DNA from: Pseudoalteromonas espejiana DSM 9414
GTDB lineage: Bacteria; Pseudomonadota; Gammaproteobacteria; Enterobacterales; Alteromonadaceae
Direction of reading: 5' to 3'
DNA length: 64,000 nucleotides
NCBI RefSeq assembly: GCF_002221525.1
Contig: NZ_CP011029.1
Span: 248,001-312,000 of the forward strand
Numbering within the stretch: position 1 is the first letter of the stretch; the number at the start of each line of letters is the position of its first letter. This document shows, piece after piece, positions 1-64,000 of the stretch. A program made the position numbers and the translations under genes. The notes under the pieces are model-generated. The model had not been told where the DNA came from and did not search any database. It saw nothing but the letters and a program-made list of their open reading frames with translations.

Positions 1-332
1 ATTACAAGTAATTTACCAGAGTAGCGAGAAGCTACGCCCCGTGCTGAAATAGCCCATTGATTGTTATCAAGTTGCCTAACGGCTAAACCCGGGACCATTC
101 TGAGTGCTTCGGGTATAGATGTAGCGCCAGAGCTTACAATTTGCTCTTTACTAAGTACATAAATAGATGAAGCTGTATCAAACGCCGACTGTGCTCTTTT
201 CATCGCTGAGGTTGCTTGTACATCCATACCCATCAATGCATCAAGATCTAAGTCATCATCGTTTAATGGATCTGCAGCGAGCATTGGTGAAACAATAAGA
301 ATTGAGAACAACAACATTTGAGGTACTTTCAC
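1..332 (-). CDS. TonB-dependent receptor, N-terminal part (runs off the left edge)
   Basis: About 110 residues are visible. They show a signal peptide (hydrophobic to about residue 18, cleavage near MLAADP), an acidic linker (NDDDLDLDALMGMDVQ), then the start of a plug domain with SIPEALRMVPGLAVRQ and SARGVASR. This is the layout of outer-membrane TonB-dependent receptors of the type whose mature end reads DLxxLMxMxVxSxxK. The chosen start is GTG at 332, with GGAG nine bases upstream. The ATG at 317 would remove the charged signal-peptide N-terminus. Substrate cannot be told because barrel and neighbours lie outside the window. Plug identity is firm; the start is moderately sure. Confidence 0.75.
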   Translation of the reverse strand, partial: MKVPQMLLFSILIVSPMLAADPLNDDDLDLDALMGMDVQATSAMKRAQSAFDTASSIYVLSKEQIVSSGATSIPEALRMVPGLAVRQLDNNQWAISARGVASRYSGKLLV

Positions 333-810
333 CTAGGTTTTCTCCACACGGTTCAAAAATCAAAAACAAGGTATGTTTTTGTAAAACATTTTACGCCACA
401 AAATATTAACATACTTTATGTCTATAAAAGTACACTTTATTATTAATTCAAAACAAATCATTTTGAATTAATTAATAAGTAAAGGGTAAACCTAAAGAAT
501 TAAGTTATTGCTTTGTTTACCTTAATATATAGCACATTTGTATAAAAAAGGTACAAGTTGAGCAATGTTATAAAGAGCGATTAGTATGAACTCGCATTAA
601 TACAGTTTAATGATTTATTTACACTTATTAGGTAAAAACGGTTTATTTATGCCATATTTAGCACTTACATTAATATGCTTATTAATCGATAGTATTTGTA
701 TTGCTGTAGGTAAACCCAGTGAGATTACTTAAATAACCTGATGATTACTGGTTCATAAAGGTAAAATAAATTACCCTAAGTGCATTAGTCACTTTTATAT
801 TATTTGTTTT
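333..810. other. AT-rich intergenic region between divergent genes
   Basis: This 478-base stretch separates the leftward receptor from the rightward kelch gene and must hold both promoters. It is very AT-rich. The only ORF worth noting is 610-735 on the plus strand (41 codons, MIYLHLLGKNG... with a hydrophobic middle); it has no clear Shine-Dalgarno and no family I recognise, so it is not called. No hairpin terminator or repeat was seen. Confidence 0.5.
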
Positions 811-1827
811 ATGAGCCTTCTTTTTTCTGTTGCGTTAGCAAGCCTTCCTGCTTTACCCGAACCCGTTGCAAACAATGCCGTAGCTAAGGTTACAGTACAA
901 AACCAAAGCTACTTTTTAAGTTTTATGGGGCTGGGTAAAAACAAACAACATACCGATGTACACAACAAGGTGTTTTCACTTAAATTAGGTGAGAGCGCAT
1001 GGCAGCAACAAGCGAGCGTACCTTCAAGTTTGCCTTTAAAAGGGCGCTTAGCGAGTACTGCAGTAGGCTTAGGTGAATACGCCTATATATTTGGTGGTTA
1101 TACGGTAGATAGCGATCATACTGAAATTTCAAGCCCCGATGTGTACCGTTTCGATATAAAAAGCAATACATACAAACATCTTGCAAGTATGCCAGTACCT
1201 GTAGATGACAGCGTAGCGATTAGCTACAAAGAGCGCTACATTTACCTCATTAGCGGCTGGCATAACGATGGCAACGTAAATTTAGTACAGGTGTACGATA
1301 CCCATACCAACACATGGCAACAGGCATCACCTTTTTTAGGCGAGCCCGTATTTGGCCAAGCAGCTGCTATTAGTGGTAACACCATTGTTATATGCGATGG
1401 CGTTAAAACCCAAGCAAACCCAGACTCACGCCGCTCGTTTGCAGGTGTTGCGCAGTGTTTAAAAGGCACAATAGATGCCAACAATGTGCAAAAAATAGAT
1501 TGGCGCACGTTACCTCACCCTACAGGTGAGTCGCATTACCGCATGGCTGCTACTAGCTACAAAGGCAACATTTACATGATGGCTGGTTCTAACAACCCCT
1601 ATAACTACGATGGTATTGGCTACAATAAAAAGCCAGCACCGGCAAGTAAACACGTGTGGCGTTTTAATATTGAGCAAAATACATGGCAAGCTTTACCGCC
1701 TTTAGCCAAAGGCAGCATGGATCACCGCGGTCTACTTGAGCACAACGGGGCTTTGTATCGTGTTGGGGGTATGAACAACCAACAGCAAGTAATAAGCGAT
1801 GTAACAGGTTATGAGGTAACACAGTGA
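811..1827 (+). CDS. Kelch-repeat protein, probably exported (mutarotase/epimerase-like beta-propeller)
   Basis: The 338 residues contain repeated kelch-type blades: YAYIFGGYTV near residue 90, RYIYLISGWH near 145, NIYMMAGSNN near 252 and ALYRVGGMNN near 312, each followed by a W or Y strand (NTWQQ, NTWQALPPL). This fits a six-bladed propeller like those of the NanM/cyclically permuted mutarotase group; the substrate is unknown. The start is doubtful: no Shine-Dalgarno precedes ATG 811, the predicted signal peptide (MSLLFSVALASLPA) lacks basic residues, and the frame stays open upstream to a TGA at 742 without an ATG or GTG. The last base pairs overlap the downstream sirtuin start (GTGA), so the two are translationally coupled. 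Confidence 0.75.
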   Translation: MSLLFSVALASLPALPEPVANNAVAKVTVQNQSYFLSFMGLGKNKQHTDVHNKVFSLKLGESAWQQQASVPSSLPLKGRLASTAVGLGEYAYIFGGYTVDSDHTEISSPDVYRFDIKSNTYKHLASMPVPVDDSVAISYKERYIYLISGWHNDGNVNLVQVYDTHTNTWQQASPFLGEPVFGQAAAISGNTIVICDGVKTQANPDSRRSFAGVAQCLKGTIDANNVQKIDWRTLPHPTGESHYRMAATSYKGNIYMMAGSNNPYNYDGIGYNKKPAPASKHVWRFNIEQNTWQALPPLAKGSMDHRGLLEHNGALYRVGGMNNQQQVISDVTGYEVTQ

Positions 1828-2540
1828 ATACGCTTTATATTACAGGCGCAGGAGTAAGCGCTGCCAGTGGTATACCTACTTTTAGGGGCGAAGATGGCTT
1901 TTGGACGATAGGCAGTAAAAACTATACACCTATGGAAATGGCCACGCGTGCTATGTATCAAAACAATCCGCGCGAGTTTTTAGCTTGGTATTACAACCGT
2001 TTTGCAACGTATCGTAACCATGGCCCTAACGATGTACACCATTGGCTTAGTGATAAAAACTTAATTACTCAAAATATAGATGGGCTTGATGGCAAAGCGG
2101 GTAATAAAAATTACATTGCTATACATGGCAGGCTCGATCAAATGACGTTATTTCATGAGCAAGGCGAAGCTGTTAAACCGCTTAAGACCCCGTGGGATAG
2201 CGTAGACGAAAACCGCCTGCATAACTCTCTTTTTGAGCTATTTAATATTCAAAACCAAATGCCTGAGCTAAACCACTCATTTAAGCCCTTTGTTTTGTTA
2301 TTTGATGAATACTACACCGAGCTTTACAGAATAACCGAAGCACAGCAACGTATGCTCAATGCCGATAAAATTGTATTTATGGGCACCTCATTTAGTGTCA
2401 ATATTACTCAAATGGCAATTGAAATAGCCCGAAATTACGACATTCCTGTTGAAGTGGTTGACCCAGAGCCTGCGCATATTTTGCACGCTAACGTTACGTA
2501 TAAAAAAATGAATGCGCTAGATTACATTCAATCTAATTAG
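1824..2540 (+). CDS. Sir2-family NAD-dependent protein (sirtuin) without zinc cysteines
   Basis: The 238-residue protein has the sirtuin signature in order: GAGVSAASGIPTFRG (residues 8-22), TQNIDGLD (82-89), the catalytic His in AIHG (H101), and GTSFSVN for NAD binding in the C-terminal third. Sirtuins normally carry a four-cysteine zinc module between the catalytic His and the C-terminal Rossmann half; this protein contains no cysteine at all, so that module is absent or replaced by the segment after H101. It could be a deacylase, an ADP-ribosyltransferase or an NADase; activity is not decidable here. Start is GTG, with GAGG eight bases upstream inside the kelch gene. Family assignment is firm. 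Confidence 0.85.
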   Translation: MNTLYITGAGVSAASGIPTFRGEDGFWTIGSKNYTPMEMATRAMYQNNPREFLAWYYNRFATYRNHGPNDVHHWLSDKNLITQNIDGLDGKAGNKNYIAIHGRLDQMTLFHEQGEAVKPLKTPWDSVDENRLHNSLFELFNIQNQMPELNHSFKPFVLLFDEYYTELYRITEAQQRMLNADKIVFMGTSFSVNITQMAIEIARNYDIPVEVVDPEPAHILHANVTYKKMNALDYIQSN

Positions 2541-2662
2541 AAAGTGCTATATTTATCGAGAGGTTGCTAAAATATTCAATTAACACAACAACCTCTTTAT
2601 ATAATATTAACCTGCAAAGGTGATATTATTATCCTAATTATAACAATACTAAAGAGACTTGA

Positions 2663-3460
2663 ATGAGCGACTTAACTGCAATAGCTAACTTATCAATATT
2701 ATTGGTTGAGCCTTCAGAGGTTCAGCAAAAAATAATTATAAAATCGCTAGTAGAAAGTGGTGTTAAACAGGTTGAAACTGCCTCTACTCAAGAACAAGTT
2801 TTATCGATGCTTGAAGGCTACCACCCAGATTTAGTGATTAGTTCAATGTACTTATCTGACGGCACTGCCGACTCGCTATTGCAAAAAATAAGATCAAACC
2901 CAGCCACTGAGCATCAACCTTTTATGCTTATATCGAGCGAGCGTAATAAAAAATACCTTGAGCAATTACGCCAATCGGGTGTGCTGGCTATTTTACCTAA
3001 GCCTTTTAGCGCAAAAGCTATTACCCGCGCATTAAAAGCAACGCTCGATATTATAAGCGAAGAAGAAGTAGAGCTTGATCATTTTGATGTAACGCTACTG
3101 CGTGTGCTAGTGGTTGACGACAGCCGCTTTGCGCGTAAACACATAATACGCGTACTTGCTGGCATGGGTATTCCTGAGCCAGTAGAAGCCGAAAACGGTA
3201 AAGAGGCAATAGCGCATCTAAGTGAGCAGTCGTTCGACTTAATTGTTACCGATTACAACATGCCGGAAATGGATGGGCGCGAACTAACCGAAACAGTACG
3301 CGGCTCAAACGCTTACTCGCATATTCCTATTTTAATGGTGAGCTCAGAGGCAAACGACACCCACCTAGCTAATATTGCGCAAGCGGGAGTTGATGCCATT
3401 TGTGATAAACCGTTTGAACCCGCAACAGTGCGAGAGCTTCTATATAAAATAATGTCTTAG
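2663..3460 (+). CDS. Tandem receiver-domain (REC-REC) response regulator without output domain
   Basis: Two CheY-like domains in 265 residues. The second (about 146-265) is complete: DD at 152-153, phosphoacceptor D197 in VTDYNMPEMDG, and a CDKPF lysine. The first (about 10-128) is degenerate: the acidic pair reads VEP and the phosphoacceptor position is Ser61 in VISSMYLSDG, though the KPF motif is kept. So only the C-terminal receiver should be phosphorylated. With no DNA-binding or enzymatic domain it probably acts by protein contact, as CheY does; the partner kinase is not adjacent. A strong hairpin terminator follows. Function beyond signalling is inference. Confidence 0.88.
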   Translation: MSDLTAIANLSILLVEPSEVQQKIIIKSLVESGVKQVETASTQEQVLSMLEGYHPDLVISSMYLSDGTADSLLQKIRSNPATEHQPFMLISSERNKKYLEQLRQSGVLAILPKPFSAKAITRALKATLDIISEEEVELDHFDVTLLRVLVVDDSRFARKHIIRVLAGMGIPEPVEAENGKEAIAHLSEQSFDLIVTDYNMPEMDGRELTETVRGSNAYSHIPILMVSSEANDTHLANIAQAGVDAICDKPFEPATVRELLYKIMS

Positions 3461-3490
3461 AAGATTAAAGCGGCGAACAAGTAAAAAATT

Positions 3491-3526
3491 AAAAAGCGGT
3501 AGTAACGCATAACTGCCGCTTTTTTA
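3491..3526 (+). terminator. Rho-independent terminator, probably bidirectional
   Basis: Hairpin with arms AGCGGTAGT and ACTGCCGCT around an eight-base loop, preceded by an A-run and followed by six T. It lies between the convergent REC-REC gene and argO, so it can serve both strands. Confidence 0.85.
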
Positions 3527-3528
3527 AC

Positions 3529-4131
3529 TTATTGGCTAGGCACGTTATACAACTGAAACGCTACAAAACATAAAATAGCGGCTACGCAGCTATCAAATAT
3601 GCGCCATCTAAAAGGGGAGCTTAAAACCTTTTTTAATTTTGGCGCAAATAACACTAAACTACTAAACCAAATAACAGAGGCAACACAAGCACCAATAGCA
3701 AAGTGCATAGGCTCTGGTTGGAGTGCGCCAATACTGCCAAGCAGTAATACGGTATCTAAATAAACATGTGGATTTAGTAAACTTATTGCAAAGGCCGCAA
3801 GGGCAGTTTGCCACCAGCTCACTTTTATTACCTGAGTTACTTTCAACCCCGATGTGCCTTTAATTGCACTGCGCGCAGAGCCAAATGCTAAATAAAGTAA
3901 CATAGCTATACCGCCCCACGTTAACCACGGTAATAACCCTGGCAGCCATAGCTTTAACTCATTAGCTGCAAATACCCCTACAATAATTAAAGTGGCGTCA
4001 CAAATTATACAAACCGCGGCTAAAACAAAACGGTTAGTGCCCGCCATACATTGACTTAAAATCCAAATGTTTTGCGCCCCAATGGCAATAATTAAACTCA
4101 GCCCCAGCATCACACCCGACAAAAACGACAT
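3529..4131 (-). CDS. argO: LysE/ArgO-type amino acid exporter
   Basis: A 200-residue polytopic inner-membrane protein with about six hydrophobic segments. It carries the LysE family landmarks IGAQN (about residues 17-21) and LNPHVYLDT (about 118-126). Members export arginine, lysine or related basic amino acids. It is divergent from an ArgP-type LysR regulator, which is the classical arrangement in which ArgP activates argO in response to arginine or loss of lysine. Length is typical. Substrate follows from the family and the neighbour, not from direct evidence. Confidence 0.88.
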   Translation of the reverse strand: MSFLSGVMLGLSLIIAIGAQNIWILSQCMAGTNRFVLAAVCIICDATLIIVGVFAANELKLWLPGLLPWLTWGGIAMLLYLAFGSARSAIKGTSGLKVTQVIKVSWWQTALAAFAISLLNPHVYLDTVLLLGSIGALQPEPMHFAIGACVASVIWFSSLVLFAPKLKKVLSSPFRWRIFDSCVAAILCFVAFQLYNVPSQ

Positions 4132-4236
4132 ACTTTAAATCCAAATAAATAAAACCTGCTATTCAATGCCTTGCAGGGTAGGGAGTATTCTGCTACAAAT
4201 CCAATGAATATATTTATTGTTATATGCGTAATACTC

Positions 4237-5136
4237 ATGATTGATTATCAGTTACTCAATGCGCTTAGCGCCGTTATAAGTGAAGGCGGATTTGAAAAGG
4301 CGTCTAAAAAGTTATTTATTACCCAATCGGCGGTGAGCCGGCGTATTCATCAGTTAGAAGCCAAACTAGGTGAACCCGTATTAATAAGAACCCAGCCACC
4401 ATCGCCAACAGCATTAGGCAAGCGCTTACTTAATCATTTACAGCAAGTATTACAGCTAGAAGTAGCCCTTAATGTGGGGGCGCTTAACGAGCATACTGAT
4501 TTAAATACACCACTTAGTGTAAGGCTTGCCGCTAATGCGGATTCGCTTGCAACTTGGCTTCCCGAAGCACTCGCCGTGCTCGATACCGAACTAACCTGCA
4601 AGCTCAGGTTTGAAGTAATTTGTGAAGATCAATCAGTCGCCCATAAAAGAATGAAAGACGGCGAAGTAATGGTGTGTATTAGCTCATCACCCGAGCCTGT
4701 AAATGGCGGCCTTGTTAGCCCACTTGGCGCTATACGCTATAAAGCCATTGCGAGTCCTGAATTTATAAAGCAGCATAAAATCAACGACCTTTCGCAGTTA
4801 GCGCACTTACCGTGTTTAGTGTACAGCGACCTTGATAAATTACAGCATCAGTTTTTAAACGACATTAACGGCTCAACACCCCTGTTTACCCATATATACC
4901 CTTCGTCAGAGGGATTTAAACAAGCCATGATCGCAGGCTTAGGCTATGGGTTATTACCTACATTACAGCTAGGAGATTCGTTAACAAAAGGAGAGTTAGT
5001 CGATTTATTCCCAGAATATTATATTGATACGCCTTTGTACTGGCACTATTGGCAAACCGAAAGCCCGCAGCTTAAAACGCTACGCAAATTTGCATTGCAA
5101 GTAGCGAGCAAACGGTTAGAGCCTATTAACCCATAA
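4237..5136 (+). CDS. argP: LysR-family regulator, ArgP/IciA type
   Basis: A 299-residue LysR protein starting MIDYQLLNALSAVI. The winged-helix domain (residues 1-60) includes GGFEKASKKLFITQSAVSRRI, and the segment RTQPPSPTALGKRLL matches the ArgP pattern. The effector domain follows. The frame is open upstream to ATG 4171, but that would add an implausible hydrophobic leader (MNIFIVICVILM), while the family begins at the ATG at 4237; neither start has a strong Shine-Dalgarno. It is divergent from the ArgO-like exporter, its likely target, and probably senses arginine or lysine. Confidence 0.85.
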   Translation: MIDYQLLNALSAVISEGGFEKASKKLFITQSAVSRRIHQLEAKLGEPVLIRTQPPSPTALGKRLLNHLQQVLQLEVALNVGALNEHTDLNTPLSVRLAANADSLATWLPEALAVLDTELTCKLRFEVICEDQSVAHKRMKDGEVMVCISSSPEPVNGGLVSPLGAIRYKAIASPEFIKQHKINDLSQLAHLPCLVYSDLDKLQHQFLNDINGSTPLFTHIYPSSEGFKQAMIAGLGYGLLPTLQLGDSLTKGELVDLFPEYYIDTPLYWHYWQTESPQLKTLRKFALQVASKRLEPINP

Positions 5137-5151
5137 GGGCTCAGCTTGTGT

Positions 5152-6465
5152 TTATAGCTGCCCTAATCTGTATATAAGCAGCGCTGTTTTAGCGGTGTTT
5201 TTATTTAGGCTGGTTAAATCGGCGGTTTCGTTTTTAGTGTGCGCGCCACTGCCCATTAGGCCTAGCCCATCAAGCGCCATATCAACATGGTTTGCAGCAA
5301 ACGAAATATCAGCAGCACCGGCATTACGAGGGTTTGCAGCCACCACTTTGTTATAGCCTAAGTCTTGGCTTGCTTGGCTATACAGTGCAAGCAGCTTTTT
5401 ATTACCTTCGGTGAGCCCCATTGGTGGGTAGCCGTCTTCAAAAATAAGCTCAGCTTGGCTGCCATTTAAGCTTTTAGCCACTATTTGCTGCATCACTTTT
5501 TTAGCGCCTTCTACCTGCTTTGGCGAAAGCGCTCGTAAATCACCCGCTACATGCACGGTTTGTGCAATTACATTACTTTTACCAAACGCCGTGGCTGACG
5601 AGTTAGCACTGTTGTACTGTGCATCAGTGCCACCCACAATAAGCCCCGGATTAAAGGTTAAATTAGGTTGTGTGGCAAGTTGTTCTCTAAAGTCATTTAA
5701 AATACGAGAGGCCTCGTAAATAGCACCGTAGCCCACAGTTTCACTAAATATTTGCGATGAATGTGCAGCATTGGCCGTTACGTTTAGCGTCCAGCCAGTA
5801 TAACCACGGCGCGCAGCCATCGCGGTTTTAATATTGTTATCGCCATTTTCATAGCCAAGCGCTACATCTGCCCATATTGCGCCATCAACAATAGCTTGCT
5901 TAGATAAGCTAAGTGGGCGACCGCTGCTTTCCTCATCGCCGGTAAGCAGTACTTTTACGCTTACGTTTTCAAGTAAATTAAGGGCTTGTAAGCTTTTAAG
6001 GGCGGTAATTATAATGGTATTGCCGCCTTTCATATCGGCTACACCCGGGCCGCTCGCGGTGTTCTCATCAATTTGTTTATAGGTAGTAAAGTTATCGTGT
6101 TTGGCAAACACAGTATCAAGGTGGCCGATCATCAGTATTTTTATTGCATCGGGGTTTTTACTCTCATGCGTAGCGAGTACATGCCCTGCACGGTTAAACG
6201 TGCTGCCATCTAACCACTCAACCTTAAAACCAATCGCTTTTAGTTGCTCACTTGCAAGCGCGCCTACTTTTTTTACACCTTCAATATTAAGTGAGCCGCT
6301 ATTAATGTTTACCGCTTGTTTTATTTCTTCAAGCGCTTGCGGCATGTTGTGCTCAACTTGTTTAACTATTTGCCGCTCGTTTTTATCAAGTGCAGCAAAG
6401 CTTGTGATAGGTATAGTAGTGGCAAGGGTAACGATAAGAGCGTGGCTAAACTTTAAAAGGGACAT
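5152..6465 (-). CDS. Periplasmic M20 metallopeptidase (glutamate carboxypeptidase-like)
   Basis: A 437-residue protein with a signal peptide (to about residue 25, ITSFAA) and the M20 metal-binding set: GHLDTVF (H115, catalytic D117), PGVADMKGG (D144), TGDEESSG (E178/E179) and GSGAHTKNE near the C-terminus. The dimerisation lid domain sits between about 215 and 330. This arrangement matches carboxypeptidase G2-type dizinc exopeptidases that release C-terminal glutamate or other amino acids. Translation ends 15 bases from the convergent argP gene. It is a single-gene unit; exact substrate is unknown. Confidence 0.88.
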   Translation of the reverse strand: MSLLKFSHALIVTLATTIPITSFAALDKNERQIVKQVEHNMPQALEEIKQAVNINSGSLNIEGVKKVGALASEQLKAIGFKVEWLDGSTFNRAGHVLATHESKNPDAIKILMIGHLDTVFAKHDNFTTYKQIDENTASGPGVADMKGGNTIIITALKSLQALNLLENVSVKVLLTGDEESSGRPLSLSKQAIVDGAIWADVALGYENGDNNIKTAMAARRGYTGWTLNVTANAAHSSQIFSETVGYGAIYEASRILNDFREQLATQPNLTFNPGLIVGGTDAQYNSANSSATAFGKSNVIAQTVHVAGDLRALSPKQVEGAKKVMQQIVAKSLNGSQAELIFEDGYPPMGLTEGNKKLLALYSQASQDLGYNKVVAANPRNAGAADISFAANHVDMALDGLGLMGSGAHTKNETADLTSLNKNTAKTALLIYRLGQL

Positions 6466-6778
6466 AACAGCCTAATAAGTGAAAAATAGTTCAGCTAATA
6501 TGAAGTAAAAATACTGAGGATTCAATAGAAGTAGATTATGACTTGTACAAACAATAATGAGTTACAAAGTTAAAGGTTAAAGTGGGTATGCGTTATTGAC
6601 TTAAATTCAGATATTTAAAATATAACCTGTTAATTAATAATCAACCGGTATAACTAAACAACGATTTGTCTGATATTACTGATCTCCACCATTTTGGGGT
6701 TTTGCTGCATTTAAGAAAGGAAAGTCGAAGCTAACTATCTGTTTACAGGTGTTTATTATATGGTTAGGATGAAACTGG
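6466..6778. other. Intergenic region at the left edge of the accessory island
   Basis: No ORF of note in this stretch. It must hold the leftward peptidase promoter. Near its right end, AGCTAAC (6729-6735) and GTTAGGA (6763-6769) resemble the outer boxes of an integron attC site, but they lie only 41 bases apart with just a short CTGTTTACAG dyad between, so this is at best a deletion remnant. Confidence 0.35.
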
Positions 6779-6786
6779 TATAAAAT
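6776..6786 (+). promoter_or_regulatory. Candidate extended -10 promoter of the kinase gene
   Basis: TGG followed by TATAAAAT forms an extended -10 element; no good -35 hexamer is present 16-18 bases upstream. Transcription would start near 6791-6793, exactly at the foot of the hairpin below. Confidence 0.45.
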
Positions 6787-6789
6787 AGG

Positions 6790-6821
6790 GACATCTGTCG
6801 GTTTGTAAAACGACAAATGTC
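6790..6821 (+). promoter_or_regulatory. Leader inverted repeat in front of the kinase gene
   Basis: GACATCTGTCGGTTT pairs with AAACGACAAATGTC around a three-base loop, with one mismatch and one bulge. It also contains the perfect dyad CGACAAATGTCG. If the -10 above is right, the mRNA would begin with this stem, 15 bases before the start codon. It could be an mRNA-stabilising or translation-controlling hairpin, an operator, or a recombination-site remnant. Confidence 0.55.
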
Positions 6822-6836
6822 GTAGACTAAGTTGTT

Positions 6837-8030
6837 ATGGTTCAATTAGAGACAGGTTTTATAATATTAATGAATGCAGATAATGCCATAGAGAGTCACT
6901 ACAGAAAGCTCATTGATATTTTGAATAATGAATTCGAAGATCTTTACGAATCAATAAATAATGACAAGTTAAGGATTTTATTCTCTACTCTTCACTCTAG
7001 CGTCACTAGTCTTTTTGACTCGATGAATAATAGGCTTCCAACAGATGAAGACACGGCTCACTTCTGGGCAGACCCGAGTAGGGAACTCATTAGATCTATA
7101 GAGACGATTGAAGCTTTAGAGAGATCTTTGAAGAACTCCGAACATGCATTCTATATTGAGGAGTACCATCGAGATAGACTTACTTTTTGTAAGAGCTTTC
7201 TGAGTAAGAGTGGTGGGAGTGCAATCCCTCCTTATACTGAAAAGATAGAGATTTATTATACTATCCCAATATTTTTTCCACAAAGCTCAGTGAAAATTGA
7301 GAACAAAAATAAGACCGCTGATCTAAAGGCTCTAGGTAGTGGGTCTTATGCAAATGTCTATAAGTATTTTGACAGTTTCTATAATAAAAACTTTGCTTTA
7401 AAGCGGGCAAAGAAAGATCTAAATGCAAAGGAAATTGAAAGGTTTAAGCGAGAGTACGAACAAATGAGTATGCTAAGCTCACCATATGTTCTAGAAGTTT
7501 ATGGATACAATGAAAAAAACAATGAGTACATTATGGAATTTATGGACAACTCATTGGATAAGTATATGTTAAAAAACAATTCCAAGTTATCGTTTCAAGA
7601 TCGCGTTAAGTTAGGGCTGCAAATACTCAGAGCTTTCTCGTACATACATTCTAAAAATATTTTGCACAGGGATATTAGCCCTAAAAATATTCTACTCAAA
7701 GAATATGATGATGTGGCTGTAGTGAAAATAGCGGATTTTGGTCTGGTGAAAATCGTTGATAGCGAACTAACTTCTGAAAATACGGATTTTAAAGGCTACT
7801 ATAATGATCCAAGCCTAGTTACAGAAGGGTTTGATAGTTATAGCATCTTGCATGAAACATACGCGTTGACTCGTATTTTATATTACGTCTTAACCGGAAA
7901 GAGTAAGACTGAAAAATCACCAGAGAATGTGCGTGCTTTCATTGATATAGGCCTGAGTAGTGATAAGTCTATTAGATTTAAAGATGTTGATGAGTTACGC
8001 ATAGCCTTTCAAGCTATCGCACCAATGTAA
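6837..8030 (+). CDS. Ser/Thr protein kinase with unrecognised N-terminal domain
   Basis: The 397 residues end in a complete Hanks-type kinase domain (about 163-397): glycine loop LGSGSYANVY (166-175), ATP lysine K189, helix-C glutamate near 207, catalytic loop HRDISPKN (277-284) and DFG (300-302). The N-terminal 160 residues are mainly helical in appearance (helix pattern to about 120, then an IPIFF strand region) and match nothing I recognise. There are no membrane segments. Eleven of 18 arginine codons are AGA/AGG, unlike the CGN-rich neighbours, which suggests transfer. An attC-like site follows the stop codon. An alternative start at 6870 (MNADNAIES) cannot be excluded; Shine-Dalgarno is weak for both. 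A role in phage defence or signalling is speculation. Confidence 0.85.
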   Translation: MVQLETGFIILMNADNAIESHYRKLIDILNNEFEDLYESINNDKLRILFSTLHSSVTSLFDSMNNRLPTDEDTAHFWADPSRELIRSIETIEALERSLKNSEHAFYIEEYHRDRLTFCKSFLSKSGGSAIPPYTEKIEIYYTIPIFFPQSSVKIENKNKTADLKALGSGSYANVYKYFDSFYNKNFALKRAKKDLNAKEIERFKREYEQMSMLSSPYVLEVYGYNEKNNEYIMEFMDNSLDKYMLKNNSKLSFQDRVKLGLQILRAFSYIHSKNILHRDISPKNILLKEYDDVAVVKIADFGLVKIVDSELTSENTDFKGYYNDPSLVTEGFDSYSILHETYALTRILYYVLTGKSKTEKSPENVRAFIDIGLSSDKSIRFKDVDELRIAFQAIAPM

Positions 8031-8035
8031 TTTTG

Positions 8036-8117
8036 CCGTGAACCATATCAAAGCCCAGCAGTTCGTAGCCTTCGGCTACCGGACTCGCTTCGCTCGCCGC
8101 TGTGGGCGGCGTTAGCT
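8036..8117 (+). other. attC-like recombination site 1
   Basis: Six bases after the kinase stop begins a highly palindromic stretch: GCCCAGCAG pairs with CTGTGGGC, enclosing GTAGCCTTCGGCTAC and the GACTCGCTTCGCTCGCC dyad, and ends in GGCGGCGTTAGCT. The GCGTTAG end and the imperfect nested stems are the usual look of integron attC sites. The left outer box is degenerate (only GAAC remains instead of a clean YYYAAC). Confidence 0.6.
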
Positions 8118-8137
8118 ATCTAGGAGGTAACATTTAG

Positions 8138-8395
8138 CAAAGTACATTTAGGCCAATAGGGGTATTAGGTGGAGGTTCAATTCCTCTAGCGATTGTTGGC
8201 TCTGTAGCCCTTTTATTAATTTTACTTCGTTACTTAACCATTCGTTTAGTTCCTTTGGCAAACGATAACAGTAAAAAGGAGGTGTCTATGGTAAAAACAA
8301 TAACTGCTCGTACTCGTATTTTTTTAAGCTCTGCGTTTGAAACTTTATGGGCTTACGGAGTCAGCAGCGTGGCAGGTTTGCACCTTTTGGCCTAA
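8138..8395 (+). pseudogene. Small membrane-protein cassette ORF that lost its start codon
   Basis: An open frame of 85 codons with no ATG or GTG at its head: QSTFRPIGVLGGG then a strong hydrophobic helix (PLAIVGSVALLLILLRYL), then a polar tail ending SSVAGLHLLA. An excellent AGGAGG lies at 8122-8127, but where the start should be the sequence reads TTTAGCAAAG. Inserting one T (TTTATGCAAAG) would give an ATG eight bases after AGGAGG and in this frame. I infer a one-base deletion of the start codon. The cassette begins at the attC-like GTTAGCT just upstream. No family recognised. Confidence 0.5.
8288..8395 (+). CDS. Possible 35-residue ORF within the decayed cassette
   Basis: ATG at 8288 is preceded by AAGGAGG seven bases upstream, a near-perfect ribosome binding site, and reads MVKTITARTRIFLSS... 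to a TAA at 8393. It is in the same frame as the larger startless ORF, so it may be an internal restart or simply its tail. No family recognised. It is listed because the ribosome binding site is unusually strong. Confidence 0.3.
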   Translation: MVKTITARTRIFLSSAFETLWAYGVSSVAGLHLLA

Positions 8396-8406
8396 GTGTA
8401 TTCGAT

Positions 8407-8496
8407 AGCTAACAAAGCTTCCAATCATCGCCACTTTGTGGCAGGACAGCCTAAAGAGTGCTTTGCACACGTCTATTGGTTATGGCGGCGTTAACA
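8407..8496 (+). other. attC-like recombination site 2
   Basis: Starts with AGCTAAC (8407-8413) and ends with GCGGCGTTAACA (GTTAACA at 8490-8496), the expected outer boxes of an attC site. CCAAT (8421-8425) pairs with ATTGG (8475-8479), and the interior holds short stems GCCACTTTGTGGC and GTGCTTTGCAC. A ribosome binding site and ATG follow the GTT within 25 bases, as in typical integron cassettes. Confidence 0.6.
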
Positions 8497-8512
8497 GTTC
8501 AAGGAGTAGTGT

Positions 8513-8851
8513 ATGGAATGGTTTTTAGTAATTTGCTTTATTATTAGCGTAACATCTTTGTATTTTAGTTATGGGTCTAGGCATTATATTCCCGAAAAAG
8601 TGTTGGTAGACATGGGAGAGCAAGTGTTCATTTCTCACTTACCCGTTGCTAAATTAAATAAAAAGTATGGGAAAACTATTCCTAAGTCTTCGGTTACTAA
8701 AATCCAGTTAGCTGGTAACTATGTTAGTTTCTTCAATGCGAGTGATAATGCTGTTGATATTTGGGCACCAAGCGATCGCCTAGCGAAGCCCATTTTTGAG
8801 TATGCAAGAGGGATTTTTAAAGATGCAGACGTTGTTGTTATAAACTGCTAA
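8513..8851 (+). CDS. Small hypothetical protein with one N-terminal membrane helix (cassette gene)
   Basis: A 112-residue protein: hydrophobic helix at residues 3-20 (FLVICFIISVTSLYF), then a polar basic-to-mixed domain ending VVVINC. The start has AAGGAG seven bases upstream and sits 20 bases after the attC-like GTT, so there is virtually no 5' leader. Its TAA stop lies inside the next TGCTAAC box. Both features are typical of integron cassettes. No family is recognised; it is probably anchored in the inner membrane with a cytoplasmic or periplasmic C-terminal domain. Confidence 0.6.
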   Translation: MEWFLVICFIISVTSLYFSYGSRHYIPEKVLVDMGEQVFISHLPVAKLNKKYGKTIPKSSVTKIQLAGNYVSFFNASDNAVDIWAPSDRLAKPIFEYARGIFKDADVVVINC

Positions 8852-9001
8852 CAATCATATTAAGCTGCTCGCAAGGACTATAGCACGAGCGAATTGCAGC
8901 CGACTCAAATTTTAGATCGTATGTCTGTGTGCATCATTAGATAATAAACTAGACACCCATCTCAAATTTTTAGTCTATCCAGCCGGTATTTAGAGTTAAC
9001 A
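8846..9001 (+). other. Possible attC-like site 3, degenerate
   Basis: TGCTAAC (8846-8852) overlaps the stop codon of the preceding ORF, and a GTTAACA identical to that of site 2 occurs at 8995-9001. Between them, CTGCTCGC and GCGAATTGCAG form an imperfect stem with extra bases on one arm. The right arm lacks the GCGGC part, so the site is weakly supported and may mark the eroded end of the array. Confidence 0.35.
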
Positions 9002-9005
9002 ACCA

Positions 9006-9036
9006 TCAGGTTTAACATCATTGGCATTAAACCTGA
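9006..9036. repeat. Inverted repeat downstream of the SDR gene
   Basis: TCAGGTTTAA and TTAAACCTGA flank an 11-base spacer. There is no T-run on either side, so it is not a standard terminator. TTGGCATTAAA inside it (9021-9031) is repeated at 9069-9079 in the end of the SDR gene. Confidence 0.45.
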
Positions 9037-9060
9037 CAGCTCAAACTCAACCAATCAACG

Positions 9061-9741
9061 TTAGTTAGTTGGCATTAAATAAATCTCGCGTACGCTGTTG
9101 CGCTGGTTTGCTTCTATTGCAAACAATACCGCGTCGGCTACATCTTGTGGGTCGAGTTTGTCGGGCTTAGCTTCATCAAAAAATGGGGTGTTTACCATGC
9201 CTGGGGCTATGGTGGTACAGCGGCCATTCCACTCGCTCATTTCCTCAGCTAAGTTTTGTCCAAACCCGTAAGCAAACCATTTAGTTGCACCGTAAATAGA
9301 GCCTTTAATAGGCTTACGACCAGCGGCTGAGCTGGTTAATATAAAATGACCTTTGTTTTGGCGTAAATGGGGCAGTGTTGCTTTTGCCGTCCACAGCAGA
9401 GCTTTAATGTTTATGTCTATCATGGTTGACCATTCATCAGGGTCACCCTTTTCGGTGCCTGCGGTTGAAACGCCCATACCTGCATTGGCAAATGCGGCGT
9501 CTAATCGGCCAAATTTTTCGAGCCCTTTTGTTACCACGTTTTCAAGCTCGGTAAAGTCGGTGGCATCTGCGGGTACACTCAGTGCGTTATCTTCACCTAA
9601 TGATTGTACTAATTGAGTTAATTTGTCTTCGCTTCTGGCAGTAAGTATTACTTTGTGGCCGTTATTAACCAGTGTTTTGGCGGTTGCTTCACCTATGCCA
9701 CTAGAAGCACCTGTAATGAGGACTATTTTTTCTTTCGCCAT
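9061..9741 (-). CDS. Short-chain dehydrogenase/reductase (copy 1 of a tandem pair)
   Basis: A 226-residue classical SDR with TGASSGIG (cofactor loop, residues 10-17), NAG (near 91), SSAAG containing the catalytic Ser, and YGATK (Tyr/Lys catalytic pair near 150-154). ARSEDK after the second strand suggests NADP preference. The sequence resembles YdfG-like NADP-dependent hydroxy-acid or serine dehydrogenases, but substrate is not determinable. A GGAG ribosome site precedes the ATG. It is about 80% identical by hand count to the neighbouring SDR and lacks any other operon partner. Confidence 0.85.
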   Translation of the reverse strand: MAKEKIVLITGASSGIGEATAKTLVNNGHKVILTARSEDKLTQLVQSLGEDNALSVPADATDFTELENVVTKGLEKFGRLDAAFANAGMGVSTAGTEKGDPDEWSTMIDINIKALLWTAKATLPHLRQNKGHFILTSSAAGRKPIKGSIYGATKWFAYGFGQNLAEEMSEWNGRCTTIAPGMVNTPFFDEAKPDKLDPQDVADAVLFAIEANQRNSVREIYLMPTN

Positions 9742-9969
9742 GATTATTTCTCCTATGTTTACATATTCAAAATGATTAGAACGGTTTAACTAATATGTGC
9801 TGTTTACTGTAACAGTACTGGGTTAACAGGGCTTGAATGGAGAAGCCTGTTTATCTTTTGAGGTTGAGTTTGCATCAGAGTGCTTGGTATTTGGGTAAGG
9901 GGCATAAACACAGAACGATTAAACCTTTATTGGGTAGAAGCAATTTTAATTCTGAAAGGTCAGGCCCCA

Positions 9970-10650
9970 TTAATTGGTTGGCCTTAGGTGTATTTCTCTG
10001 ATGTTATTGCGCTGGTTTGCTTCAAGTGCAAAGAGTACGGCGTCGGCAACATCTTGTGGGTATAATTTGTCGGGCCTTGCTTCATCGGTAAATGGAGTAT
10101 TTACAGCACCTGGGGTTATGGTGGTACAGCGCCCGCCCCATTCGCTCATTTCTGCTGCGAGGTTTTGGCCAAAGCCATAAGTAAACCACTTACTTGCACC
10201 ATATATTGAGCCTTTAACAGCTCTGCGGCCAGTGGCTGAGCTGGTTATAATAAAATGGCCTTTGGTTTTTCGTAAATGGGGGAGGGTCAGTTTAGCGCTC
10301 CACAGCAGGGCGTTTATGTTTATATTAAGCATAGTTGCCCATTCGTCGGGGTCGCCTTTTTCTATTCCTAATGTGTTTAGCCCTTTACCTGCGTTTGCGA
10401 ATGTAGCGTCTAAGCGGCCAAATTTGCTAAGCCCTTTTGTTACTGCGTTTTTAAGCTCGTTAAAATTGGTTGCATCTGCCGGCACGCTGAGTGCGTTATC
10501 TTCACCTAATTCTTTGACTAATTTTGTTAGTTTGTCTTCGCTTCTGGCTGTAAGTATGACTTTGTGGCCGTTATTAACCAGCGTTTTGGCAGTTGCTTTG
10601 CCAATACCGCTAGAGGCACCTGTAATGAGGATTATTTTTTTGTTCGCCAT
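9970..10650 (-). CDS. Short-chain dehydrogenase/reductase (copy 2 of a tandem pair)
   Basis: Also 226 residues, alignable to the downstream copy without gaps, with about 45 differences counted by eye. The SDR motifs are all kept: TGASSGIG, NAG, SSATG and YGASK. Most differences cluster at residues 93-130 and the C-terminal substrate-loop region, which suggests drift in specificity after duplication. The upstream segments are also alike (GGAGAAAT ribosome site, TATTCAAAAT), so the duplication included the promoter area. Each copy is probably its own transcript. Confidence 0.85.
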   Translation of the reverse strand: MANKKIILITGASSGIGKATAKTLVNNGHKVILTARSEDKLTKLVKELGEDNALSVPADATNFNELKNAVTKGLSKFGRLDATFANAGKGLNTLGIEKGDPDEWATMLNININALLWSAKLTLPHLRKTKGHFIITSSATGRRAVKGSIYGASKWFTYGFGQNLAAEMSEWGGRCTTITPGAVNTPFTDEARPDKLYPQDVADAVLFALEANQRNNIREIHLRPTN

Positions 10651-10932
10651 GGTTATTTCTCCTATGTGGGCCTATTCAAAATAAGGAAAGTATTTACGGT
10701 AACTTTTGTACTAACACTAACAGTGTGTGGTTAACCTAAATTGAATAATAACGTTAGAGGAACATAGCTTTTATTTAATGCTTTAATTTAATACAAAAAC
10801 AATAGGTATAACTAATTTATAGCTATATACTCGCGCGGTTTTTTAGCCATTAAGGCTAAATTGTGGGTATGGCGCATTTAGCTTTGCTCATTTTTAAATT
10901 GTGCTGAGTGTCAGCCGTTTTTTGGAATACGT

Positions 10933-11787
10933 ATGAAAGATAAACTTATTGTGTTTTGGCAAAGCCATTCAGAAACAATCATCACTTTAGGTTACAAAGT
11001 GGTATTAGCGTTGGCTATTTTAGTTGCGAGTGCACTTATTGCGCGCTCGGTTAAAAAAGCGATTAAAAACTCTAAGTCGCCATTAAAAAAAGTAGACGAA
11101 ACGCTACTACCGCTGTTATCGAGCATTGCAGGGTATTTAGTTTACATAATTGCTGGGCTGTTTATTTTAGATATTTTTGGCGTTAATACGGCAAGCTTAA
11201 TAGCGCTAATGGGCGCGGCGGGTTTAGCGATTGGTTTGGCGCTTAAAAACACCTTAAGTAATATTGCCGCTGGCATTATGCTATTAATACTTAGGCCATT
11301 TAAAATAGGCGATTTTGTAGATGCGAGCGGCACGCTTGGCACAGTGAACGAAATAAACTTATTTACGACCATTTTTAAAACCACCGACGGCCTTTATATC
11401 GTATCGCCTAACGGTAAAGTGTGGGGCGGCAACATTAAAAACTTTACCCGTAATGGTAAAAGGCGCATGGATATAGTGGTGGGGATTTCGTACGCCGACT
11501 CTATTGATGTAGGCTTAAATGTACTTAAAGAATTAGCTGCATCAGAAAGCCGACTACTTGCAGAGCCAGCACCTAAAGTAATGGTCACCTCAATAGGCGA
11601 AAGCGCGGTGAACATTCAATTACGTGCATGGGCTGTAAATGGCGATTACTGGCAAACCGTGTGGGATTTAAATAAACGCGTTAAAGAAGCCATAGAAGGT
11701 GCTGGGCTGAGCATTCCGTTTCCGCAGCGAACGCTGCATATATCTGAGTCGATGGCATCGGCAATAACAGTAAGTAAAGAAACTTAA
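10933..11787 (+). CDS. mscS: Small-conductance mechanosensitive channel, MscS family
   Basis: A 284-residue inner-membrane protein close in length and layout to E. coli MscS: three N-terminal helices (about 15-40, 62-84, 90-125), the glycine/alanine-rich pore helix ALMGAAGLAIGLALKNTLSNIAAG, the LRPFKIGD linker, and the cytoplasmic vestibule with IVSPNGKVWGGNIKNFTR and a C-terminal PFPQRTLHI. It releases solutes on hypo-osmotic shock. It stands alone, with a 282-base upstream region and a strong terminator downstream. Confidence 0.92.
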   Translation: MKDKLIVFWQSHSETIITLGYKVVLALAILVASALIARSVKKAIKNSKSPLKKVDETLLPLLSSIAGYLVYIIAGLFILDIFGVNTASLIALMGAAGLAIGLALKNTLSNIAAGIMLLILRPFKIGDFVDASGTLGTVNEINLFTTIFKTTDGLYIVSPNGKVWGGNIKNFTRNGKRRMDIVVGISYADSIDVGLNVLKELAASESRLLAEPAPKVMVTSIGESAVNIQLRAWAVNGDYWQTVWDLNKRVKEAIEGAGLSIPFPQRTLHISESMASAITVSKET

Positions 11788-11810
11788 ACTCTATTAGCAT
11801 AAGCACAAAT

Positions 11811-11840
11811 AAAAATAGCGAGCCTTGGCTCGCTATTTTT
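11811..11840. terminator. Bidirectional rho-independent terminator
   Basis: Perfect 14-bp stem AAAAATAGCGAGCC / GGCTCGCTATTTTT with a two-base centre, giving A- and T-tracts on both sides. It lies between the convergent mscS and astB genes. Confidence 0.92.
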
Positions 11841-11867
11841 GTATTAGCCTATGTGTTGGCCGAGGTA

Positions 11868-13214
11868 TTAACCTTCTAGTTGAAAGTCGTACACTGAGCC
11901 TAAGTTAAGCAGCTGGGTTAGTTCATCCAGTGCTTGGTAGCTTTCTGTAAGTAGGGCTGAATCGGCAAAGTCGCTTGCGCCTAATTTATCGCGGTAGTTA
12001 CGTTTTGCCCAGTCACAAAGCTGAGTGTATTTAGTATCGGTTAAAATAACCTCAGGGTTTACTGCAGCAAGTTCTTGCTCGTTAAGAGCTACACGTAAAC
12101 GTAGGCAGGCAGGTCCGCCACCATTTTGCATACTTTGGCGCAGGTCAAAAAACTGCACTTGGTTTACTGGGTTATCCGCTAAAATCATTTCTTCAATGTA
12201 GGCGTTTACTGCGCTATTACGTTGGCACTCTTGTGGTGCTACTAATAGCATTGAGCCATCGTCTAGGCTTACTAATTGGCTATTAAATAAGTAACTGCTT
12301 ACTGCATCGCTAATGCTTACTTTATCGGTAGGTACTTCAATTATGTATAGCTGTTTGCTGCCGGTGTAGGCATCGCGAATTTCTTGCAGGGCATCTTGTT
12401 GGTTTAAAAATGCTTGCTGGTGGCAAAGCAGTACGTTTGCGTTACCTACTGCAATTACATCGTTATGAAACACGCCTTGGTCTATAACATCTGGGTTTTG
12501 CTGCAGTAAAATTTGGCTCGATTCTTTTAAATTATGTAATCGGCAAATGGCTTCTGAGGCTTCTAGTGTTTGCCTTGCAGGAAACTTAGCCGGTTTTGGT
12601 AATTGGCTGTTAAAGGCACTTGCGCCAAATACAAACATTTCTAGGCCTTGCTCGCCGTGGCTGTCGCAAAGTCGGGTATGGTTAGCCGCGCCTTCGTCGC
12701 CAAAAAAGCCCTGATCGGGTAAATGCGTGTGGTGTGCAAAATAGCTATCGTTATTAAACATGGCTTTTAATAAGCGGGTAGTGATAGCAGGCTCTAGCGA
12801 GCGATGAAACTTATTGTTTAAATTAGCTGAGGTAAAATGCACTTTGCCATCGAGGGTATCTGGCGAAGGTGAAACAGTAGCGGCATTGGCGGTCCACATA
12901 GCAGAGGCCGAATAACACGCGCGCAATAAAATAGGGTCTGCTTTAAATGCTTTATGAATAACTTGCGAATCGTTGCCAGTAAATCCTAAGCGACGTAGCA
13001 CGTTTAAATCGGGGCGTGCGTGGGGCGCAAACACACCTTGTGTTAGGCCTTTGTCGTGCATGGCTTTCATTTTTTCAAGGCCCTGTAACACAGCTTCTTG
13101 AGGGTTTGAAAAACTTGCCGCATTATTTAACGAGGCAACGTTACCATACGATAAACCCGCATAGTTGTGAGTAGGGCCAACTAAGCCATCAAAATTTACT
13201 TCTAAGGCGTGCAT
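11868..13214 (-). CDS. astB: N-succinylarginine dihydrolase (AST pathway, step 2)
   Basis: A 448-residue enzyme of the guanidino-modifying fold that converts N2-succinylarginine to succinylornithine, two ammonia and CO2. The N-terminus [21 protein letters not shown] matches AstB, and NAANVLLCH-like [15 protein letters not shown] and [13 protein letters not shown] (active-site Cys in GPAC) are all present. The start is placed at 13214 (MHALEVNF), where GGAA lies five bases upstream; the ATG at 13229 has no ribosome site. Other ast genes are not adjacent in the window. Confidence 0.95.
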
Positions 13215-13294
13215 ACACGTTCCAATCATATTGTTTTTAGTAACTTAACAATACAACGCAATGGCCGCGCTTGCAAAGCCTATAAATACGAAAT

Positions 13295-13414
13295 TTATCG
13301 GCTGTAAACTCGCTCTTTGTCGCACGTTGTATGGGTATTACTCGGATCGTTTACCTGCCATACACTAATGTCTAAACGCCAAATTAGGTAAAGGGTGTGG
13401 TATAAGTTAGCCAT
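13295..13414 (-). CDS. 39-residue ORF upstream of astB, possible leader or small protein
   Basis: Reads MANLYHTLYLIWRLDISVW... and ends ERVYSR. AAGGA lies seven bases before the ATG, a better ribosome site than many large genes here have. It ends 80 bases before astB on the same strand, so it may be cotranscribed. It has four arginines and several Tyr/Leu codons, but no terminator/antiterminator pair was found in the 80-base gap. It could be a leader peptide or an independent small protein. No family recognised. Confidence 0.45.
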   Translation of the reverse strand: MANLYHTLYLIWRLDISVWQVNDPSNTHTTCDKERVYSR

Positions 13415-13626
13415 GGTATTTTCCTTGAAAGTTTCACTGAACACATCTGTACTGTGGAAGAATTATGCCAACTGTTAATTGAATATTTTATGAATATAAA
13501 TCAGTAATTTATTAAAACACTAAAAATAACTTTTGAGCGCTTAGCACCACTTTGGGGCTAAAGGGCTTAAAAGTTGCACCAAAAAGCCACGCAGTAGGTG
13601 CGTGGCTTATGTTTTATACGTGGTAA
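13415..13626. other. Intergenic region upstream of the small ORF and astB
   Basis: Together with 13230-13294 this makes up the 397-base gap between two leftward genes. It holds the terminator of the SMP-30 transcript at 13581-13608 and AT-rich sequence that presumably contains the astB promoter; nothing else was seen. Confidence 0.5.
13581..13608 (-). terminator. Rho-independent terminator of the SMP-30/oxidoreductase operon
   Basis: Perfect ten-bp stem AAGCCACGCA / TGCGTGGCTT with a five-base loop; read leftward it is followed by a T-run (the AAAAA at 13581-13585). Confidence 0.88.
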
Positions 13627-14730
13627 TTAGCGCCCTACTTTACCCTTTACTAGCGGGTCAAACGACAGCACACTAAATTTCCCTTGGCTGGCATTTTTAC
13701 CGTCATTTAATACTGGCGAGCGATGTAGCTCATCTACGGTAAAATATATTTTATGATCGGCGCCGTAACTAAAGCCATCTGGCCAGCTTAAGCGCTCGTC
13801 TTTAAATAATACCTGGTATTTACCGCTTGGTTTTACTACGCCAATTGCGCCGTTGGTTATGTCGGTAACATACACATTGCCGCCGCCATCAACAATAATA
13901 CCATCGGAAATTGGCTTGGTGCCGTAGCGCGTTACTTTACTCTCAAGGGTGCTTGCGCTCAGGCTTTTATTGTTAATATCGCTGGTGGCAATACGATAAA
14001 CCGACGTGCCAGACATAGAGCCAAAGTAAAGCCACTGTTCGCTTGGGTCGAGTGTGATTGGGTTTACGCCTAAACGTGCTGGTTGACCGCCTAGTTTCAT
14101 GGTGCGCCCCTCAATAACCATGTCGATGTTCTCGGCTGTGGTGTATTGGCTATTTTGTAATACTCTGCGCGCCTCACCAGTTTTTAAATTTACGGTAATA
14201 ATAGCGGCTTGGCTGCCTTGTGCGGTGTCGGCAATGTATACAACACCGTGTTTATTATCGATAACTAAATCGTTTAAAAACGAGGTGTCGGTAATGGTGG
14301 GTTTAGCTAAGTAAATTATTTTATGCAGCTGCTCTTTATTGGTATCCCATCCGACTAAACGCCCAGCATGATCAGGGCCTGATGTATCAAGCATCCATAA
14401 TACGCCATCGGCTGATACATTTATGCCAAGTACATCGTAAAAGCCTTTGCCGTTTTTATACGCGTATGCCCATTCTTCATTAGGGTAGGGTTTGGTGGTG
14501 CCATCGCTTAATAGCTCCATAATTTTTTGTTTTTGGCCGTAAAAACCATGTACCGATAAAAACTTACGACCCGATGGCGTAATAGCAATGTTACCCGGTG
14601 GGTGCTGAGCGTCGAAAGTGGCTACTGTTTTTAAATCAGCATTTTGATTAGCAGTATTAGCAAACACACTACTGGTTAACAACGCGGTGCTGCAGGCTGC
14701 AACTAAAAGTAATTTTTTAATCTCGATCAT
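13627..14730 (-). CDS. Exported SMP-30/gluconolactonase-like or Yellow/MRJP-like beta-propeller protein
   Basis: A 367-residue protein with a signal peptide (KKLLLVAACSTALLTSSVFA). The body has propeller blades: PPGNIAITPSGRKFLSV, GINVSADGVLWMLDTS, FLNDLVIDNKHGVVYIADT, GVNPITLDPSEQWLYFGS, ISDGIIVDGGGNVYVTDI and WPDGFSYGADHKIYFTV. The acidic and Asn residues in these loops are those that bind metal in SMP-30 and Yellow-type proteins. It may hydrolyse a lactone or bind a small ligand in the periplasm. It starts two bases after the oxidoreductase stop, so the pair is an operon. Confidence 0.8.
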   Translation of the reverse strand: MIEIKKLLLVAACSTALLTSSVFANTANQNADLKTVATFDAQHPPGNIAITPSGRKFLSVHGFYGQKQKIMELLSDGTTKPYPNEEWAYAYKNGKGFYDVLGINVSADGVLWMLDTSGPDHAGRLVGWDTNKEQLHKIIYLAKPTITDTSFLNDLVIDNKHGVVYIADTAQGSQAAIITVNLKTGEARRVLQNSQYTTAENIDMVIEGRTMKLGGQPARLGVNPITLDPSEQWLYFGSMSGTSVYRIATSDINNKSLSASTLESKVTRYGTKPISDGIIVDGGGNVYVTDITNGAIGVVKPSGKYQVLFKDERLSWPDGFSYGADHKIYFTVDELHRSPVLNDGKNASQGKFSVLSFDPLVKGKVGR

Positions 14731-14732
14731 GT

Positions 14733-15743
14733 TTAAAAGCCTTCTAAAACAAGTTTACCGCGTGATGTGTGCGATTCTAAAATTTGGTGCGCTTTATATA
14801 AATTAGCGGCGTTGATTGGGCCTAAATTTTGCCCAAGCGTGGTTTTAAGTGTACCTGAGTCTATCAGCTCACTAATCTCATTAAGTAAGGTGTGCTGCGC
14901 TGTTATATCGGTTGTAGTAAATAGCGAGCGGGTAAACATAAACTCCCAATGCACCGATATACACTTACGCTTAAATTTTAAAATATCGAACGATGTAGGG
15001 TCGTCTATTAGCGCAAATTTACCTTGGGGTTTTATACACTCCACTATTTGGTCTTGGTATTGGTCGGTATGGGTTAAGCCAATAACGTAATCAAACTCAA
15101 CTAACCCCAGCTCTTTGCGCTGCTCGTTTAAGTTTTTAGAATGATCGAGCACGTGATCGGCTCCTAACTCTTTAAGCCAAGTTACGCTTTGCTCGCGCGA
15201 TGCAGTACCTACCACGTTTAGCCCAGTAAGTTGCTTGGCAAGCTGTACTAAAATAGAGCCAACGCCACCTGCGGCGCCAATAACTAAAATAGATTGCTGA
15301 GTATTTTGCTTATTTTTAGGCACTTGCAGGCGATCAAACAGCATTTCGTAGGCGGTAATGCTGGTTAGCGGTAGCGCTGCGGCTTGTGCGTCGGTTAATG
15401 TTTTAGGCGCACGCCCTACAATACGCTCGTCAACTAATTGAAATTGCGCATTACTGCCTTGGCGCGATAAATCGCCGGCGTAAAATACACGATCCCCCAC
15501 ATTAAATAACGAAACCGACTCGCCAACGGCTTTTACAATGCCTACGCCGTCCCAACCTAATACTTTGTAGCCTTGCTCTGGCGCTACATTGGCACGTATT
15601 TTTGTATCTACAGGGTTTACTGAAATAGCATTTACTTCAATAAGTAGGTCGTGCCCGGTGGCGGTTGGGGTATCAAGCTCAATTGCTTGTATAGAGCTTG
15701 CTGTAAGCGTTTTAGTGTTTTTGGTGTAGCCAAATGCTTTCAT
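14733..15743 (-). CDS. Zinc-type alcohol dehydrogenase family protein (medium-chain, quinone oxidoreductase-like)
   Basis: A 336-residue MDR-superfamily enzyme: GroES-like N-terminal domain with NPVDTKIR and LGWDGVGIV, then a Rossmann domain with VIGAAGGVGSILVQLA (about 153-168). The structural and catalytic zinc cysteines of true alcohol dehydrogenases are missing, as in the quinone oxidoreductase-like subfamily, so it likely reduces quinones or enones with NADPH. AGGA precedes the ATG by six bases. It is first in a two-gene operon with the propeller protein and divergent from a LysR regulator that is its probable controller. Confidence 0.87.
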   Translation of the reverse strand: MKAFGYTKNTKTLTASSIQAIELDTPTATGHDLLIEVNAISVNPVDTKIRANVAPEQGYKVLGWDGVGIVKAVGESVSLFNVGDRVFYAGDLSRQGSNAQFQLVDERIVGRAPKTLTDAQAAALPLTSITAYEMLFDRLQVPKNKQNTQQSILVIGAAGGVGSILVQLAKQLTGLNVVGTASREQSVTWLKELGADHVLDHSKNLNEQRKELGLVEFDYVIGLTHTDQYQDQIVECIKPQGKFALIDDPTSFDILKFKRKCISVHWEFMFTRSLFTTTDITAQHTLLNEISELIDSGTLKTTLGQNLGPINAANLYKAHQILESHTSRGKLVLEGF

Positions 15744-15859
15744 GTGCGTTCCTGATGATTTTAACGTGTAAGTATTTTTAACTTATAAGCACTATAGCTC
15801 AGTTGAAAAATAGAAAAAGACATGAAAAACTAAAGCACTTTCAAATTTTAATTGAAAAT

Positions 15860-16759
15860 ATGCGATCATTTAACGATATTCAAACTTTTATAGATGTAGC
15901 TAGTTGCGCCAGCATTTCTGAAGCCGCACGGCAAAACGCGCAAACTCCAGCGGCGGTAAGTGCCGCTATTAAGCGCCTAGAAAAAGATTTAGGAAACGTG
16001 CTGTTTATTCGCTCTACCCGCAGCTTACGATTAAGTGTGGCAGGGGAGCAGTTTTTAAGTTATGCCAAAGATTCACTTTCACTTATTCAACAAGGTGTAG
16101 CCGCAGTGCAAACTGCATTAGGCGAAGTAACAGGAACGCTTCAGGTATCGGCCCCGTGCGATTTAGGGCGTAATAAACTAAGTGAATGGCTTAATGAGTT
16201 TTTAGCGCAATACCCAAATGTAAAACTTAAACTGCATTTAAGTGACGAAGTAAGCGACATTTACAGCCAATCAATTGATATTGCACTGCGCTTTGGTGTA
16301 CCAAAAGATTCGCAGTTAATTGCAGCGCCACTATTTTTAAATAATGCGCGTATTTTAGTGGCCTCTGCTGAATATGTAGCAAAAAATGGATTGCTTACAC
16401 ATCCCCTTAACTTAACGCAGCATACCACCATTACGTTTATGCGCTTTGGTGAGGTGTTTAAAGAGTGGCGATTTTATAAAAATGGCGCGGTGCAAAAAGT
16501 GCAGCTAAATTGCCAACACATAGTAAACGATGGCGAAATGGTTAGGCGCTGGGCGCTAGAGGGCAAAGGCATTGCGTATAAGTCATATTTGGATGTAATT
16601 GATAATTTAGCAAGCGGGGAGCTCGTTCATTTATGCCCACAGTGGCAAAGCGATCCGCTACCGCTTTATATGATGTACGCCGACCGGCGCCAAATGACCC
16701 CGGTGATCACCGCATTTAGGGCGTTTATTCAACACAAAATAACCGCGTTAGTGGGGTAG
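15860..16759 (+). CDS. LysR-family transcriptional regulator
   Basis: A 299-residue LysR protein, starting MRSFNDIQTFIDVAS. The winged helix-turn-helix spans about residues 1-60 (ISEAARQNAQTPAAVSAAIKRLE), followed by the effector domain with TGTLQVSAPCDLGR and DIALRFGVP, as in the CrgA/AaeR-like subgroup. The frame also offers ATG 15803, which would add 19 basic residues (MKNRKRHEKLKHF...) not typical of the family, so the later ATG is preferred; neither has a strong ribosome site. It is divergent from the oxidoreductase/propeller operon, its likely target. Confidence 0.85.
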   Translation: MRSFNDIQTFIDVASCASISEAARQNAQTPAAVSAAIKRLEKDLGNVLFIRSTRSLRLSVAGEQFLSYAKDSLSLIQQGVAAVQTALGEVTGTLQVSAPCDLGRNKLSEWLNEFLAQYPNVKLKLHLSDEVSDIYSQSIDIALRFGVPKDSQLIAAPLFLNNARILVASAEYVAKNGLLTHPLNLTQHTTITFMRFGEVFKEWRFYKNGAVQKVQLNCQHIVNDGEMVRRWALEGKGIAYKSYLDVIDNLASGELVHLCPQWQSDPLPLYMMYADRRQMTPVITAFRAFIQHKITALVG

Positions 16760-16762
16760 TTT

Positions 16763-17221
16763 TTAATCTTTATTTTCTGCGCAGCTGTGGCTAGTTAAAT
16801 CGTTTACCACTAAATCAAGCAGCTGCATAAGCTGTTTAGCTTGCGTAGGGTCTACACTTTCAAACTTACATAATATATTTTTTGGAATATCAGCGGCTTC
16901 GTTTTTAAGGGCTTGTCCACTTTGGGTAAGCTGAATTAGGCGTTTACGCTTATCGTGTTCGTCTTTAATAACAGCCAGCAGAGACTTTTCGGTCATTTTT
17001 TTGAGTATTTGGGTCATAGCGCCGCCATCAATAGCGGTTTTATCTATTAGCTGCGCGATGGTGATTTCGTCTTGCTCCCACAGCGCCATCATCACTACAT
17101 ACTGCGGATACGTTAAGTTAAGTGCAGCCAAAGGCTCACGGTAAGCGCGAGCAATGCTATTTGATGCCATATATAGCCTATGACACAGCTGATTTTTTAA
17201 TTTTAATTGCTCAAACGACAT
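16763..17221 (-). CDS. ohrR: Organic-peroxide-sensing MarR-family repressor
   Basis: A 152-residue MarR regulator beginning MSFEQLKLKNQLCHRLYMASN. Cys13 in NQLC is the peroxide-sensing cysteine of OhrR, and the winged helix follows (TIAQLIDKTAIDGGAMTQILKKM, DKRKRLIQLT). The start at 17221 has GGGAG six bases upstream; an ATG at 17356 would add a low-complexity leader that overlaps the operator region. It is divergent from ohr, the standard arrangement, with two identical palindromes between them. The target and mode of sensing follow from the family. Confidence 0.93.
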   Translation of the reverse strand: MSFEQLKLKNQLCHRLYMASNSIARAYREPLAALNLTYPQYVVMMALWEQDEITIAQLIDKTAIDGGAMTQILKKMTEKSLLAVIKDEHDKRKRLIQLTQSGQALKNEAADIPKNILCKFESVDPTQAKQLMQLLDLVVNDLTSHSCAENKD

Positions 17222-17269
17222 GCCCAACTCCCAACGCGTTAATACTTTAAACTCAAAAAAACATTTTAA

Positions 17270-17281
17270 TTTGCATGCAAA
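17270..17281. promoter_or_regulatory. OhrR operator 1
   Basis: Perfect 12-bp palindrome TTTGCATGCAAA, 49 bases upstream of the ohrR start. It has the same core as operator 2. Confidence 0.8.
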
Positions 17282-17312
17282 GTATTTGCAATTACTATTT
17301 ATCTGCACTATT

Positions 17313-17328
17313 ATTTTGCATGCAAAAT
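17313..17328. promoter_or_regulatory. OhrR operator 2
   Basis: Perfect 16-bp palindrome ATTTTGCATGCAAAAT, 30 bases upstream of the ohr start. Centres of the two operators are about 45 bases apart, so one probably controls ohr and the other ohrR. Confidence 0.85.
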
Positions 17329-17357
17329 AAATTAATTGATAAACTTTGGAGTTCACT

Positions 17358-17786
17358 ATGAATGTATTACAAAACGTTGCCTACACAGCAAAAGCAACTG
17401 CAACCGGTGGCCGTGAAGGTGTAGCTAAATCTGACGATGGCCGTTTAGATGTAAAACTATCAACCCCAAAAGGGCTAGGTGGCGACAACGGGCAAGGCAC
17501 TAACCCAGAGCAGTTATTTGCAGCAGGTTATGCAGCGTGTTTTATTGGCGCACTAAAATTTGTAGCAGGTAGCGAAAAAGTTGAACTACCAAGTGATACA
17601 CACATTAATTCTGAAGTATCTATTGGCGCGATTGAAGGCGGTTTTGGTATTGCAGTTAAATTAGCGGTATCACTCGGTGATATGGATAAAGCGGCAGCGC
17701 AAGAACTTGTAAATAAAGCACACCAAGTATGCCCATACTCAAACGCTACACGCGGTAACATTGAAGTAGAGCTTTCGGTTATTTAA
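17358..17786 (+). CDS. ohr: Organic hydroperoxide reductase Ohr
   Basis: A 142-residue Ohr/OsmC-family thiol peroxidase that reduces organic and lipid hydroperoxides in the cytoplasm. The redox cysteines are C61 in YAACFIGAL and C125 in HQVCPYSNATRGN, and the N-terminal YTAKATATGGREG is typical. The start at 17358 has GGAG six bases upstream; the in-frame ATG at 17346 lacks one. Transcription is likely held by OhrR on the palindromes just upstream and released by organic peroxides. Confidence 0.96.
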   Translation: MNVLQNVAYTAKATATGGREGVAKSDDGRLDVKLSTPKGLGGDNGQGTNPEQLFAAGYAACFIGALKFVAGSEKVELPSDTHINSEVSIGAIEGGFGIAVKLAVSLGDMDKAAAQELVNKAHQVCPYSNATRGNIEVELSVI

Positions 17787-17804
17787 TTATCTAATTAGAT
17801 AATT
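17785..17804. repeat. Perfect 20-bp palindrome at the ohr stop codon
   Basis: AATTATCTAATTAGATAATT overlaps the TAA of ohr and precedes the GC-rich terminator. It has only AT-rich pairing plus two CT/AG steps, so a role is uncertain. Confidence 0.4.
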
Positions 17805-17806
17805 TT

Positions 17807-17839
17807 AAAAGCCCAGTGGTTTTGCCACTGGGCTTTTTT
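17807..17839 (+). terminator. Rho-independent terminator of ohr
   Basis: Stem AAAAGCCCAGTGG / CCACTGGGCTTTT with a five-base loop, followed by a T-run. Confidence 0.93.
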
Positions 17840-17878
17840 GTGCGCTGCAATTTAGCAGAGTTTCTACGCTTACAAATA

Positions 17879-17900
17879 AATATACGAAAAATCGTATATT
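17879..17900. promoter_or_regulatory. Candidate ArsR operator
   Basis: Inverted repeat AATATACGA-AAAA-TCGTATATT, perfect over nine bases, about 60 bases upstream of arsR. Size and position fit autoregulation by an ArsR/SmtB repressor. Confidence 0.65.
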
Positions 17901-17960
17901 CACTATTCCATATATCCTAATTTTGTTTTATTGTATGCACACTAACTAAACGAGGATGCT

Positions 17961-18314
17961 ATGGAACAACTCAACCCACTTCAATTTTACAAATGCTTAG
18001 CCGACGATACGCGCTTAAAAGCCATGTTATTAATTAGCCATGAGCAAGAGCTATGTGTGTGTGAGCTTGTTGCTGCGCTTGAGCTTAGCCAGCCTAAAGT
18101 GTCGCGCCACTTAGCACAGCTTAGGCAATGTGGCTTATTGAGCGACCGTAAGCAAAATCAATGGGTGTACTACAGCATTAATAAAGCCCTGCCACAGTGG
18201 GCTCTTAGTGTATTAACACAAACCAAAGATGAAAATTCTGCGTTTTATAACGACGATTTAAATCGACTCAATGCAATGGGTAATCGCCCAGAGCGTGCAG
18301 CAAGCTGCTGTTAA
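17961..18314 (+). CDS. arsR: ArsR/SmtB-family arsenite-responsive repressor
   Basis: A 117-residue winged-helix repressor: LADDTRLKAMLL at the N-terminus, the metalloid-binding motif ELCVCEL (C32, C34), recognition helix SQPKVSRHLAQL and wing QNQWVYYSI. The protein ends in RAASCC, extra cysteines that may add a third ligand. It heads an operon with an ArsJ-associated GAPDH and arsJ, so it likely responds to arsenite and derepresses arsenate detoxification. An inverted repeat upstream is the probable operator. Confidence 0.92.
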   Translation: MEQLNPLQFYKCLADDTRLKAMLLISHEQELCVCELVAALELSQPKVSRHLAQLRQCGLLSDRKQNQWVYYSINKALPQWALSVLTQTKDENSAFYNDDLNRLNAMGNRPERAASCC

Positions 18315-18352
18315 TTAAGTAAATTGATATAACTTTACTAAAGGTATTTATT

Positions 18353-19363
18353 ATGACAATTAAAGTAGGTATTAACGGCTTTGGCCGTATGGGACGTTTA
18401 ACACTGCGCGCGGCATTAGAGTGGCCAGAAGTAGAATTTATTAAAGTAAACGATGTTGCAGGCGATGCTAAAACACATGCCCATTTATTAGAGTTTGACT
18501 CAGTGCACGGGCGTTTAGCGCACAGCGTTACAGCAAACGAGAATAGCTTTAGTGTGGGTAAACACACTATTGCCGTTACCAATAACAAAACCATTAACGA
18601 CACCGATTGGTCTGATTGCGATGTAGTAATAGAAGCCAGCGGTAAAATGAAAACCACTGAGCTGTTAAATCAATATTTAGCACAAGGTGTTAAGCGCGTT
18701 GTAGTAACCGCACCAGTAAAAGAAGACGGCATTTTAAATGTGGTTATGGGTGTTAACGATAATTTATATAACCCAGATGAGCACAAAATTGTTACAGCGG
18801 CTTCGTGTACTACTAACTGTTTAGCGCCAATTGTAAAAGTACTACAAGAAAAAGTAGGCATTAAGCACGGCTCAATGACCACTATTCACGATATTACCAA
18901 TACCCAAACTATTATTGATGCGCCACATAAAGACTTACGTCGTGCCCGTTCGTGCGGTACTAGTTTAATACCCACCACAACAGGTAGCGCAACAGCCATT
19001 ACGCATATATTCCCTGAGCTAAAAGGCAAGTTAAATGGCCATGCCGTGCGCGTACCTTTAACTAACGCATCAATTACCGACTGTGTATTTGAGCTTGAGC
19101 GTGGTGTAACTGCAACTGAGGTGAATGAATGGTTTGCTCAAGCGTCTAAAAACGAGCTTGCAGGTGTATTAGGTTACGAAGAAAAACCGCTGGTATCGAT
19201 TGATTACAAAACCGATCCGCGTAGTAGCATTATTGATGCACTATCTACCATGGTTATTAATAATACCCAGCTTAAATTATACGCTTGGTACGATAACGAA
19301 TGGGGCTACGCTAATCGTACCGCCGAGCTTATGCTTAAAGTTGCTAAAAGCGACTTGGTTTAA
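18353..19363 (+). CDS. ArsJ-associated glyceraldehyde-3-phosphate dehydrogenase
   Basis: A 336-residue GAPDH: NAD-binding INGFGRMGR (residues 7-15), catalytic Cys in SCTTNC (C152), catalytic His in IHDIT (H179) and WYDNEWGY near the C-terminus. Its place between arsR and arsJ marks it as the arsenic-specific paralogue that uses arsenate instead of phosphate to form 1-arseno-3-phosphoglycerate, the substrate exported by ArsJ. Spacing is 38 bases after arsR and 29 before arsJ. The housekeeping GAPDH must lie elsewhere; the arsenic role is inferred from context. Confidence 0.92.
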
Positions 19364-19392
19364 CCATTTATAAGGTTTAAAGGGCTTTAACC

Positions 19393-20610
19393 ATGTTTGA
19401 GCAACTTGCTAATTTACCTACAGCAATAAAACAGTATTTAATTATTACCGGTAATTACTGGGCATTTACCTTAACCGATGGCGCACTGCGTATGCTGGTG
19501 GTGCTGCATTTTCATCAGTTAGGGTATGGTGCGTTGGCTATTGCCATGCTGTTTTTGTTTTACGAAATTTTTGGTGTGATCACCAATTTAGTGGGCGGTT
19601 GGCTTGGGGCTCATTTAGGCCTTAATAAAACCATGAACTTTGGCTTGGCGCTGCAAATAATGGCGCTTGCCATGTTATGCGCGCCAAGTGAATGGCTTAC
19701 AGTGGCTTATGTTATGGCGGCGCAAGCGCTTAGCGGTATAGCAAAAGACTTAAATAAAATGAGTGCCAAAAGCGCCATTAAACACTTAGTGCCCGAGGGA
19801 GAAAGCGGCCAAGGCCAGCTGTACAAATGGGTGGCTATTTTAACGGGCTCTAAAAATGCGTTAAAAGGGGTCGGCTTCTTTTTAGGCGGGTTACTACTTA
19901 CGGTACTGGGGTTTGTAGGGGCTTTAAAAGCACTTATTATACTACTTACTATTGCGTGGATGATTAGCGTTGTATTTTTAAAAGGCGACATGGGTAAAGC
20001 TAAAAATAAGCCCAAGTTTAAAGAGCTATTTTCTAAATCTCGTGCAATAAATTTATTAAGTGCAGCACGATTATGTTTGTTTGCCGCGCGTGATGTGTGG
20101 TTTGTAGTGGCTTTACCTATTTATTTAGCCCAGCAGTTTAACTGGAACTTTTGGTGGGTGAGTGGCTTTATGGCACTTTGGGTGATTGGTTATGGCGGCG
20201 TGCAATCGCAAGCGCCACGTATTACTGGCACCAGTAATTCAAACGTTGATACTGTTAAACATGCGTATTTATGGGTGTTGCTATTAAGTGGTGTAACTGC
20301 ACTTTTAGCACTACTTATGCAATTTGATGTTGCTGTGCATGCCACCTTGATTATAGGTTTACTTATATTTGGCGGTGTATTTGCAGTTAACTCATCAGTA
20401 CATAGTTATTTAATTGTCAGCTTTGCTAAAAGCGATGGTGTATCGCTTGATGTTGGCTTTTATTATATGGCCAATGCCATGGGACGTTTACTGGGTACCG
20501 TGCTTTCGGGGTGGGTGTTTCAGGTTTATAGTTTTGTAGCGTGTTTATGGGTGAGCGTTGCGCTACTGATTGGTGCCACAATTACCACGGCAATTTTGGC
20601 CAAGCGTTAG
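19393..20610 (+). CDS. arsJ: Organoarsenical efflux MFS transporter ArsJ
   Basis: A 405-residue MFS protein with about 10-12 membrane helices. The N-terminal stretch NYWAFTLTDGALRMLVVLHFH, the ALSGIAKDLNKMSAKS loop and AARDVWFVVALPIYL are ArsJ hallmarks. ArsJ exports 1-arseno-3-phosphoglycerate, which then breaks down to arsenate outside the cell, so together with the upstream GAPDH it gives arsenate resistance without reduction to arsenite. Last gene of the arsR operon; no arsC or arsB is next to it. Confidence 0.94.
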   Translation: MFEQLANLPTAIKQYLIITGNYWAFTLTDGALRMLVVLHFHQLGYGALAIAMLFLFYEIFGVITNLVGGWLGAHLGLNKTMNFGLALQIMALAMLCAPSEWLTVAYVMAAQALSGIAKDLNKMSAKSAIKHLVPEGESGQGQLYKWVAILTGSKNALKGVGFFLGGLLLTVLGFVGALKALIILLTIAWMISVVFLKGDMGKAKNKPKFKELFSKSRAINLLSAARLCLFAARDVWFVVALPIYLAQQFNWNFWWVSGFMALWVIGYGGVQSQAPRITGTSNSNVDTVKHAYLWVLLLSGVTALLALLMQFDVAVHATLIIGLLIFGGVFAVNSSVHSYLIVSFAKSDGVSLDVGFYYMANAMGRLLGTVLSGWVFQVYSFVACLWVSVALLIGATITTAILAKR

Positions 20611-20709
20611 GCTTGATTGTGCAAAATACCTAAATTATTTTATGTTATTAATGGCTTCACTCAGTTTATATATTAAACTGTAGGCGTATTTTAATAAAAG
20701 GTAATATAA

Positions 20710-22830
20710 GTGCGAGAAATCACGTTAGCAAAAAAGTTATTATGGATAACAGTAGGTAGTACATTTTTAACAGTATTAGTACTTTCTGGGGTTTTATGGT
20801 GGCAGATGTCATTAAACAGCGAGGCGCTCGCTAAAGAGTCTGAGGAGTACATTGTGGCTGAGGTTGAGCAAAAGCTTAACGCCAATGCTGCAGCCTACGG
20901 CGAAAAAATAGCTGGTTTTATTAACGAAGCTTACCGAGTTCCAAACTCTTTAGCTGCATTACTTGGTGATGCGGCTAAAACGCAAACCTTAGACCGTGAT
21001 ACCGTAGTGAGTATTAACCGCTCTATTTTAGAAAAAAACCAGTTTTTATCTTCTATTTATTCGCAGTTTGAAGCGAACGCCTTTGACGGACAAGACGCCC
21101 AATTTAAACAAGGTTTTAAACACTCTGTTAATGGCGATGGCACGTTAGAGGTGTATATAACGCGCGATCAAAACGGCAACATTGAGCAACAAAAAGTAGC
21201 TAACGCTGCCGATAAATACCTAACCTCTTTAAACGAGTTTGGTATTCGCGAAGCGCATTGGTACTTGTGTGCAAAAGACACGCTAAAGCCGTGTATTATG
21301 GAACCGTACTTATACGAGATCCCATCTGGCGACTCTGTCATGCTAACATCATTAACCGTGCCAATTATTAAATCTGGCCGCTTTATTGGTTTAGCTGGCG
21401 CTGATTTAACGCTACCTACCTTTCAGGGCTTAACCGAAAAACTCTCGAGCGAGCTATACAACGGCCAAGCTAAAGTAACTCTGCTTAGTGACATTGGTTT
21501 AATTGTAGGTAGCAGCCATTATAAATCTAAATTAGGCCGCCCGTTTAAAGAAGCGGTTAGCAGCAATACTTACCGTGAGCTGGTTAAATTTAAAGGTCAA
21601 CATGGCTTGTTTAAAACACCTAGCGAGTACCTAGTTAATTACCCTATAAATATTAAGCTTGCTAATACACAGTGGAGCCTGCTTATTGAAGTGCCAAGCA
21701 ATTTAGCACTTGAAGGGCCTAATGCTCTAGCTAAAAACATGAGTGACTCGGCTAATCAGCTTGGTTTAGTTATTTTAATAACGGGCGCCGTTATTGCTGT
21801 TATTGCCTTTATTATTATGAAAATAGTAGTAGGCTCTGTGGTTGCCCCACTTGAGCAAATTCAACAGCGTGTAGATAACCTTGCCAGCTCTGAGGGCGAC
21901 TTAACACACACTCTCCACGTTGATACGCATGCAGAACTTATAGCCCTTGCTGGTGGATTTAATGCCTTTTTAACTAAATTACGTGGCTTAATTGCAGAGC
22001 TAAAAGATGTTTCATCGCAAACTAAGCATCAAGGCGAAATAGCGCAGCATATTGCTATTGATACTAAGCATAACGTGCAATCGCAATTTCAAGAAATTGA
22101 AAGCGTGGTAACCGCCATGAACGAAATGAGCGCTACTGCACTTGAAGTTGCAAGAGCCTCTGAGCAATCAGCACAACAAGCGGATGAAATAAATGGTTTA
22201 GTGGTAAGTAGTGAGTCGAGCTTGTCATCGGCTATGAGCCAAGTTAAAACCATGTCTGAAGAAATAAAAGAAGCTAACCAAGCCGTTGAAAAAGTGGCGT
22301 CGCGTAGTAAAGACATTACACAAATTTTAGATGTAATCAGAACTATTTCAGAGCAAACAAACTTACTTGCACTGAATGCAGCCATTGAAGCAGCACGTGC
22401 TGGCGAGCATGGCCGAGGTTTTGCGGTTGTTGCCGATGAAGTACGCGCACTTGCTTCTAAAACCCGTTCATCTACCGATGATATTAGCCAGCTTATTGAT
22501 AGCTTATTGTTAGAAGTAGGTAATGCATCTACCGTGATTGAAAAAGGCGTAGTACGGGCTGAAAGCGCAGTAGACGAAACCTCAGTTGCTTTTGATGCAC
22601 TGCATAGCGTGGTAGTAAAAGTAGACGAAATTACTAATCAAATTACGCACATTGCCACCGCAGCTGAAGAGCAAAGCTTAGTAACCGAAGAGATAAACCG
22701 TAACCTAACGCTTATCTCTGATGCGGCATCGCAGCTTGCTGATTTATCTACCCAAGCGGGCGATAGCAGCGAAGCGCTTAATGCATTGGTAGCGCAGCAA
22801 GATAGCGAGCTTAATAAGCTTAAAACGTAA
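20710..22830 (+). CDS. Methyl-accepting chemotaxis protein with periplasmic dCACHE-like sensor
   Basis: A 706-residue transmembrane chemoreceptor. TM1 is at about residues 10-30 and TM2 at about 348-372. Between them lies a 310-residue double-CACHE-like domain ([22 protein letters not shown] is typical of the membrane-distal ligand pocket). A HAMP domain follows (about 373-425) and then the signalling domain with hairpin tip [33 protein letters not shown], split here by description only. Start is GTG with AAGG eight bases upstream. Ligand unknown; dCACHE receptors often bind amino acids or other small organics. Monocistronic, with a strong terminator. Confidence 0.93.
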
Positions 22831-22843
22831 AAAAGTAAGATAT

Positions 22844-22882
22844 AAAAAAGCGGCTAATTCAGTGTGAATTAGCCGCTTTTTT
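22844..22882 (+). terminator. Rho-independent terminator after the chemoreceptor
   Basis: Perfect stem AAAAAAGCGGCTAATTCA / TGAATTAGCCGCTTTTTT around a three-base loop; symmetric A/T tracts allow use from both strands. Confidence 0.93.
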
Positions 22883-22918
22883 TTGTTGAGACTTTTTAGT
22901 TGTGAGTAATGCGAAAAG

Positions 22919-23506
22919 TTATAGTTTTTTGATCAAGGCAAACATTTGGTTGATCATCGGCTGTGCTAATTGCTCAACCCCTGGGCGGTTAAAATAGCCA
23001 CGCAGCCCAGTAAATTGAACCTGAAAAAACTGCGCATATTCAAGTGCCGTAAGGTTACTGCTCAGCTCATTATTTTTAATAGCTTGCGCAAACAAGGTGG
23101 TTAGGTAGGCTTCAAACTTTGCCGATAAGTCTAAACTCAGCTCATATAAAGAGGCATCTTTTTCTGCAAATTCACTGTTTGCTTTTACCAACATACAAAT
23201 AGCACTTGGGCTACAGTCTTTGGTTTTAATTATTACGTTTTCTACAAACGCACGCAAACCACCTATAACAGTGTCAGAGCTTGCTAAAAAGCCATCAATT
23301 TGGCTTTTCATTTGAACGGTGTAGTCTTTTAAAGACTCACTATATAAGCCTTCTTTAGAGCCAAACGCCGCATAAATACTGCCTGGGCGCATATTAATTG
23401 CTTCTTGTAAATCACGGGTTGAGGTAGCTGTAAACCCCTTTTCCCAAAACAATTGGCTTGCAACGCGAATTACATTCTCGCGTTCAAATTTAACTTTGTT
23501 AGCCAT
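22919..23506 (-). CDS. TetR-family repressor
   Basis: A 195-residue TetR regulator. The DNA-binding domain (about 8-55) reads IRVASQLFWEKGFTATSTRDLQEAINMRPGSIYAAFGSKEGLY, a textbook helix-turn-helix described here in pieces, followed by an all-helical ligand domain with Cys102 in SAICMLV. It is divergent from an AhpD-like protein, and two copies of TTGAAC-N4-GCTCAA lie between the genes, so it most likely represses that gene and itself. Some relatives sense electrophiles or oxidants via cysteine; this is only suggested here. Confidence 0.88.
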   Translation of the reverse strand: MANKVKFERENVIRVASQLFWEKGFTATSTRDLQEAINMRPGSIYAAFGSKEGLYSESLKDYTVQMKSQIDGFLASSDTVIGGLRAFVENVIIKTKDCSPSAICMLVKANSEFAEKDASLYELSLDLSAKFEAYLTTLFAQAIKNNELSSNLTALEYAQFFQVQFTGLRGYFNRPGVEQLAQPMINQMFALIKKL

Positions 23507-23522
23507 TTTAATCTCGACTATT

Positions 23523-23538
23523 TTGAACGTATGCTCAA
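23523..23538. promoter_or_regulatory. Candidate TetR operator, copy 1
   Basis: TTGAACGTATGCTCAA, an imperfect dyad (TTGAAC/GCTCAA) in the TetR/AhpD-like divergent promoter. Confidence 0.6.
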
Positions 23539-23545
23539 TTTTAAC

Positions 23546-23561
23546 TTGAACAGTCGCTCAA
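23546..23561. promoter_or_regulatory. Candidate TetR operator, copy 2
   Basis: TTGAACAGTCGCTCAA, the same arms as copy 1 with a different four-base spacer; centres are 23 bases apart, about two helical turns. Confidence 0.6.
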
Positions 23562-23638
23562 AATCAAATAGTATGTGTCTCGAAGTTACTTAACCAGACA
23601 TCAGGTTACTAAAACACATTAATTTATTGGAGCAGAAC

Positions 23639-24181
23639 ATGGCAGAATTTACGTTATATACTCAAGACAACGCACCTGAAGAATCAAAATCGCTTATGGC
23701 TGATTCAGTAGCAGCATTTGGCATGGTGCCTAACCTTCACGCAGTAATGGCAGAAGCGCCTACGCTACTTAAAGGCTACCAAGTACTGCACGACTTATTT
23801 CAAAAAACATCGTTTAACGCAGAAGAGCTAACAGTTGTATGGCAGTCAATTAACGTTGAACACGAGTGTCATTACTGTGTACCAGCGCACAGCGCAATTG
23901 CCGCTTCAATGAAAGTTGACCAAGGTATTGTTGATGCACTAGTAAACAAAACACCACTTGTCGACGCAAAACTTGAAACACTACGTGAAACAACGCTTGC
24001 AATGACACGCGATCGCGGCGTAATTAGCGATGAGCAAATTGAGAAGTTTTTTGCAGCAGGTTATGGTAAACAGCAACTACTAGAAATTATTGTTGGCTTA
24101 TCGCAAAAAGTAATGAGCAATTACACAAACCACCTTGCAGATACACCAGTTGACGAACCATTTAAAAAGTTTGCTAAATAA
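23639..24181 (+). CDS. Carboxymuconolactone decarboxylase/AhpD-like peroxidase-family protein
   Basis: A 180-residue all-helical CMD-family protein with the complete AhpD motif EXXCXXCXXXH in EHECHYCVPAH (C77, C80, H84). The first half has the AAFGMVPNLHAVMAEAP signature seen in alkylhydroperoxidase-like proteins. It probably acts as a thiol peroxidase or disulfide reductase. The start at 23639 has GGAG six bases upstream; the in-frame ATG at 23627 overlaps that site. Divergent from and probably controlled by the TetR protein. Confidence 0.88.
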   Translation: MAEFTLYTQDNAPEESKSLMADSVAAFGMVPNLHAVMAEAPTLLKGYQVLHDLFQKTSFNAEELTVVWQSINVEHECHYCVPAHSAIAASMKVDQGIVDALVNKTPLVDAKLETLRETTLAMTRDRGVISDEQIEKFFAAGYGKQQLLEIIVGLSQKVMSNYTNHLADTPVDEPFKKFAK

Positions 24182-24200
24182 TAGCGATTTTATAAATAAC

Positions 24201-24224
24201 AAAGGCAGCCTAGGCTGCCTTTTT
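24201..24224. terminator. Bidirectional rho-independent terminator
   Basis: AAAGGCAGCC-TA-GGCTGCCTTT followed by more T; lies between the convergent AhpD-like and DUF1579-like genes. Confidence 0.88.
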
Positions 24225-24241
24225 GTGTTTTAAATGCAAAA

Positions 24242-24772
24242 TTATTTAAATTTAACGGTTTTTGTACTGCGAGTATAAATACGCTGCTCGGGCTTAGTCC
24301 ATTCACCCTTTTTTAAATATGAGGTTGAGACTACAAATTTATCGTCTTTTAATTCACTCATCGACTTAACCTTAGTAATCCCATCTTGACTGCCTGTCAC
24401 GTCTTCATAGGCTACAAATTGAGTCGGGCTGAGCACTTTCATGGTGCCTTTTGTGTAAAACCCTGCGGTAGTGAAATAGTAAAACACCAATGACTCTTTT
24501 TTACTGTCGTAAAAAATCATCGATTCACCACCATATTCGCCTTCATTAATAGAGTGCTTGGTATGTATAGCTTTACCATTTAATGCGCGCTCCCATCGGC
24601 CAACATCTTGTACTGGTTTGGCACCTTCAGGCACTTTAAAGTCGGCCTGCCAAGTGCCTAAATAAGGCTTAAATACGGCAAGTTCTTTATCAAGGTTGGT
24701 TGGGGCATCGGATGCATAGCTGCTAATTGTGTATAAGCATAATACTAAGAATAGGGCTTTAAAATATGTCAT
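24242..24772 (-). CDS. Exported DUF1579-like (lipocalin-type) protein
   Basis: A 176-residue protein with a signal peptide (YFKALFLVLCLYTISSYAS). The mature part reads LAVFKPYLGTWQADFK, GRWERALNGKAIHTKHSI, ESMIFYDSKKESLVFYYFTTAGF and so on, alternating strands with a GTW motif as in DUF1579 and other small beta-barrel proteins that bind hydrophobic or haem-like ligands. Monocistronic. Function unknown; the fold is inferred from the motif pattern. Confidence 0.75.
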   Translation of the reverse strand: MTYFKALFLVLCLYTISSYASDAPTNLDKELAVFKPYLGTWQADFKVPEGAKPVQDVGRWERALNGKAIHTKHSINEGEYGGESMIFYDSKKESLVFYYFTTAGFYTKGTMKVLSPTQFVAYEDVTGSQDGITKVKSMSELKDDKFVVSTSYLKKGEWTKPEQRIYTRSTKTVKFK

Positions 24773-24825
24773 AATTTGGCTCTTATTATTTTGGTTTAAC
24801 AGCTTTTAGTATAGGCGAACATTAA

Positions 24826-25209
24826 TTGATAAAGAAAACATTAATCACCTTCTCATTGCTTTTTTTAGCCGTAATTTGGCTTGCGTATCTATCTCAGTAC
24901 TTGCCTATTTACATACCTATTTATGTACCCGCTTATATAAGTTCACTGAGCCTAATCACTTTTATAATGTACGCCTGGGATAAGCGACAAGCTAAACAAT
25001 CAACGCATAAAAAAGTTAACCGCACCCCAGAGCGCACGCTGCAACTACTTGCATTATTTGGGGGATGGCCCGGTGCATTGCTTGCTCAACAATTACTTCG
25101 TCATAAATCGCAAAAGCGACGCTTTATTATTGTATTGTGGTTATGTATTTTAGTTAATGTGGGATGCAGTATTGTCGCTATTTATTTTCCACATTTATTG
25201 TTAGGTTAA
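24826..25209 (+). CDS. DUF1294 small membrane protein
   Basis: A 127-residue protein with three or four hydrophobic segments: residues 5-24, 30-48 and 105-124. The central signature MYAWDKRQAKQ, then RTPERTLQLLALFGGWPGALLAQQLLRHKSQK, is that of DUF1294; some relatives are fused to cold-shock domains. Start is a TTG with AGGCG about eight bases upstream. Divergent from the DUF1579-like gene. No function is established for the family. Confidence 0.82.
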   Translation: MIKKTLITFSLLFLAVIWLAYLSQYLPIYIPIYVPAYISSLSLITFIMYAWDKRQAKQSTHKKVNRTPERTLQLLALFGGWPGALLAQQLLRHKSQKRRFIIVLWLCILVNVGCSIVAIYFPHLLLG

Positions 25210-25233
25210 AGTATAAATAGAAAAAGGACTTTT

Positions 25234-25740
25234 ATGATTAATTCAAAGCTATCAGGTGTAACTTTAACACTTATTTTATTTTTACTATTTCCAATTCAAG
25301 GATGTGCAGATATGTTTGGCTTTTTTAATAAACAAGATGTAACGCTATCACTGCAAATAAAAGGCCGATTACTTAAAAATGGTGAGCCGCTGGCAAGTGT
25401 TAAAATTACCCGAGAGCTTATTTATGGGGATACCTACATAGATGAAGTAGTAAGCGATAGCAATGGGGATTTTTATTTTGAAAATAAAACCATACGTAGT
25501 TCAAACCCCTCTAACATGTTTTTTAATAGCTCGTTACTACAGAGTATTTATATTGGTAACAAACAAGATGAAGATTCAATTTTGTGGTACGCCACAATAC
25601 AGTTTACGCAGGAGCAAGCACTGCTGTCTGATATATTAAATAACTTTGAATGCGAACTTGGTGAAGAGGCTATAACGTACGATATACCGATAAAAAACTC
25701 TGGCCAATTTTATAGTGTTTATACGCGTTGTAAGTTATAG
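25234..25740 (+). CDS. Exported hypothetical protein, DUF6795-like
   Basis: A 168-residue protein with a hydrophobic signal segment (VTLTLILFLLFPIQGC). Cys24 may be a lipobox cysteine, though Q at the -2 position is atypical. The mature part begins with a small beta-sandwich: LQIKGRLLKNGEPLASVKITREL, then SDSNGDFYFEN, as in transthyretin/carboxypeptidase-regulatory-like domains. It begins 24 bases after the DUF1294 gene, so both may share a transcript. Role unknown; probably envelope-located. Confidence 0.65.
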   Translation: MINSKLSGVTLTLILFLLFPIQGCADMFGFFNKQDVTLSLQIKGRLLKNGEPLASVKITRELIYGDTYIDEVVSDSNGDFYFENKTIRSSNPSNMFFNSSLLQSIYIGNKQDEDSILWYATIQFTQEQALLSDILNNFECELGEEAITYDIPIKNSGQFYSVYTRCKL

Positions 25741-25763
25741 AAATTAGTGAGAAGTTTGATAAA

Positions 25764-25789
25764 GCCACTAATATTCCTCTATTAGTGGC
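25764..25789. terminator. Hairpin between convergent genes, likely terminator
   Basis: Perfect ten-bp stem GCCACTAATA / TATTAGTGGC with a six-base loop. T-tracts on both sides are short, so termination strength is uncertain. Confidence 0.6.
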
Positions 25790-25802
25790 ATTAATATGAC
25801 TA

Positions 25803-26888
25803 TTAACGTTTTAACTGTGCTTCTTTTTGGTTTAGTAAACGAATTATAGGGTTTTGTTCTAATATTTTACTTTTCAAAATATAACCAATAATTAGTCCCG
25901 CTATAAAGCCACCAATATGCGCGCCATAATCAATGCCATCAGGGCCTGTTACTGCACCAAAAATGTTAAATCCTAACCAAATAGCAAAAAACCATACAGC
26001 TGAAAGTTTCTTTTGATAAATTACAAACATAAAAGTAAGGCTTGCGTGTCTAAACCACATTAAATACATGCCAAATAAGCCAGCAATTGCGCCACTTGCC
26101 CCTACACCTGGGATTTCTGACATAGGGCTTACAATGAAGCTAGTAAACGAGGCAAGTAACCCGCACACTAAATACCATAACAGAAAGCGTTTATGGCCTA
26201 AAACATCTTCTAAGTTATCACCAACGATGTATAAAAAGTACATATTGCCGACTAAATGCATTATAGAACCATGTAAAAATACGCAAGTTAATACAGTCCA
26301 CAGCTCATTACCTTTGCTTAAATCAGCAGGTGTCATAGCAAAGTTATCAATAACATAGCTGAATGAACTTGGGTTTAAAAAGTAAAGTGCAAAAATCAAT
26401 GTATTTAAAACAATAAGGCTACGAGTAACCCAAGGGGTTTTCTGTGGTTTGATATTATATTCTACAGGCATTTGTGTTAAAAACTGGAACAAGTAGGTTT
26501 TCCAACTTACTTTTTGATTTAGCTCACCTAAACTCGCTTTTATTTCAGGGCTTTTTTCAACACTTTCAAGTTCATCTTTATCAATCCATGTGCCATCACA
26601 ATGTCTACAAACGTCAATTTCGGTATGAAAAGCTTCTAGAAGATGAAATCGCTCTAAACTCTTACTGCAATCGGGGCAATCAAGTTCAGAAACTCCTAAG
26701 GACTCACCAAAGTGAGTTTCAAATTTTTCGCCTTCAGGCCCTTCATTTATTTCTGAAATCATACGGTTAACTTCGTTTTTTTCAAACCATAAACCGCCAC
26801 ACTCACGGCAAATATCTATTTCTTCACCTTGATAATTGGTTGCTTCTAATGGGTGGTCTTTACAATGAGGGCAGTTCTTAGTTGGCAT
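25803..26888 (-). CDS. Rhomboid intramembrane serine protease with two N-terminal zinc ribbons
   Basis: A 361-residue protein. Two zf-TFIIB-type zinc ribbons come first (C6/C9/C27/C30 and C71/C74/C94/C97), each with a CRxCxGxWxxxxE block. A six-helix rhomboid domain follows (about 153-340): HLVGNMYFL, catalytic Ser265 in GVGASGAIAGLFG and His324 in YGAHIGG. The dyad is intact, so proteolysis within the membrane is expected; the ribbons would sit on the cytoplasmic face and could select substrates. It overlaps by 11 bases the end of an upstream partner gene. Substrates unknown. Confidence 0.9.
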   Translation of the reverse strand: MPTKNCPHCKDHPLEATNYQGEEIDICRECGGLWFEKNEVNRMISEINEGPEGEKFETHFGESLGVSELDCPDCSKSLERFHLLEAFHTEIDVCRHCDGTWIDKDELESVEKSPEIKASLGELNQKVSWKTYLFQFLTQMPVEYNIKPQKTPWVTRSLIVLNTLIFALYFLNPSSFSYVIDNFAMTPADLSKGNELWTVLTCVFLHGSIMHLVGNMYFLYIVGDNLEDVLGHKRFLLWYLVCGLLASFTSFIVSPMSEIPGVGASGAIAGLFGMYLMWFRHASLTFMFVIYQKKLSAVWFFAIWLGFNIFGAVTGPDGIDYGAHIGGFIAGLIIGYILKSKILEQNPIIRLLNQKEAQLKR

Positions 26889-27522
26889 TTGTTAACTCCT
26901 TTAATGAACCGACTGAAATATCGTTTTGTTTTAGCTCTTTTTTTAATTGTTCGGCACTATTTTTTAATTGGGGAAGGGTCGTGGATTGTAGTTGCTCCGC
27001 AATTTTTTTGAGCTCGCTTGCTGCATGTTTAGCAGAGGTTTTTCTGCTGACTGCTGCGTTGATTAAAAACTCTGAACGAGAGTAGAAACGGCGTATTTGG
27101 GTCAATAGTTCACTGGGCGTTTCAAGTGTTGTGGGCGAATATTGCATGGTTTGCCAAATGTATTTTTCAAGCGTTGGCTTAAAGTATTCCATCTCTGATT
27201 TTGGAGGGCTTTTAGCTAATCGCTCTGCATATTCGCTAACACTATTTACGTTATCGGTTACTTCATCAAATAGGGATGTGCGTAAGTAATAGTTATCTTC
27301 CATTTTACTGAAATTATCGAACTTAAGCGCTTGTTCTAAACCGCTTTGAGCAGCTAAATACACACCAAACACAGTAGAAATAACCATAAAAAATTGATTT
27401 AGCCAAAAGCCAGTGCTTTTTAGTTCTTTATGATCTACAGTTTTTAGTGCTTGCGCGAGTTTTTGGGTTGCTGCTGGGTTTTTAGTATTATTATGTTGTG
27501 GAGAGGGTATTGTGGGTTCCAA
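26878..27522 (-). CDS. Hypothetical membrane protein coupled to the rhomboid
   Basis: A 214-residue protein. A polar N-terminus (about 1-37) precedes one membrane helix (residues 39-60, GFWLNQFFMVISTVFGVYLAA). The rest is helical and charged, with a likely coiled coil at the C-terminus (SELKKIAEQLQSTTLPQLKN, AEQLKKELK). No family is recognised. Its end overlaps the rhomboid start by 11 bases, so translation is coupled; it may be a partner or substrate-presenting protein for the protease, but this is inference from position alone. Confidence 0.7.
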   Translation of the reverse strand: MEPTIPSPQHNNTKNPAATQKLAQALKTVDHKELKSTGFWLNQFFMVISTVFGVYLAAQSGLEQALKFDNFSKMEDNYYLRTSLFDEVTDNVNSVSEYAERLAKSPPKSEMEYFKPTLEKYIWQTMQYSPTTLETPSELLTQIRRFYSRSEFLINAAVSRKTSAKHAASELKKIAEQLQSTTLPQLKNSAEQLKKELKQNDISVGSLKELTNAN

Positions 27523-27701
27523 TTCTATATCCTTATAATTGCTTCCTTTTTAGGCGTTTAGAGTACCTATATTAGATATAGCTTGCAACCCGATATTAAT
27601 TTAAAGTGATTTACATCCTCAGCTATTTTCATACATTGAGCATATAAATTCGTTATTTATAAATTACCGATGTGTATGGCAAATCATAGTCTATTAAGCT
27701 G

Positions 27702-28007
27702 CTAAAGCGCATTTATATCAAACTCATCACATAACACAGCAGTGCCGTTGGTAGCCTCATGGCGCAAGTGCACAATTTTTTGGTAAGCGTCTGAGTTATA
27801 CCACCCTAAAGCTTGCTCGCGGGTTTTAAATTTGAGCACGACAGTGCGGTCGTTCTTTGTATCGCCTTCAATTACATCTATGTTTTGATCTACCACTAAA
27901 ATTTTCATATCAAAGCCGTTAAAGGTTTCAATTGATTGCGGTAAATACTGGTTATTAAGCTTGTTTGAATCGGTTACTTTGTGATTAAAAATAAAATATG
28001 CGCTCAT
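27702..28007 (-). CDS. DUF1330-family protein
   Basis: A 101-residue ferredoxin-like (dimeric alpha/beta barrel) protein: MSAYFIFNHKVTD at the N-terminus, then VIEGDTKNDRTVVLKFKTREQALGWYNSDAYQKIVHLR in the usual DUF1330 order. Members are small cytoplasmic proteins of unknown activity. Monocistronic. Family assignment is confident; function is not. Confidence 0.85.
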   Translation of the reverse strand: MSAYFIFNHKVTDSNKLNNQYLPQSIETFNGFDMKILVVDQNIDVIEGDTKNDRTVVLKFKTREQALGWYNSDAYQKIVHLRHEATNGTAVLCDEFDINAL

Positions 28008-28040
28008 GGTTCTTCCTCATTTAGCAGTTAAAGAAAATAA

Positions 28041-28062
28041 AAAATAGCGCTAGTTTTAGCGC
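28041..28062 (-). terminator. Rho-independent terminator of soxR
   Basis: Stem GCGCTA-GTTT-TAGCGC; read leftward it is followed by a T-rich run. It lies downstream of soxR and upstream of the DUF1330 gene. Confidence 0.7.
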
Positions 28063-28157
28063 CTTGTTTAATGCATGAGGTAAGTATATTGGTATATATA
28101 AAATTGATAATACCAGTATGAGGGTAATTAGTTTTTACTTTAAATATATAATTAAAG

Positions 28158-28640
28158 TCATTTTTGCAAAATATTTTCAGCTTCAGAATTTAAAAATACG
28201 GCACCGTTTTGCGTTTCGCCTAAATAGTCGTCTTTATTATAAATAGGGCAGCTTTTAAGTGATAAACAGCCACATCCTATACAGCTATCTACCTTGTCGC
28301 GCAGGCGTTGCATATGGGCTATGCGTTCATCAAGCTGTGCTTGCCAGCGTTTTGAAAGTGCCGACCAATCTTGTTTTGTAGGTGTGCGGTTATCAGGGAG
28401 GGTGGCAAGGGTGGTTTTAATTTCATCAAGGGTTATGCCCATTGCTTGCGCAGCTTTTATAACGGCTACTCGGCGTAGCACATCTTTTTTATAGCGGCGT
28501 TGATTGCCGCTGTTTCGCCAACTTTTAATTAAATGTTTTGTTTCGTAAAAGTGCAGGGTTGATACTTTTACGCCGCTACGCTTGGCTACATAACCAACAG
28601 TTAGGTTGGCCTCTGTTAATTTTGTTTGATCTATTGGCAT
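28158..28640 (-). CDS. soxR: Redox-sensing MerR-family regulator SoxR
   Basis: A 160-residue MerR-family activator with N-terminal winged helix (LTVGYVAKRSGVKVSTLHFYE, RRYKKDVLRRV), a dimerisation coiled coil and the [2Fe-2S] cluster motif CIGCGCLSLKSC (C120, C123, C125, C131), in the same spacing as E. coli SoxR. It responds to redox-cycling compounds or superoxide. It is divergent from a flavodoxin-fold reductase whose promoter carries a SoxR-box palindrome. There is no soxS here, as is normal outside the enterobacteria. Confidence 0.95.
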   Translation of the reverse strand: MPIDQTKLTEANLTVGYVAKRSGVKVSTLHFYETKHLIKSWRNSGNQRRYKKDVLRRVAVIKAAQAMGITLDEIKTTLATLPDNRTPTKQDWSALSKRWQAQLDERIAHMQRLRDKVDSCIGCGCLSLKSCPIYNKDDYLGETQNGAVFLNSEAENILQK

Positions 28641-28656
28641 TATTTTAAATTTCCGT

Positions 28657-28687
28657 TTGACCTCAATATAACTTGAGGTTTTAAGCT
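28657..28687 (+). promoter_or_regulatory. SoxR-controlled promoter with 19-bp spacer
   Basis: The palindrome CCTCAATATAACTTGAGG (28661-28678) matches the SoxR box. A -35 TTGACC (28657-28662) and -10 TAAGCT (28682-28687) are separated by 19 bases, the over-long spacing that MerR-family activators untwist. It points at the reductase gene starting at 28718. Confidence 0.8.
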
Positions 28688-28717
28688 TCTTTCAACATTA
28701 AAAAAGGAGCTAACTAA

Positions 28718-29191
28718 ATGCAACAAAAAAATGAGCGTAGTACTGTTATTATTTATTCAAGCGCACGTAAAAATGGTAATACACAGGCGCACGTTAACGG
28801 ATTTGCAGAGCAAAATAATGTGCGGGTAATATGCTTAGATGATTATAAAATAGCGCCATACTGCTACAGTAAAAACTATAAAAACGATGATTTTTACGCA
28901 GTATTTGAAGCACTTTTAAAGTATGACCACTGGGTTTTTGCCTCACCCGTTTATTGGTACAGCACCACAGTACAAATGAAATTATTTATTGATAGAATAA
29001 CCGATTACATGGACGATGAAGTATTAAAGCCAAAGTTACGAATGCTGCGTAGTAAGCATTTTTCTGTGCTTTCTAATGCGTCATCAACCCAAGCGCCGGC
29101 ATGTTTTATAGAGCAGTTTAAAAATACGTTTAGCTATTTAGGCATGCAGTTTATTAACCACAGCCATAAAAGTACCCAAAAGGTTGCTTAA
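28718..29191 (+). CDS. Flavodoxin-fold NAD(P)H-dependent FMN reductase/oxidoreductase
   Basis: A 157-residue protein with the flavodoxin fold: VIIYSSARKNGNTQAHV (phosphate-binding loop of FMN), then FASPVYWYSTTVQMKLFIDRITDY, typical of NADPH-dependent FMN reductases and NAD(P)H quinone oxidoreductases. Controlled by the SoxR promoter upstream, it is a plausible two-electron quinone reductase or azoreductase that removes redox cyclers. Length is near the lower limit of the family. Substrate is inference from fold and regulation. Confidence 0.87.
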   Translation: MQQKNERSTVIIYSSARKNGNTQAHVNGFAEQNNVRVICLDDYKIAPYCYSKNYKNDDFYAVFEALLKYDHWVFASPVYWYSTTVQMKLFIDRITDYMDDEVLKPKLRMLRSKHFSVLSNASSTQAPACFIEQFKNTFSYLGMQFINHSHKSTQKVA

Positions 29192-29255
29192 ATTGCAGCC
29201 TTTTTTGGTTGTCTCTGGTAGTTTAGTAACCATATTAAAAACACAGGATTGTTTT

Positions 29256-29768
29256 ATGAAATATTTACTATGGTTAGTGCTACTTTTTAGCCCTTTAATA
29301 AATGCAGCTGAGCAACCAATTAAAGGATTTGGTAATTATTATGATGTACCAGAGTACGATAAAATTAATAGCTCTACGGTTTTTAAAATAGCATTTGATG
29401 TTGCCGATGGCGCTAAAAAAGGCGAGCAAAATAATTCAATAAATTCGCTTGCGCGTTTTATTAATATGCATGTAGCATACGGTGTAAAGCCTGAAAACAT
29501 TCAACTTGCATTAGTTGTGCACGGCAGCGCAAGTGTTGATGTGTTAGCTAATAGCGAATATAAAAAGCGCTTTAGTGCAGGCAACAAAAACCAAGCCTTA
29601 ATTAAGCAGCTACTTGCTAATAACACTAAAGTGTATGTGTGCGGGCAATCGGCTACTCACTTTAAAGTAACACCAGAGCATTTAATTGATGGCGTAAAAA
29701 TGTCGCTTTCAGCAATGACCGCTCATGCGCAACTTCAACAACAGGGCTATACGCTCAATCCATTTTAA
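29256..29768 (+). CDS. Exported DsrE/DsrF-like protein
   Basis: A 170-residue protein after choosing ATG 29256, where AGGA lies seven bases upstream and the product starts with a signal peptide (MKYLLWLVLLFSPLINA). The mature part has the DsrE-like pattern: VFKIAFDVADGAKKGEQNN, SLARFINMHVAYGVKPENIQLALVVHGSA, then VYVCGQSATHF with the single cysteine of the family. DsrE relatives handle sulfur in protein-bound persulfides; periplasmic forms like this one have no assigned role. One-base overlap (TAATG) with the next gene. Confidence 0.8.
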   Translation: MKYLLWLVLLFSPLINAAEQPIKGFGNYYDVPEYDKINSSTVFKIAFDVADGAKKGEQNNSINSLARFINMHVAYGVKPENIQLALVVHGSASVDVLANSEYKKRFSAGNKNQALIKQLLANNTKVYVCGQSATHFKVTPEHLIDGVKMSLSAMTAHAQLQQQGYTLNPF

Positions 29769-30391
29769 TGACGCAATTAATTAAAAATGTACTGTGCTTT
29801 GGGGACTCAAACACGTGGGGCCTTAACTGCGAAACAGGTAAACGTTTTGATGAGCATACGCGATGGACATCACTTTTAAACCAGCAACTTGGCTCTGAAT
29901 ACAAGGTAATTGAGGCGGGGCAACCAAATCGTACTTTGGTGAAAAACCCGCCGTTTTCAGGTGCGCTCAACGGCATTAGCTATTTAAAACCCTATTTAGC
30001 GCAGCATGTGGTAAGTACTATTGTTATAGCACTTGGCACTAACGATTTAAAAAAGCGTTTTGACTTATCGCCTGTAAAAATTGCAAGCGGCTTAGCAAGC
30101 CTTATTACCTCTATCAAACACTTTTATGCCGATGCCGAGTTACCCAATATAGTGTTATTCGGCCCTTTATTTATAAGCCCTCAGCCTCCGTTAAGGGATA
30201 TTTATTTAAACTGTGAAGACAAATTAGCACCGCTGAATATTTCCTTTAAACACGTAGCCAATGAGCACACGCTTACGTATGTTGATTTATCGCCCCTTAC
30301 AACATTACTCGCAAGTGATGGCATTCATTTAAGTAGCCAAGGACATAAACGGCTAAGTGAAATTGTTACAGCTGTAATTTATTCGTTGTAA
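29768..30391 (+). CDS. SGNH/GDSL hydrolase (esterase family)
   Basis: A 207-residue cytoplasmic SGNH hydrolase: block I CFGDSNTWG (nucleophile Ser14), block III ALGTNDLKKRF (Asn), and block V DGIHLSSQGH (Asp/His). The layout with NTWG and IALGTND matches the small arylesterase/lipolytic subgroup that cleaves acetyl or aryl esters. No signal peptide. It is cotranscribed with the DsrE-like gene by stop/start overlap. Natural substrate unknown. Confidence 0.88.
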   Translation: MTQLIKNVLCFGDSNTWGLNCETGKRFDEHTRWTSLLNQQLGSEYKVIEAGQPNRTLVKNPPFSGALNGISYLKPYLAQHVVSTIVIALGTNDLKKRFDLSPVKIASGLASLITSIKHFYADAELPNIVLFGPLFISPQPPLRDIYLNCEDKLAPLNISFKHVANEHTLTYVDLSPLTTLLASDGIHLSSQGHKRLSEIVTAVIYSL

Positions 30392-30519
30392 TATACAAAT
30401 AAATCAATGAATTAAAATTACTTTTTGGTTAAATAATTCACCTGGCGGCATTGCTTTTATGCTTAGATATGCAATTATTATTGCACCTCAAATAAACACA
30501 ACCACGCAATAAAGGTGTT

Positions 30520-32070
30520 ATGAAACAATATCAACAAAGGTCATTAGTTGCAGTACTAACCGGAGTCGTGGTTTTTGTTATGTGTACAAGCACATTGTTG
30601 TACTTTGCAGCGCAAAAGCTAGGTAGGCAATTAGCACGTGACTCTAATTATATTGTTCAGCACATAGATGCAGCAGCAGCCGAACGCAGACAAATTTTAA
30701 TGCGTTTAAATAATTTAAAGTCTAATCAATGCAACAGTAATACACTTATTGAAATGCGCCGTGCTTTATTTGACGCACAATACGTAATAGATATTGGCTT
30801 TTTTACAGACGATCAGTTGGTGTGCACTACGGGCGCCGGTAAATTAGCGCGCACAATAACCGATAACCCGCCTGACTATATCCGCACAGATACACAAACT
30901 AATACGCCTGTGCGTGTAAGGTACGAACCTCAGTTGTACTTACTTTTATTTACCAGCCGCGCAATGGAGGTAATAATAGTAAGGCAAGGCAATTATAATT
31001 TAATTATAGATACCCGTGCGTTTAACGATAAAGTGATTGAATCTACCCAATGGCAAGTGATTTATAAAAGCACAGACAAAATGTTCCATTTAGCTGGGAA
31101 AAATGGCACGTATGAGCAGGTAAAAAACAGCGCATTTTTACCTTATGAGTCAATTATAAAGTGCAGCACAAATAACCCAGGGTACTGCACTGCAGCAAAA
31201 CTACCTTGGAGCCAATTTTTTGCTGATAATCAATTTTTGTTAATTATTTCGCTTATTTTAATTTCGTTAGCAGGCGTATCGAGTGGCTTACTAGTTGATT
31301 ACAGCCTAGCAGCACGGCGCTCAACCATAACGCGCGTTCGCAAAGGCCTTAAAAAAGGCTCATTCTATTGGACATACCAACCTATTATTTGTTTGCGTAC
31401 AGGCAAGGTTGTAGGCTGCGAAGCGCTGGCTCGTTTTGAAGATAAGTATGGGGTGTTATTTCCGGATCAATTTATTCCCATTATCAGAAAAGCAAATTTA
31501 ACTTGGCGCTTTACCCAAGTAATGATTGATAAGGTAATAAAAGAATTATCAACGCTTGAAGTACTGCCTAGCAAATTTAAAATTTCGATTAATATTTTTC
31601 CGTGTGACGTAGAAACCGGCAATGTCGCTCTTTTAAAAGATATTCCAGTATTAACTGATTCGCGGTTTATTATTTGCCTAGAAATAACCGAAGACGAATA
31701 TTTAGATTCAACCGTTGCGCATGCGCATTTTAAAGCACTTGTAGAGGCCGGATTTAATTTATCTATTGATGATTTTGGTACAGGTTATTCAAATTTAAAA
31801 AACCTGCAAAATTTAAGTTTTCATCAACTTAAAATTGATCGCACGTTCGTACAAGATATAACCACAGAGGGCTTAAAAGCGTCTATGATCCCCAATATTA
31901 TGGAATTAGTGCGTAAATTTAACTATACCTGTGTGGCAGAAGGCATAGAAACTAACGAGCAAGAAGCAATATTAAAATTAGCGGGTGTTCATTACGGGCA
32001 AGGCTGGAAATACGCTAAACCTATGGCACTTTACGATTTTAAAACGTATTTAATATCGCAAAAATTTTAG
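30520..32070 (+). CDS. CSS-motif EAL-domain cyclic-di-GMP phosphodiesterase
   Basis: A 516-residue membrane protein. TM1 lies at about residues 8-30, a periplasmic CSS-type sensor domain with several cysteines (C42-region NQCNSN, KCSTNNPGYC) follows, TM2 is at about 240-262, and the C-terminal EAL domain (about 272-510) is cytoplasmic. All catalytic residues are seen: EALARF, SINIFP Asn, LEITED Glu, DDFGTGYSNL, KIDRTF Lys, AEGIET Glu and GQGWKYAKP Gln. It should hydrolyse c-di-GMP, with activity tuned by the redox state of the periplasmic cysteines as described for CSS-EAL enzymes. Monocistronic. Confidence 0.93.
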   Translation: MKQYQQRSLVAVLTGVVVFVMCTSTLLYFAAQKLGRQLARDSNYIVQHIDAAAAERRQILMRLNNLKSNQCNSNTLIEMRRALFDAQYVIDIGFFTDDQLVCTTGAGKLARTITDNPPDYIRTDTQTNTPVRVRYEPQLYLLLFTSRAMEVIIVRQGNYNLIIDTRAFNDKVIESTQWQVIYKSTDKMFHLAGKNGTYEQVKNSAFLPYESIIKCSTNNPGYCTAAKLPWSQFFADNQFLLIISLILISLAGVSSGLLVDYSLAARRSTITRVRKGLKKGSFYWTYQPIICLRTGKVVGCEALARFEDKYGVLFPDQFIPIIRKANLTWRFTQVMIDKVIKELSTLEVLPSKFKISINIFPCDVETGNVALLKDIPVLTDSRFIICLEITEDEYLDSTVAHAHFKALVEAGFNLSIDDFGTGYSNLKNLQNLSFHQLKIDRTFVQDITTEGLKASMIPNIMELVRKFNYTCVAEGIETNEQEAILKLAGVHYGQGWKYAKPMALYDFKTYLISQKF

Positions 32071-32129
32071 ATTTTAGTAGTACAAGTACACCACCCTAAA
32101 TACAGTTTATACAATTAGTAGGTTATAAA

Positions 32130-32651
32130 ATGATTAAAGTATTACTCAGCGCCTTGGCTTTTATAATGCTTAGTGCGTGTTCTGCTCAATATCCAAATCA
32201 ACAAGTGGCTGGTAAACAGTTTCCAACGATTAGCGGCCAAAGCTTAGAGGAAAAAAACGTTGCCATACCGAGTGATTTTAAAGCCGATAAAACACTCTTA
32301 TTAATTGGCTACAAGCAAGATAGCCAGTTTGATATAGACCGCTGGTTAATTGGTTTAGATATGGCGGGTGTTACCTTGCCAACTTACGAACTGCCGACCA
32401 TTGCAGGCATGGCTCCGCGTATGTTTAGCACCTTTATTGACAGCGGTATGCGCAAAGGTATTCCAAAAGAGCTGTGGGGCGGGGTTATTACCATTTATGA
32501 AGATGGAGAGGCAGTACAAAAGTTTACGGGCAATCAAAACCCAAATAATTCTCGTGTAATCTTAATTAATAAAACGGGTAAAATTTTACATTTTTACGAC
32601 CGTGGTTTTTCGGTTGACGCGCTTAATAAACTTAAAGAAAAAATAAAATAA
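32130..32651 (+). CDS. Lipoprotein with thioredoxin-like pattern
   Basis: A 173-residue protein with signal peptide and a clean lipobox (MLSAC, Cys17), so it is membrane-anchored by lipid. The mature part, GKQFPTISGQSLEEKNVAIPSDFKADKTLLLIGYKQDSQ followed by VITIYEDGEAVQKF and RVILINKTGKILHFYDRGF, resembles a peroxiredoxin/thioredoxin fold, but no CXXC is present. It might be structural or a chaperone. A strong bidirectional terminator follows. Family not recognised with certainty. Confidence 0.68.
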   Translation: MIKVLLSALAFIMLSACSAQYPNQQVAGKQFPTISGQSLEEKNVAIPSDFKADKTLLLIGYKQDSQFDIDRWLIGLDMAGVTLPTYELPTIAGMAPRMFSTFIDSGMRKGIPKELWGGVITIYEDGEAVQKFTGNQNPNNSRVILINKTGKILHFYDRGFSVDALNKLKEKIK

Positions 32652-32673
32652 AGGGAGCTAAGCTCCCTTTATT
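32647..32673. terminator. Bidirectional rho-independent terminator
   Basis: Near-continuous palindrome AATAAAGGGAGCT-A-AGCTCCCTTTATT overlapping the stop codon of the lipoprotein gene; shared with the convergent receptor gene. Confidence 0.88.
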
Positions 32674-32684
32674 ATTACGTGTAT

Positions 32685-34934
32685 TTAAAATTCGTAACTT
32701 ACACTAAAGCGCGTAGTACGAGGCATAATATAGCGACCGTTTGGCGCGTCGGCATTACGTGGGTCACCCTCGGTAATACCTTGCTCATCAGTTAAGTTAT
32801 CAATAGCTACTTGAAGCTTTATACCTTCCATTGGCTCTAAAATTAAGCCTAAGTCTACTTTTTCATAGCCATCAAGAGTCACTGTGTTTTCGTTGTTACC
32901 AAAACGGTCATCAACTGCCGAAAGTGTACCGTATAACGTGGCGTACATACCTTGTAGCTCAAAGTCGTAGCTTGGCGTTACACGCACTTGCCATTTAGGC
33001 TGGCGCTGCGATGTATTACCTTCATTTGTAGGGCTTTGCGTAATTTCGGTTTCTTGTAGTGTGGTATTTAAATTAACCGAAAAACCCGACTGATGATTAA
33101 AGTTATAATCAAGCTCAACACCATATGCTTCATTTGTTAAAATTTAAGCAGGTACGCCAGGGCGGCGTACAAATGTATCGCCCTTTACTTCATTCACAAA
33201 AAGTGTGGCGTAAAAGTCGGTAGAGTCTGAAATAAGTTTGTAGCCAAATTCACCTTGAGTTACTTCTTTGATTAGCTTTTCGCCGCCTTCATAAGCGCTA
33301 AAATTATCTCTAAAGTCGTCAAAGTAAGGCATTTTATAGCCTCGGTTAACACGGGCAAATACGCCCATATCGTCGTTAATAGAGTAATTAATACCGGTTG
33401 TCCACGAGGTTTTACTTTCATCGTAGTTAACAGCCTTTGTGATTATACCGTCTAGGCCTTCATCAACACTGTATTCTACTTCATGGTTTTCGTGGCGAAT
33501 GCCTGCATCTAAGGTAAAGTCGTCGGCAAATTTATATTGAGTTGTTATATAAAATGCGTTGGTGCGTGCATCACCTGTTGAGCTTATATCGTAGTTAAAA
33601 TCGCAGCCGTCGGTGCTTTGATTACACTCAATACCAGTTAACGACTCGCCGCCTGCTTCTAATACGTGGTAAGTCGTATTACCTAAACTCCACCAATCGT
33701 TTGCCGATGTGCTTGCTGTGTAGTAACCAAACGTGGCTGATAAGTCATCAAATTGCTTTGAAAACGCTAAATCGTTAGTAAATGAGCTAATTTCTTTAAG
33801 TACAACCCAGCGTCCAAGCTGTTGTATAGGGGTGTCGCTTGCGTATTCTGTATTGGTTACTGCGCCAAACGCAGTTTGGCCGTTATCTGCAACGTCCCCA
33901 ACTGTGGTAGCTGAGCCGCTAGGTACAAGGCCAAACGTATTCGCATCGCCTTTGGTTATGTTAAAGCGATCTGAAAATTGCCAACCATTATCAAACTCTA
34001 ATTTAATGCTACCGCCCGAAACATGCCCATCCCAGCCTCGGCCATCACCTAGGTCTATATCATGTGCTTGTGCATCTGGGCCTGTGAATATTGTTGCTTG
34101 GCGGTTTAATGTGCCAAGTTGTGTGTACCCTGCATCTATCCCTTCTATATTTAATGGGGTAGGTAGGTACCATGCACCGTGGTCATCTGTTTGGCGAGTG
34201 TAAAAGTTAAGCTCACCGTTATCTAAATCTTTAGTTATATTAATTGTAAATTGGCTGCCTTTTTCAGAGGTAAAGCCTGCATCACGAATACCGGGTGAGC
34301 TTTTAACATATCCACCCACCATAAAGTATAAATCGTCAGTGATCTCGCCGCTCATAACCGCATCTACACGCTGTAAGTCGTAATCTGATGTGGTGTATTT
34401 AAATAAGCCTTCGGTATCTTCGCTGCCTCTTTTCAAGCGAAAATTTGTTGTTAAACCAGGTTGCCCGTTAGATAAAACAGGGTTTGGACCACCGCGTAAG
34501 GCTTCCATTGTCTCTATTGTTTCATCAATTCTAAACAACGATGAATTTTCTAAAAAAGATAATGTAGGGGCAGGGTAAACAGGCGAACCTTCAATGCTTA
34601 ACGTTAAAAACGGGGCGTCACCGCCACCAGGAAAACCACGTACAAATACATTTGCGCCCGACTCACCACCCGAGCTTTCTACCCATACACCCGGCACGGC
34701 TTTAAAAAGGTCAGCGGTGCTTTTTGGCGACAGTTTAATAATTTGCTGGCTATCAATATTTGTTACAGCGTAGCCGGCATCAATTTTTCTGATACCAACT
34801 CCAGTGGGCGTGCCTGAAACAACAATGCGCTCAACCTTTGTTTCTTGTGCTTGCTCTTGGGCAAACGCAGCGTGTGAGCTTAGGGCTAAAGTTATGGCAC
34901 ACGCGAGTGTGCTTTTTGCTTTATTGAATTTCAT
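32685..34934 (-). pseudogene. TonB-dependent receptor interrupted by one in-frame stop (trehalose locus)
   Basis: The reading frame codes for a signal peptide (to about residue 25, SSHAAFA), a plug domain with SGTPTGVGIRKIDAGYAV, LFKAVPGVWVESSGG and ANVFVRGFPGG, then a 22-strand-type barrel. A TAA at 33144-33146 stops translation after 596 residues (RRPGVPA). The same frame then continues without another stop for 152 codons (ILTNEAYGVELDY... to RFSVSYEF, with the terminal Phe of outer-membrane barrels). A full-length protein would be about 749 residues. A CAA-to-TAA change is the simplest cause. It is divergent from a LacI regulator with an operator in the shared promoter, so it was the uptake receptor of the trehalose system. 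Confidence 0.85.
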
Positions 34935-35034
34935 GTGTGATCCCGTTTTTAGTGTGTTAAACAGTGTGTTTTTACAGCGCCATTAGTAAAAGTTAATGTA
35001 AACAGGCTGTATATGGTGAAACCTTAGAGATAAA

Positions 35035-35048
35035 TGCAAACGTTTGCA
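35035..35048. promoter_or_regulatory. LacI-family operator upstream of the receptor
   Basis: Perfect 14-bp palindrome TGCAAACGTTTGCA with the central CG typical of LacI-family sites; lies between the divergent receptor and lacI-type gene. Confidence 0.82.
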
Positions 35049-35213
35049 ATATTTATTTGTAAATTATTTATGAATTTAATTTGTTGGATTATTAAGCGTA
35101 ATAGCGAATGAATTGATTTTTTGTAGCTGGAACGCGCCAGTAAAAATTAATAATGCTATATTGTCAGCTAGTTACAATTTATATTAGCGAACTCAAAGCG
35201 GCTCAAGGTTTTC

Positions 35214-36221
35214 ATGAACAATAAAAAAATTAAATTAGCTGATTTAGCGAAATTAGCAGGCGTATCTACCTCTACCGTTTCGCGCGCATTAAATGACAAC
35301 CCATTGATAAAAAAAGAAACACGCGACAAACTGCAGCAGCTCGCAAAAAAGCACAACTTTAGCTTAAACACGGCGGCCAGTCGCTTGCGCACCCAAAAAA
35401 CAAATGTAGTTGCTGTTATTATTAACCTTGATGAGCAAACAGAGCAGTCAATTAGTGATCCGTTTTTATTAAAAGTAGTTAGCGAAATTAACCTTGCACT
35501 AAATCAACAAGGGCTAGAGCTTTTATTATCAAACTCCATAATGGCGCAACACGATTGGGCTAATTACTTTATTAACGGGCGCAGAGCCGACGGAATCATT
35601 GTTGTTGGGCAAGGTAAAGACCAGCGCAATATAGAGGCTGCCGCTAAAGCTGGCATTCCACTAGTGGTTTGGGGCGATCCTAAAACACCTAGCAGCTATC
35701 CCATAGTCGGCAGTGATAATTACCTTGGAGGCATGCAAGCAACGGCGCATTTAATAGAGCATGGTGCTAAAAATATTGTGTTTTTAGGCGACCCTGAACA
35801 CGGCGAAATTAGCGAAAGACACCGCGGCTACGCTGCTGCGCTTTCAACACATAAACTAGAGCAACACGTTGTTTCAATTGATATTACAAGTGGTTCGGCT
35901 TATCAAGCAGTAAACCATTTACTGCGTGAAAAAGGCCTGTATTTTGATGCTATTGTTGCATGTAGTGATATGGTTGCACTCGGGGCAATGAAAGCCTTAA
36001 AAGAGCGTTATGTGAGTATTCCAAACGATGTTGCTCTTGTTGGATTTGACGATATTGCAATGGCAGATATAAGCCACCCATCACTTTCTACAATTAAACA
36101 AAACACCCAGTTAGCTGCCTCTTTGATAGTTAAAAAGTTAATGCAACAATTTTTAGGCGAAAAAGTAGAATCTCAAGTTATTGATATAGAATTAATAACT
36201 CGTCAGTCTAGCAAGCGCTAA
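35214..36221 (+). CDS. LacI-family regulator of trehalose utilisation
   Basis: A 335-residue LacI/GalR protein: helix-turn-helix LADLAKLAGVSTSTVSRALND (residues 8-28), hinge helix NTAASRLRT, then a periplasmic-binding-protein-like sensor domain with DGIIVVGQG, YPIVGSDN and ALVGFDDIAMA. AAGG sits five bases before the ATG. It controls a receptor, an MFS transporter and a trehalase, and two near-identical palindromes with TGCAAACG half-sites flank it. The effector is probably trehalose or a derivative; inferred from neighbours. Confidence 0.92.
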   Translation: MNNKKIKLADLAKLAGVSTSTVSRALNDNPLIKKETRDKLQQLAKKHNFSLNTAASRLRTQKTNVVAVIINLDEQTEQSISDPFLLKVVSEINLALNQQGLELLLSNSIMAQHDWANYFINGRRADGIIVVGQGKDQRNIEAAAKAGIPLVVWGDPKTPSSYPIVGSDNYLGGMQATAHLIEHGAKNIVFLGDPEHGEISERHRGYAAALSTHKLEQHVVSIDITSGSAYQAVNHLLREKGLYFDAIVACSDMVALGAMKALKERYVSIPNDVALVGFDDIAMADISHPSLSTIKQNTQLAASLIVKKLMQQFLGEKVESQVIDIELITRQSSKR

Positions 36222-36256
36222 TTTATAGCTATGTGTATTAATTGTTAAAGTTAAAA

Positions 36257-36270
36257 TGCAAACGATTGCA
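36257..36270. promoter_or_regulatory. LacI-family operator upstream of the MFS/trehalase operon
   Basis: TGCAAACGATTGCA, one base from the perfect palindrome in front of the receptor; 111 bases upstream of the transporter start. Confidence 0.8.
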
Positions 36271-36380
36271 ATGAATTTTATTCTACACTACACTCAAGCT
36301 TCACTGACACACACACGCTAATACCCTAAGGGCATTAGCTTATAAAGTTACAATGCATTGCGTTGTAAGTAGGGCAAGCT

Positions 36381-37619
36381 ATGAGTAAAACAAAAATCAC
36401 ACTGGCAATTGCTGCAAGCTATTTTATTTTTGCAATATTATTAAATAGCGTAGGTACCGTTATTTTGCAGGCAATAAATACGCTAGGCGTTAGTAAAACA
36501 GAAGCATCGGTACTGGAAGGGTTTAAAGATTTATCGATTGCGATAATGTCTTTTGCTGTTGCATCGTTTATTCCTAGGCTAGGTTATAAACTCGCTATGC
36601 TTGGCGCATTAACTGTGGTGGCAGCGGCCTGTGTAAGCACCGCAATGATTAGCGACTTTTATATGTTTAAAGTGCTATTTGCGGCTATTGGCTGTGGTTT
36701 TGCTGTAGTAAAAGTCTCTGTTTATTCAATTATTGGCCAAGTAACAGACGATGCAAATAGCCATTCGTCATTATTAAACACCATAGAAGGTATTTTTATG
36801 GTGGGTGTATTAAGCGGCTATTGGATTTTTACGGCATTTATAAATCCAGGCGAGCCTAGTGCATGGCTAAATGTATATTATGGGCTTGCTGCACTTACTT
36901 TAGTTGTGATTGTAAGTGTTATAGCTGCGCCTATTAAGCCTGCGCTTCAAAGCGATAAAAGCAGTTCGAGCTTAAGTGACTTTGTGGCCATGTTAAAGCT
37001 AACTTACCAACCACTTGTTGTTATTTTTATTATAAGTGCTTTTTTATATGTACTTATAGAGCAAGGCGTTGGAACGTGGTTACCAACCTTTAATAATCAA
37101 GTATTACAGTTACCTGTAGCTATAAGCATTCAGTTAGCTAGCATATTTGCCGCCGCTCTCGCGCTGGGTCGATTAGTTGCAGGGCAGGTGCTTAAACACA
37201 TTAATTGGTTTTTTGTTTTATGTGGCTGCCTTGTTGCGATGGCATCACTGATTATTATTACGTTGCCGCTTACTGAAAACTTACCAACAACTAAGGTTAA
37301 AAGCTTATTTGACGCTCCGTTAGCGGCATTTATTTTGCCTCTTATTGGCTTTTTTATGGCACCTATTTACCCAGTATTAAATTCTGTGATGTTAAATGCG
37401 CTACCAAAATACCAGCATGCGGCCATGACTGGTTTAATCGTTGTATTTTCTGCATTGGGTGGCACAACGGGTTCGATGATCACAGGCTATGTGTTTGAGC
37501 ATTTTAGCGGACAACATGCATTTTACCTTTCTTTAATACCCATTAGTTTAATTTTTATTAGCGTGATTATTTTTAAAAAACGCACCCATGCCATTTCTCA
37601 ACATACAGCTAATGCTTAA
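36381..37619 (+). CDS. MFS sugar transporter (FucP/GGT-like), probably for trehalose
   Basis: A 412-residue inner-membrane protein with about 12 helices. It follows the MFS order with a short charged middle loop (KPALQSDKSSSSLSDF) and motifs like LEGFKDLSIAIMSF and VVKVSVYSIIGQV that recall the fucose/glucose permease branch. It starts 110 bases after a LacI operator and 15 bases before the trehalase, so it is cotranscribed with it. Trehalose as substrate is inference from the operon. Confidence 0.87.
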   Translation: MSKTKITLAIAASYFIFAILLNSVGTVILQAINTLGVSKTEASVLEGFKDLSIAIMSFAVASFIPRLGYKLAMLGALTVVAAACVSTAMISDFYMFKVLFAAIGCGFAVVKVSVYSIIGQVTDDANSHSSLLNTIEGIFMVGVLSGYWIFTAFINPGEPSAWLNVYYGLAALTLVVIVSVIAAPIKPALQSDKSSSSLSDFVAMLKLTYQPLVVIFIISAFLYVLIEQGVGTWLPTFNNQVLQLPVAISIQLASIFAAALALGRLVAGQVLKHINWFFVLCGCLVAMASLIIITLPLTENLPTTKVKSLFDAPLAAFILPLIGFFMAPIYPVLNSVMLNALPKYQHAAMTGLIVVFSALGGTTGSMITGYVFEHFSGQHAFYLSLIPISLIFISVIIFKKRTHAISQHTANA

Positions 37620-37634
37620 TTTTTTAGGATTGTT

Positions 37635-39137
37635 ATGAATTTTTTTGATAGCCAATTATTTAAAGATGTACAAACACAGCATATTTTTAGTGACTGTAAA
37701 ACATTTGCAGATGCTACAGCACGTACCAATTGGCAAAGTGCGTGTAAAAGCTACGAGCAAGTAGCACCACTTAGCAACATTGATCTTAAAGAGTTTGTAA
37801 ACGCTCACTTTTTAACAACCCCGCTATTAAAAATGAGTACTGAGGTAGATACTTCAAGTGTAAAAAGTTACATCAACTCGCTGTGGGGTGGTTTACGCCG
37901 CGAGGCAGACACGCCTAAAGCCGATTCATTATTAGCACTTAAGCACAGCTATATTGTACCAGGTGGGCGTTTTCAGGAAATATACTATTGGGATAGTTAC
38001 TTTACAGCGCTTGGCTTAATTGACGCTAATAAAGCCGACATTGTTGAAGATATGCTGCAAAACTTTATTGATTTAATAAACGATTTTGGGTGCATTCCAA
38101 ATGGTAACCGTCGCTACTATTTATCTCGCTCCCAGCCGCCAATTTTAGCGCTTATGGTGCAATTATTATGGCAACATGTGCACAGCAAATCGAATAACTT
38201 AGCCTGGCTTAAAAGCTGTGTTACCGCGCTTGAAAAAGAGTATGCGTTTTGGATGCAAGGTGCTGATAATTTAAATACTGAGCAAACAGCCATTAAGCGT
38301 GTAGTAAAGCTCAATTGTGGTGGCGTTTTAAATCGTTACTGGGACGATGAGGCTGCTCCTAGGGCCGAGTCGCTTAGAGAAGATTTAGAGTTAGCCCATG
38401 ATTTTGCAGATCATGAAAAGCCTGATTTTTATCGCAATATTCGTGCAGCGTGCGAATCAGGGTGGGATTTTAGCTCTCGCTGGTTAGCCAAGCCGCTTTC
38501 GCTAAGTTCCATACAAACAACAGATATAGTGCCCATTGACTTAAATTGCTTAATGTACAACTTAGAAAATCAGCTTAGTGAGTTTTACACTTTATTAGGT
38601 AATAACTCGCAAGCTGAGGTATTTAATACCTATGCCGCTAATAGAAAGCAGCTTATACATACGTACTTATGGAGCGATGAGCACCACTTTTTTGTTGATT
38701 ACAATCACAGTAAAGCGAGTCAGTCTGATGTATTGAGCGCTGCAGCAAGTACAGCCCTGTTTGTAAATGTAGCTTGTGATAAACAAGCTAAGCAGGTTGC
38801 TAAACTTATTGAGCAAGACTTTTTAAAAGAAGGCGGTGTAGTGACCACTATTACAGATACGCCACAGCAATGGGATAGCCCTAATGGTTGGGCTCCGCTT
38901 CAATGGTTTAGCGTAAAAGGGCTTAATAACTACGGTTTTAGCAACCTTAGTAAGCGTATAATGCAAAATTGGTTAACTATGGTCGAGCAAGACTTTGCTC
39001 AAAATAAGTGCTTACTAGAAAAGTATAATGTGTGTGAGCCACAGCTAAAAGCAGGTGGCGGTGAGTATGCAGTACAGCAAGGTTTTGGCTGGACAAACGG
39101 CGTAACTTCGCGCTTTTATACGCTCTGTGAAGACTGA
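37635..39137 (+). CDS. treF: Cytoplasmic trehalase, GH37
   Basis: A 500-residue glycoside hydrolase family 37 enzyme that splits alpha,alpha-trehalose into two glucose. Signature 1 PGGRFQEIYYWDSYFT (109-124) and signature 2 QWDSPNGWAPLQW (about 416-428) are present. The general acid D278 lies in ESGWDFSSRW, and a C-terminal LLEKYNV holds the expected base Glu. No signal peptide, so it acts in the cytoplasm on sugar brought in by the preceding MFS protein. Last gene of the LacI-controlled operon. Confidence 0.95.
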   Translation: MNFFDSQLFKDVQTQHIFSDCKTFADATARTNWQSACKSYEQVAPLSNIDLKEFVNAHFLTTPLLKMSTEVDTSSVKSYINSLWGGLRREADTPKADSLLALKHSYIVPGGRFQEIYYWDSYFTALGLIDANKADIVEDMLQNFIDLINDFGCIPNGNRRYYLSRSQPPILALMVQLLWQHVHSKSNNLAWLKSCVTALEKEYAFWMQGADNLNTEQTAIKRVVKLNCGGVLNRYWDDEAAPRAESLREDLELAHDFADHEKPDFYRNIRAACESGWDFSSRWLAKPLSLSSIQTTDIVPIDLNCLMYNLENQLSEFYTLLGNNSQAEVFNTYAANRKQLIHTYLWSDEHHFFVDYNHSKASQSDVLSAAASTALFVNVACDKQAKQVAKLIEQDFLKEGGVVTTITDTPQQWDSPNGWAPLQWFSVKGLNNYGFSNLSKRIMQNWLTMVEQDFAQNKCLLEKYNVCEPQLKAGGGEYAVQQGFGWTNGVTSRFYTLCED

Positions 39138-39310
39138 ACGAGCTGCTACTCATACAGACTTTAGCGAAATATTATTTATAAGATTCTATCCGACAATAAA
39201 TTTTTCTAAATAGTATGAGTATATTTAGCGGCAACTTTTATACAAAAAATCGCATTGTAAATTGTATATAATTTAGCTAACGTATCATAAACATTTCAAG
39301 GATGAGATTT

Positions 39311-40000
39311 ATGTCACTGCAGCAGGCTATTTTTGTAAAGACCACATTCCAGTCATCTTTTCACACTGAAAGCTACACAGCTATTTTAAAAACTATCCAG
39401 GCGCTTTTTGGCAATATCAAAATGGACGATACTTTGCCTAAAGCTGAGCAACGCGGTCATTATGATTTGTTTTTAATTGATGGTGCTAATAATAATTGGC
39501 ACGATTTAATTCCAGCAGATCTAATATGCTTGGCTAAGCAATACAGCATTGTTGTTTTTAATGTAGATAAAGAAAGTGTCTGCGAAAAAAACTTATTACT
39601 AAATCATATAAATGGTGTGTTTTATAAATCAGACGAACTTGAAGATATTTTTAAAGGATTAGTAAGGGTAAGTGCCGGAGAACTTTGGTTTACTCGTAAG
39701 GTCATTTCTCAAGCATTTAACGATATACTGGCTGTTGCAGCTTCATTTAATAACTTAAGCGATACTATAGAGCTTAAGCAAGATGATTACGCGCATTTAA
39801 CGAAGCGAGAAAAGTCGGTTATTCATTTAATTGCGCAAGGTGCGAGTAATAACGCCATTGCTGATAAGCTAAATATTAGCGATCACACTGTAAAAACTCA
39901 CTTGTACAGTGCGTTTAAAAAAACCAACTCTCGTAACCGTGTAGAATTAGCTAATTGGGCCCAGCGCTACATCTCCGTTTTACTACCGTTAGTTAAATAA
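39311..40000 (+). CDS. LuxR/CsgD-like transcriptional regulator
   Basis: A 229-residue regulator. The C-terminal domain is a LuxR helix-turn-helix: LTKREKSVIHLIAQGASNNAIADKLNISDHTVKTHLYSAFKK. The N-terminal 150 residues form a receiver-like domain lacking the usual DD and phospho-Asp motif (FLIDGANNN), similar to CsgD. ATG 39311 has AAGGA eight bases upstream and is preferred to 39302. CsgD-type proteins often act in biofilm or matrix control, but no target genes are adjacent. Monocistronic with terminator. Confidence 0.85.
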   Translation: MSLQQAIFVKTTFQSSFHTESYTAILKTIQALFGNIKMDDTLPKAEQRGHYDLFLIDGANNNWHDLIPADLICLAKQYSIVVFNVDKESVCEKNLLLNHINGVFYKSDELEDIFKGLVRVSAGELWFTRKVISQAFNDILAVAASFNNLSDTIELKQDDYAHLTKREKSVIHLIAQGASNNAIADKLNISDHTVKTHLYSAFKKTNSRNRVELANWAQRYISVLLPLVK

Positions 40001-40022
40001 ATTAGCACTCTAAAGTGACCTC

Positions 40023-40048
40023 AAGCCCAGCATTGCTGGGCTTTTTTT
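40023..40048 (+). terminator. Rho-independent terminator of the LuxR-type gene
   Basis: AAGCCCAGC-ATT-GCTGGGCTT followed by a T-run. Confidence 0.92.
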
Positions 40049-40101
40049 GTTTTACGATAAATCTAATAAGCGCTTAGAGTTTAGTTTGAACGGCTCACAT
40101 C

Positions 40102-40310
40102 ATACCAATCCGCATAATTAAATGATCTATTTTGAGGATGGATAAACGTGTTGATAGCAAGGCAAAAAATTCGCTATTTAGTTGTTCTCGGCAATTGCTC
40201 CTGCATTGCTCTACCTTCTGCATCCATGCAGTCGTAAATGAGAGTTTTTTAACGCAGATAGCGACACGTTTAGCCCCTGAAAATGATTAAGTATTATTGC
40301 GGATTGGTAT
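40102..40310. mobile_element. MITE-like non-autonomous repeat element
   Basis: About 209 bases bounded by 13-bp perfect terminal inverted repeats ATACCAATCCGCA (40102-40114) and TGCGGATTGGTAT (40298-40310). Symmetry continues inward: GATAAACGTGTTGATAGC on the left corresponds to GCTAAACGTGTCGCTATC read from the right. No ORF. The sequence type (with ATGCAGAAGGTAGAGCAATG in the middle) is one I recall as a common intergenic repeat in Pseudoalteromonas and relatives. Its right end runs into the puuE coding region. Confidence 0.75.
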
Positions 40311-41232
40311 TATACGGATGGGTTTTAAGCCAGTGCTCGGCGATTTGCTCGCGCGTGGCAAACCATACCTGCTCATGCAAGGTGGCATATTCTAAAAACC
40401 TCGCGAGGGCTTTAATGCGCCCAGGGCGGCCAATTAAGCGGCAATGCAAACCTATCGACATCATTTTTGGGGCATTTTCACCTTGTGGGTCGCCTTCTTC
40501 ATAAAGCGTATCAAAGGCATCTTTTAAATAATTATAAAATTGATCCCCGGCATTAAAGCCTTGCACAGCAGCAAAGCGCATGTCGTTTACATCAAGGGTG
40601 TAAGGTACTATTAACTGGGGTTTACCTTCTTTAATACTGTAAAAGGGTAAGTCGTCGCTGTAATCGTCAGCGTCATATAAAAATGTGCCATTTTCTACCA
40701 CAAGGGCAGCAGTATTTGGGCTTGTGCGCCCGGTGTACCAGCCTTTGGGCTTTTTACCAGTAAGTGCTTGAATGATCTCAATGGCTTTTTGCATGTGCTC
40801 GCGCTCGGTTTGCTTATCTATATGTTGATAATTAATCCAGCGCAGGCCATGGCTTGCTATTTCGTGCCCTGCATCAACAAAAGCTTTAGCTACATCGGGG
40901 TGGCGCTCAAGGGCCATCGCCACGGCAAAAATGGTGACCGGTATATCGTATTTTTTAAAGAGTTTAAGTAAACGCCATACACCTGCTCGCGAGCCATATT
41001 CGTAAATGGACTCCATGCTTATATGGCGATCTTCTACATGCGGGGCACTGACTATTTCAGATAAAAATGTTTCGGCCGCTGCATCACCATGTAATACACA
41101 GTTTTCGCCGCCTTCTTCGTAATTTAATACTACTTGCACAGCAACGCGGGCTTTATTGGGCCAATTTGCATGGGGCACCTGTGAGCCATAACCAACTAGA
41201 TCGCGCGGGTAGTGTTTAAATTGCTCGCTCAT
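40294..41232 (-). CDS. puuE: Allantoinase PuuE (polysaccharide-deacetylase fold)
   Basis: A 312-residue enzyme of the NodB/polysaccharide deacetylase fold, here the PuuE type that opens allantoin to allantoate. Typical features are the N-terminus YPRDLVGYGSQVPHANWP, NYEEGGENCVLHGD, FAVAMALERHPDVAKAFVDAGHEIASHG, and GLHCRLIGRPGRIKALARFLEY. Last gene of the leftward purine operon, one base after puuD. Its final codons (YNTNPQ and the TAA) lie inside the terminal repeat of the adjacent MITE-like element, so the native C-terminus was probably altered by that insertion. Confidence 0.94.
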   Translation of the reverse strand: MSEQFKHYPRDLVGYGSQVPHANWPNKARVAVQVVLNYEEGGENCVLHGDAAAETFLSEIVSAPHVEDRHISMESIYEYGSRAGVWRLLKLFKKYDIPVTIFAVAMALERHPDVAKAFVDAGHEIASHGLRWINYQHIDKQTEREHMQKAIEIIQALTGKKPKGWYTGRTSPNTAALVVENGTFLYDADDYSDDLPFYSIKEGKPQLIVPYTLDVNDMRFAAVQGFNAGDQFYNYLKDAFDTLYEEGDPQGENAPKMMSIGLHCRLIGRPGRIKALARFLEYATLHEQVWFATREQIAEHWLKTHPYNTNPQ

Positions 41233-41233
41233 G

Positions 41234-42445
41234 TTATTGCTCCTTTTTAAGCGCTGTGAGCCAAGAGCCTAGCGTTTCGCGCTCTGCATCAGTCATTTTG
41301 GTCATATTTGCCAATGGCATGTCTTTGGTTATAACCGCGCGGGTATGAATAAGGGTGCTGGCTTTTTTTACATCATTAATAGAGTCGAGCTTAAAGCCAA
41401 GCGGCGCTGTTTGAAAAAGCTCAGAGGCAGGTGTTTCACTGTGGCACTGTGTACAGTGCTTGCTGATTATATCCCACGCTTGAGTGTCGGTAATGCTTGC
41501 TTGTAAAGGTGCGTTTTCGCCTGCATTTGTTGGGCTGCTAGGCCACGGAGCTATAGCCAGCATTAGGGCCAAAAAGGCGGCAATACCACTTACAAGCACT
41601 GAAGGTTTATTAATACCTTGGTGCTTTAAGTTAAAGTAATGGCGTATCCACATGCCAATACCAAATAGCGCAATTAATATAAGCCAGCCAAAGCTGTGAC
41701 TGTAGGTGTAAGAAAAGTGGTTGCTCAGCATAATAAATACCACAGGTAACGTGGCGTAGTTATTATGAATAGAGCACAGCTTTGCTTTTAAACCCGGTGC
41801 TGAATCGGGAATACGGCCAGCTTCTACTTCGCTTACCATGTAGCGCTGCCCTGGCATAATAATGTGGTACACATTGCCAACCATACACGTACCAATAAGC
41901 GCACCGACATGAATATACACAGCGCGGTCACTAAATAGCTGGTCAACCCCGTAAGTCCAAAGAGCCAATATGCCAATAACCACAGCAATAAACGCTTTAC
42001 CGTTTTCAACCAGCGGGGTTTTGCACAATAATCGATAAACACCATAACCTAAGCCAATAAAGCCAAGCGATGCGCCGATAGCGGCAAATTTACTTAGCTC
42101 ACTTTTACTGTTATCGATTAGGTAAACATCTGCGCCAACATAATAAAGTAGGCTAAATAATAAAATACCGGTGATCCACGTTGTGTAGGCTTCCCATTTA
42201 AACCAGTGCAGGGTATGCGGCATTTCTTCAGGGCCATTTTGATACTTTGCCACTTCATAAAAGCCACCGCCGTGCACGGCCCATAAATCGCCTTTTATGC
42301 CTTTGTCTTGTTTCCATTGTGGCGGGGTTTGTAAATTATTATCAAGCCACGCAAAATAAAACGACGCCCCAATCCACGCAATGCCTGCAATTACATGAAA
42401 ATAACGCAGGACTAAATGAGCAAGCTCAAATAAATAGTTTTCCAT
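41234..42445 (-). CDS. puuD: Urate hydroxylase PuuD (membrane urate oxidase with cytochrome c domain)
   Basis: A 403-residue protein: eight or nine membrane helices (about residues 10-300, starting LVLRYFHVIAGIAWIGASFYFAWLD) followed by a periplasmic cytochrome c domain with the haem motif CTQCH near residue 333. PuuD oxidises urate to 5-hydroxyisourate with electrons passed to the cytochrome c. This replaces a soluble uricase, which is absent from the locus. Positioned between guaD and puuE. Confidence 0.95.
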   Translation of the reverse strand: MENYLFELAHLVLRYFHVIAGIAWIGASFYFAWLDNNLQTPPQWKQDKGIKGDLWAVHGGGFYEVAKYQNGPEEMPHTLHWFKWEAYTTWITGILLFSLLYYVGADVYLIDNSKSELSKFAAIGASLGFIGLGYGVYRLLCKTPLVENGKAFIAVVIGILALWTYGVDQLFSDRAVYIHVGALIGTCMVGNVYHIIMPGQRYMVSEVEAGRIPDSAPGLKAKLCSIHNNYATLPVVFIMLSNHFSYTYSHSFGWLILIALFGIGMWIRHYFNLKHQGINKPSVLVSGIAAFLALMLAIAPWPSSPTNAGENAPLQASITDTQAWDIISKHCTQCHSETPASELFQTAPLGFKLDSINDVKKASTLIHTRAVITKDMPLANMTKMTDAERETLGSWLTALKKEQ

Positions 42446-42449
42446 TAGG

Positions 42450-43814
42450 TTAAGCCTCTTCTAATTGCAGTGTGTGAGTTGTTGAAAACTGCTCTTTTGC
42501 ATCGCGCTTATACACGCTTTTACCCATGATGTAGGTTTGTTCTATGCAGCGGTCATCACCTAGCATCATCATGGCAAAGAGTTGCTCGTGCAGGGTTTTT
42601 GCATGACCAATTCTGAATTTTAAAAACGAGGTAGCCGCGTAGTCCATTACAATAAAGTCGGCTTCACAGCCAATAGCAAAGTTACCTATAGTGCCTTCTA
42701 AATCAAGCGCCCGTGCACCGCCTAAAGTGGCGAGGTACATGCCTTTAAACGCTGAAAAACGCTGGCCTTGTAATTGCTGAATTTTGTACGCTTCGTTACC
42801 TGTTTGCAGCATAGAAAAACTTGTGCCTGCGCCTACATCGGTGCCCATACCCACGTTTATTCCGTGCTCTTCACATCTCTTTAAATTTAAAAGGCCCGAG
42901 CCTAAAAATAAGTTAGAGGTAGGGCAGTGAGATATAGCCGCGTTGTTATCGGCAAGGCAGCAAAGCTCACGCTCAGATAAATGAATACTATGGGCAAATA
43001 CCGAGCGTTTACGCACCATTTTAGCTTGCTCGTAAACGCCAAGGTAATCTTCGGCTTCAGGAAATAACCCTTTTACCCATTCGCACTCGTCTTTGTTTTC
43101 AGATAAGTGTGTATGCAGGTAGGTGTCGGGGTATTCTTCTAATAATTGAGTGCATTTTTGTAGTTGTTCAGGGGTTGATGTAGGCGCAAAACGCGGTGTT
43201 ACTGCATAGCTTAACCTATCAACATTGTGCCATTTTTCTATAAGTGCTTTTGATTGATCGTAACTGGTTTGCGCACAATCTGATAAATCGTCAGGGCAGT
43301 TTCTGTCCATCATTACCTTACCGGCAATCATGCGTAAATTACGTTTTTGTGATTCGTTAAAAAATGCATCCACCGATTGCGTGTGCACAGTACCAAATAC
43401 CAACGCGGTGGTGGTGCCGTTTCTAAGTAGCTCGTCTAAAAAGCGGTTAGATATGTCTTTTGAATAATGCTCACAGGTAAACTTTTTTTCGGTTGGGAAG
43501 GCATATTCGGTAAGCCAGCTTAAAAGCTGCTCGCCATACGCGCCTACCATTTCGGTTTGTGGCAAATGTATGTGCGTGTCTATCATGCCGGGCATAACCA
43601 ATTTGCCATCGTGGCGAATAATAGTGGCTGATTTATCTAAGCTTGGCAGTATGTCTTGCTCGTAACCAAGGTTAACCACTTTACCGTTTTGAATAACTAA
43701 CGCGCCTTTTTCAAAATAGCGATGGGCGTTGTCGCCGGCTATGGCTGGGTCGTCAACAAAATCGAGTATGTTGGCACAAATTACGGTTATTTTATTATTA
43801 TTCTGCGTGCTCAT
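42450..43814 (-). CDS. guaD: Guanine deaminase
   Basis: A 454-residue amidohydrolase that turns guanine into xanthine and ammonia. The zinc ligands are seen in order: PGMIDTHIHLPQ (HxH), THLSENKDE (His), FAHSIHLSE (His) and GMGTDVGAGTSFSML (Asp). The EKKF and PTSNLFLGSG stretches are typical of GuaD. It feeds xanthine to XdhAB encoded upstream. Four bases from puuD. Confidence 0.95.
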   Translation of the reverse strand: MSTQNNNKITVICANILDFVDDPAIAGDNAHRYFEKGALVIQNGKVVNLGYEQDILPSLDKSATIIRHDGKLVMPGMIDTHIHLPQTEMVGAYGEQLLSWLTEYAFPTEKKFTCEHYSKDISNRFLDELLRNGTTTALVFGTVHTQSVDAFFNESQKRNLRMIAGKVMMDRNCPDDLSDCAQTSYDQSKALIEKWHNVDRLSYAVTPRFAPTSTPEQLQKCTQLLEEYPDTYLHTHLSENKDECEWVKGLFPEAEDYLGVYEQAKMVRKRSVFAHSIHLSERELCCLADNNAAISHCPTSNLFLGSGLLNLKRCEEHGINVGMGTDVGAGTSFSMLQTGNEAYKIQQLQGQRFSAFKGMYLATLGGARALDLEGTIGNFAIGCEADFIVMDYAATSFLKFRIGHAKTLHEQLFAMMMLGDDRCIEQTYIMGKSVYKRDAKEQFSTTHTLQLEEA

Positions 43815-43816
43815 TG

Positions 43817-44167
43817 TTAGCTGCCTCTGTACGTTGAATAGCCAAATGGGCTAAGCAATAACGGAATGTGATGATGCTTTTGATCTTGCAATCTAAAGGT
43901 TATTTGCGCTTCTGGGTAAAACGCTGGGGTAGGCTGGTTTTCATAGTAACTATCTAAATCAAATACCAACTTATAGGTTGCAAATTCTACGTCTGTATTT
44001 AGCCAGTCGGTAATACGCCCGTCGCTATTTGTTTTACCTTGGGCAATTAATTCCCACTTGTTATTAGTGTATACAAACAATTGTACAGCTACATTTGCTG
44101 CAGGTTTACCTGTGCTGGTATCGAGAATATGGGTAGTAATAGGGCTTTTGTTCATACTTTTATTCAT
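43817..44167 (-). CDS. uraH: 5-hydroxyisourate hydrolase (transthyretin-related)
   Basis: A 116-residue transthyretin-like enzyme: HILDTSTGKPAANVAVQL at the N-terminus, SDGRITDWL, and the family-defining C-terminal tetrapeptide YRGS. It hydrolyses 5-hydroxyisourate, the PuuD product, to OHCU. No signal peptide. ATG overlaps the uraD stop by four bases (ATGA). A second ATG four codons later could also be used. Confidence 0.95.
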   Translation of the reverse strand: MNKSMNKSPITTHILDTSTGKPAANVAVQLFVYTNNKWELIAQGKTNSDGRITDWLNTDVEFATYKLVFDLDSYYENQPTPAFYPEAQITFRLQDQKHHHIPLLLSPFGYSTYRGS

Positions 44168-44664
44168 ATCAGGGACTCCAATCTTATTTTTGTTATTTTG
44201 GCTTGTTCGCCCGCGGCTATATTAAGCTCTGTGCTGCGGGTGTTGTGTATACGCTGCTCAATAAGTTCAAGCATTTGCTCAGCACTTTTGCCGCTGGCAC
44301 ACACAATAAATATAAAGCCAAATTTACTGAGGTATTCTTTATTTAGCGCAATCATTTTTTTAAGAGTTTGCTCGTTTGCTTTGCTCATTCCTGATTGTTC
44401 GTGCCCCGCTTTTTGCGCTGTAGCGGCGTACTTTTTACTTAATGTTGATAAATCGCCAATTTGTGGGTGGCCTTCAAAAGCGGCTAAATAATCGCTCTCA
44501 CCTAGGCTATCCCATACGCTTTGAGCGCTCTGAAATAGGTGCTCTTTATTTTCAAATGGCATGGTATTTAGCATACCGCTTACCCAATCAGGGGCGGCGC
44601 AACAGTGCTCTAAAGCTTGATGCGCTTGCGCTTCATTTAGGTTATTAATTTTTAAGCTACTCAT
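44164..44664 (-). CDS. uraD: OHCU decarboxylase
   Basis: A 166-residue all-helical enzyme converting 2-oxo-4-hydroxy-4-carboxy-5-ureidoimidazoline to S-allantoin. The catalytic histidine lies in FEGHPQIGD, and the later KKYAATAQKAGHEQSGM, LNKEYLSKFGFIFIVCASGKSAEQML segments are diagnostic. It overlaps xdhC and uraH by four bases each. Confidence 0.95.
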   Translation of the reverse strand: MSSLKINNLNEAQAHQALEHCCAAPDWVSGMLNTMPFENKEHLFQSAQSVWDSLGESDYLAAFEGHPQIGDLSTLSKKYAATAQKAGHEQSGMSKANEQTLKKMIALNKEYLSKFGFIFIVCASGKSAEQMLELIEQRIHNTRSTELNIAAGEQAKITKIRLESLI

Positions 44665-45551
44665 GCGTCTACTTCCTCTTGCGTGGTGCTAATTAGGGCA
44701 TTTTTAAGTGCACGCCATTGCACACCTTGGCGTTTAGGCGCATGGGTTTGCATAGCCTGATAAAGGCCAATTAACTGCCCACTAATTGATATTGCCACTT
44801 CCATAGGGAGCTTGCCCGTTACATTTTCAAGCCCAACAGGGCAGGTCATTTGCTTTATTTGCTCGGTAGTAAAATCGCGATGAGCTAAGCGCTGCTTAAA
44901 GCGTTTTGCTTTGGTATCTGAGCCAATAACGCCAAGCCAATTGGCATCAGCGCGTTTAATAATGGCTTGTGTGAGTGCAAAATCGAGCTGGTGGTTATGG
45001 GTTAATATTAAGTAATTATTAGCTTTGGGCGCGCGTTTTACTTGCTCTGTTGGCTCTTCATCAACCACTTTTATAACATTATTAGGGATTGATTGTGGGA
45101 ATACATCGGCGCGGCTATCTATCCAACGTATACGCATAGGCAGCTGTGCCAATATACCAATAAGCGCCTGTGCTACATGGCCTGCGCCGTAAATATCAAG
45201 CGTAAAGCGCTCGCATTGCATGCACTCAAGCATCACTGTGGCAGCTCCGCCGCAGCACTGGCCTAAATTTGCGCCTAGGTTAAACTGCTCTATCACTTGG
45301 GTGGCCTCACCTTTGGCAAGTAGCTCGCGGGCTTTTTCTATTACTACGTATTCAAGGTGACCACCGCCAAGAGTGTCGTAGATATGCTCGCCACTTATTA
45401 CCATTTTAGAGCCTGTGCCGCGAGGGGTTGAGCCATTGGTTCCCAGCAAAGTCGCAATAACATAGTTAGTGCCGCTTTGTTCGTGCTCGTTTATAGCTTG
45501 CGCCCAATTTTGAGTATGAAAACCCTGAAACGACTCATTTAAATTAGCCAT
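44661..45551 (-). CDS. xdhC: Xanthine dehydrogenase accessory protein XdhC (Moco sulfuration/insertion)
   Basis: A 296-residue chaperone that binds the molybdenum cofactor and helps insert the sulfurated form into XdhB. Visible are GSTPRGTGSKMV near the N-terminus, LGGGHLEY, the cysteine motif GQCCGGAATVMLE, and a C-terminal Rossmann domain (LDIYGAGHVAQAL). The start at 45551 (MANLNESF) has AAGGAG seven bases upstream; an ATG at 45593 lies inside xdhB. Its first eight bases overlap the xdhB end. Confidence 0.93.
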   Translation of the reverse strand: MANLNESFQGFHTQNWAQAINEHEQSGTNYVIATLLGTNGSTPRGTGSKMVISGEHIYDTLGGGHLEYVVIEKARELLAKGEATQVIEQFNLGANLGQCCGGAATVMLECMQCERFTLDIYGAGHVAQALIGILAQLPMRIRWIDSRADVFPQSIPNNVIKVVDEEPTEQVKRAPKANNYLILTHNHQLDFALTQAIIKRADANWLGVIGSDTKAKRFKQRLAHRDFTTEQIKQMTCPVGLENVTGKLPMEVAISISGQLIGLYQAMQTHAPKRQGVQWRALKNALISTTQEEVDA

Positions 45552-47883
45552 GTTGATGCTCCTTAAACCAGCTAGCGGTTTGCTCAATTGCATTTAATAC
45601 ACGCTCAGGTGTAGCGGGTGTATCCAGTGGGGCGGTGTATTTGTAATTGGCCACACTGCTTATGGCATTACGAATAGCACTCCATACACTAAAGGCCAGC
45701 ATAAACGGCGGCTCGCCAACCGCTTTTGATCTAAATACGGTGGTTTCTGGATTGGCCGAGTTATATAAATTTACGTTAAATTCGGCAGGGGTATCGCCAA
45801 TAGCCGGAATTTTATAATTAGCGGGGCCAAAGCTTGCAAGCTGGCCTTTATCATTCCATTGTAAGTCTTCGGTGGTAAGCCAGCCCATACCTTGAACAAA
45901 GGCACCTTCTATTTGCCCTATATCAAGTGCTGGGTTAATTGAGCTGCCCACATCGTGCAGAATATCAACACGCGTTACGGTATTTTCGCCTGTTAGCGTA
46001 TCTACTTCTACTTCACTAAGTGCTACGCCGTGAGCGTAGTAAAAAAATGGTCGGCCTTCGCCTTTCGCTCTATCGTAATGAATTTTAGGCGTGGCGTAAT
46101 AACCCGTTGATGAAAGCGATATACGATTCATGTAAGCAAGGTTTGCAAGTTCACTAAAGCTAATTTCGCCTTTACTAAAGGTAATGAGATTATCTTTAAA
46201 TACAATACTTTGGCTGTCTACCTCAAAGTGCTCACTTATAAAGTTTATTAAACGCTCTTTTATGGTGTTTACTGCGTTAAGCGCTGCCATACCGTTTAAG
46301 TCGGTACCGCTTGAAGCTGCTGTTGGCGAGGTGTTTGGTACTTTGTCGGTACGGGTCGCGCTTATGCTTATGGCGTCAAAATCAACGCCAAACCCATGGG
46401 CTACAATTTGCGCTATTTTAGTGTTTAAGCCTTGGCCCATTTCGGTGCCGCCATGGTTTAAATGAATTGAACCATCACTATATACATGCACGAGCGCTCC
46501 CGCTTGGTTTAAGTGCTGTACGGTAAACGATATACCGTATTTTACCGGCGTCATCGAAAGGCCTTTTTTGATAATAGGGGATGATGCGTTAAAGGCTTTA
46601 ATGGCCTCTTTTCGCGCCCAGTAATCCCCCGACTCCTCAAGCTGAGCAATCATATCTTTTAAAATATGCTGCTCTACTGTTTGATGATACGGCGTGGTGT
46701 CGCGGCCTTTTTTGTATAAATTAAGCTTTCGGATCTCAAGTGGATCTTTACCTAATTTAGCGGCAATGTCGTCCATTATTAGCTCGCCCATGATCATGCC
46801 TTGCGGACCACCAAACCCTCTAAACGCAGTGTGACTTACAGTATTAACTTTACAGCGATTACCTTTAATGGTGGCAGCTGGGTAGTAATACGCGTTATCG
46901 GCATGAAACATTGCACGGTCTACAATGGCATCAGATAAATCAGGCGAATAACCACAAAACCCATTTACGGTTACATCAGCGCCTTCAATCAGACCATTTT
47001 CGTCAAAGCCTACATGGTATTGGTTATAAAATGGGTGGCGCTTACCGGTAAGTTTAAAGTCGTCGCTGCGGGCTAGGCGCATTTTAACTGCGCAGCCAAG
47101 GTAATAAACTGCAAGCGCTGCAAGGCAAGCCCACGGTGCGCCTTGGGTTTCTTTACCGCCAAAGGCACCGCCCATACGGCGGGTTTCTACGTTTACAAAG
47201 CTAAATGGCTTTTTTAAAATTTTGGCAACTAAGTGCTGCACCTCTGTAGGGTGCTGCGTAGAGCATTGCACATGAATGCCGCCATCGTTATCGGGTTGAG
47301 CGAGTGCTATTTGCCCCTCAAGGTAAAAGTGTTCTTGCCCGCCTATGTGTATTTCGCCTGTAAGCTGGTGGGCTGCATTGTTGATGGCTTGCTCACTATT
47401 ACCACGCTGTAGTGAATGTGGCGGCCTTACCCAATGCTCTTTTTTTATGGCTTCTTTAATATCAAGTATGGGGGTGGTTTGCTCGCACTCTATAACCACT
47501 AAGCGAGCAGCGCGGCGCGCAGTGGCGTAGCTGTCGGCAACAACTACCAATACTGGTTGCCCGTGGTATTGAATTTCATGGCTAGTTAGCAGTACATCAC
47601 CTGGAAATACTGGGCCAATATCAAGCTTACCGGGTACATCATCGGCCGATAAAATACGCTTAACGCCCGCCACTTCAAGCGCTTTACTTGTATCAATTGA
47701 TTTAATAAAGCCGCTAGTAATAGGCGCAAGTACAGGGTAGGCGTGTAAGCAGCCATGAGGCTCTGGGTTATCGTCGGCGTAGTTTGCATTGCCACATACT
47801 TGTTTTATTGCGCTTTCGTGGTACTTAGATTGGCCAACGCTTCCGCCTTGGGCTTTTAGTTTATCCATTTCAAAGTGACGCAT
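45544..47883 (-). CDS. xdhB: Xanthine dehydrogenase, molybdopterin-binding subunit
   Basis: A 779-residue molybdenum subunit. The start at 47883 ([10 protein letters not shown]) has GAGGA six bases upstream; the frame is open further (ATG 47958) but that lies within xdhA. Landmarks: GGAFGGKETQG (Moco contact), TAFRGFGGPQG, GTEMGQGLNTKIAQI, and GEPPFMLAFSVW with the catalytic Glu near the C-terminus (VGEPP). It oxidises hypoxanthine and xanthine to urate with XdhA. Overlaps the 3' end of xdhA by 14 bases. Confidence 0.95.
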   Translation of the reverse strand: MRHFEMDKLKAQGGSVGQSKYHESAIKQVCGNANYADDNPEPHGCLHAYPVLAPITSGFIKSIDTSKALEVAGVKRILSADDVPGKLDIGPVFPGDVLLTSHEIQYHGQPVLVVVADSYATARRAARLVVIECEQTTPILDIKEAIKKEHWVRPPHSLQRGNSEQAINNAAHQLTGEIHIGGQEHFYLEGQIALAQPDNDGGIHVQCSTQHPTEVQHLVAKILKKPFSFVNVETRRMGGAFGGKETQGAPWACLAALAVYYLGCAVKMRLARSDDFKLTGKRHPFYNQYHVGFDENGLIEGADVTVNGFCGYSPDLSDAIVDRAMFHADNAYYYPAATIKGNRCKVNTVSHTAFRGFGGPQGMIMGELIMDDIAAKLGKDPLEIRKLNLYKKGRDTTPYHQTVEQHILKDMIAQLEESGDYWARKEAIKAFNASSPIIKKGLSMTPVKYGISFTVQHLNQAGALVHVYSDGSIHLNHGGTEMGQGLNTKIAQIVAHGFGVDFDAISISATRTDKVPNTSPTAASSGTDLNGMAALNAVNTIKERLINFISEHFEVDSQSIVFKDNLITFSKGEISFSELANLAYMNRISLSSTGYYATPKIHYDRAKGEGRPFFYYAHGVALSEVEVDTLTGENTVTRVDILHDVGSSINPALDIGQIEGAFVQGMGWLTTEDLQWNDKGQLASFGPANYKIPAIGDTPAEFNVNLYNSANPETTVFRSKAVGEPPFMLAFSVWSAIRNAISSVANYKYTAPLDTPATPERVLNAIEQTASWFKEHQHG

Positions 47884-49378
47884 GTGAAATCCTCGTAATG
47901 GCAATGTTGTTATTATTTTTATTGCTGCTTGGCTGTGCACCGCAAAACTCAATACCAATACGTTGTAGCAAGTTTTTGCTTACCGTAGTGCGATAATGGG
48001 CGCTGCTGCGTACATCGCTCATGGGTGCAAAGTCATCATTTATAGCGGTAGCGGCATCTATAAATGTGTTTACTTGTAAGGGCTGAGTATTAAGTTTTTG
48101 CTCTATGTGCGCTGCGCGTTTGGGTATTGCAGCCATACCGCCCATGGCGCAGCGGGCATTACTAATTAAACCTTGTGCTTGCTCAACAGCCACTACTAAA
48201 CACACGGTAGATATATCATCTTCGAAGCGTTTTGAAATTTTATGGCACGCAAGCTTTAAAGATTCTGGGCGTTTTGGCACTGTAATTTTGCTAATTACTT
48301 CATCGCTTTTAATTACTGTTTTTTTGTAATCAACAAAGTAGTCGGCCACGTTTATAGTGCGTGTGCCTGCTGCGCTTAATAAATCTAGAGTGGCATTAAG
48401 TGCAATTAATAATGGGGCTGGATCGCCAATAGGAGAGGCATTTCCTATGCTGCCACCTAAGGTGCCACTGTTACGTACTTGGTTAGAGCCAAGGCGTTCA
48501 AACAGCTCCTTAGACTCAGGGTAGTAATTGTAAAAAGCGTCTACGAACTGGCTGTAAGGGAGTGCTGCACCAATATGTAGCTCGCCGTTGTTATCGCTTA
48601 TTGTGCACAGCTCTTTAGCTTGGCTGAGGGATATTATTACATCGGGCAATAGCATATTTTGGCTAAGCTCAATGGCAAAGTCGGTGCCACCAGCAACCAA
48701 GTGTGCATGCGGATATAGTGCCTTTAGTTCAACAAGTTGCTTAGCATTTTGTGGCAAATAGAATTTGCGAGGGCCATTTTTTAAAAATGGAACATCGTCA
48801 TCATATTGCGTATTAAGTGAAGCTTTAAACTGAGCTGCCATGGCTGAGTAAGGCTCATTTTTGCGCTCATAGCTGTAGGCTTTTTCTACCGCTAGTAAAA
48901 TAGGGCTGTAGCCAGTACAACGGCACAAGTTACCACCTAAAGCATGAATAGCGGCCTTTTTACCTGGGTAACACGGGTTATTAATATAAAGCGCCAACAT
49001 GCTCATTATTATACCTGGGGTGCAAAAACCGCATTGCGAACCATGGCACTCTACTAATGCGCGCTGTACTGGGTGTAAGTCATTAAGGGTTGGGTATAGC
49101 CCCGTTGTTACAGCTTCTACGGTTACTATGTGTTTTGCGTGTGCATTGCCTAATAAAAGCAGGCAGCTGTTCATGGTTTGGTAGTGCCAAACTGGGTTAC
49201 CGTTTGAGTTTGTTTTTTCTTCGCCGACTAAAATTGTGCACGCGCCGCAATCGCCTGTAGCACACCCTTCTTTGGTGCCCACTTTCCCTTTTTTGGTGCG
49301 TAGCCAGTCCAAAATGGTGAGACTTGGCGAACATTCTTGTACTTCTATTGGCGTGTCATTTAATAAAAACTGAATCAC
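47870..49378 (-). CDS. xdhA: Xanthine dehydrogenase, iron-sulfur and FAD subunit
   Basis: A 502-residue subunit carrying two [2Fe-2S] clusters ([13 protein letters not shown], then CGFCTPG and CRCTGY) in the N-terminal 165 residues, and a FAD domain (about 190-480) with [32 protein letters not shown]. It passes electrons from the Mo site to NAD+. First gene of the leftward purine operon. The C-terminal tail [13 protein letters not shown] is low-complexity and beyond the usual domain end. Confidence 0.95.
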
Positions 49379-49508
49379 ACAGACCCCCTTAACTTTTTTA
49401 AAGCCCTGATCTTTAAAGGCTTGGCGTATATTTTTTCTTGTTGTTTTGGTGCTGCTAAGAAAAAAACTTTTTCATCTTGGTAAGTTTATTGCAGATACCA
49501 TGCCATTG

Positions 49509-49524
49509 TTGACCGCTTGGTCAG
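49509..49524. promoter_or_regulatory. Dyad in the divergent purine promoter region
   Basis: TTGACCGCTTGGTCAG: half-sites TGACC/GGTCA with a four-base centre, in the 200-base gap between xdhA and the ABC transporter. Its place suggests an operator for a purine regulator not encoded in the window. Confidence 0.45.
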
Positions 49525-49578
49525 CTAAGTTTCTAGGCTAGCTTATTTAAGCAACAAGCACAAAGAAAGGTTTAAATA

Positions 49579-51138
49579 ATGGACAATAAATACCGCCTTA
49601 CTATGCAGGGAATGACAAAGCACTACCCCGGATGTATAGCCAACGACGGCGTAACAATAAAAATAAAACATGGTGAGGTACATGCCCTGCTAGGTGAAAA
49701 CGGCGCAGGTAAAAGCACTTTAATGAAAATGCTTTACGGTGTAGTTAAACCTGACCAAGGGGACATGTTTTTTAATGGCCGAGTAATGAATATAAAAGAA
49801 CCCGCCGATGCCCGCGAATTAGGCATAGGTATGGTGTTTCAACATTTCTCGTTATTTGAAACCTTAACAGTGGCGCAAAATATAGCGTTAGCGCTGGGCG
49901 ATTTAGCAGGGCACAGTAGTTCGCTTGCTAGCAGAATTAGTAAAACATCGGCTAGGTACGGGATGCCGCTTGACCCACATAGGCTGGTGTCAACGCTTTC
50001 AACAGGCGAGCGCCAACGAGTAGAAATAGTCAGGTGTTTATTATTAGATATTCAGCTACTTATTTTGGATGAGCCTACCTCTGTACTCACTCCTCAAGAA
50101 GTAGATGCACTGTTTAAAACGCTGCATTCTTTAAAAAAAGAAGGCTGTTCGGTACTGTTTATTAGTCATAAATTGCATGAAGTTATTGAGCTGTGCGACA
50201 GCGCGACTATTTTACGCGGTGGCAAAGTCAGTGGGCATTGCATTCCTAAAAACGAAACCAGTGAGTCAATAGCCCGCTTAATGGTTGGCGATAGCACACC
50301 AATAAGTAACCAAACGCGCAGAGCGAAAGGTACAGGTGATTTTTTAACAGTCAGTAATTTATCAACCAATGTGCAAGCGCTATTCGACACGCCACTAAAA
50401 AATATTAACTTTGCCGTACAGCAAGGCGAAATAGTGGGTATTGCAGGCGTTGCTGGTAATGGGCAAGAAGAGCTATTAAAAGCGCTCTCGGGTGAGGAAA
50501 TACAAGCAAATAACAGCGCTATAAAATTTAAAAATACTGTAGTTGATACTTTATGCCCATTAAAAAGGCGCAGGCTCGGGCTTGCCTGTGTACCAGAGGA
50601 CAGATTAGGGCGCGGCGCAGTACCCGATATGGACCTAGCTCAAAACGCACTCCTTACTAGTTTTGATAGCGGTTTAGTTAAAAGCGGCTTTTTAGTAAAA
50701 CAAAAAATTAGCCAACTCGCCGATAAAATTATTAAAAAATACAAAGTAAAAACCCCAAGTAACCGCACGCATGCACTAAGCCTTTCAGGTGGTAACTTAC
50801 AAAAATTTATTATTGGCCGAGAGGTCGAGCAAAACCCACAATTGTTAGTAATGTCGCACCCAACATGGGGGGTAGATATTGGCGCGCAAGTGGCAATTCA
50901 CGAAGCTATTTTAAAGCTTCGCGACGAAGGCTGTGCGGTGCTGGTTATTTCAGAAGACTTAGACGAGCTCTATAAAATTTGCGACCGTATTGGCGCAATT
51001 TGCGATGGCAAACTCTCTCCTATTTTAGATACCGACTGTGTACCGCTTGTGCAATTAGGGCAATGGATGGCGGGTGATTTTAATCACGACCTTAAAAACA
51101 ACACAACACAAATAACACCGCAAGGAGCGCTTGCATGA
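49579..51138 (+). CDS. Nucleoside/purine ABC importer, ATPase with two ABC domains
   Basis: A 519-residue double ATPase like those of BMP-type nucleoside importers and of RbsA. First domain: Walker A GENGAGKS (39-46), signature STGERQRVEIV, Walker B LLILDEPTSVLTP. Second domain: degenerate Walker A VAGNGQEELL, signature SLSGGNLQKFIIGRE. It powers two permeases encoded next, with four-base overlap to the first. AAGG precedes the ATG. Role in purine nucleoside or base uptake is drawn from the binding protein and the divergent degradation genes. Confidence 0.92.
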   Translation: MDNKYRLTMQGMTKHYPGCIANDGVTIKIKHGEVHALLGENGAGKSTLMKMLYGVVKPDQGDMFFNGRVMNIKEPADARELGIGMVFQHFSLFETLTVAQNIALALGDLAGHSSSLASRISKTSARYGMPLDPHRLVSTLSTGERQRVEIVRCLLLDIQLLILDEPTSVLTPQEVDALFKTLHSLKKEGCSVLFISHKLHEVIELCDSATILRGGKVSGHCIPKNETSESIARLMVGDSTPISNQTRRAKGTGDFLTVSNLSTNVQALFDTPLKNINFAVQQGEIVGIAGVAGNGQEELLKALSGEEIQANNSAIKFKNTVVDTLCPLKRRRLGLACVPEDRLGRGAVPDMDLAQNALLTSFDSGLVKSGFLVKQKISQLADKIIKKYKVKTPSNRTHALSLSGGNLQKFIIGREVEQNPQLLVMSHPTWGVDIGAQVAIHEAILKLRDEGCAVLVISEDLDELYKICDRIGAICDGKLSPILDTDCVPLVQLGQWMAGDFNHDLKNNTTQITPQGALA

Positions 51139-52238
51139 TAAAGCTTGAACCCCGCGTAGAGCGCTCAAACACATGGAGCTATCTCTCTCCTGTTTTAGCC
51201 ATATTACTTACATTAATAACAGGTTATGTGGTGTTTGCCTTACTAGGGCACGATCCGCTTAATGCTTTGTATACGTTACTTGTAGCGCCTATTGCTGATT
51301 GGTACGGCGTTACAGAGTTATTAGTGATGACCACCCCTATTTTGCTGTGTGCTTATGGATTAGCGCTGTGCTACAGAGCCTCGGTTTGGAATATCGGCGC
51401 CGAAGGGCAGCTACTTATTGGCGGCGTATGCGCCAGTGCCGTCGCTGTTAATTTTGTTGATTCTACCAGTGCATTTGCATTACCGCTTACATTACTTGCG
51501 GGTATTGCTGGTGGCATGTTGTGGGCAGGCCTTGCTGCATTTATGAAATTACGTTTAAACACCAACGAAATTTTAGTCACCATTATGCTCAATTACATTG
51601 CCGTTAATGTGTTGCTGTGGGCAGTGCATGGGCCATTAAAAGACCCTCATGGTTATAACTTTCCTGAAAGCGCGCTCTTTGGCGATAGCACTTTACTGCC
51701 GGTGATTTTTGATGGTACTCGGCTTCATTTAGGGCTGGCTTTTGCGCTATTAGCGCTGTGTGCAACATGGGTGTTTATTAGTAAAACCTTTGTGGGCTTT
51801 CAAGTTCAAGTACTCGGGCTTGATGCATCTGCTGCCAAAATGGCGGGCTATAAACGCGCCCTTTTAATTGCCGGTGTATTAGTGATTAGTGGCGGGTTAG
51901 CAGGGCTTGCGGGAGCTGGCGAAGTGGCTGGGCCTATTGGGCAATTAGTGCCGCAAATATCTCCCGGATATGGTTACGCTGCGATTATTGTAGCCTTTTT
52001 GGGGCGCTTGCACCCTTTGGGTATTACCTTAGCAGGGCTATTAATGGGGCTTATTTATATGGGCGGCGAAATGGCGCAAATAAATATAGGTTTGCCTAAT
52101 GCAATTACTGGGATTTTTCAGGGGCTAATGCTGTTTTATTTGCTCTCGTGCGATGTGCTTATTGGTTATCGCATTAAATTATCGCTGCCATTTAAACAAC
52201 AAAAAACGCAGCTAGCCCCTATTGCACAGGAGTCATAA
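51135..52238 (+). CDS. Nucleoside ABC importer, permease 1
   Basis: A 367-residue permease of the BPD-transp-2 family with about nine helices. Family stretches are YRASVWNIGAEGQLLIGG (about 77-94) and LNTNEILVTIMLNYIA. It starts inside the ATPase stop (ATGA overlap) and is two bases from the second permease. Partner of the following gene in a heterodimeric channel. Confidence 0.92.
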   Translation: MIKLEPRVERSNTWSYLSPVLAILLTLITGYVVFALLGHDPLNALYTLLVAPIADWYGVTELLVMTTPILLCAYGLALCYRASVWNIGAEGQLLIGGVCASAVAVNFVDSTSAFALPLTLLAGIAGGMLWAGLAAFMKLRLNTNEILVTIMLNYIAVNVLLWAVHGPLKDPHGYNFPESALFGDSTLLPVIFDGTRLHLGLAFALLALCATWVFISKTFVGFQVQVLGLDASAAKMAGYKRALLIAGVLVISGGLAGLAGAGEVAGPIGQLVPQISPGYGYAAIIVAFLGRLHPLGITLAGLLMGLIYMGGEMAQINIGLPNAITGIFQGLMLFYLLSCDVLIGYRIKLSLPFKQQKTQLAPIAQES

Positions 52239-52240
52239 AA

Positions 52241-53167
52241 ATGGATTTAGAGGTTATTACTAATATTTTATACGCCACCATTCGTACCGGTACGCCTTTA
52301 TTGCTGGTGGCACTAGGTGAAATGGTATGCGAGAAAAGCGGCACACTAAACCTTGGGCAAGAGGGCATGATGCTGCTCGGTGCGGTGGCAGGGTTTATAA
52401 CCATGTACCAGTGCGACAACCTATTTATAGGCTTTAGTGTGGCTGCGCTTGTGGGGGTAATGGCGTCGTTAGTATTTGCGTTTGTAGCACTTAATTTAAA
52501 TGCCAGCCAAGTAGCCGCAGGATTGGCGCTAACCATTTTTGGCACGGGTTTGTCGGCCTTTTTAGGTGCCGACTATGAGGGAAAAACCATTAATGCTTTA
52601 CCTACTTTAGCAATTGCTGGGTTTGAGCATATTCCGGTACTGGGCAAAGCGCTATTTTCGCAAGATGCCATTGTGTATTTAAGTTGGGCGTTAGTGCTAG
52701 GGGCTTATTTATTTTTTAAATATCACCGAGCAGGGCTTGCAGTACGTGCTATTGGCGAAAACCCAGGTGTAGGCAATAACCTAGGTTTACCGGTAATGCG
52801 TACTCGTTATTTAGCGGTGATGTTTGGCGGTGCATTAGCGGGTATTGCAGGGGCGTACTTGTCGCTTGCTTACACACCGCTTTGGACACAAAACATGACA
52901 TCGGGGCGTGGCTGGATAGCGCTTGCTTTAGTGGTTTTTGCAAGCTGGCGAATTGAGCGGGTAATGCTTGGCGCTTATTTATTTGGTTTTGCCAGCATTA
53001 TGCACTTAGTGGCACAGGCATTTGGCTTAGCGGTTGATTCTAATTTACTGGCCATGCTGCCTTATGGTGCAACGCTTATTGTACTAATTATGCTAAGTAA
53101 AAATAAACAAAAACTAAAAATGTACGAACCCATGTGGCTAGGGAAACCGTGGCACAAAGGGCATTAA
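52241..53167 (+). CDS. Nucleoside ABC importer, permease 2
   Basis: A 308-residue permease of the same family, about nine helices. ATIRTGTPLLLVALGEMVCEKSGTLNLGQEGMMLLGA is the diagnostic N-terminal half for the second permease of BMP-type systems, and GMMLLGAVAGF continues it. Two-base gap after permease 1, a 67-base gap before the binding protein. Confidence 0.92.
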   Translation: MDLEVITNILYATIRTGTPLLLVALGEMVCEKSGTLNLGQEGMMLLGAVAGFITMYQCDNLFIGFSVAALVGVMASLVFAFVALNLNASQVAAGLALTIFGTGLSAFLGADYEGKTINALPTLAIAGFEHIPVLGKALFSQDAIVYLSWALVLGAYLFFKYHRAGLAVRAIGENPGVGNNLGLPVMRTRYLAVMFGGALAGIAGAYLSLAYTPLWTQNMTSGRGWIALALVVFASWRIERVMLGAYLFGFASIMHLVAQAFGLAVDSNLLAMLPYGATLIVLIMLSKNKQKLKMYEPMWLGKPWHKGH

Positions 53168-53234
53168 GATTTTAAACAAAGAAGTAAAAATAAGCCTTCA
53201 ACAGGATATTAAAAATACAACACGGAGAATAACA

Positions 53235-54302
53235 ATGAAAAAACTAATAACAGCGCTTGGCGTAGCACTTAGCTTAGGGTTAAGCGCTACTGCACTTGCA
53301 AAAGACAGCGTAAAAGTAGGGTTTGTATATGTCAGCCCCATTGGCGAAGCCGGTTGGACCTACACACACGATGTAAGCCGCCACTACCTAGAAGAAAAAT
53401 TTGGCGAAAAAATAGAAACCACCTTTGTAGAAAGCGTTCCTGAGGGCGCCGATGCAGAGCGAGTTATTACACAATTAGCTAAAAGCGGGCACGATTTAAT
53501 ATTTACCACCTCGTTTGGCTACATGAACCCGACCATTAAAGTGGCTAAACGTTTTCCGAATGTAAAGTTTGAGCATGCAACAGGTTATAAACGCGCTAAA
53601 AATGTAGGCACTTACTTTGACCGTATTTACGAAGGACGTTACTTAACCGGTGTTATTGCAGGGCACATGAGTAAATCCGACAGTATTGGCTACATTGCTG
53701 CATTTCCAATTCCAGAAGTAATACGCGGTATTAACGCATTTACTTTAGGCCTGCGCTCAGTAAAGCCTGATGCTCAGGTCAAAGTAGTGTGGGTTAATAG
53801 CTGGTTCGACCCAGGTAAAGAGCGCGAAGCTGCCGACAGTTTAATAGACCAAGGTGTTGATATTATTACTCAACATACCGACTCGCCTGCGCCACTTCAA
53901 GCCGCAGAAGCCGCCGGAATATACGCTATTGGTTACCACTCAGATATGAGCGGCTATGGTAAAAAAGCGCACCTTACGGCGCCTGTGCACCATTGGGATG
54001 AGTTTTACGCCCAGCGCGTACAGCAAGTGCTTGACGATAAATGGCAATCGCAAGATGTATGGAAAGGCATAGACGCCGGTATGACGCGTTTAGCGCCTCT
54101 AAGTAAAGATATTCCTGCCAATGTAGTCGCTGAAATAGATGCTCTTAGTGCAAAAATTGCTAATGGCGAGTTTCATCCATTTAGTGGCCCAATTAAAAAT
54201 CAGCAAGGTGAGTTGGTTACTAAAGCAGGCCAAACAATCGATGATAAAACTCTATTGGGCATGGACTTTTACGTAGAAGGCGTTGAAGGGCAGCTTAAAT
54301 AA
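53235..54302 (+). CDS. BMP-family periplasmic purine/nucleoside-binding protein
   Basis: A 355-residue substrate-binding protein with a type I signal peptide (cleavage ATALAKDS), so it is soluble in the periplasm rather than a lipoprotein. Motifs: VGFVYVSPIGEAGWTYTHD, IFTTSFGYMNPTIKVAKRFPNVKFEHATGY, GYIAAFPIPEVIRGINAFTLG, and DIITQHTDSPAPLQAAEA. This is the BMP (PnrA-like) family, which binds purine nucleosides or bases. It is last in the ABC operon, preceded by GGAG. Confidence 0.93.
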   Translation: MKKLITALGVALSLGLSATALAKDSVKVGFVYVSPIGEAGWTYTHDVSRHYLEEKFGEKIETTFVESVPEGADAERVITQLAKSGHDLIFTTSFGYMNPTIKVAKRFPNVKFEHATGYKRAKNVGTYFDRIYEGRYLTGVIAGHMSKSDSIGYIAAFPIPEVIRGINAFTLGLRSVKPDAQVKVVWVNSWFDPGKEREAADSLIDQGVDIITQHTDSPAPLQAAEAAGIYAIGYHSDMSGYGKKAHLTAPVHHWDEFYAQRVQQVLDDKWQSQDVWKGIDAGMTRLAPLSKDIPANVVAEIDALSAKIANGEFHPFSGPIKNQQGELVTKAGQTIDDKTLLGMDFYVEGVEGQLK

Positions 54303-54381
54303 GCGCTTAGGTAGTTAAAGTAAAATAAGGGCAAGTGGGTGTTTAGCTTGCCCGTTTTTAAGCGCTAAAAGGATGTTAACC

Positions 54382-55758
54382 ATGTCAAATCAAGATGTTA
54401 ATTCAGAAGACATAATCTACGCGGTAGATGATAAACCCGGAATAACCGAATCATTTTTTGCCGCACTACAACACGTACTAGCAAGCTTTGTAAGTATTAT
54501 TACGCCTACGCTTATTATTGGTGGGGTATTGGGGCTTGGCAGCGAAATACCCTATTTAATTAGTATGGCGTTGTTTGTATCGGGAGTTGGTACGTTTATT
54601 CAAGCGCGCCGTGTGGGGCCTATTGGCTCTGGGCTTATATGTGTGCAAGGCACCAGCTTTGCTTTTTTAGGCACTATTTTGGCCACTGGTTTTTCTGTAA
54701 AAGCTACCGGTGGCAGTAACGATGATGTGCTTGCCACTATATTTGCGGTGTGCTTTTTAGCGGCCTTTGTAGAGATTTTTATTAGTTTTTTTATAGAAAA
54801 ACTGGGTAAGGTAATTAAACCTGTAGTCACCGGTGTGGTGATCACCACCATTGGGGTTTATCTCATTAAAGTAGGCATGACCGACATAGGCGGTGGCCAG
54901 TGGTTATTAACTAATATGCCTGAAAAGTTTGCATCAGCAAGTAACTTAATTGTTGGTTTTTCGGTGGTGGCATTAGTGGTGCTACTTAACGCCAGTAAAA
55001 ATCAGTGGGTAAGGCTTACCGCTGTGGTTGTAGCCATGATAGTAGGCTGGATACTTGCGGTTGTTTTAGGTATTGCCAAGTTTGAGGTGGGCGAGTTTGA
55101 TTTTATTGCCATGCCAATACCATTCAAATACGGCTTTAATATTGATTTTGGCGCCATGATTGCTTTTGGCTTTTTATACCTTATTACAGCCATAGAATCG
55201 ACCGGCGATATTACCGCTAATTGTGCGGTGTCTAAATTACCCGTTAAGGGTGCAAGCTATTTAGCCCGAATACGCGCAGGTGTATTAGGTGATGGCGTTA
55301 ACTCAATGATTGCAGCCGCATTTAATACCTTTCCTAATACTACTTTTAGTCAAAACAATGGGGTTATTCAGTTAACGGGTGTGGCAAGTAGGTATATTGG
55401 CCTATGGATTGGCGCAATACTGATTGTTTTAGGGTTATTTCCGGTGGTGGGGGCTGTACTACAAAACATACCCAAACCCGTGCTTGGCGGTGCAACGCTT
55501 GTAATGTTTGGCACCGTGGCAGCCGCAGGGGTAAAAATACTCGCGAGCGAGAAAATCAATCGCCGTAGTTTACTTATTATTGCCGTAAGTTTAGGTATGG
55601 GGCTAGGCGTTAGTTTTGTACCAGAGCTATTTATAAATGCACCTAAATTAGTAACCGCCATATTTGGTAGTGCTGTGACGGTGTCGGGTTTAACAGCAAT
55701 TGTTATGACCCTGATATTACCTGAAAATTATTCAGCAAGTACGGATCATCTTAACTAA
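54382..55758 (+). CDS. NCS2-family purine permease
   Basis: A 458-residue nucleobase:cation symporter-2 protein with about 14 helices. Family marks are LQHVLASFVSIITPTLIIGG, VQGTSFAFLG, the TAIESTGDITANCAVS segment and NTFPNTTFSQNNGVIQLTGVASR motif with GLFPVVGA after it. These fit xanthine/urate carriers. The start at 54382 has AAGGA eight bases upstream; the in-frame ATG at 54373 overlaps it. A 79-base gap separates it from the binding protein. Substrate (xanthine or urate) is inferred from family and neighbours. Confidence 0.92.
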   Translation: MSNQDVNSEDIIYAVDDKPGITESFFAALQHVLASFVSIITPTLIIGGVLGLGSEIPYLISMALFVSGVGTFIQARRVGPIGSGLICVQGTSFAFLGTILATGFSVKATGGSNDDVLATIFAVCFLAAFVEIFISFFIEKLGKVIKPVVTGVVITTIGVYLIKVGMTDIGGGQWLLTNMPEKFASASNLIVGFSVVALVVLLNASKNQWVRLTAVVVAMIVGWILAVVLGIAKFEVGEFDFIAMPIPFKYGFNIDFGAMIAFGFLYLITAIESTGDITANCAVSKLPVKGASYLARIRAGVLGDGVNSMIAAAFNTFPNTTFSQNNGVIQLTGVASRYIGLWIGAILIVLGLFPVVGAVLQNIPKPVLGGATLVMFGTVAAAGVKILASEKINRRSLLIIAVSLGMGLGVSFVPELFINAPKLVTAIFGSAVTVSGLTAIVMTLILPENYSASTDHLN

Positions 55759-55788
55759 ACTAATAAAATTATAAAAAAGGGATCAACA

Positions 55789-56523
55789 ATGAAAATCAAA
55801 ACAATCAAAAAGTTAGCATTAGTAACGGCAATTGCTGTTTGCTCAACTGGGGTGTCGGCAAAAGAGCTTTGGTCAGATTTTAGTATTACCGCCATGACCG
55901 GTGCAGATTACCTAGAGCCGTTTTCTGGCGAGGAAGACGACAGAAGCGTAGTAACCATTGAGCACGCATCGGGGCATACTTGGGGAGGCACGTTCTTCTT
56001 TATGGATAGGTTAAGTAACCCCGACGAAGTATACGGAGAGCTAAATATAAACCCAACACTTTACAAACCACAAGACAGCTTTGTTAAAGAGGTGTTTTTA
56101 GGGCTACAAACAGAATATGGCTCAGGCGATACCGATCAAAATAACTATTTATTGGGTGGTGGCGTGTCGTTAGATGTACCTGGTTTTCAATACTTTAACG
56201 TGGCCTATTACCGCCGTTTTCAAGACGATATAGGTATAGAGCGTGAAGATAACAATCAAATAACCGTAACGTGGGGCTATAACAACGGCAACTTTAGGTA
56301 CGATGGCTTTTTAGATATTGTCGATAGCACCGACACTATGTTTGGTAAAAGTGAAGGCGGTTTTAACTTTACCTCACAACTTAAGTACAACATTGCCCCA
56401 ATGCTTGGCCTAGACACAGGCCGCCTTGATGTAGGTATTGAGTACGTATTTTGGAAAAATAAGTTTGGTGTAGATGGCGAAACAGAGCACAACCCAAACC
56501 TAATGGTTAAATGGCACTTTTAA
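55789..56523 (+). CDS. Tsx-like nucleoside-specific outer membrane channel
   Basis: A 244-residue outer-membrane protein with signal peptide (ALVTAIAVCSTGVSA). The barrel starts KELWSDFSITAMTGADYLEPF, contains EHASGHTWGGTFFFMDR and ends NLMVKWHF with a terminal Phe, matching the Tsx/OmpK family of 12-stranded nucleoside channels. It completes the path: outer membrane entry, periplasmic capture and inner membrane import. A 30-base gap from the NCS2 gene and a terminator downstream. Confidence 0.9.
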   Translation: MKIKTIKKLALVTAIAVCSTGVSAKELWSDFSITAMTGADYLEPFSGEEDDRSVVTIEHASGHTWGGTFFFMDRLSNPDEVYGELNINPTLYKPQDSFVKEVFLGLQTEYGSGDTDQNNYLLGGGVSLDVPGFQYFNVAYYRRFQDDIGIEREDNNQITVTWGYNNGNFRYDGFLDIVDSTDTMFGKSEGGFNFTSQLKYNIAPMLGLDTGRLDVGIEYVFWKNKFGVDGETEHNPNLMVKWHF

Positions 56524-56553
56524 AACTTTAAGCGATTCAGAATATGACTACAT

Positions 56554-56583
56554 AAGGCTGCTATTTAATGCAGCCTTTTTTAT
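56554..56583 (+). terminator. Rho-independent terminator of the purine uptake operon
   Basis: AAGGCTGC / GCAGCCTT stem with an eight-base loop and a following T-run. Confidence 0.88.
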
Positions 56584-56629
56584 AAATTAAGTACGTTTAA
56601 TTGGTTTGAGTTAATAAATAATCAACGAT

Positions 56630-56649
56630 AACCTTAATCGATTAAGGTT
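56630..56649. promoter_or_regulatory. Perfect 20-bp palindrome upstream of the receptor gene
   Basis: AACCTTAATCGATTAAGGTT, fully symmetric, about 85 bases before the receptor ATG. A candidate operator for an unidentified dimeric regulator. Confidence 0.5.
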
Positions 56650-56687
56650 TATTGTGAATTAACAAAATGTTAATTGCTGAACGTATT

Positions 56688-56706
56688 GGTAATTGTTATC
56701 ATTACG
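56688..56706. promoter_or_regulatory. Candidate Fur box
   Basis: GGTAATTGTTATCATTACG matches 13 of 19 positions of the Fur consensus GATAATGATAATCATTATC by hand count; 27 bases upstream of a catecholate-type receptor. Confidence 0.55.
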
Positions 56707-56732
56707 TAAAATAACCAATTAAATATCACGTG

Positions 56733-58631
56733 ATGACTCTGAAAACCACTTTAGTACTACCTCTAATTGCTGTAGCGCCGTTATACACTTTAGCAAATGT
56801 AAACAACGATATAGAAACAATTGTTGTAACCGCCTCTGGTTTTGAACAAACCTTAGCGCAAGCGCCAGCTTCTATTACTTTAATTAGTAGAAAGCAGCTT
56901 GAAAACCGCGCTTATAAAGACTTAACCGATGCGCTTAACGATGTTGCAGGGGTTACGGTTACAGGTGGTGGTTCACGACAAGATATAAGTGTACGTGGCA
57001 TGCCAGCGCAGTATACGGCCATTTTAGTCGATGGTAAAAAACAATCAGGGCGCGAGTCGCAGCCAAGTGGTAGCGGTGGGTTTGAACAAGATTGGCTACC
57101 GCCACTTGATGCTATTGAACGAATTGAAGTTGTGCGCGGACCTATGTCTACGCTTTATGGATCTGATGCAATTGGCGGTGTAATTAATGTTATTACTCGT
57201 AAAAGCTATGAAAATTGGCACGCAAACTTGCGTGTTGAAACAACACAACAAAGTAATAGCGATTCTGGCGATGAATACCAAGGCCAAATATATGTAGCAG
57301 GGCCATTGATTAAAGACTTACTGAGCATTAATTTATCGGCTCTTTACCAAGAACGAGAAGAAGATGCCATTGAGCGTGGCTACGGTGAAAAAGAGTTAAC
57401 AAGCTACAGCGGTACGTTGCATTTAACCGCAACCAAACAAGATGTAGTATCGTTTGAATACAGTGAACATGATCAAAAGCGTAGTTCTACCTCTGGGTTA
57501 TCATTACCTAGTCGTAATAGCTCAACAGAAACAAATAACAACCGTCGTTCAATGTCTTTATCGCACAAAGGTGATTATAACTGGGGAGCCGCGCATTCTT
57601 ATATTCAACAAGAGAGCGTTGAAAACGAGGGTCGCGAAATTACCATAGATAACACATTAGCAAATACACAATGGTCAATAGCGCTTAATAACCACCATGT
57701 AACAATAGGCGGTGCGTTTGAACAAGAAAAACTAAATGATAAAACCACTAATGCGGCCTCAATTACAGAAATAGATAACAAGCAATGGTCTGTATTTAGT
57801 GAAGATGAGTGGAGCTTTCACCCCGATTTTACCCTCACAGCTGGGCTACGTTTAGACGATAACGAGCAGTTTGATTCGCATTTTAGCCCTAGACTTTACG
57901 GTGTGTGGAATATTAACTCACAGTGGACATTTAAATCGGGCATAGCCACAGGCTACAGAGCCCCCGATTTACGCGAGCTAAGCCCTAATTGGGTGCAAAC
58001 GAGTCGTGGTGGTGATTTATTTGGTAATGCAGAATTAGAGCCTGAAACATCAGTGAGCAAAGAAGCAGCGCTTTATTTTGCTAACAATACATTTCAAACT
58101 AATGTGACGCTTTTTCATAACAGCTTTAAAGATAAAATTAACACCGTTTTATGCCCAATTACTGTGTGTGGCGATGAAACTGACCGCTACAATATAAACA
58201 TTGATAAAGCCGTTACTTATGGTGCTGAGCTAAATATAGAGGCTCAGTTAAGTACAGATATTATGCTTTCATCAAGCTACAGCTACACATTTTCTGAGCA
58301 ACGCAGTGGCGATAACAAAGGCCAACCGCTTACTCAAATTCCTGAACATTTGGCATCGCTGAATATTAATTGGGATATAAACAACGCTTTAAATGCTTGG
58401 GCTCGCACTAATTACCGCAGTAAAGAAAGCGAACCGGCCTCTGTTACAAGTCGTTTAACGTCTGCTCCATCAATTACCACAACCGATTTAGGGAGTGCGT
58501 GGAAAATAAATGATAACGTTAAAGTTATGTTTGGAATTTATAACCTGTTTAACAAATCAACAACCTACGATGAATACGGTTATGTAGAAGATGGCCGGCG
58601 TTATTGGTTCGCTATTGATACAAAACTTTAA
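56733..58631 (+). CDS. TonB-dependent receptor, catecholate siderophore (FepA/IrgA-like) type
   Basis: A 632-residue outer-membrane receptor with signal peptide (LVLPLIAVAPLYTLA). TonB box region ETIVVTASG, plug domain with DALNDVAGVTVTGGG, DISVRGMP and IERIEVVRGPMSTLYGSDAIGGVINVITRK, then a barrel ending WFAIDTKL. The layout FKSGIATGYRAPDLRELSPN in the barrel is typical of IrgA/FepA/CirA receptors. ATG 56733 is preferred to GTG 56730. A Fur-box-like site lies upstream. Iron-siderophore uptake is likely; the ligand is unknown. Confidence 0.9.
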   Translation: MTLKTTLVLPLIAVAPLYTLANVNNDIETIVVTASGFEQTLAQAPASITLISRKQLENRAYKDLTDALNDVAGVTVTGGGSRQDISVRGMPAQYTAILVDGKKQSGRESQPSGSGGFEQDWLPPLDAIERIEVVRGPMSTLYGSDAIGGVINVITRKSYENWHANLRVETTQQSNSDSGDEYQGQIYVAGPLIKDLLSINLSALYQEREEDAIERGYGEKELTSYSGTLHLTATKQDVVSFEYSEHDQKRSSTSGLSLPSRNSSTETNNNRRSMSLSHKGDYNWGAAHSYIQQESVENEGREITIDNTLANTQWSIALNNHHVTIGGAFEQEKLNDKTTNAASITEIDNKQWSVFSEDEWSFHPDFTLTAGLRLDDNEQFDSHFSPRLYGVWNINSQWTFKSGIATGYRAPDLRELSPNWVQTSRGGDLFGNAELEPETSVSKEAALYFANNTFQTNVTLFHNSFKDKINTVLCPITVCGDETDRYNINIDKAVTYGAELNIEAQLSTDIMLSSSYSYTFSEQRSGDNKGQPLTQIPEHLASLNINWDINNALNAWARTNYRSKESEPASVTSRLTSAPSITTTDLGSAWKINDNVKVMFGIYNLFNKSTTYDEYGYVEDGRRYWFAIDTKL

Positions 58632-58640
58632 GGGCACTGT

Positions 58641-59657
58641 ATGAAAAAGTTTTTTATACCAACGGTATTATTTACTAGCTTAATAGCGCTACCTGTTATG
58701 GCTAAAAATACGCCATTAACAGCGCAAGATTATGTCGATAAAGGCATGCAATACGCGCAAGAGTTTCCCGGGTTAACAAGTTTATGCGATATACAAAACC
58801 CTTTAAGAGATTTAACTAAACGTGTTCGCAGTAACAATGAGAGTAAAAAACGTAGTAAAGCATCTGCTAAAAAGCGCCGCTCATCAATAGAGCCAACACA
58901 GGTATTTGATAACCTTTATTATGTAGGTACCGGTGGAGTAGCAAGTTGGGTGATTAAAACATCTCAAGGGCTTATTGTTGTTGATGCACTTAATAATAAC
59001 GAGCAAGCAAAAAACTACATTGAAGAAGGTTTGCTAAAACTGGGTTTAGACCCTAATGATATTAAGTATTTAATTATTAGCCATGGGCATGGCGATCATT
59101 ATGGTGGGCAAGAGTACTTAGTTGATAAATACAAACCGCGTGTAGTAATGAGCGAAGTTGAGTGGCTGCGCTTAGAACAACCCAAGCTCGATTTTGAAAG
59201 CCCACGTTGGGGCAAACGACCAACACGAGATATAAGCACAAAAGAGGCCGATACCATTACGCTTGGCGACACTAGTATTGGCGTTCACTTAACACCTGGG
59301 CACACGCCTGGCACTGTGTCTTTGTTATTTCCCGTGTACGATAACGGCAAAAAACATATGCTCAGTCTATGGGGTGGAACTGGCCTTAATTATGGCCCCG
59401 ATTTACAACGTATTGCAGCTTATAGCGAAGCCGCAAAACGCTTTGGCGATATTGCCGTTAAAGCAGGTGTTGATGTATTTATATCAAACCACCCTAAGCG
59501 CGATGGCTCGTTTGAGCGTATTAAGCAATTAAATAAAAGACCCGATAATGCACCACACCCGTTTGTGATTGGTACCGAGCAAGCCTCGCATGGTTTTTCT
59601 ATGTTAAGCGATTGCACCTACGCGCAGGTTTTAAAAATTGAGTCTCAGCTAAAGTAA
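58641..59657 (+). CDS. Exported metallo-beta-lactamase-fold hydrolase
   Basis: A 338-residue protein with signal peptide (to about residue 21, ALPVMA). A basic insert KKRSKASAKKRRSS (69-82) precedes the MBL domain. Zinc ligands: HGHGDH (H148, H150, D152, H153), H221 in TPGHTPG, and H284 in SNHPKRDG, the pattern of the B3 class and of related esterase-like proteins. It starts nine bases after the receptor stop, so they are an operon. It may act on the siderophore or an imported compound in the periplasm, or on beta-lactams; not decidable. Confidence 0.87.
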   Translation: MKKFFIPTVLFTSLIALPVMAKNTPLTAQDYVDKGMQYAQEFPGLTSLCDIQNPLRDLTKRVRSNNESKKRSKASAKKRRSSIEPTQVFDNLYYVGTGGVASWVIKTSQGLIVVDALNNNEQAKNYIEEGLLKLGLDPNDIKYLIISHGHGDHYGGQEYLVDKYKPRVVMSEVEWLRLEQPKLDFESPRWGKRPTRDISTKEADTITLGDTSIGVHLTPGHTPGTVSLLFPVYDNGKKHMLSLWGGTGLNYGPDLQRIAAYSEAAKRFGDIAVKAGVDVFISNHPKRDGSFERIKQLNKRPDNAPHPFVIGTEQASHGFSMLSDCTYAQVLKIESQLK

Positions 59658-59663
59658 TAGTCA

Positions 59664-59689
59664 AACCCCTTTAATTTATTAAAGGGGTT
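59664..59689. terminator. Terminator between convergent MBL and histidine kinase genes
   Basis: AACCCCTTTAA / TTAAAGGGGTT stem with a four-base loop. T-richness follows on the plus strand. Confidence 0.75.
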
Positions 59690-59692
59690 ATT

Positions 59693-61618
59693 TTAATTTG
59701 GCTTTTTGTTTTTGCTAGTAACTGCAAACTTAATTATAAACTGCGTTGTATAATCTCCTGCAGGCTTTTTATTTAAAGTGATAGACCCACCTAGCACCTT
59801 TGTTACCCATTGGTGCACCATATAAAGTCCAAGCCCTGTATTACCTTTGCCCCTAGCTGAGGTATAAAAAGGCTCAAATATAACGTTTTGAACGTCCTCA
59901 TTTATACCTACACCGGTGTCAGAAACGACAATTAGCAAGTGATTACTATCTTCAGTTTGTACAGAAATATTAATACTGCCGTGATTTTGTTTTTTAAAGC
60001 CATGAGTAAGTGCATTTATAATTAAGTTTTCTAGTATCTGCGAAATGATTCCCGGCCTGCTAGTAATTTTACCCTTAAATTGATAGTCGGTAGAGAGTGT
60101 AACTCGCGACTTTTTTAATTGCGGGCTAAGTGTAATAAGTAAATCGTCTATTAGTTTTGTGATTTCAAAGCTTACGTCATCATCGTTATTTCGATCTACC
60201 GCCATTCGTTTAAAGCTTTTTACAAGCACTGCTGATTTGTCTAAATTTACCCTTGCTAATGAAATGTTTTGCGCAATAGTGTTTAAACCTTCATCAAGCT
60301 GGGACTTAGTTAAGCCCGTTTTTACGCACTCGTTTAATTTTTCGGTGGCCATACCTGCATTAGAAATCGATATAATAGCGCCGCCAATAGGGGTGTTCAT
60401 CTCGTGGGCAACGCCCGCAACAAGCATACCCAAAGAAGATAGCTTTTGTGCTTCTACTAAGCTCTCTTGTAATTGCATTTGCTGTTTTATGGTTTTACTT
60501 AAAGTGTTGTTTACCGCTCTGAGCTCTGTTTCTTCTTTTTTTAATTGTTTAGATAGTTTGAGTAGTTCAAGCTGGTACTTATAATCCCTATAAACGTAAG
60601 CAATAGTAATAAGTAATAAAATAAAGCTACATAATAATGCGTATTTTAAGGCGCTACTTTTAGCATTACTCAATAGGATACTGTCGCTATTTATTAGCAA
60701 ATAAACTTTGTGCTCTTGTGAGCTTGTGCTGCTATGCAGCTCTCGTGCAGATATATAATTTAAAGGTCTATAGGTGTATAAGTTTTTATCTAAGTAGTGT
60801 GGGGTGTGTTTTGGCTTTTTGTTTTTAATTCGTTGCCAAAGAGCTGGATTAGTTACACCAAGTGAGCGTTTTTCATTATTAAACATAAAGCCAAATTCAT
60901 TAAACCTATCTGGGCTCAAAAGCCAATAGCCTTGTTGATTTAAAATATTAACTTTAGAGTGTTTGTCGCTAATACTTCGCAAGCGAGAAAACAGATAATT
61001 AAGGTTAAAATTAATTATAATTAGCCCATCAAACAAGTAGTCGTGAGAGTTGGTTTTAAAGGTCACTCTAATTGTTGGTTCTATGGGAAATACAACTTCA
61101 CCTTGTTCAATATTCAAATCTATTTTTGATACATAGGTAGCAGGCGGTTCTACCTTTAACCCTTCGGTTACATAATAGCGAGCGCTTTTGGCTTGTAGCT
61201 CAGGTTGAGGAGTGATTTTACCCTGTGTATTACTAAAGTTTACTCGGTATATTTCGGTTGCTTGTGAATTAAGCCACCTTATTTGAGAAATATTCCCTGT
61301 AATTATTCCAAAATCTAAAAAGTAATTTTCTATTTGTGTTCTGCGCTGAGTATCAGAAAGCGAAGCGCGTTGGTTAAACAATACCTGATTGCTAGCAAGC
61401 AACTGAGTAAGCTTAATAATACTGCTTACCTCTTTAGAAAACTCGGTATTAACAGCAACGAGCTTTTCTTGCTGAATTGCTTTTAAGCGCTTTAATTCTG
61501 CTTGGTATATTTGATCATAAACAAGCAAGCCCGTTAAAAAAGCAAGTAAGGTTAAAAATGTTGATTTTATTACTGCGTCTTTAACTATTTGAGAAAGCTT
61601 AAAGTTAATTGTTTTCAT
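59693..61618 (-). CDS. Membrane sensor histidine kinase
   Basis: A 641-residue kinase. TM1 is at about 17-35 and TM2 at about 324-343; between them is a periplasmic CACHE-like sensor of about 285 residues. A coiled-coil linker (350-395) leads to the HisKA region with phospho-His H405 in AGVAHEMNTPIGG, N-box ENLIINALTHG, G1 DTGVGI, and G2 GNTGLGLYM. The layout AHEMNTPIG is typical of the subgroup coupled to c-di-GMP regulators. It overlaps the upstream response regulator by 14 bases, so both form a two-component pair. Ligand unknown. Confidence 0.92.
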   Translation of the reverse strand: MKTINFKLSQIVKDAVIKSTFLTLLAFLTGLLVYDQIYQAELKRLKAIQQEKLVAVNTEFSKEVSSIIKLTQLLASNQVLFNQRASLSDTQRRTQIENYFLDFGIITGNISQIRWLNSQATEIYRVNFSNTQGKITPQPELQAKSARYYVTEGLKVEPPATYVSKIDLNIEQGEVVFPIEPTIRVTFKTNSHDYLFDGLIIINFNLNYLFSRLRSISDKHSKVNILNQQGYWLLSPDRFNEFGFMFNNEKRSLGVTNPALWQRIKNKKPKHTPHYLDKNLYTYRPLNYISARELHSSTSSQEHKVYLLINSDSILLSNAKSSALKYALLCSFILLLITIAYVYRDYKYQLELLKLSKQLKKEETELRAVNNTLSKTIKQQMQLQESLVEAQKLSSLGMLVAGVAHEMNTPIGGAIISISNAGMATEKLNECVKTGLTKSQLDEGLNTIAQNISLARVNLDKSAVLVKSFKRMAVDRNNDDDVSFEITKLIDDLLITLSPQLKKSRVTLSTDYQFKGKITSRPGIISQILENLIINALTHGFKKQNHGSINISVQTEDSNHLLIVVSDTGVGINEDVQNVIFEPFYTSARGKGNTGLGLYMVHQWVTKVLGGSITLNKKPAGDYTTQFIIKFAVTSKNKKPN

Positions 61619-63836
61619 TGATGTGCTGTTTTAGCCAAACTATTAAATCTTCAATAAATAATGGTTTAGCAAAGTAATAACCTTGGCCAACTGTACAACC
61701 TTTATTTTTTAGCCAATTGTACTCAAATTCATTTTCTATGCCCTCAGCAATCACCTGTAAATTAAAGCGTTTGGCTAAGGTTATAACCATTTCTATAATA
61801 AATTGGTTATTTATATTATTTTGTAAATCAATAACAAAAAACTTATCTATTTTAATTGTATTAGCAGGCAACTCTGTAATGTGTGCAAGTGATGAATAAC
61901 CTGTTCCAAAGTCATCAATGCTCACTTTAATGCCAAGCGCCATAAATTTTTCAAGAGATGCTTTAATTAACGTGTAGTTACATACCTCTTGCGTTTCGGT
62001 TACTTCAATCTCAAGCAAACTAGGGGGAATATTTTCTTGTTTAATTTTATTGGCGACTTTTTCAAAGTAACTTGGCTCCATTAGCTCATAAGAAGACACA
62101 TTATAAGCAACCGGCAAGTTAACCCCATTACGTTGCAAGCACTTTATTACCGTTAACACCTTATCTAAAATTACGCTGCCTAACTCGCAAATTAACCCAG
62201 ATGTTTCGGCAATTTCTATAAACTCGTCAGGGCTAATAAAGCGTCCATTAGTTAACTTCCAGCGTGCAAGCGCCTCAAATCCAATTGTTTTTTGGGTTTG
62301 TAGGTTTAACTTAGGTTGTAAAGCAATTTGTAGCTCACCACCTCCTATCGCTGTTCTAAGCTTTGCCATTATCTCGTAGCGACGTGTAATGGCATGAGTT
62401 TGTGTTGCTGTGTGCTCTATAAACTTAATTTGGTTATTGTGTGTATCGTTTAAACTTGACTCAGCAAGGCTAATAATTTTCTCTGGAGGTATATTAAGTA
62501 CCGAACTTAATTTAAGCGACAGAACCCTAATATCTACAAATTGTTTTACATTTTCAATTTCACAAGTTTGCCTAGATAAGTACGTGTACGTGTCGTCAGG
62601 TATTTTACAGTCGTTGCTAATTAGCATTGCAAAGCTACGGTTATTAATTAAGGCAATTCTGGGTAGGTATTTTGAAAACGCGTGATGAATACTTTGATGT
62701 ACCAACTGCAGTATTTTTTGGCAAAAGTCATGACCAAAAGTAAACGACTTTTCTTCAAACTGCTGAACCTCAAATACAATTAATTGTGTTTGGTATTGTT
62801 CATGTAGGTTCATATTTCTAATTTCTCTTATTAGCCAATTGCGGTTGTGCAAATTAAGAGAGGTTTCTGTGTATGCAAGTTCGGTAAGTTTGTTTAGCAA
62901 AGCCATGTTTGAAAAGCCCGTACTAACGTTCTCACTAAACACTTTTAATAAATACCTGTTTTGCTCATTTATGGGGTTATCTGATTTAACAATAGTAATG
63001 TAATTCGTGTTATCTAAACTGGCTGTGTCAAAAAAGAATATACTGTGGGACTCATTAAATACGTGTTTTTTTGACTTTATCGACGTCTGCAGATCGTCAA
63101 ACATAGCTTTGAGTAACAAATTTTCGCTTACTGCTTGGCCTTCAAAGCCATTAAAGCACCCATTGGTTGTTAAAATTACAGGGAGCTGCTCATCGCCACA
63201 AAAACGGTTGGTGCATAAAATGCCGCCGCCTTGGGTAATACCTAAAATATTACTTATTTCGTGTAAAACAGCGCTCGAAAAAGACTGCATATCATGTTTG
63301 CTGTTTATACTTCTTGATGCATCAAGAACAAGTTGTAACCCTTGTTTTGCAGCAGATACTTGCGAAATATAACGCCAAGTTCTCAAGTTGCTAGCTACAA
63401 TAGATTGAAGTTTTTCGGCAGATACGTCTGACTTGTTCCAGTATTCATCAATGTCGAGCGACTTCATTACGCTCTCTTCTGGGGCAAAGCCAGGTTGGCC
63501 TGTTAAAAGTACAATGCGCATATCGGCATTGCCAATAACTTCCCTTATTGTACTAACTAACCTTAACCCAGAGTCGTCGTCTTCCATTACTACATCAATA
63601 AAAGTAAGTGCTATGTCGGGGTGTCGACTAAGCTCAAGTGCGGCCTCAGAAACAGAGTTTGCACTTAAAAGTTTAAGGGTGTAGTCACCCTCAATAGAAA
63701 TGCTATGTAAACTATTTAAAAGCGCTTGCTGGTAATGTATGTCATCTTCAACAGTTAGAATTTTTATAGTTTGGCTATCAGCTTGTACTGATGTTTTTTC
63801 TTCTGAAAATTCAAATAATGCATCATCTTTAGACAT
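61605..63836 (-). CDS. REC-DUF3369-EAL response regulator (c-di-GMP phosphodiesterase)
   Basis: A 743-residue cytoplasmic regulator. Receiver: TVEDD near residue 30, phospho-Asp in TFIDVVMEDDDSG near 80, TGQPG. DUF3369 (about 170-310) follows, then a GGDEF-type domain without the GGDEF motif (IALINNRSFAMLI), hence inactive. The EAL domain (about 495-735) has all catalytic residues: FEALARW, NVSSYEL Asn, LEIEVTET Glu, DDFGTGYSSL, KIDKFF Lys, AEGIEN Glu, GQGYYFAKP Gln. Phosphorylation by the overlapping kinase should set c-di-GMP hydrolysis. DUF3369 phosphodiesterases are known from PdeA-like and VieA-adjacent systems. Confidence 0.92.
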   Translation of the reverse strand: MSKDDALFEFSEEKTSVQADSQTIKILTVEDDIHYQQALLNSLHSISIEGDYTLKLLSANSVSEAALELSRHPDIALTFIDVVMEDDDSGLRLVSTIREVIGNADMRIVLLTGQPGFAPEESVMKSLDIDEYWNKSDVSAEKLQSIVASNLRTWRYISQVSAAKQGLQLVLDASRSINSKHDMQSFSSAVLHEISNILGITQGGGILCTNRFCGDEQLPVILTTNGCFNGFEGQAVSENLLLKAMFDDLQTSIKSKKHVFNESHSIFFFDTASLDNTNYITIVKSDNPINEQNRYLLKVFSENVSTGFSNMALLNKLTELAYTETSLNLHNRNWLIREIRNMNLHEQYQTQLIVFEVQQFEEKSFTFGHDFCQKILQLVHQSIHHAFSKYLPRIALINNRSFAMLISNDCKIPDDTYTYLSRQTCEIENVKQFVDIRVLSLKLSSVLNIPPEKIISLAESSLNDTHNNQIKFIEHTATQTHAITRRYEIMAKLRTAIGGGELQIALQPKLNLQTQKTIGFEALARWKLTNGRFISPDEFIEIAETSGLICELGSVILDKVLTVIKCLQRNGVNLPVAYNVSSYELMEPSYFEKVANKIKQENIPPSLLEIEVTETQEVCNYTLIKASLEKFMALGIKVSIDDFGTGYSSLAHITELPANTIKIDKFFVIDLQNNINNQFIIEMVITLAKRFNLQVIAEGIENEFEYNWLKNKGCTVGQGYYFAKPLFIEDLIVWLKQHINENN

Positions 63837-64000
63837 TTCGTCTCGCTTAATAGTTTTATAAGTTAACAGTTATTTAAAGACATAAAGTGTAATTATAAAA
63901 ACGGCGGCGTTAGTATTTTTAATCGCTAAAAATAAGTGTAGAAGAGGGGCGGCAAGGTGTCTACTTCGAGAATATGAAAGCCAAACTAAATTATTTTTTC
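63837..64000. other. Region upstream of the response regulator
   Basis: 164 bases to the window edge. Must hold the promoter of the two-component operon. AT-rich, with no hairpin or ORF noted. Confidence 0.4.

Follow-up and report, generated by a model that had tools for sequence, protein, structure and literature searches.

A probable integrase-less integron platform headed by an orphan attI site on a Pseudoalteromonas chromid

How do gene cassettes come to lie in a row where no integrase is encoded? In the accessible text of two sources, such arrays are explained by the degradation of integrons, by off-target insertion or by rearrangement (PMC9024848, PMC8618304). We analyzed one of them in a 64,000-nucleotide stretch of Pseudoalteromonas espejiana DSM 9414, referred to below as the window. 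A first-pass annotation made from the sequence alone had described a small cassette cluster of the CALIN class with three attC-like sites. Our analysis suggests, with a probability of roughly 0.8, that this part of a Pseudoalteromonas chromid is an integron platform without its integrase, namely an orphan attI with a candidate Pc promoter, followed by three gene cassettes (Table 1) that an IntI from another locus would have delivered in trans.

Table 1. Features of the cassette locus and its flanks, in window positions.
Feature	Position	Strand	Basis
Left flank: M20 peptidase, conserved	5152..6465	-	Profile match; comparison with relatives
attI/Pc core, orphan	6664..6837	+	Ends in crossover GTTA; 177-base query matches genus copies; no intI match nearby
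Candidate Pc TTTACA-17-TAGGAT	6742..6770	+	Pattern scan; TTACA invariant in 35 aligned copies
Imperfect inverted repeat GACATCTGTCG / CGACAAATGTC	6790..6821	.	Sequence; immediately 5' of crossover
attI crossover GTTA	6834..6837	+	G063 similarity ends at 6837; G095 kinase-cassette similarity begins at 6836
Cassette 1: protein kinase gene and attC	6836..8115 (ORF 6837-8030, likely start 6870)	+	98.1% identity over 1280 bases in G095; Pkinase E 2.4e-34
attC of cassette 1 (site 1 of the first-pass annotation)	8043..8117	+	R1 20.9 bits; G095 copy 26.3 bits
Cassette 2: small hydrophobic protein frame, ATA at expected start	8156..8395	+	Stop-to-stop frame 8138-8395; similar G038 frame with ATG
attC of cassette 2 (site 2)	8407..8496	+	R1 13.9 bits; aligned copies in G063 and G013, core changes
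Cassette 3: 112-aa protein, unknown family	8513..8851	+	74% DNA homologue in G015 between two model-supported attC sites
Site 3: probable remnant of attC left half, and array end	8846..8998	+	No R1 match; G015 attC alignment convincing at left end only
Right flank: SDR oxidoreductase, conserved	9061..9741	-	Profile match; comparison with relatives

To search for attC sites we used a covariance model (R1) whose training set, 27 attC candidates, came from Pseudoalteromonas loci outside the window. Site 1 is the top match of the whole 64 kb (E 0.015) and site 2 the third of three (E 0.65), a match on the minus strand at 20880-20964 (15.6 bits, E 0.26) ranking between them; over 6700-9100 with filters off, the E-values become 5.6e-4 and 0.024. 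The covariance-model check proposed with the first-pass annotation thus placed two of its three sites above background, the second weakly, while site 3 drew no match even with filters off and is probably what remains of the left half of an attC, judging from its alignment to the G015 site. The G095 copy of site 1 has a left core TAAC, and the copies of site 2, although altered in the core, can be aligned. Other searches did not single the sites out: they were not among the 16 matches of an attC search of the strain's own genome (150 of 1739 candidates scored), Rfam gave no family at gathering score in the window and only two matches (E 3.8 and 4.6) in a permissive search of 6500-9300, the fold energy of TAAC...GTTA stretches did not set them apart, and their unconstrained bottom-strand folds did not show the textbook attC shape. 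Taken alone, the R1 scores are weak; the cassette boundaries rest on the evidence of exchange.

The reading frames follow the cassette pattern in part. The ATG of the kinase frame at 6837 overlaps the attI GTTA, and a start at 6870 (residue 12) appears likelier because most of the listed homologues align from residue 10-11. Cassette 3 starts 23 bases past a GTT and its stop lies within TAAC (8849-8852), whereas the stops of cassette 1 (8028-8030) and cassette 2 (8393-8395) precede their boxes. Cassette 2 lacks a conventional start codon, ATA standing where its G038 homologue has ATG. The earlier description of ORFs starting near GTT boxes and ending inside TAAC boxes hence fits the first and third frames for the starts, and the 112-aa frame only for the ends. 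This 112-aa protein matched nothing in Pfam, PADLOC or NCBIfam at the limits used.

Cassettes of this array are exchanged among relatives with ends at GTT. The kinase cassette recurs in another species (G095), where it occupies another locus on the large replicon (main chromosome), and the similarity begins and ends at the attI and attC crossover boxes (6836 to 8115). In a third species (G063), attI and cassettes 2-3 are retained and the first cassette is different: attI is kept up to GTTA, another gene follows, and similarity returns directly after the GTT of site 1. These alignments show the first cassette to be mobile, with its ends within the attI and attC crossover boxes. At the locus between the M20 and SDR genes (locus A), G013 shares the cassette content, with 98.7% identity in the kinase cassette, 92.8% in M20 and 85.1% in the leader plus attI. 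More broadly, the content between these flanks varies among relatives (17 listed orthologous loci, plus strains HL-AS1 and HL-AS2), so that identical content in all relatives, which had been named as a ground for rejecting the cluster, was not found despite the case of G013. The empty site that the annotation suggested looking for was not seen among 18 orthologous loci: 17 carry genes between the flanks, and the last (L062, in G048) has about 1.6 kb between attI and SDR. At four of the 18, attI was not found. Counts for locus A omit L058-L061, with a distant M20 (66-71%) and no SDR or attI match, as well as the contig-end fragments L159 and L162 of G016 and the named strains L199-L201. Together with the first two attC sites and the lack of any IntI match in the window, the exchange at GTT bears out the central claim, a cluster of integron-type cassettes with no integrase encoded at the locus.

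The attI site had escaped the first-pass annotation. It was recognized by homology: over 174 bases it shares 76% identity with the attI that adjoins a broken intI on the genome's other replicon (G000:C1:1818962), and the 177-base attI query found copies in 32 of 108 genus genomes. An IntI search of the window gave no trace of intI beside it; the earlier statement that no integrase is nearby holds for the locus, yet the genome does carry that broken gene. The CALIN label is likewise correct as to the absence of a local integrase but incomplete, because the array has, ahead of its first cassette, an attI and a candidate promoter, which makes the region an integron platform minus intI. The promoter would not be significant from the pattern scan alone, since five promoter-like sites were found in 6470-6900 for 2.2 expected (sd 1.6); its consensus match and its conservation nevertheless make it a candidate Pc. 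The inverted repeat is absent from the repeat-finder list for the window copy, but for L010, an intI-linked copy, the same program reported arms of 16 bases with 94% complementarity. Conservation of the attI core at locus A reaches 0.854 (15 attI-bearing copies), against 0.739 for M20 third codon positions (the 12 full-length ones among these 15); the excess is modest, as the leader upstream of attI scores 0.742, or about 0.79 without its first 15 poorly aligned bases.

Across the genus, most attI copies stand alone. They are dispersed: for 63 of the 76 examined, the DNA read contained no sign of intI (two of the 63 were not judgeable), and among the 32 genomes bearing attI, 19 have it at two or more places. 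The intI-linked copies have a divergent intI, and a LexA-like CTGT-N8-ACAG box, sought in the spacer between attI and intI, is complete (8/8 positions) in 11 of these 13, compared with 11 of the 63 orphan copies. The window copy reaches 6/8 positions, a level attainable by chance in a best-of-90-bases scan. Model-supported attC sites lie downstream, in the fetched DNA, of 33/63 orphan and 11/13 intI-linked copies, a count in which some loci had contributed arrays to R1 training. Orphan loci of two species have a 441-base cassette in common (94%; L063/L080). The attI loci of a single genome share little: one 2379-base unit containing transposase genes (G001) and otherwise short stretches, for example 420 bases with 96% identity in G084. 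Frame and stop data, as we read them, indicate that an intact intI is missing from eight of the 32 genomes with attI. A tree was built from 70 attI cores, excluding five weak copies (<110 bits) and one of the two L053 copies; its 15 locus-A copies form a single clade (support 1.0). Because two intI-bearing copies behind serS (G034, G063) group with the intI-linked copies of locus B and not with the orphan serS copies, the tree does not establish a simple loss of intI at serS, and arrival or replacement of an intI-attI pair there appears equally likely. Locus letters are our own assignment; flank clustering alone merges B and C.

These observations bear on several other origins. The locus might be the fossil of a complete integron that lost intI and has only decayed since, with nothing delivered in trans. 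Site 3 and cassette 2 do appear decayed, the strain's own intI is broken, intI remnants persist at other attI copies (L066, L081, L160, L170, L182), and five locus-A copies keep a complete LexA-like box (L048, L052, one of the two in L053, L057, L062). We nonetheless regard this scenario as unlikely, given that none of the 17 locus-A attI copies has an intI trace (two are too close to a contig end to judge), that contents vary among relatives and that divergence is much lower in the kinase cassette than in the flanks. The latter point also speaks to homologous recombination between species through the M20 and SDR genes, which would have imported cassettes assembled elsewhere: this is favored by the strong conservation of both flanks and by contents that often vary as a single block, but identity with G013 peaks in the kinase cassette and is lowest in the adjoining leader plus attI, and the G063 breakpoints at GTT separate a different first cassette from the retained cassettes 2-3, leaving this route improbable.

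An off-target insertion of cassettes at a chance genomic (attG-like) site, with no attI involved, has a parallel in the CALIN reported at conserved places in Xanthomonas, according to the available portion of PMC12444791; the attI homologue of 174 bases 5' of cassette 1, which includes a promoter-like site, makes it very improbable here. That the weak attC scores reflect a chance resemblance, without any integron feature, is refuted by the exchange of cassettes with ends in GTT boxes, and we consider its probability negligible.

Under the preferred reading of a platform stocked in trans, an IntI produced at another locus would insert cassettes at the orphan attI, using the folded bottom strand of attC; its gene would be SOS-regulated where the LexA-like box is intact, and Pc would transcribe the newest cassette. 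Many relatives have several lone attI sites, which points to an integrase gene at another locus as a possible source of their cassettes; stocking in trans itself is inferred. Several findings weigh against this reading: the broken intI of this genome and the attI-bearing genomes without an intact one, the low scores of the window sites and their absence from the own-genome matches, the four orthologous loci where attI was not found, the modest excess of attI conservation, and the thin sharing between attI loci of one genome. Orphan platforms are probably derived from once complete integrons by loss of intI. In this strain, the array is probably static now, as the only intI found is interrupted. 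More tentatively, and with slightly less than even confidence, we propose that part of Pseudoalteromonas has distributed integrons: several attI platforms per genome, at conserved places on both replicons and mostly without intI, where the integrase of one would stock the rest in trans and multiply the number of first-position (expressed) cassettes, the loss of intI with attI kept being a stable state and not mere decay.

No description of dispersed integrase-less attI sites was recognized in the open literature searched, and the usual picture is one attI per integron, as stated in the accessible part of PMC3607928, located beside intI. The window locus shares with sedentary chromosomal integrons an attI, a candidate Pc and attC cassettes, and the intI-linked copies of the genus are of that kind; it differs in lacking intI and in belonging to a group where at least two attI places are common. 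Insertion at attG sites (Loot et al. 2024; PMC12901181, PMC12444791) likewise sets cassettes in trans outside an integron, as far as the consulted excerpts describe it, but attG sites are not attI, whereas the target here is. The delta-attI cassettes of class 1 and 2 integrons, as presented in the available text of PMC12901181, also carry attI sequence away from its usual place; they are variable-length pieces replacing attC at cassette ends, whereas this array is headed by some 175 bases that include a promoter-like site. With CALIN, the locus has in common attC-bounded cassettes (two sites, one weak) without an adjoining integrase; an attI and a candidate promoter set it apart from a CALIN understood as lacking an integration platform, although the formal definition concerns intI only. 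IntegronFinder does not detect attI outside class 1 integrons (PMC9024848, in the text available), so that sites like this one would be filed as CALIN, and any attI-blind software will misfile such arrays. In this genus, arrays that lack intI open with an attI and its candidate promoter; a genome often has several of them, their loci are conserved, and the orphan attI offers a concrete reason for integrase-less clusters to recur at fixed places.

Candidate attC sites were gathered from arrays at other loci of the relatives (33 listed, 27 aligned) and used to train a covariance model, R1, with nothing taken from the window or from its near copy in genome G013. The 27 aligned candidates display the classic attC pattern: TAAC/GTTA forms the R box, three bases are unpaired, and the L box changes on both sides, although this L-box covariation is partly a product of the selection rule, which demanded complementarity there. 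The first-pass annotation had proposed a cluster of attC sites lacking an integrase (CALIN), delimited by three attC-like sites. Of the R1 matches in the 64-kb window, site 1 is the strongest (20.9 bits, E 0.015), with site 2 a weak third (13.9 bits, E 0.65); when R1 was run over 2.4 kb without filters, their E-values were 5.6e-4 and 0.024, respectively, and no match was obtained for site 3. The copy of site 1 in genome G095 scores 26.3 bits and has TAAC as left core, hence the window site appears slightly decayed. A minus-strand match ranking between sites 1 and 2 (15.6 bits, E 0.26) is probably due to chance.

Features of the cassette cluster and its surroundings (window positions)
Feature	Position	Strand	Remark
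M20 peptidase gene	5152-6465	minus	left flank of cassette cluster
attI core	6664-6837		crossover GTTA at 6834-6837
Kinase cassette (cassette 1)	6836-8115
attC site 1	8043-8117
Cassette 2 frame	8156-8395		hydrophobic; ATA at position of ATG in G038 homologue
attC site 2	8407-8496		weak match
Site 3	8846-9001		no R1 match
SDR gene	9061-9741	minus	right flank of cassette cluster
Second SDR gene	9970-10650		tandem paralogue of the first
R1 match	20880-20964	minus	probably chance

A left-flank search revealed that about 93 bases upstream of the first ORF are found again in numerous genomes, often at two or more places in each, and an alignment of 35 copies extends to the crossover GTTA. One copy, at G000:C1:1818962 in the same genome, lies in divergent orientation 62 bases from a broken integron integrase gene (intI), which identifies the stretch as a putative attI with its cassette promoter (Pc) region. 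This orphan attI region, missed by the first-pass annotation, heads the window array as judged by homology; the cassettes are real, but the CALIN label is incomplete. The region contains a promoter-like TTTACA-17-TAGGAT, such sites showing no significant excess there. Upstream of the crossover, the intI-linked copy L010 shows a clear inverted repeat; that of the window is imperfect, and a repeat finder listed none there. Between the M20 and SDR genes (locus A), the attI core is conserved at 0.854 vs 0.739 for M20 third codon positions and 0.742 for the leader (about 0.79 once its first 15, badly aligned, bases are dropped), a modest excess.

The left-flank query matched 40 of 108 Pseudoalteromonas genomes, some via the attI part alone. 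Twenty regions were fetched, four distant ones dropped, and the window and strain CuT4-3 added, leading to 18 loci. Gene content was listed for 17 of these (all but L062) and varies among them, rather than being the same in all relatives: kinase, HEPN protein, toxin-antitoxin pairs, VOC protein, a product we take to be an acetyltransferase, and many unknowns, with genes common to the pairs L046/L047, L054/L056, L051/L052 and L053/L057. At L049 6698-7708 (G064), a gene matches the candidate phage-defence family PDC-S08 of PADLOC (E 2.6e-118). L012 and L047 each show an incomplete SDR copy close to a Phd/YoeB-type pair. The attI is present at 14 of the 18 loci (incomplete in L056, twice in L053), the search being negative at L046, L047, L049 and L055. 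HL-AS1 and HL-AS2 carry it at locus A with different genes behind, and Bsw20308 retains 111 bases on a rearranged stretch. No empty site was seen at locus A among the relatives.

G063 (L050) aligns with the window up to 6837 and resumes at 8114, the base following the GTT of site 1, with another gene (172 aa) in place of the kinase; it shares two of the three window cassettes. Breakpoints inside GTT boxes are the outcome predicted by site-specific cassette movement. At G095:C1:1664151 the kinase cassette recurs with 98.1% identity over 1280 bases, preceded by another cassette with an attC of 32.1 bits; next on that side comes an SDR gene fragment matching, by eye, the gene beside the broken G000 intI, and searches for attI and intI found neither at this spot. 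G013 carries the whole window set, with identities of 98.7% (kinase cassette), 95.9% (cassettes 2-3), 94.3% (right flank), 92.8% (M20) and 85.1% (leader and attI). Sequence comparison establishes the attI homology, the cassette ends and the exchange.

A 177-base attI query matched at least 32 of 108 genomes, counts being lower bounds since at most seven candidates were scored per genome. After removal of 32-base opposite-strand matches to the inverted repeat, at least 76 attI places remained, at least 19 of the 32 genomes having two or more; eight lie within 300 bases of intI (E 1e-40 or better). The surrounding DNA was also searched with IntI proteins of relatives, 76 copies being recognised (G091 out, CuT4-3 in): eight have near full-length intI coverage, including the broken G000 copy, five have remnants, and 63 show no trace within 1.6 kb upstream, L159 and L162 among them lying less than 200 bases from a contig end, too near for a judgement. 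Flanks fall into 17 groups, seven recurring in at least two genomes. Two places are joined in the largest group, namely the intI locus and one behind a gene that we recognised from its end as presumably serS, because G034 and G063 read putative serS, intI, attI and 11 other copies have putative serS directly before attI. A complete LexA-like CTGT-N8-ACAG box occurs in 11 of 13 intI-linked and 11 of 63 orphan copies, which fits descent of the orphans from complete integrons. Dispersed attI sites, recognised by homology, are a pattern in part of the genus.

R1-supported attC sites lie downstream of 33 of the 63 orphan vs 11 of the 13 intI-linked copies in the fetched DNA, many regions stopping 2 kb downstream and R1 having been trained on some counted arrays. 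The orphan attI G000:C2:360840 (L063) has a 441-base cassette, bounded by GTTA and GGCGTTA, whose counterpart in G097 stands at another locus (L080) with 94% identity. G001 has a 2379-base unit, with 100% identity between the two copies, at both an orphan and the intI-linked attI; this is weaker evidence because the unit contains an IS91-family transposase gene. A unit of 2.4 kb with tyrosine recombinase and IS91-family transposase genes begins at the attI GTT in L073 (3596-5974) and L074 (3637-6015), with related starts in L136, L173 and L181, which makes five copies from four genomes; in L073 and L074 it ends, by eye, in a hairpin followed by ACGTTA. It is possibly an IS91-type element moving as an integron cassette. 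A transposase gene (MANFKPDLSCQ...), which we take to be of DDE type, follows an attC at GTTGAGG in L010 (from ~1850) and L053 (from ~3320); the junction recurs in L052 and L072, and L180 and L198 share this stretch. The element may be an IS targeting attC. The sequence GTTGGTATGAC follows an attC in L081, L071 and L080.

The kinase matches the PADLOC defence kinases mad6 (E 4.2e-42) and Stk2 (E 5e-35), falls far under family cut-offs in NCBIfam, and shares 44-53% identity with plasmid kinases in the listed Campylobacter, Priestia and Sarcina records, 26 Lactococcus records also being counted; a defence role is plausible. Downstream of the kinase attC in L212, an ORF (2790-3596) presumably resembles a REP-type Y1 transposase.

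IntI encoded at another locus would insert circular cassettes at the window attI, and Pc would express the first, here the kinase. The G000 genome comprises 4.5 Mb in two contigs, the window lying on C2, for which the closest named records found are large Pseudoalteromonas replicons deposited as plasmids, termed chromids here. Its single intI found (G000:C1:1817985-1818900) is interrupted and split across two overlapping frames, its last residues matching farther off, so the window array is likely frozen. Judged from frames and stops, an intact intI is missing from eight of the 32 genomes with attI, and delivery in trans could not be current there. Across G000, where 150 of 1739 candidates were scored with R1, none of the 16 matches listed at E ≤ 1 falls within the window. 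Further matches near which the DNA search listed no attI place (C2:579250-583475, C1:2208605-2209180, C1:816270-816920, C2:208931, C1:1647924 and C2:319476) may be CALINs or arrays headed by more diverged attI.

Our literature search, covering open papers, found no description of attI platforms that are dispersed and lack an integrase, and IntegronFinder is described as restricting attI detection to class 1 integrons (PMC9024848). Proposed CALIN origins include off-target insertion in trans, intI loss and rearrangement (PMC8618304), and in Xanthomonas CALINs are described as recurrent at fixed loci (PMC12444791).
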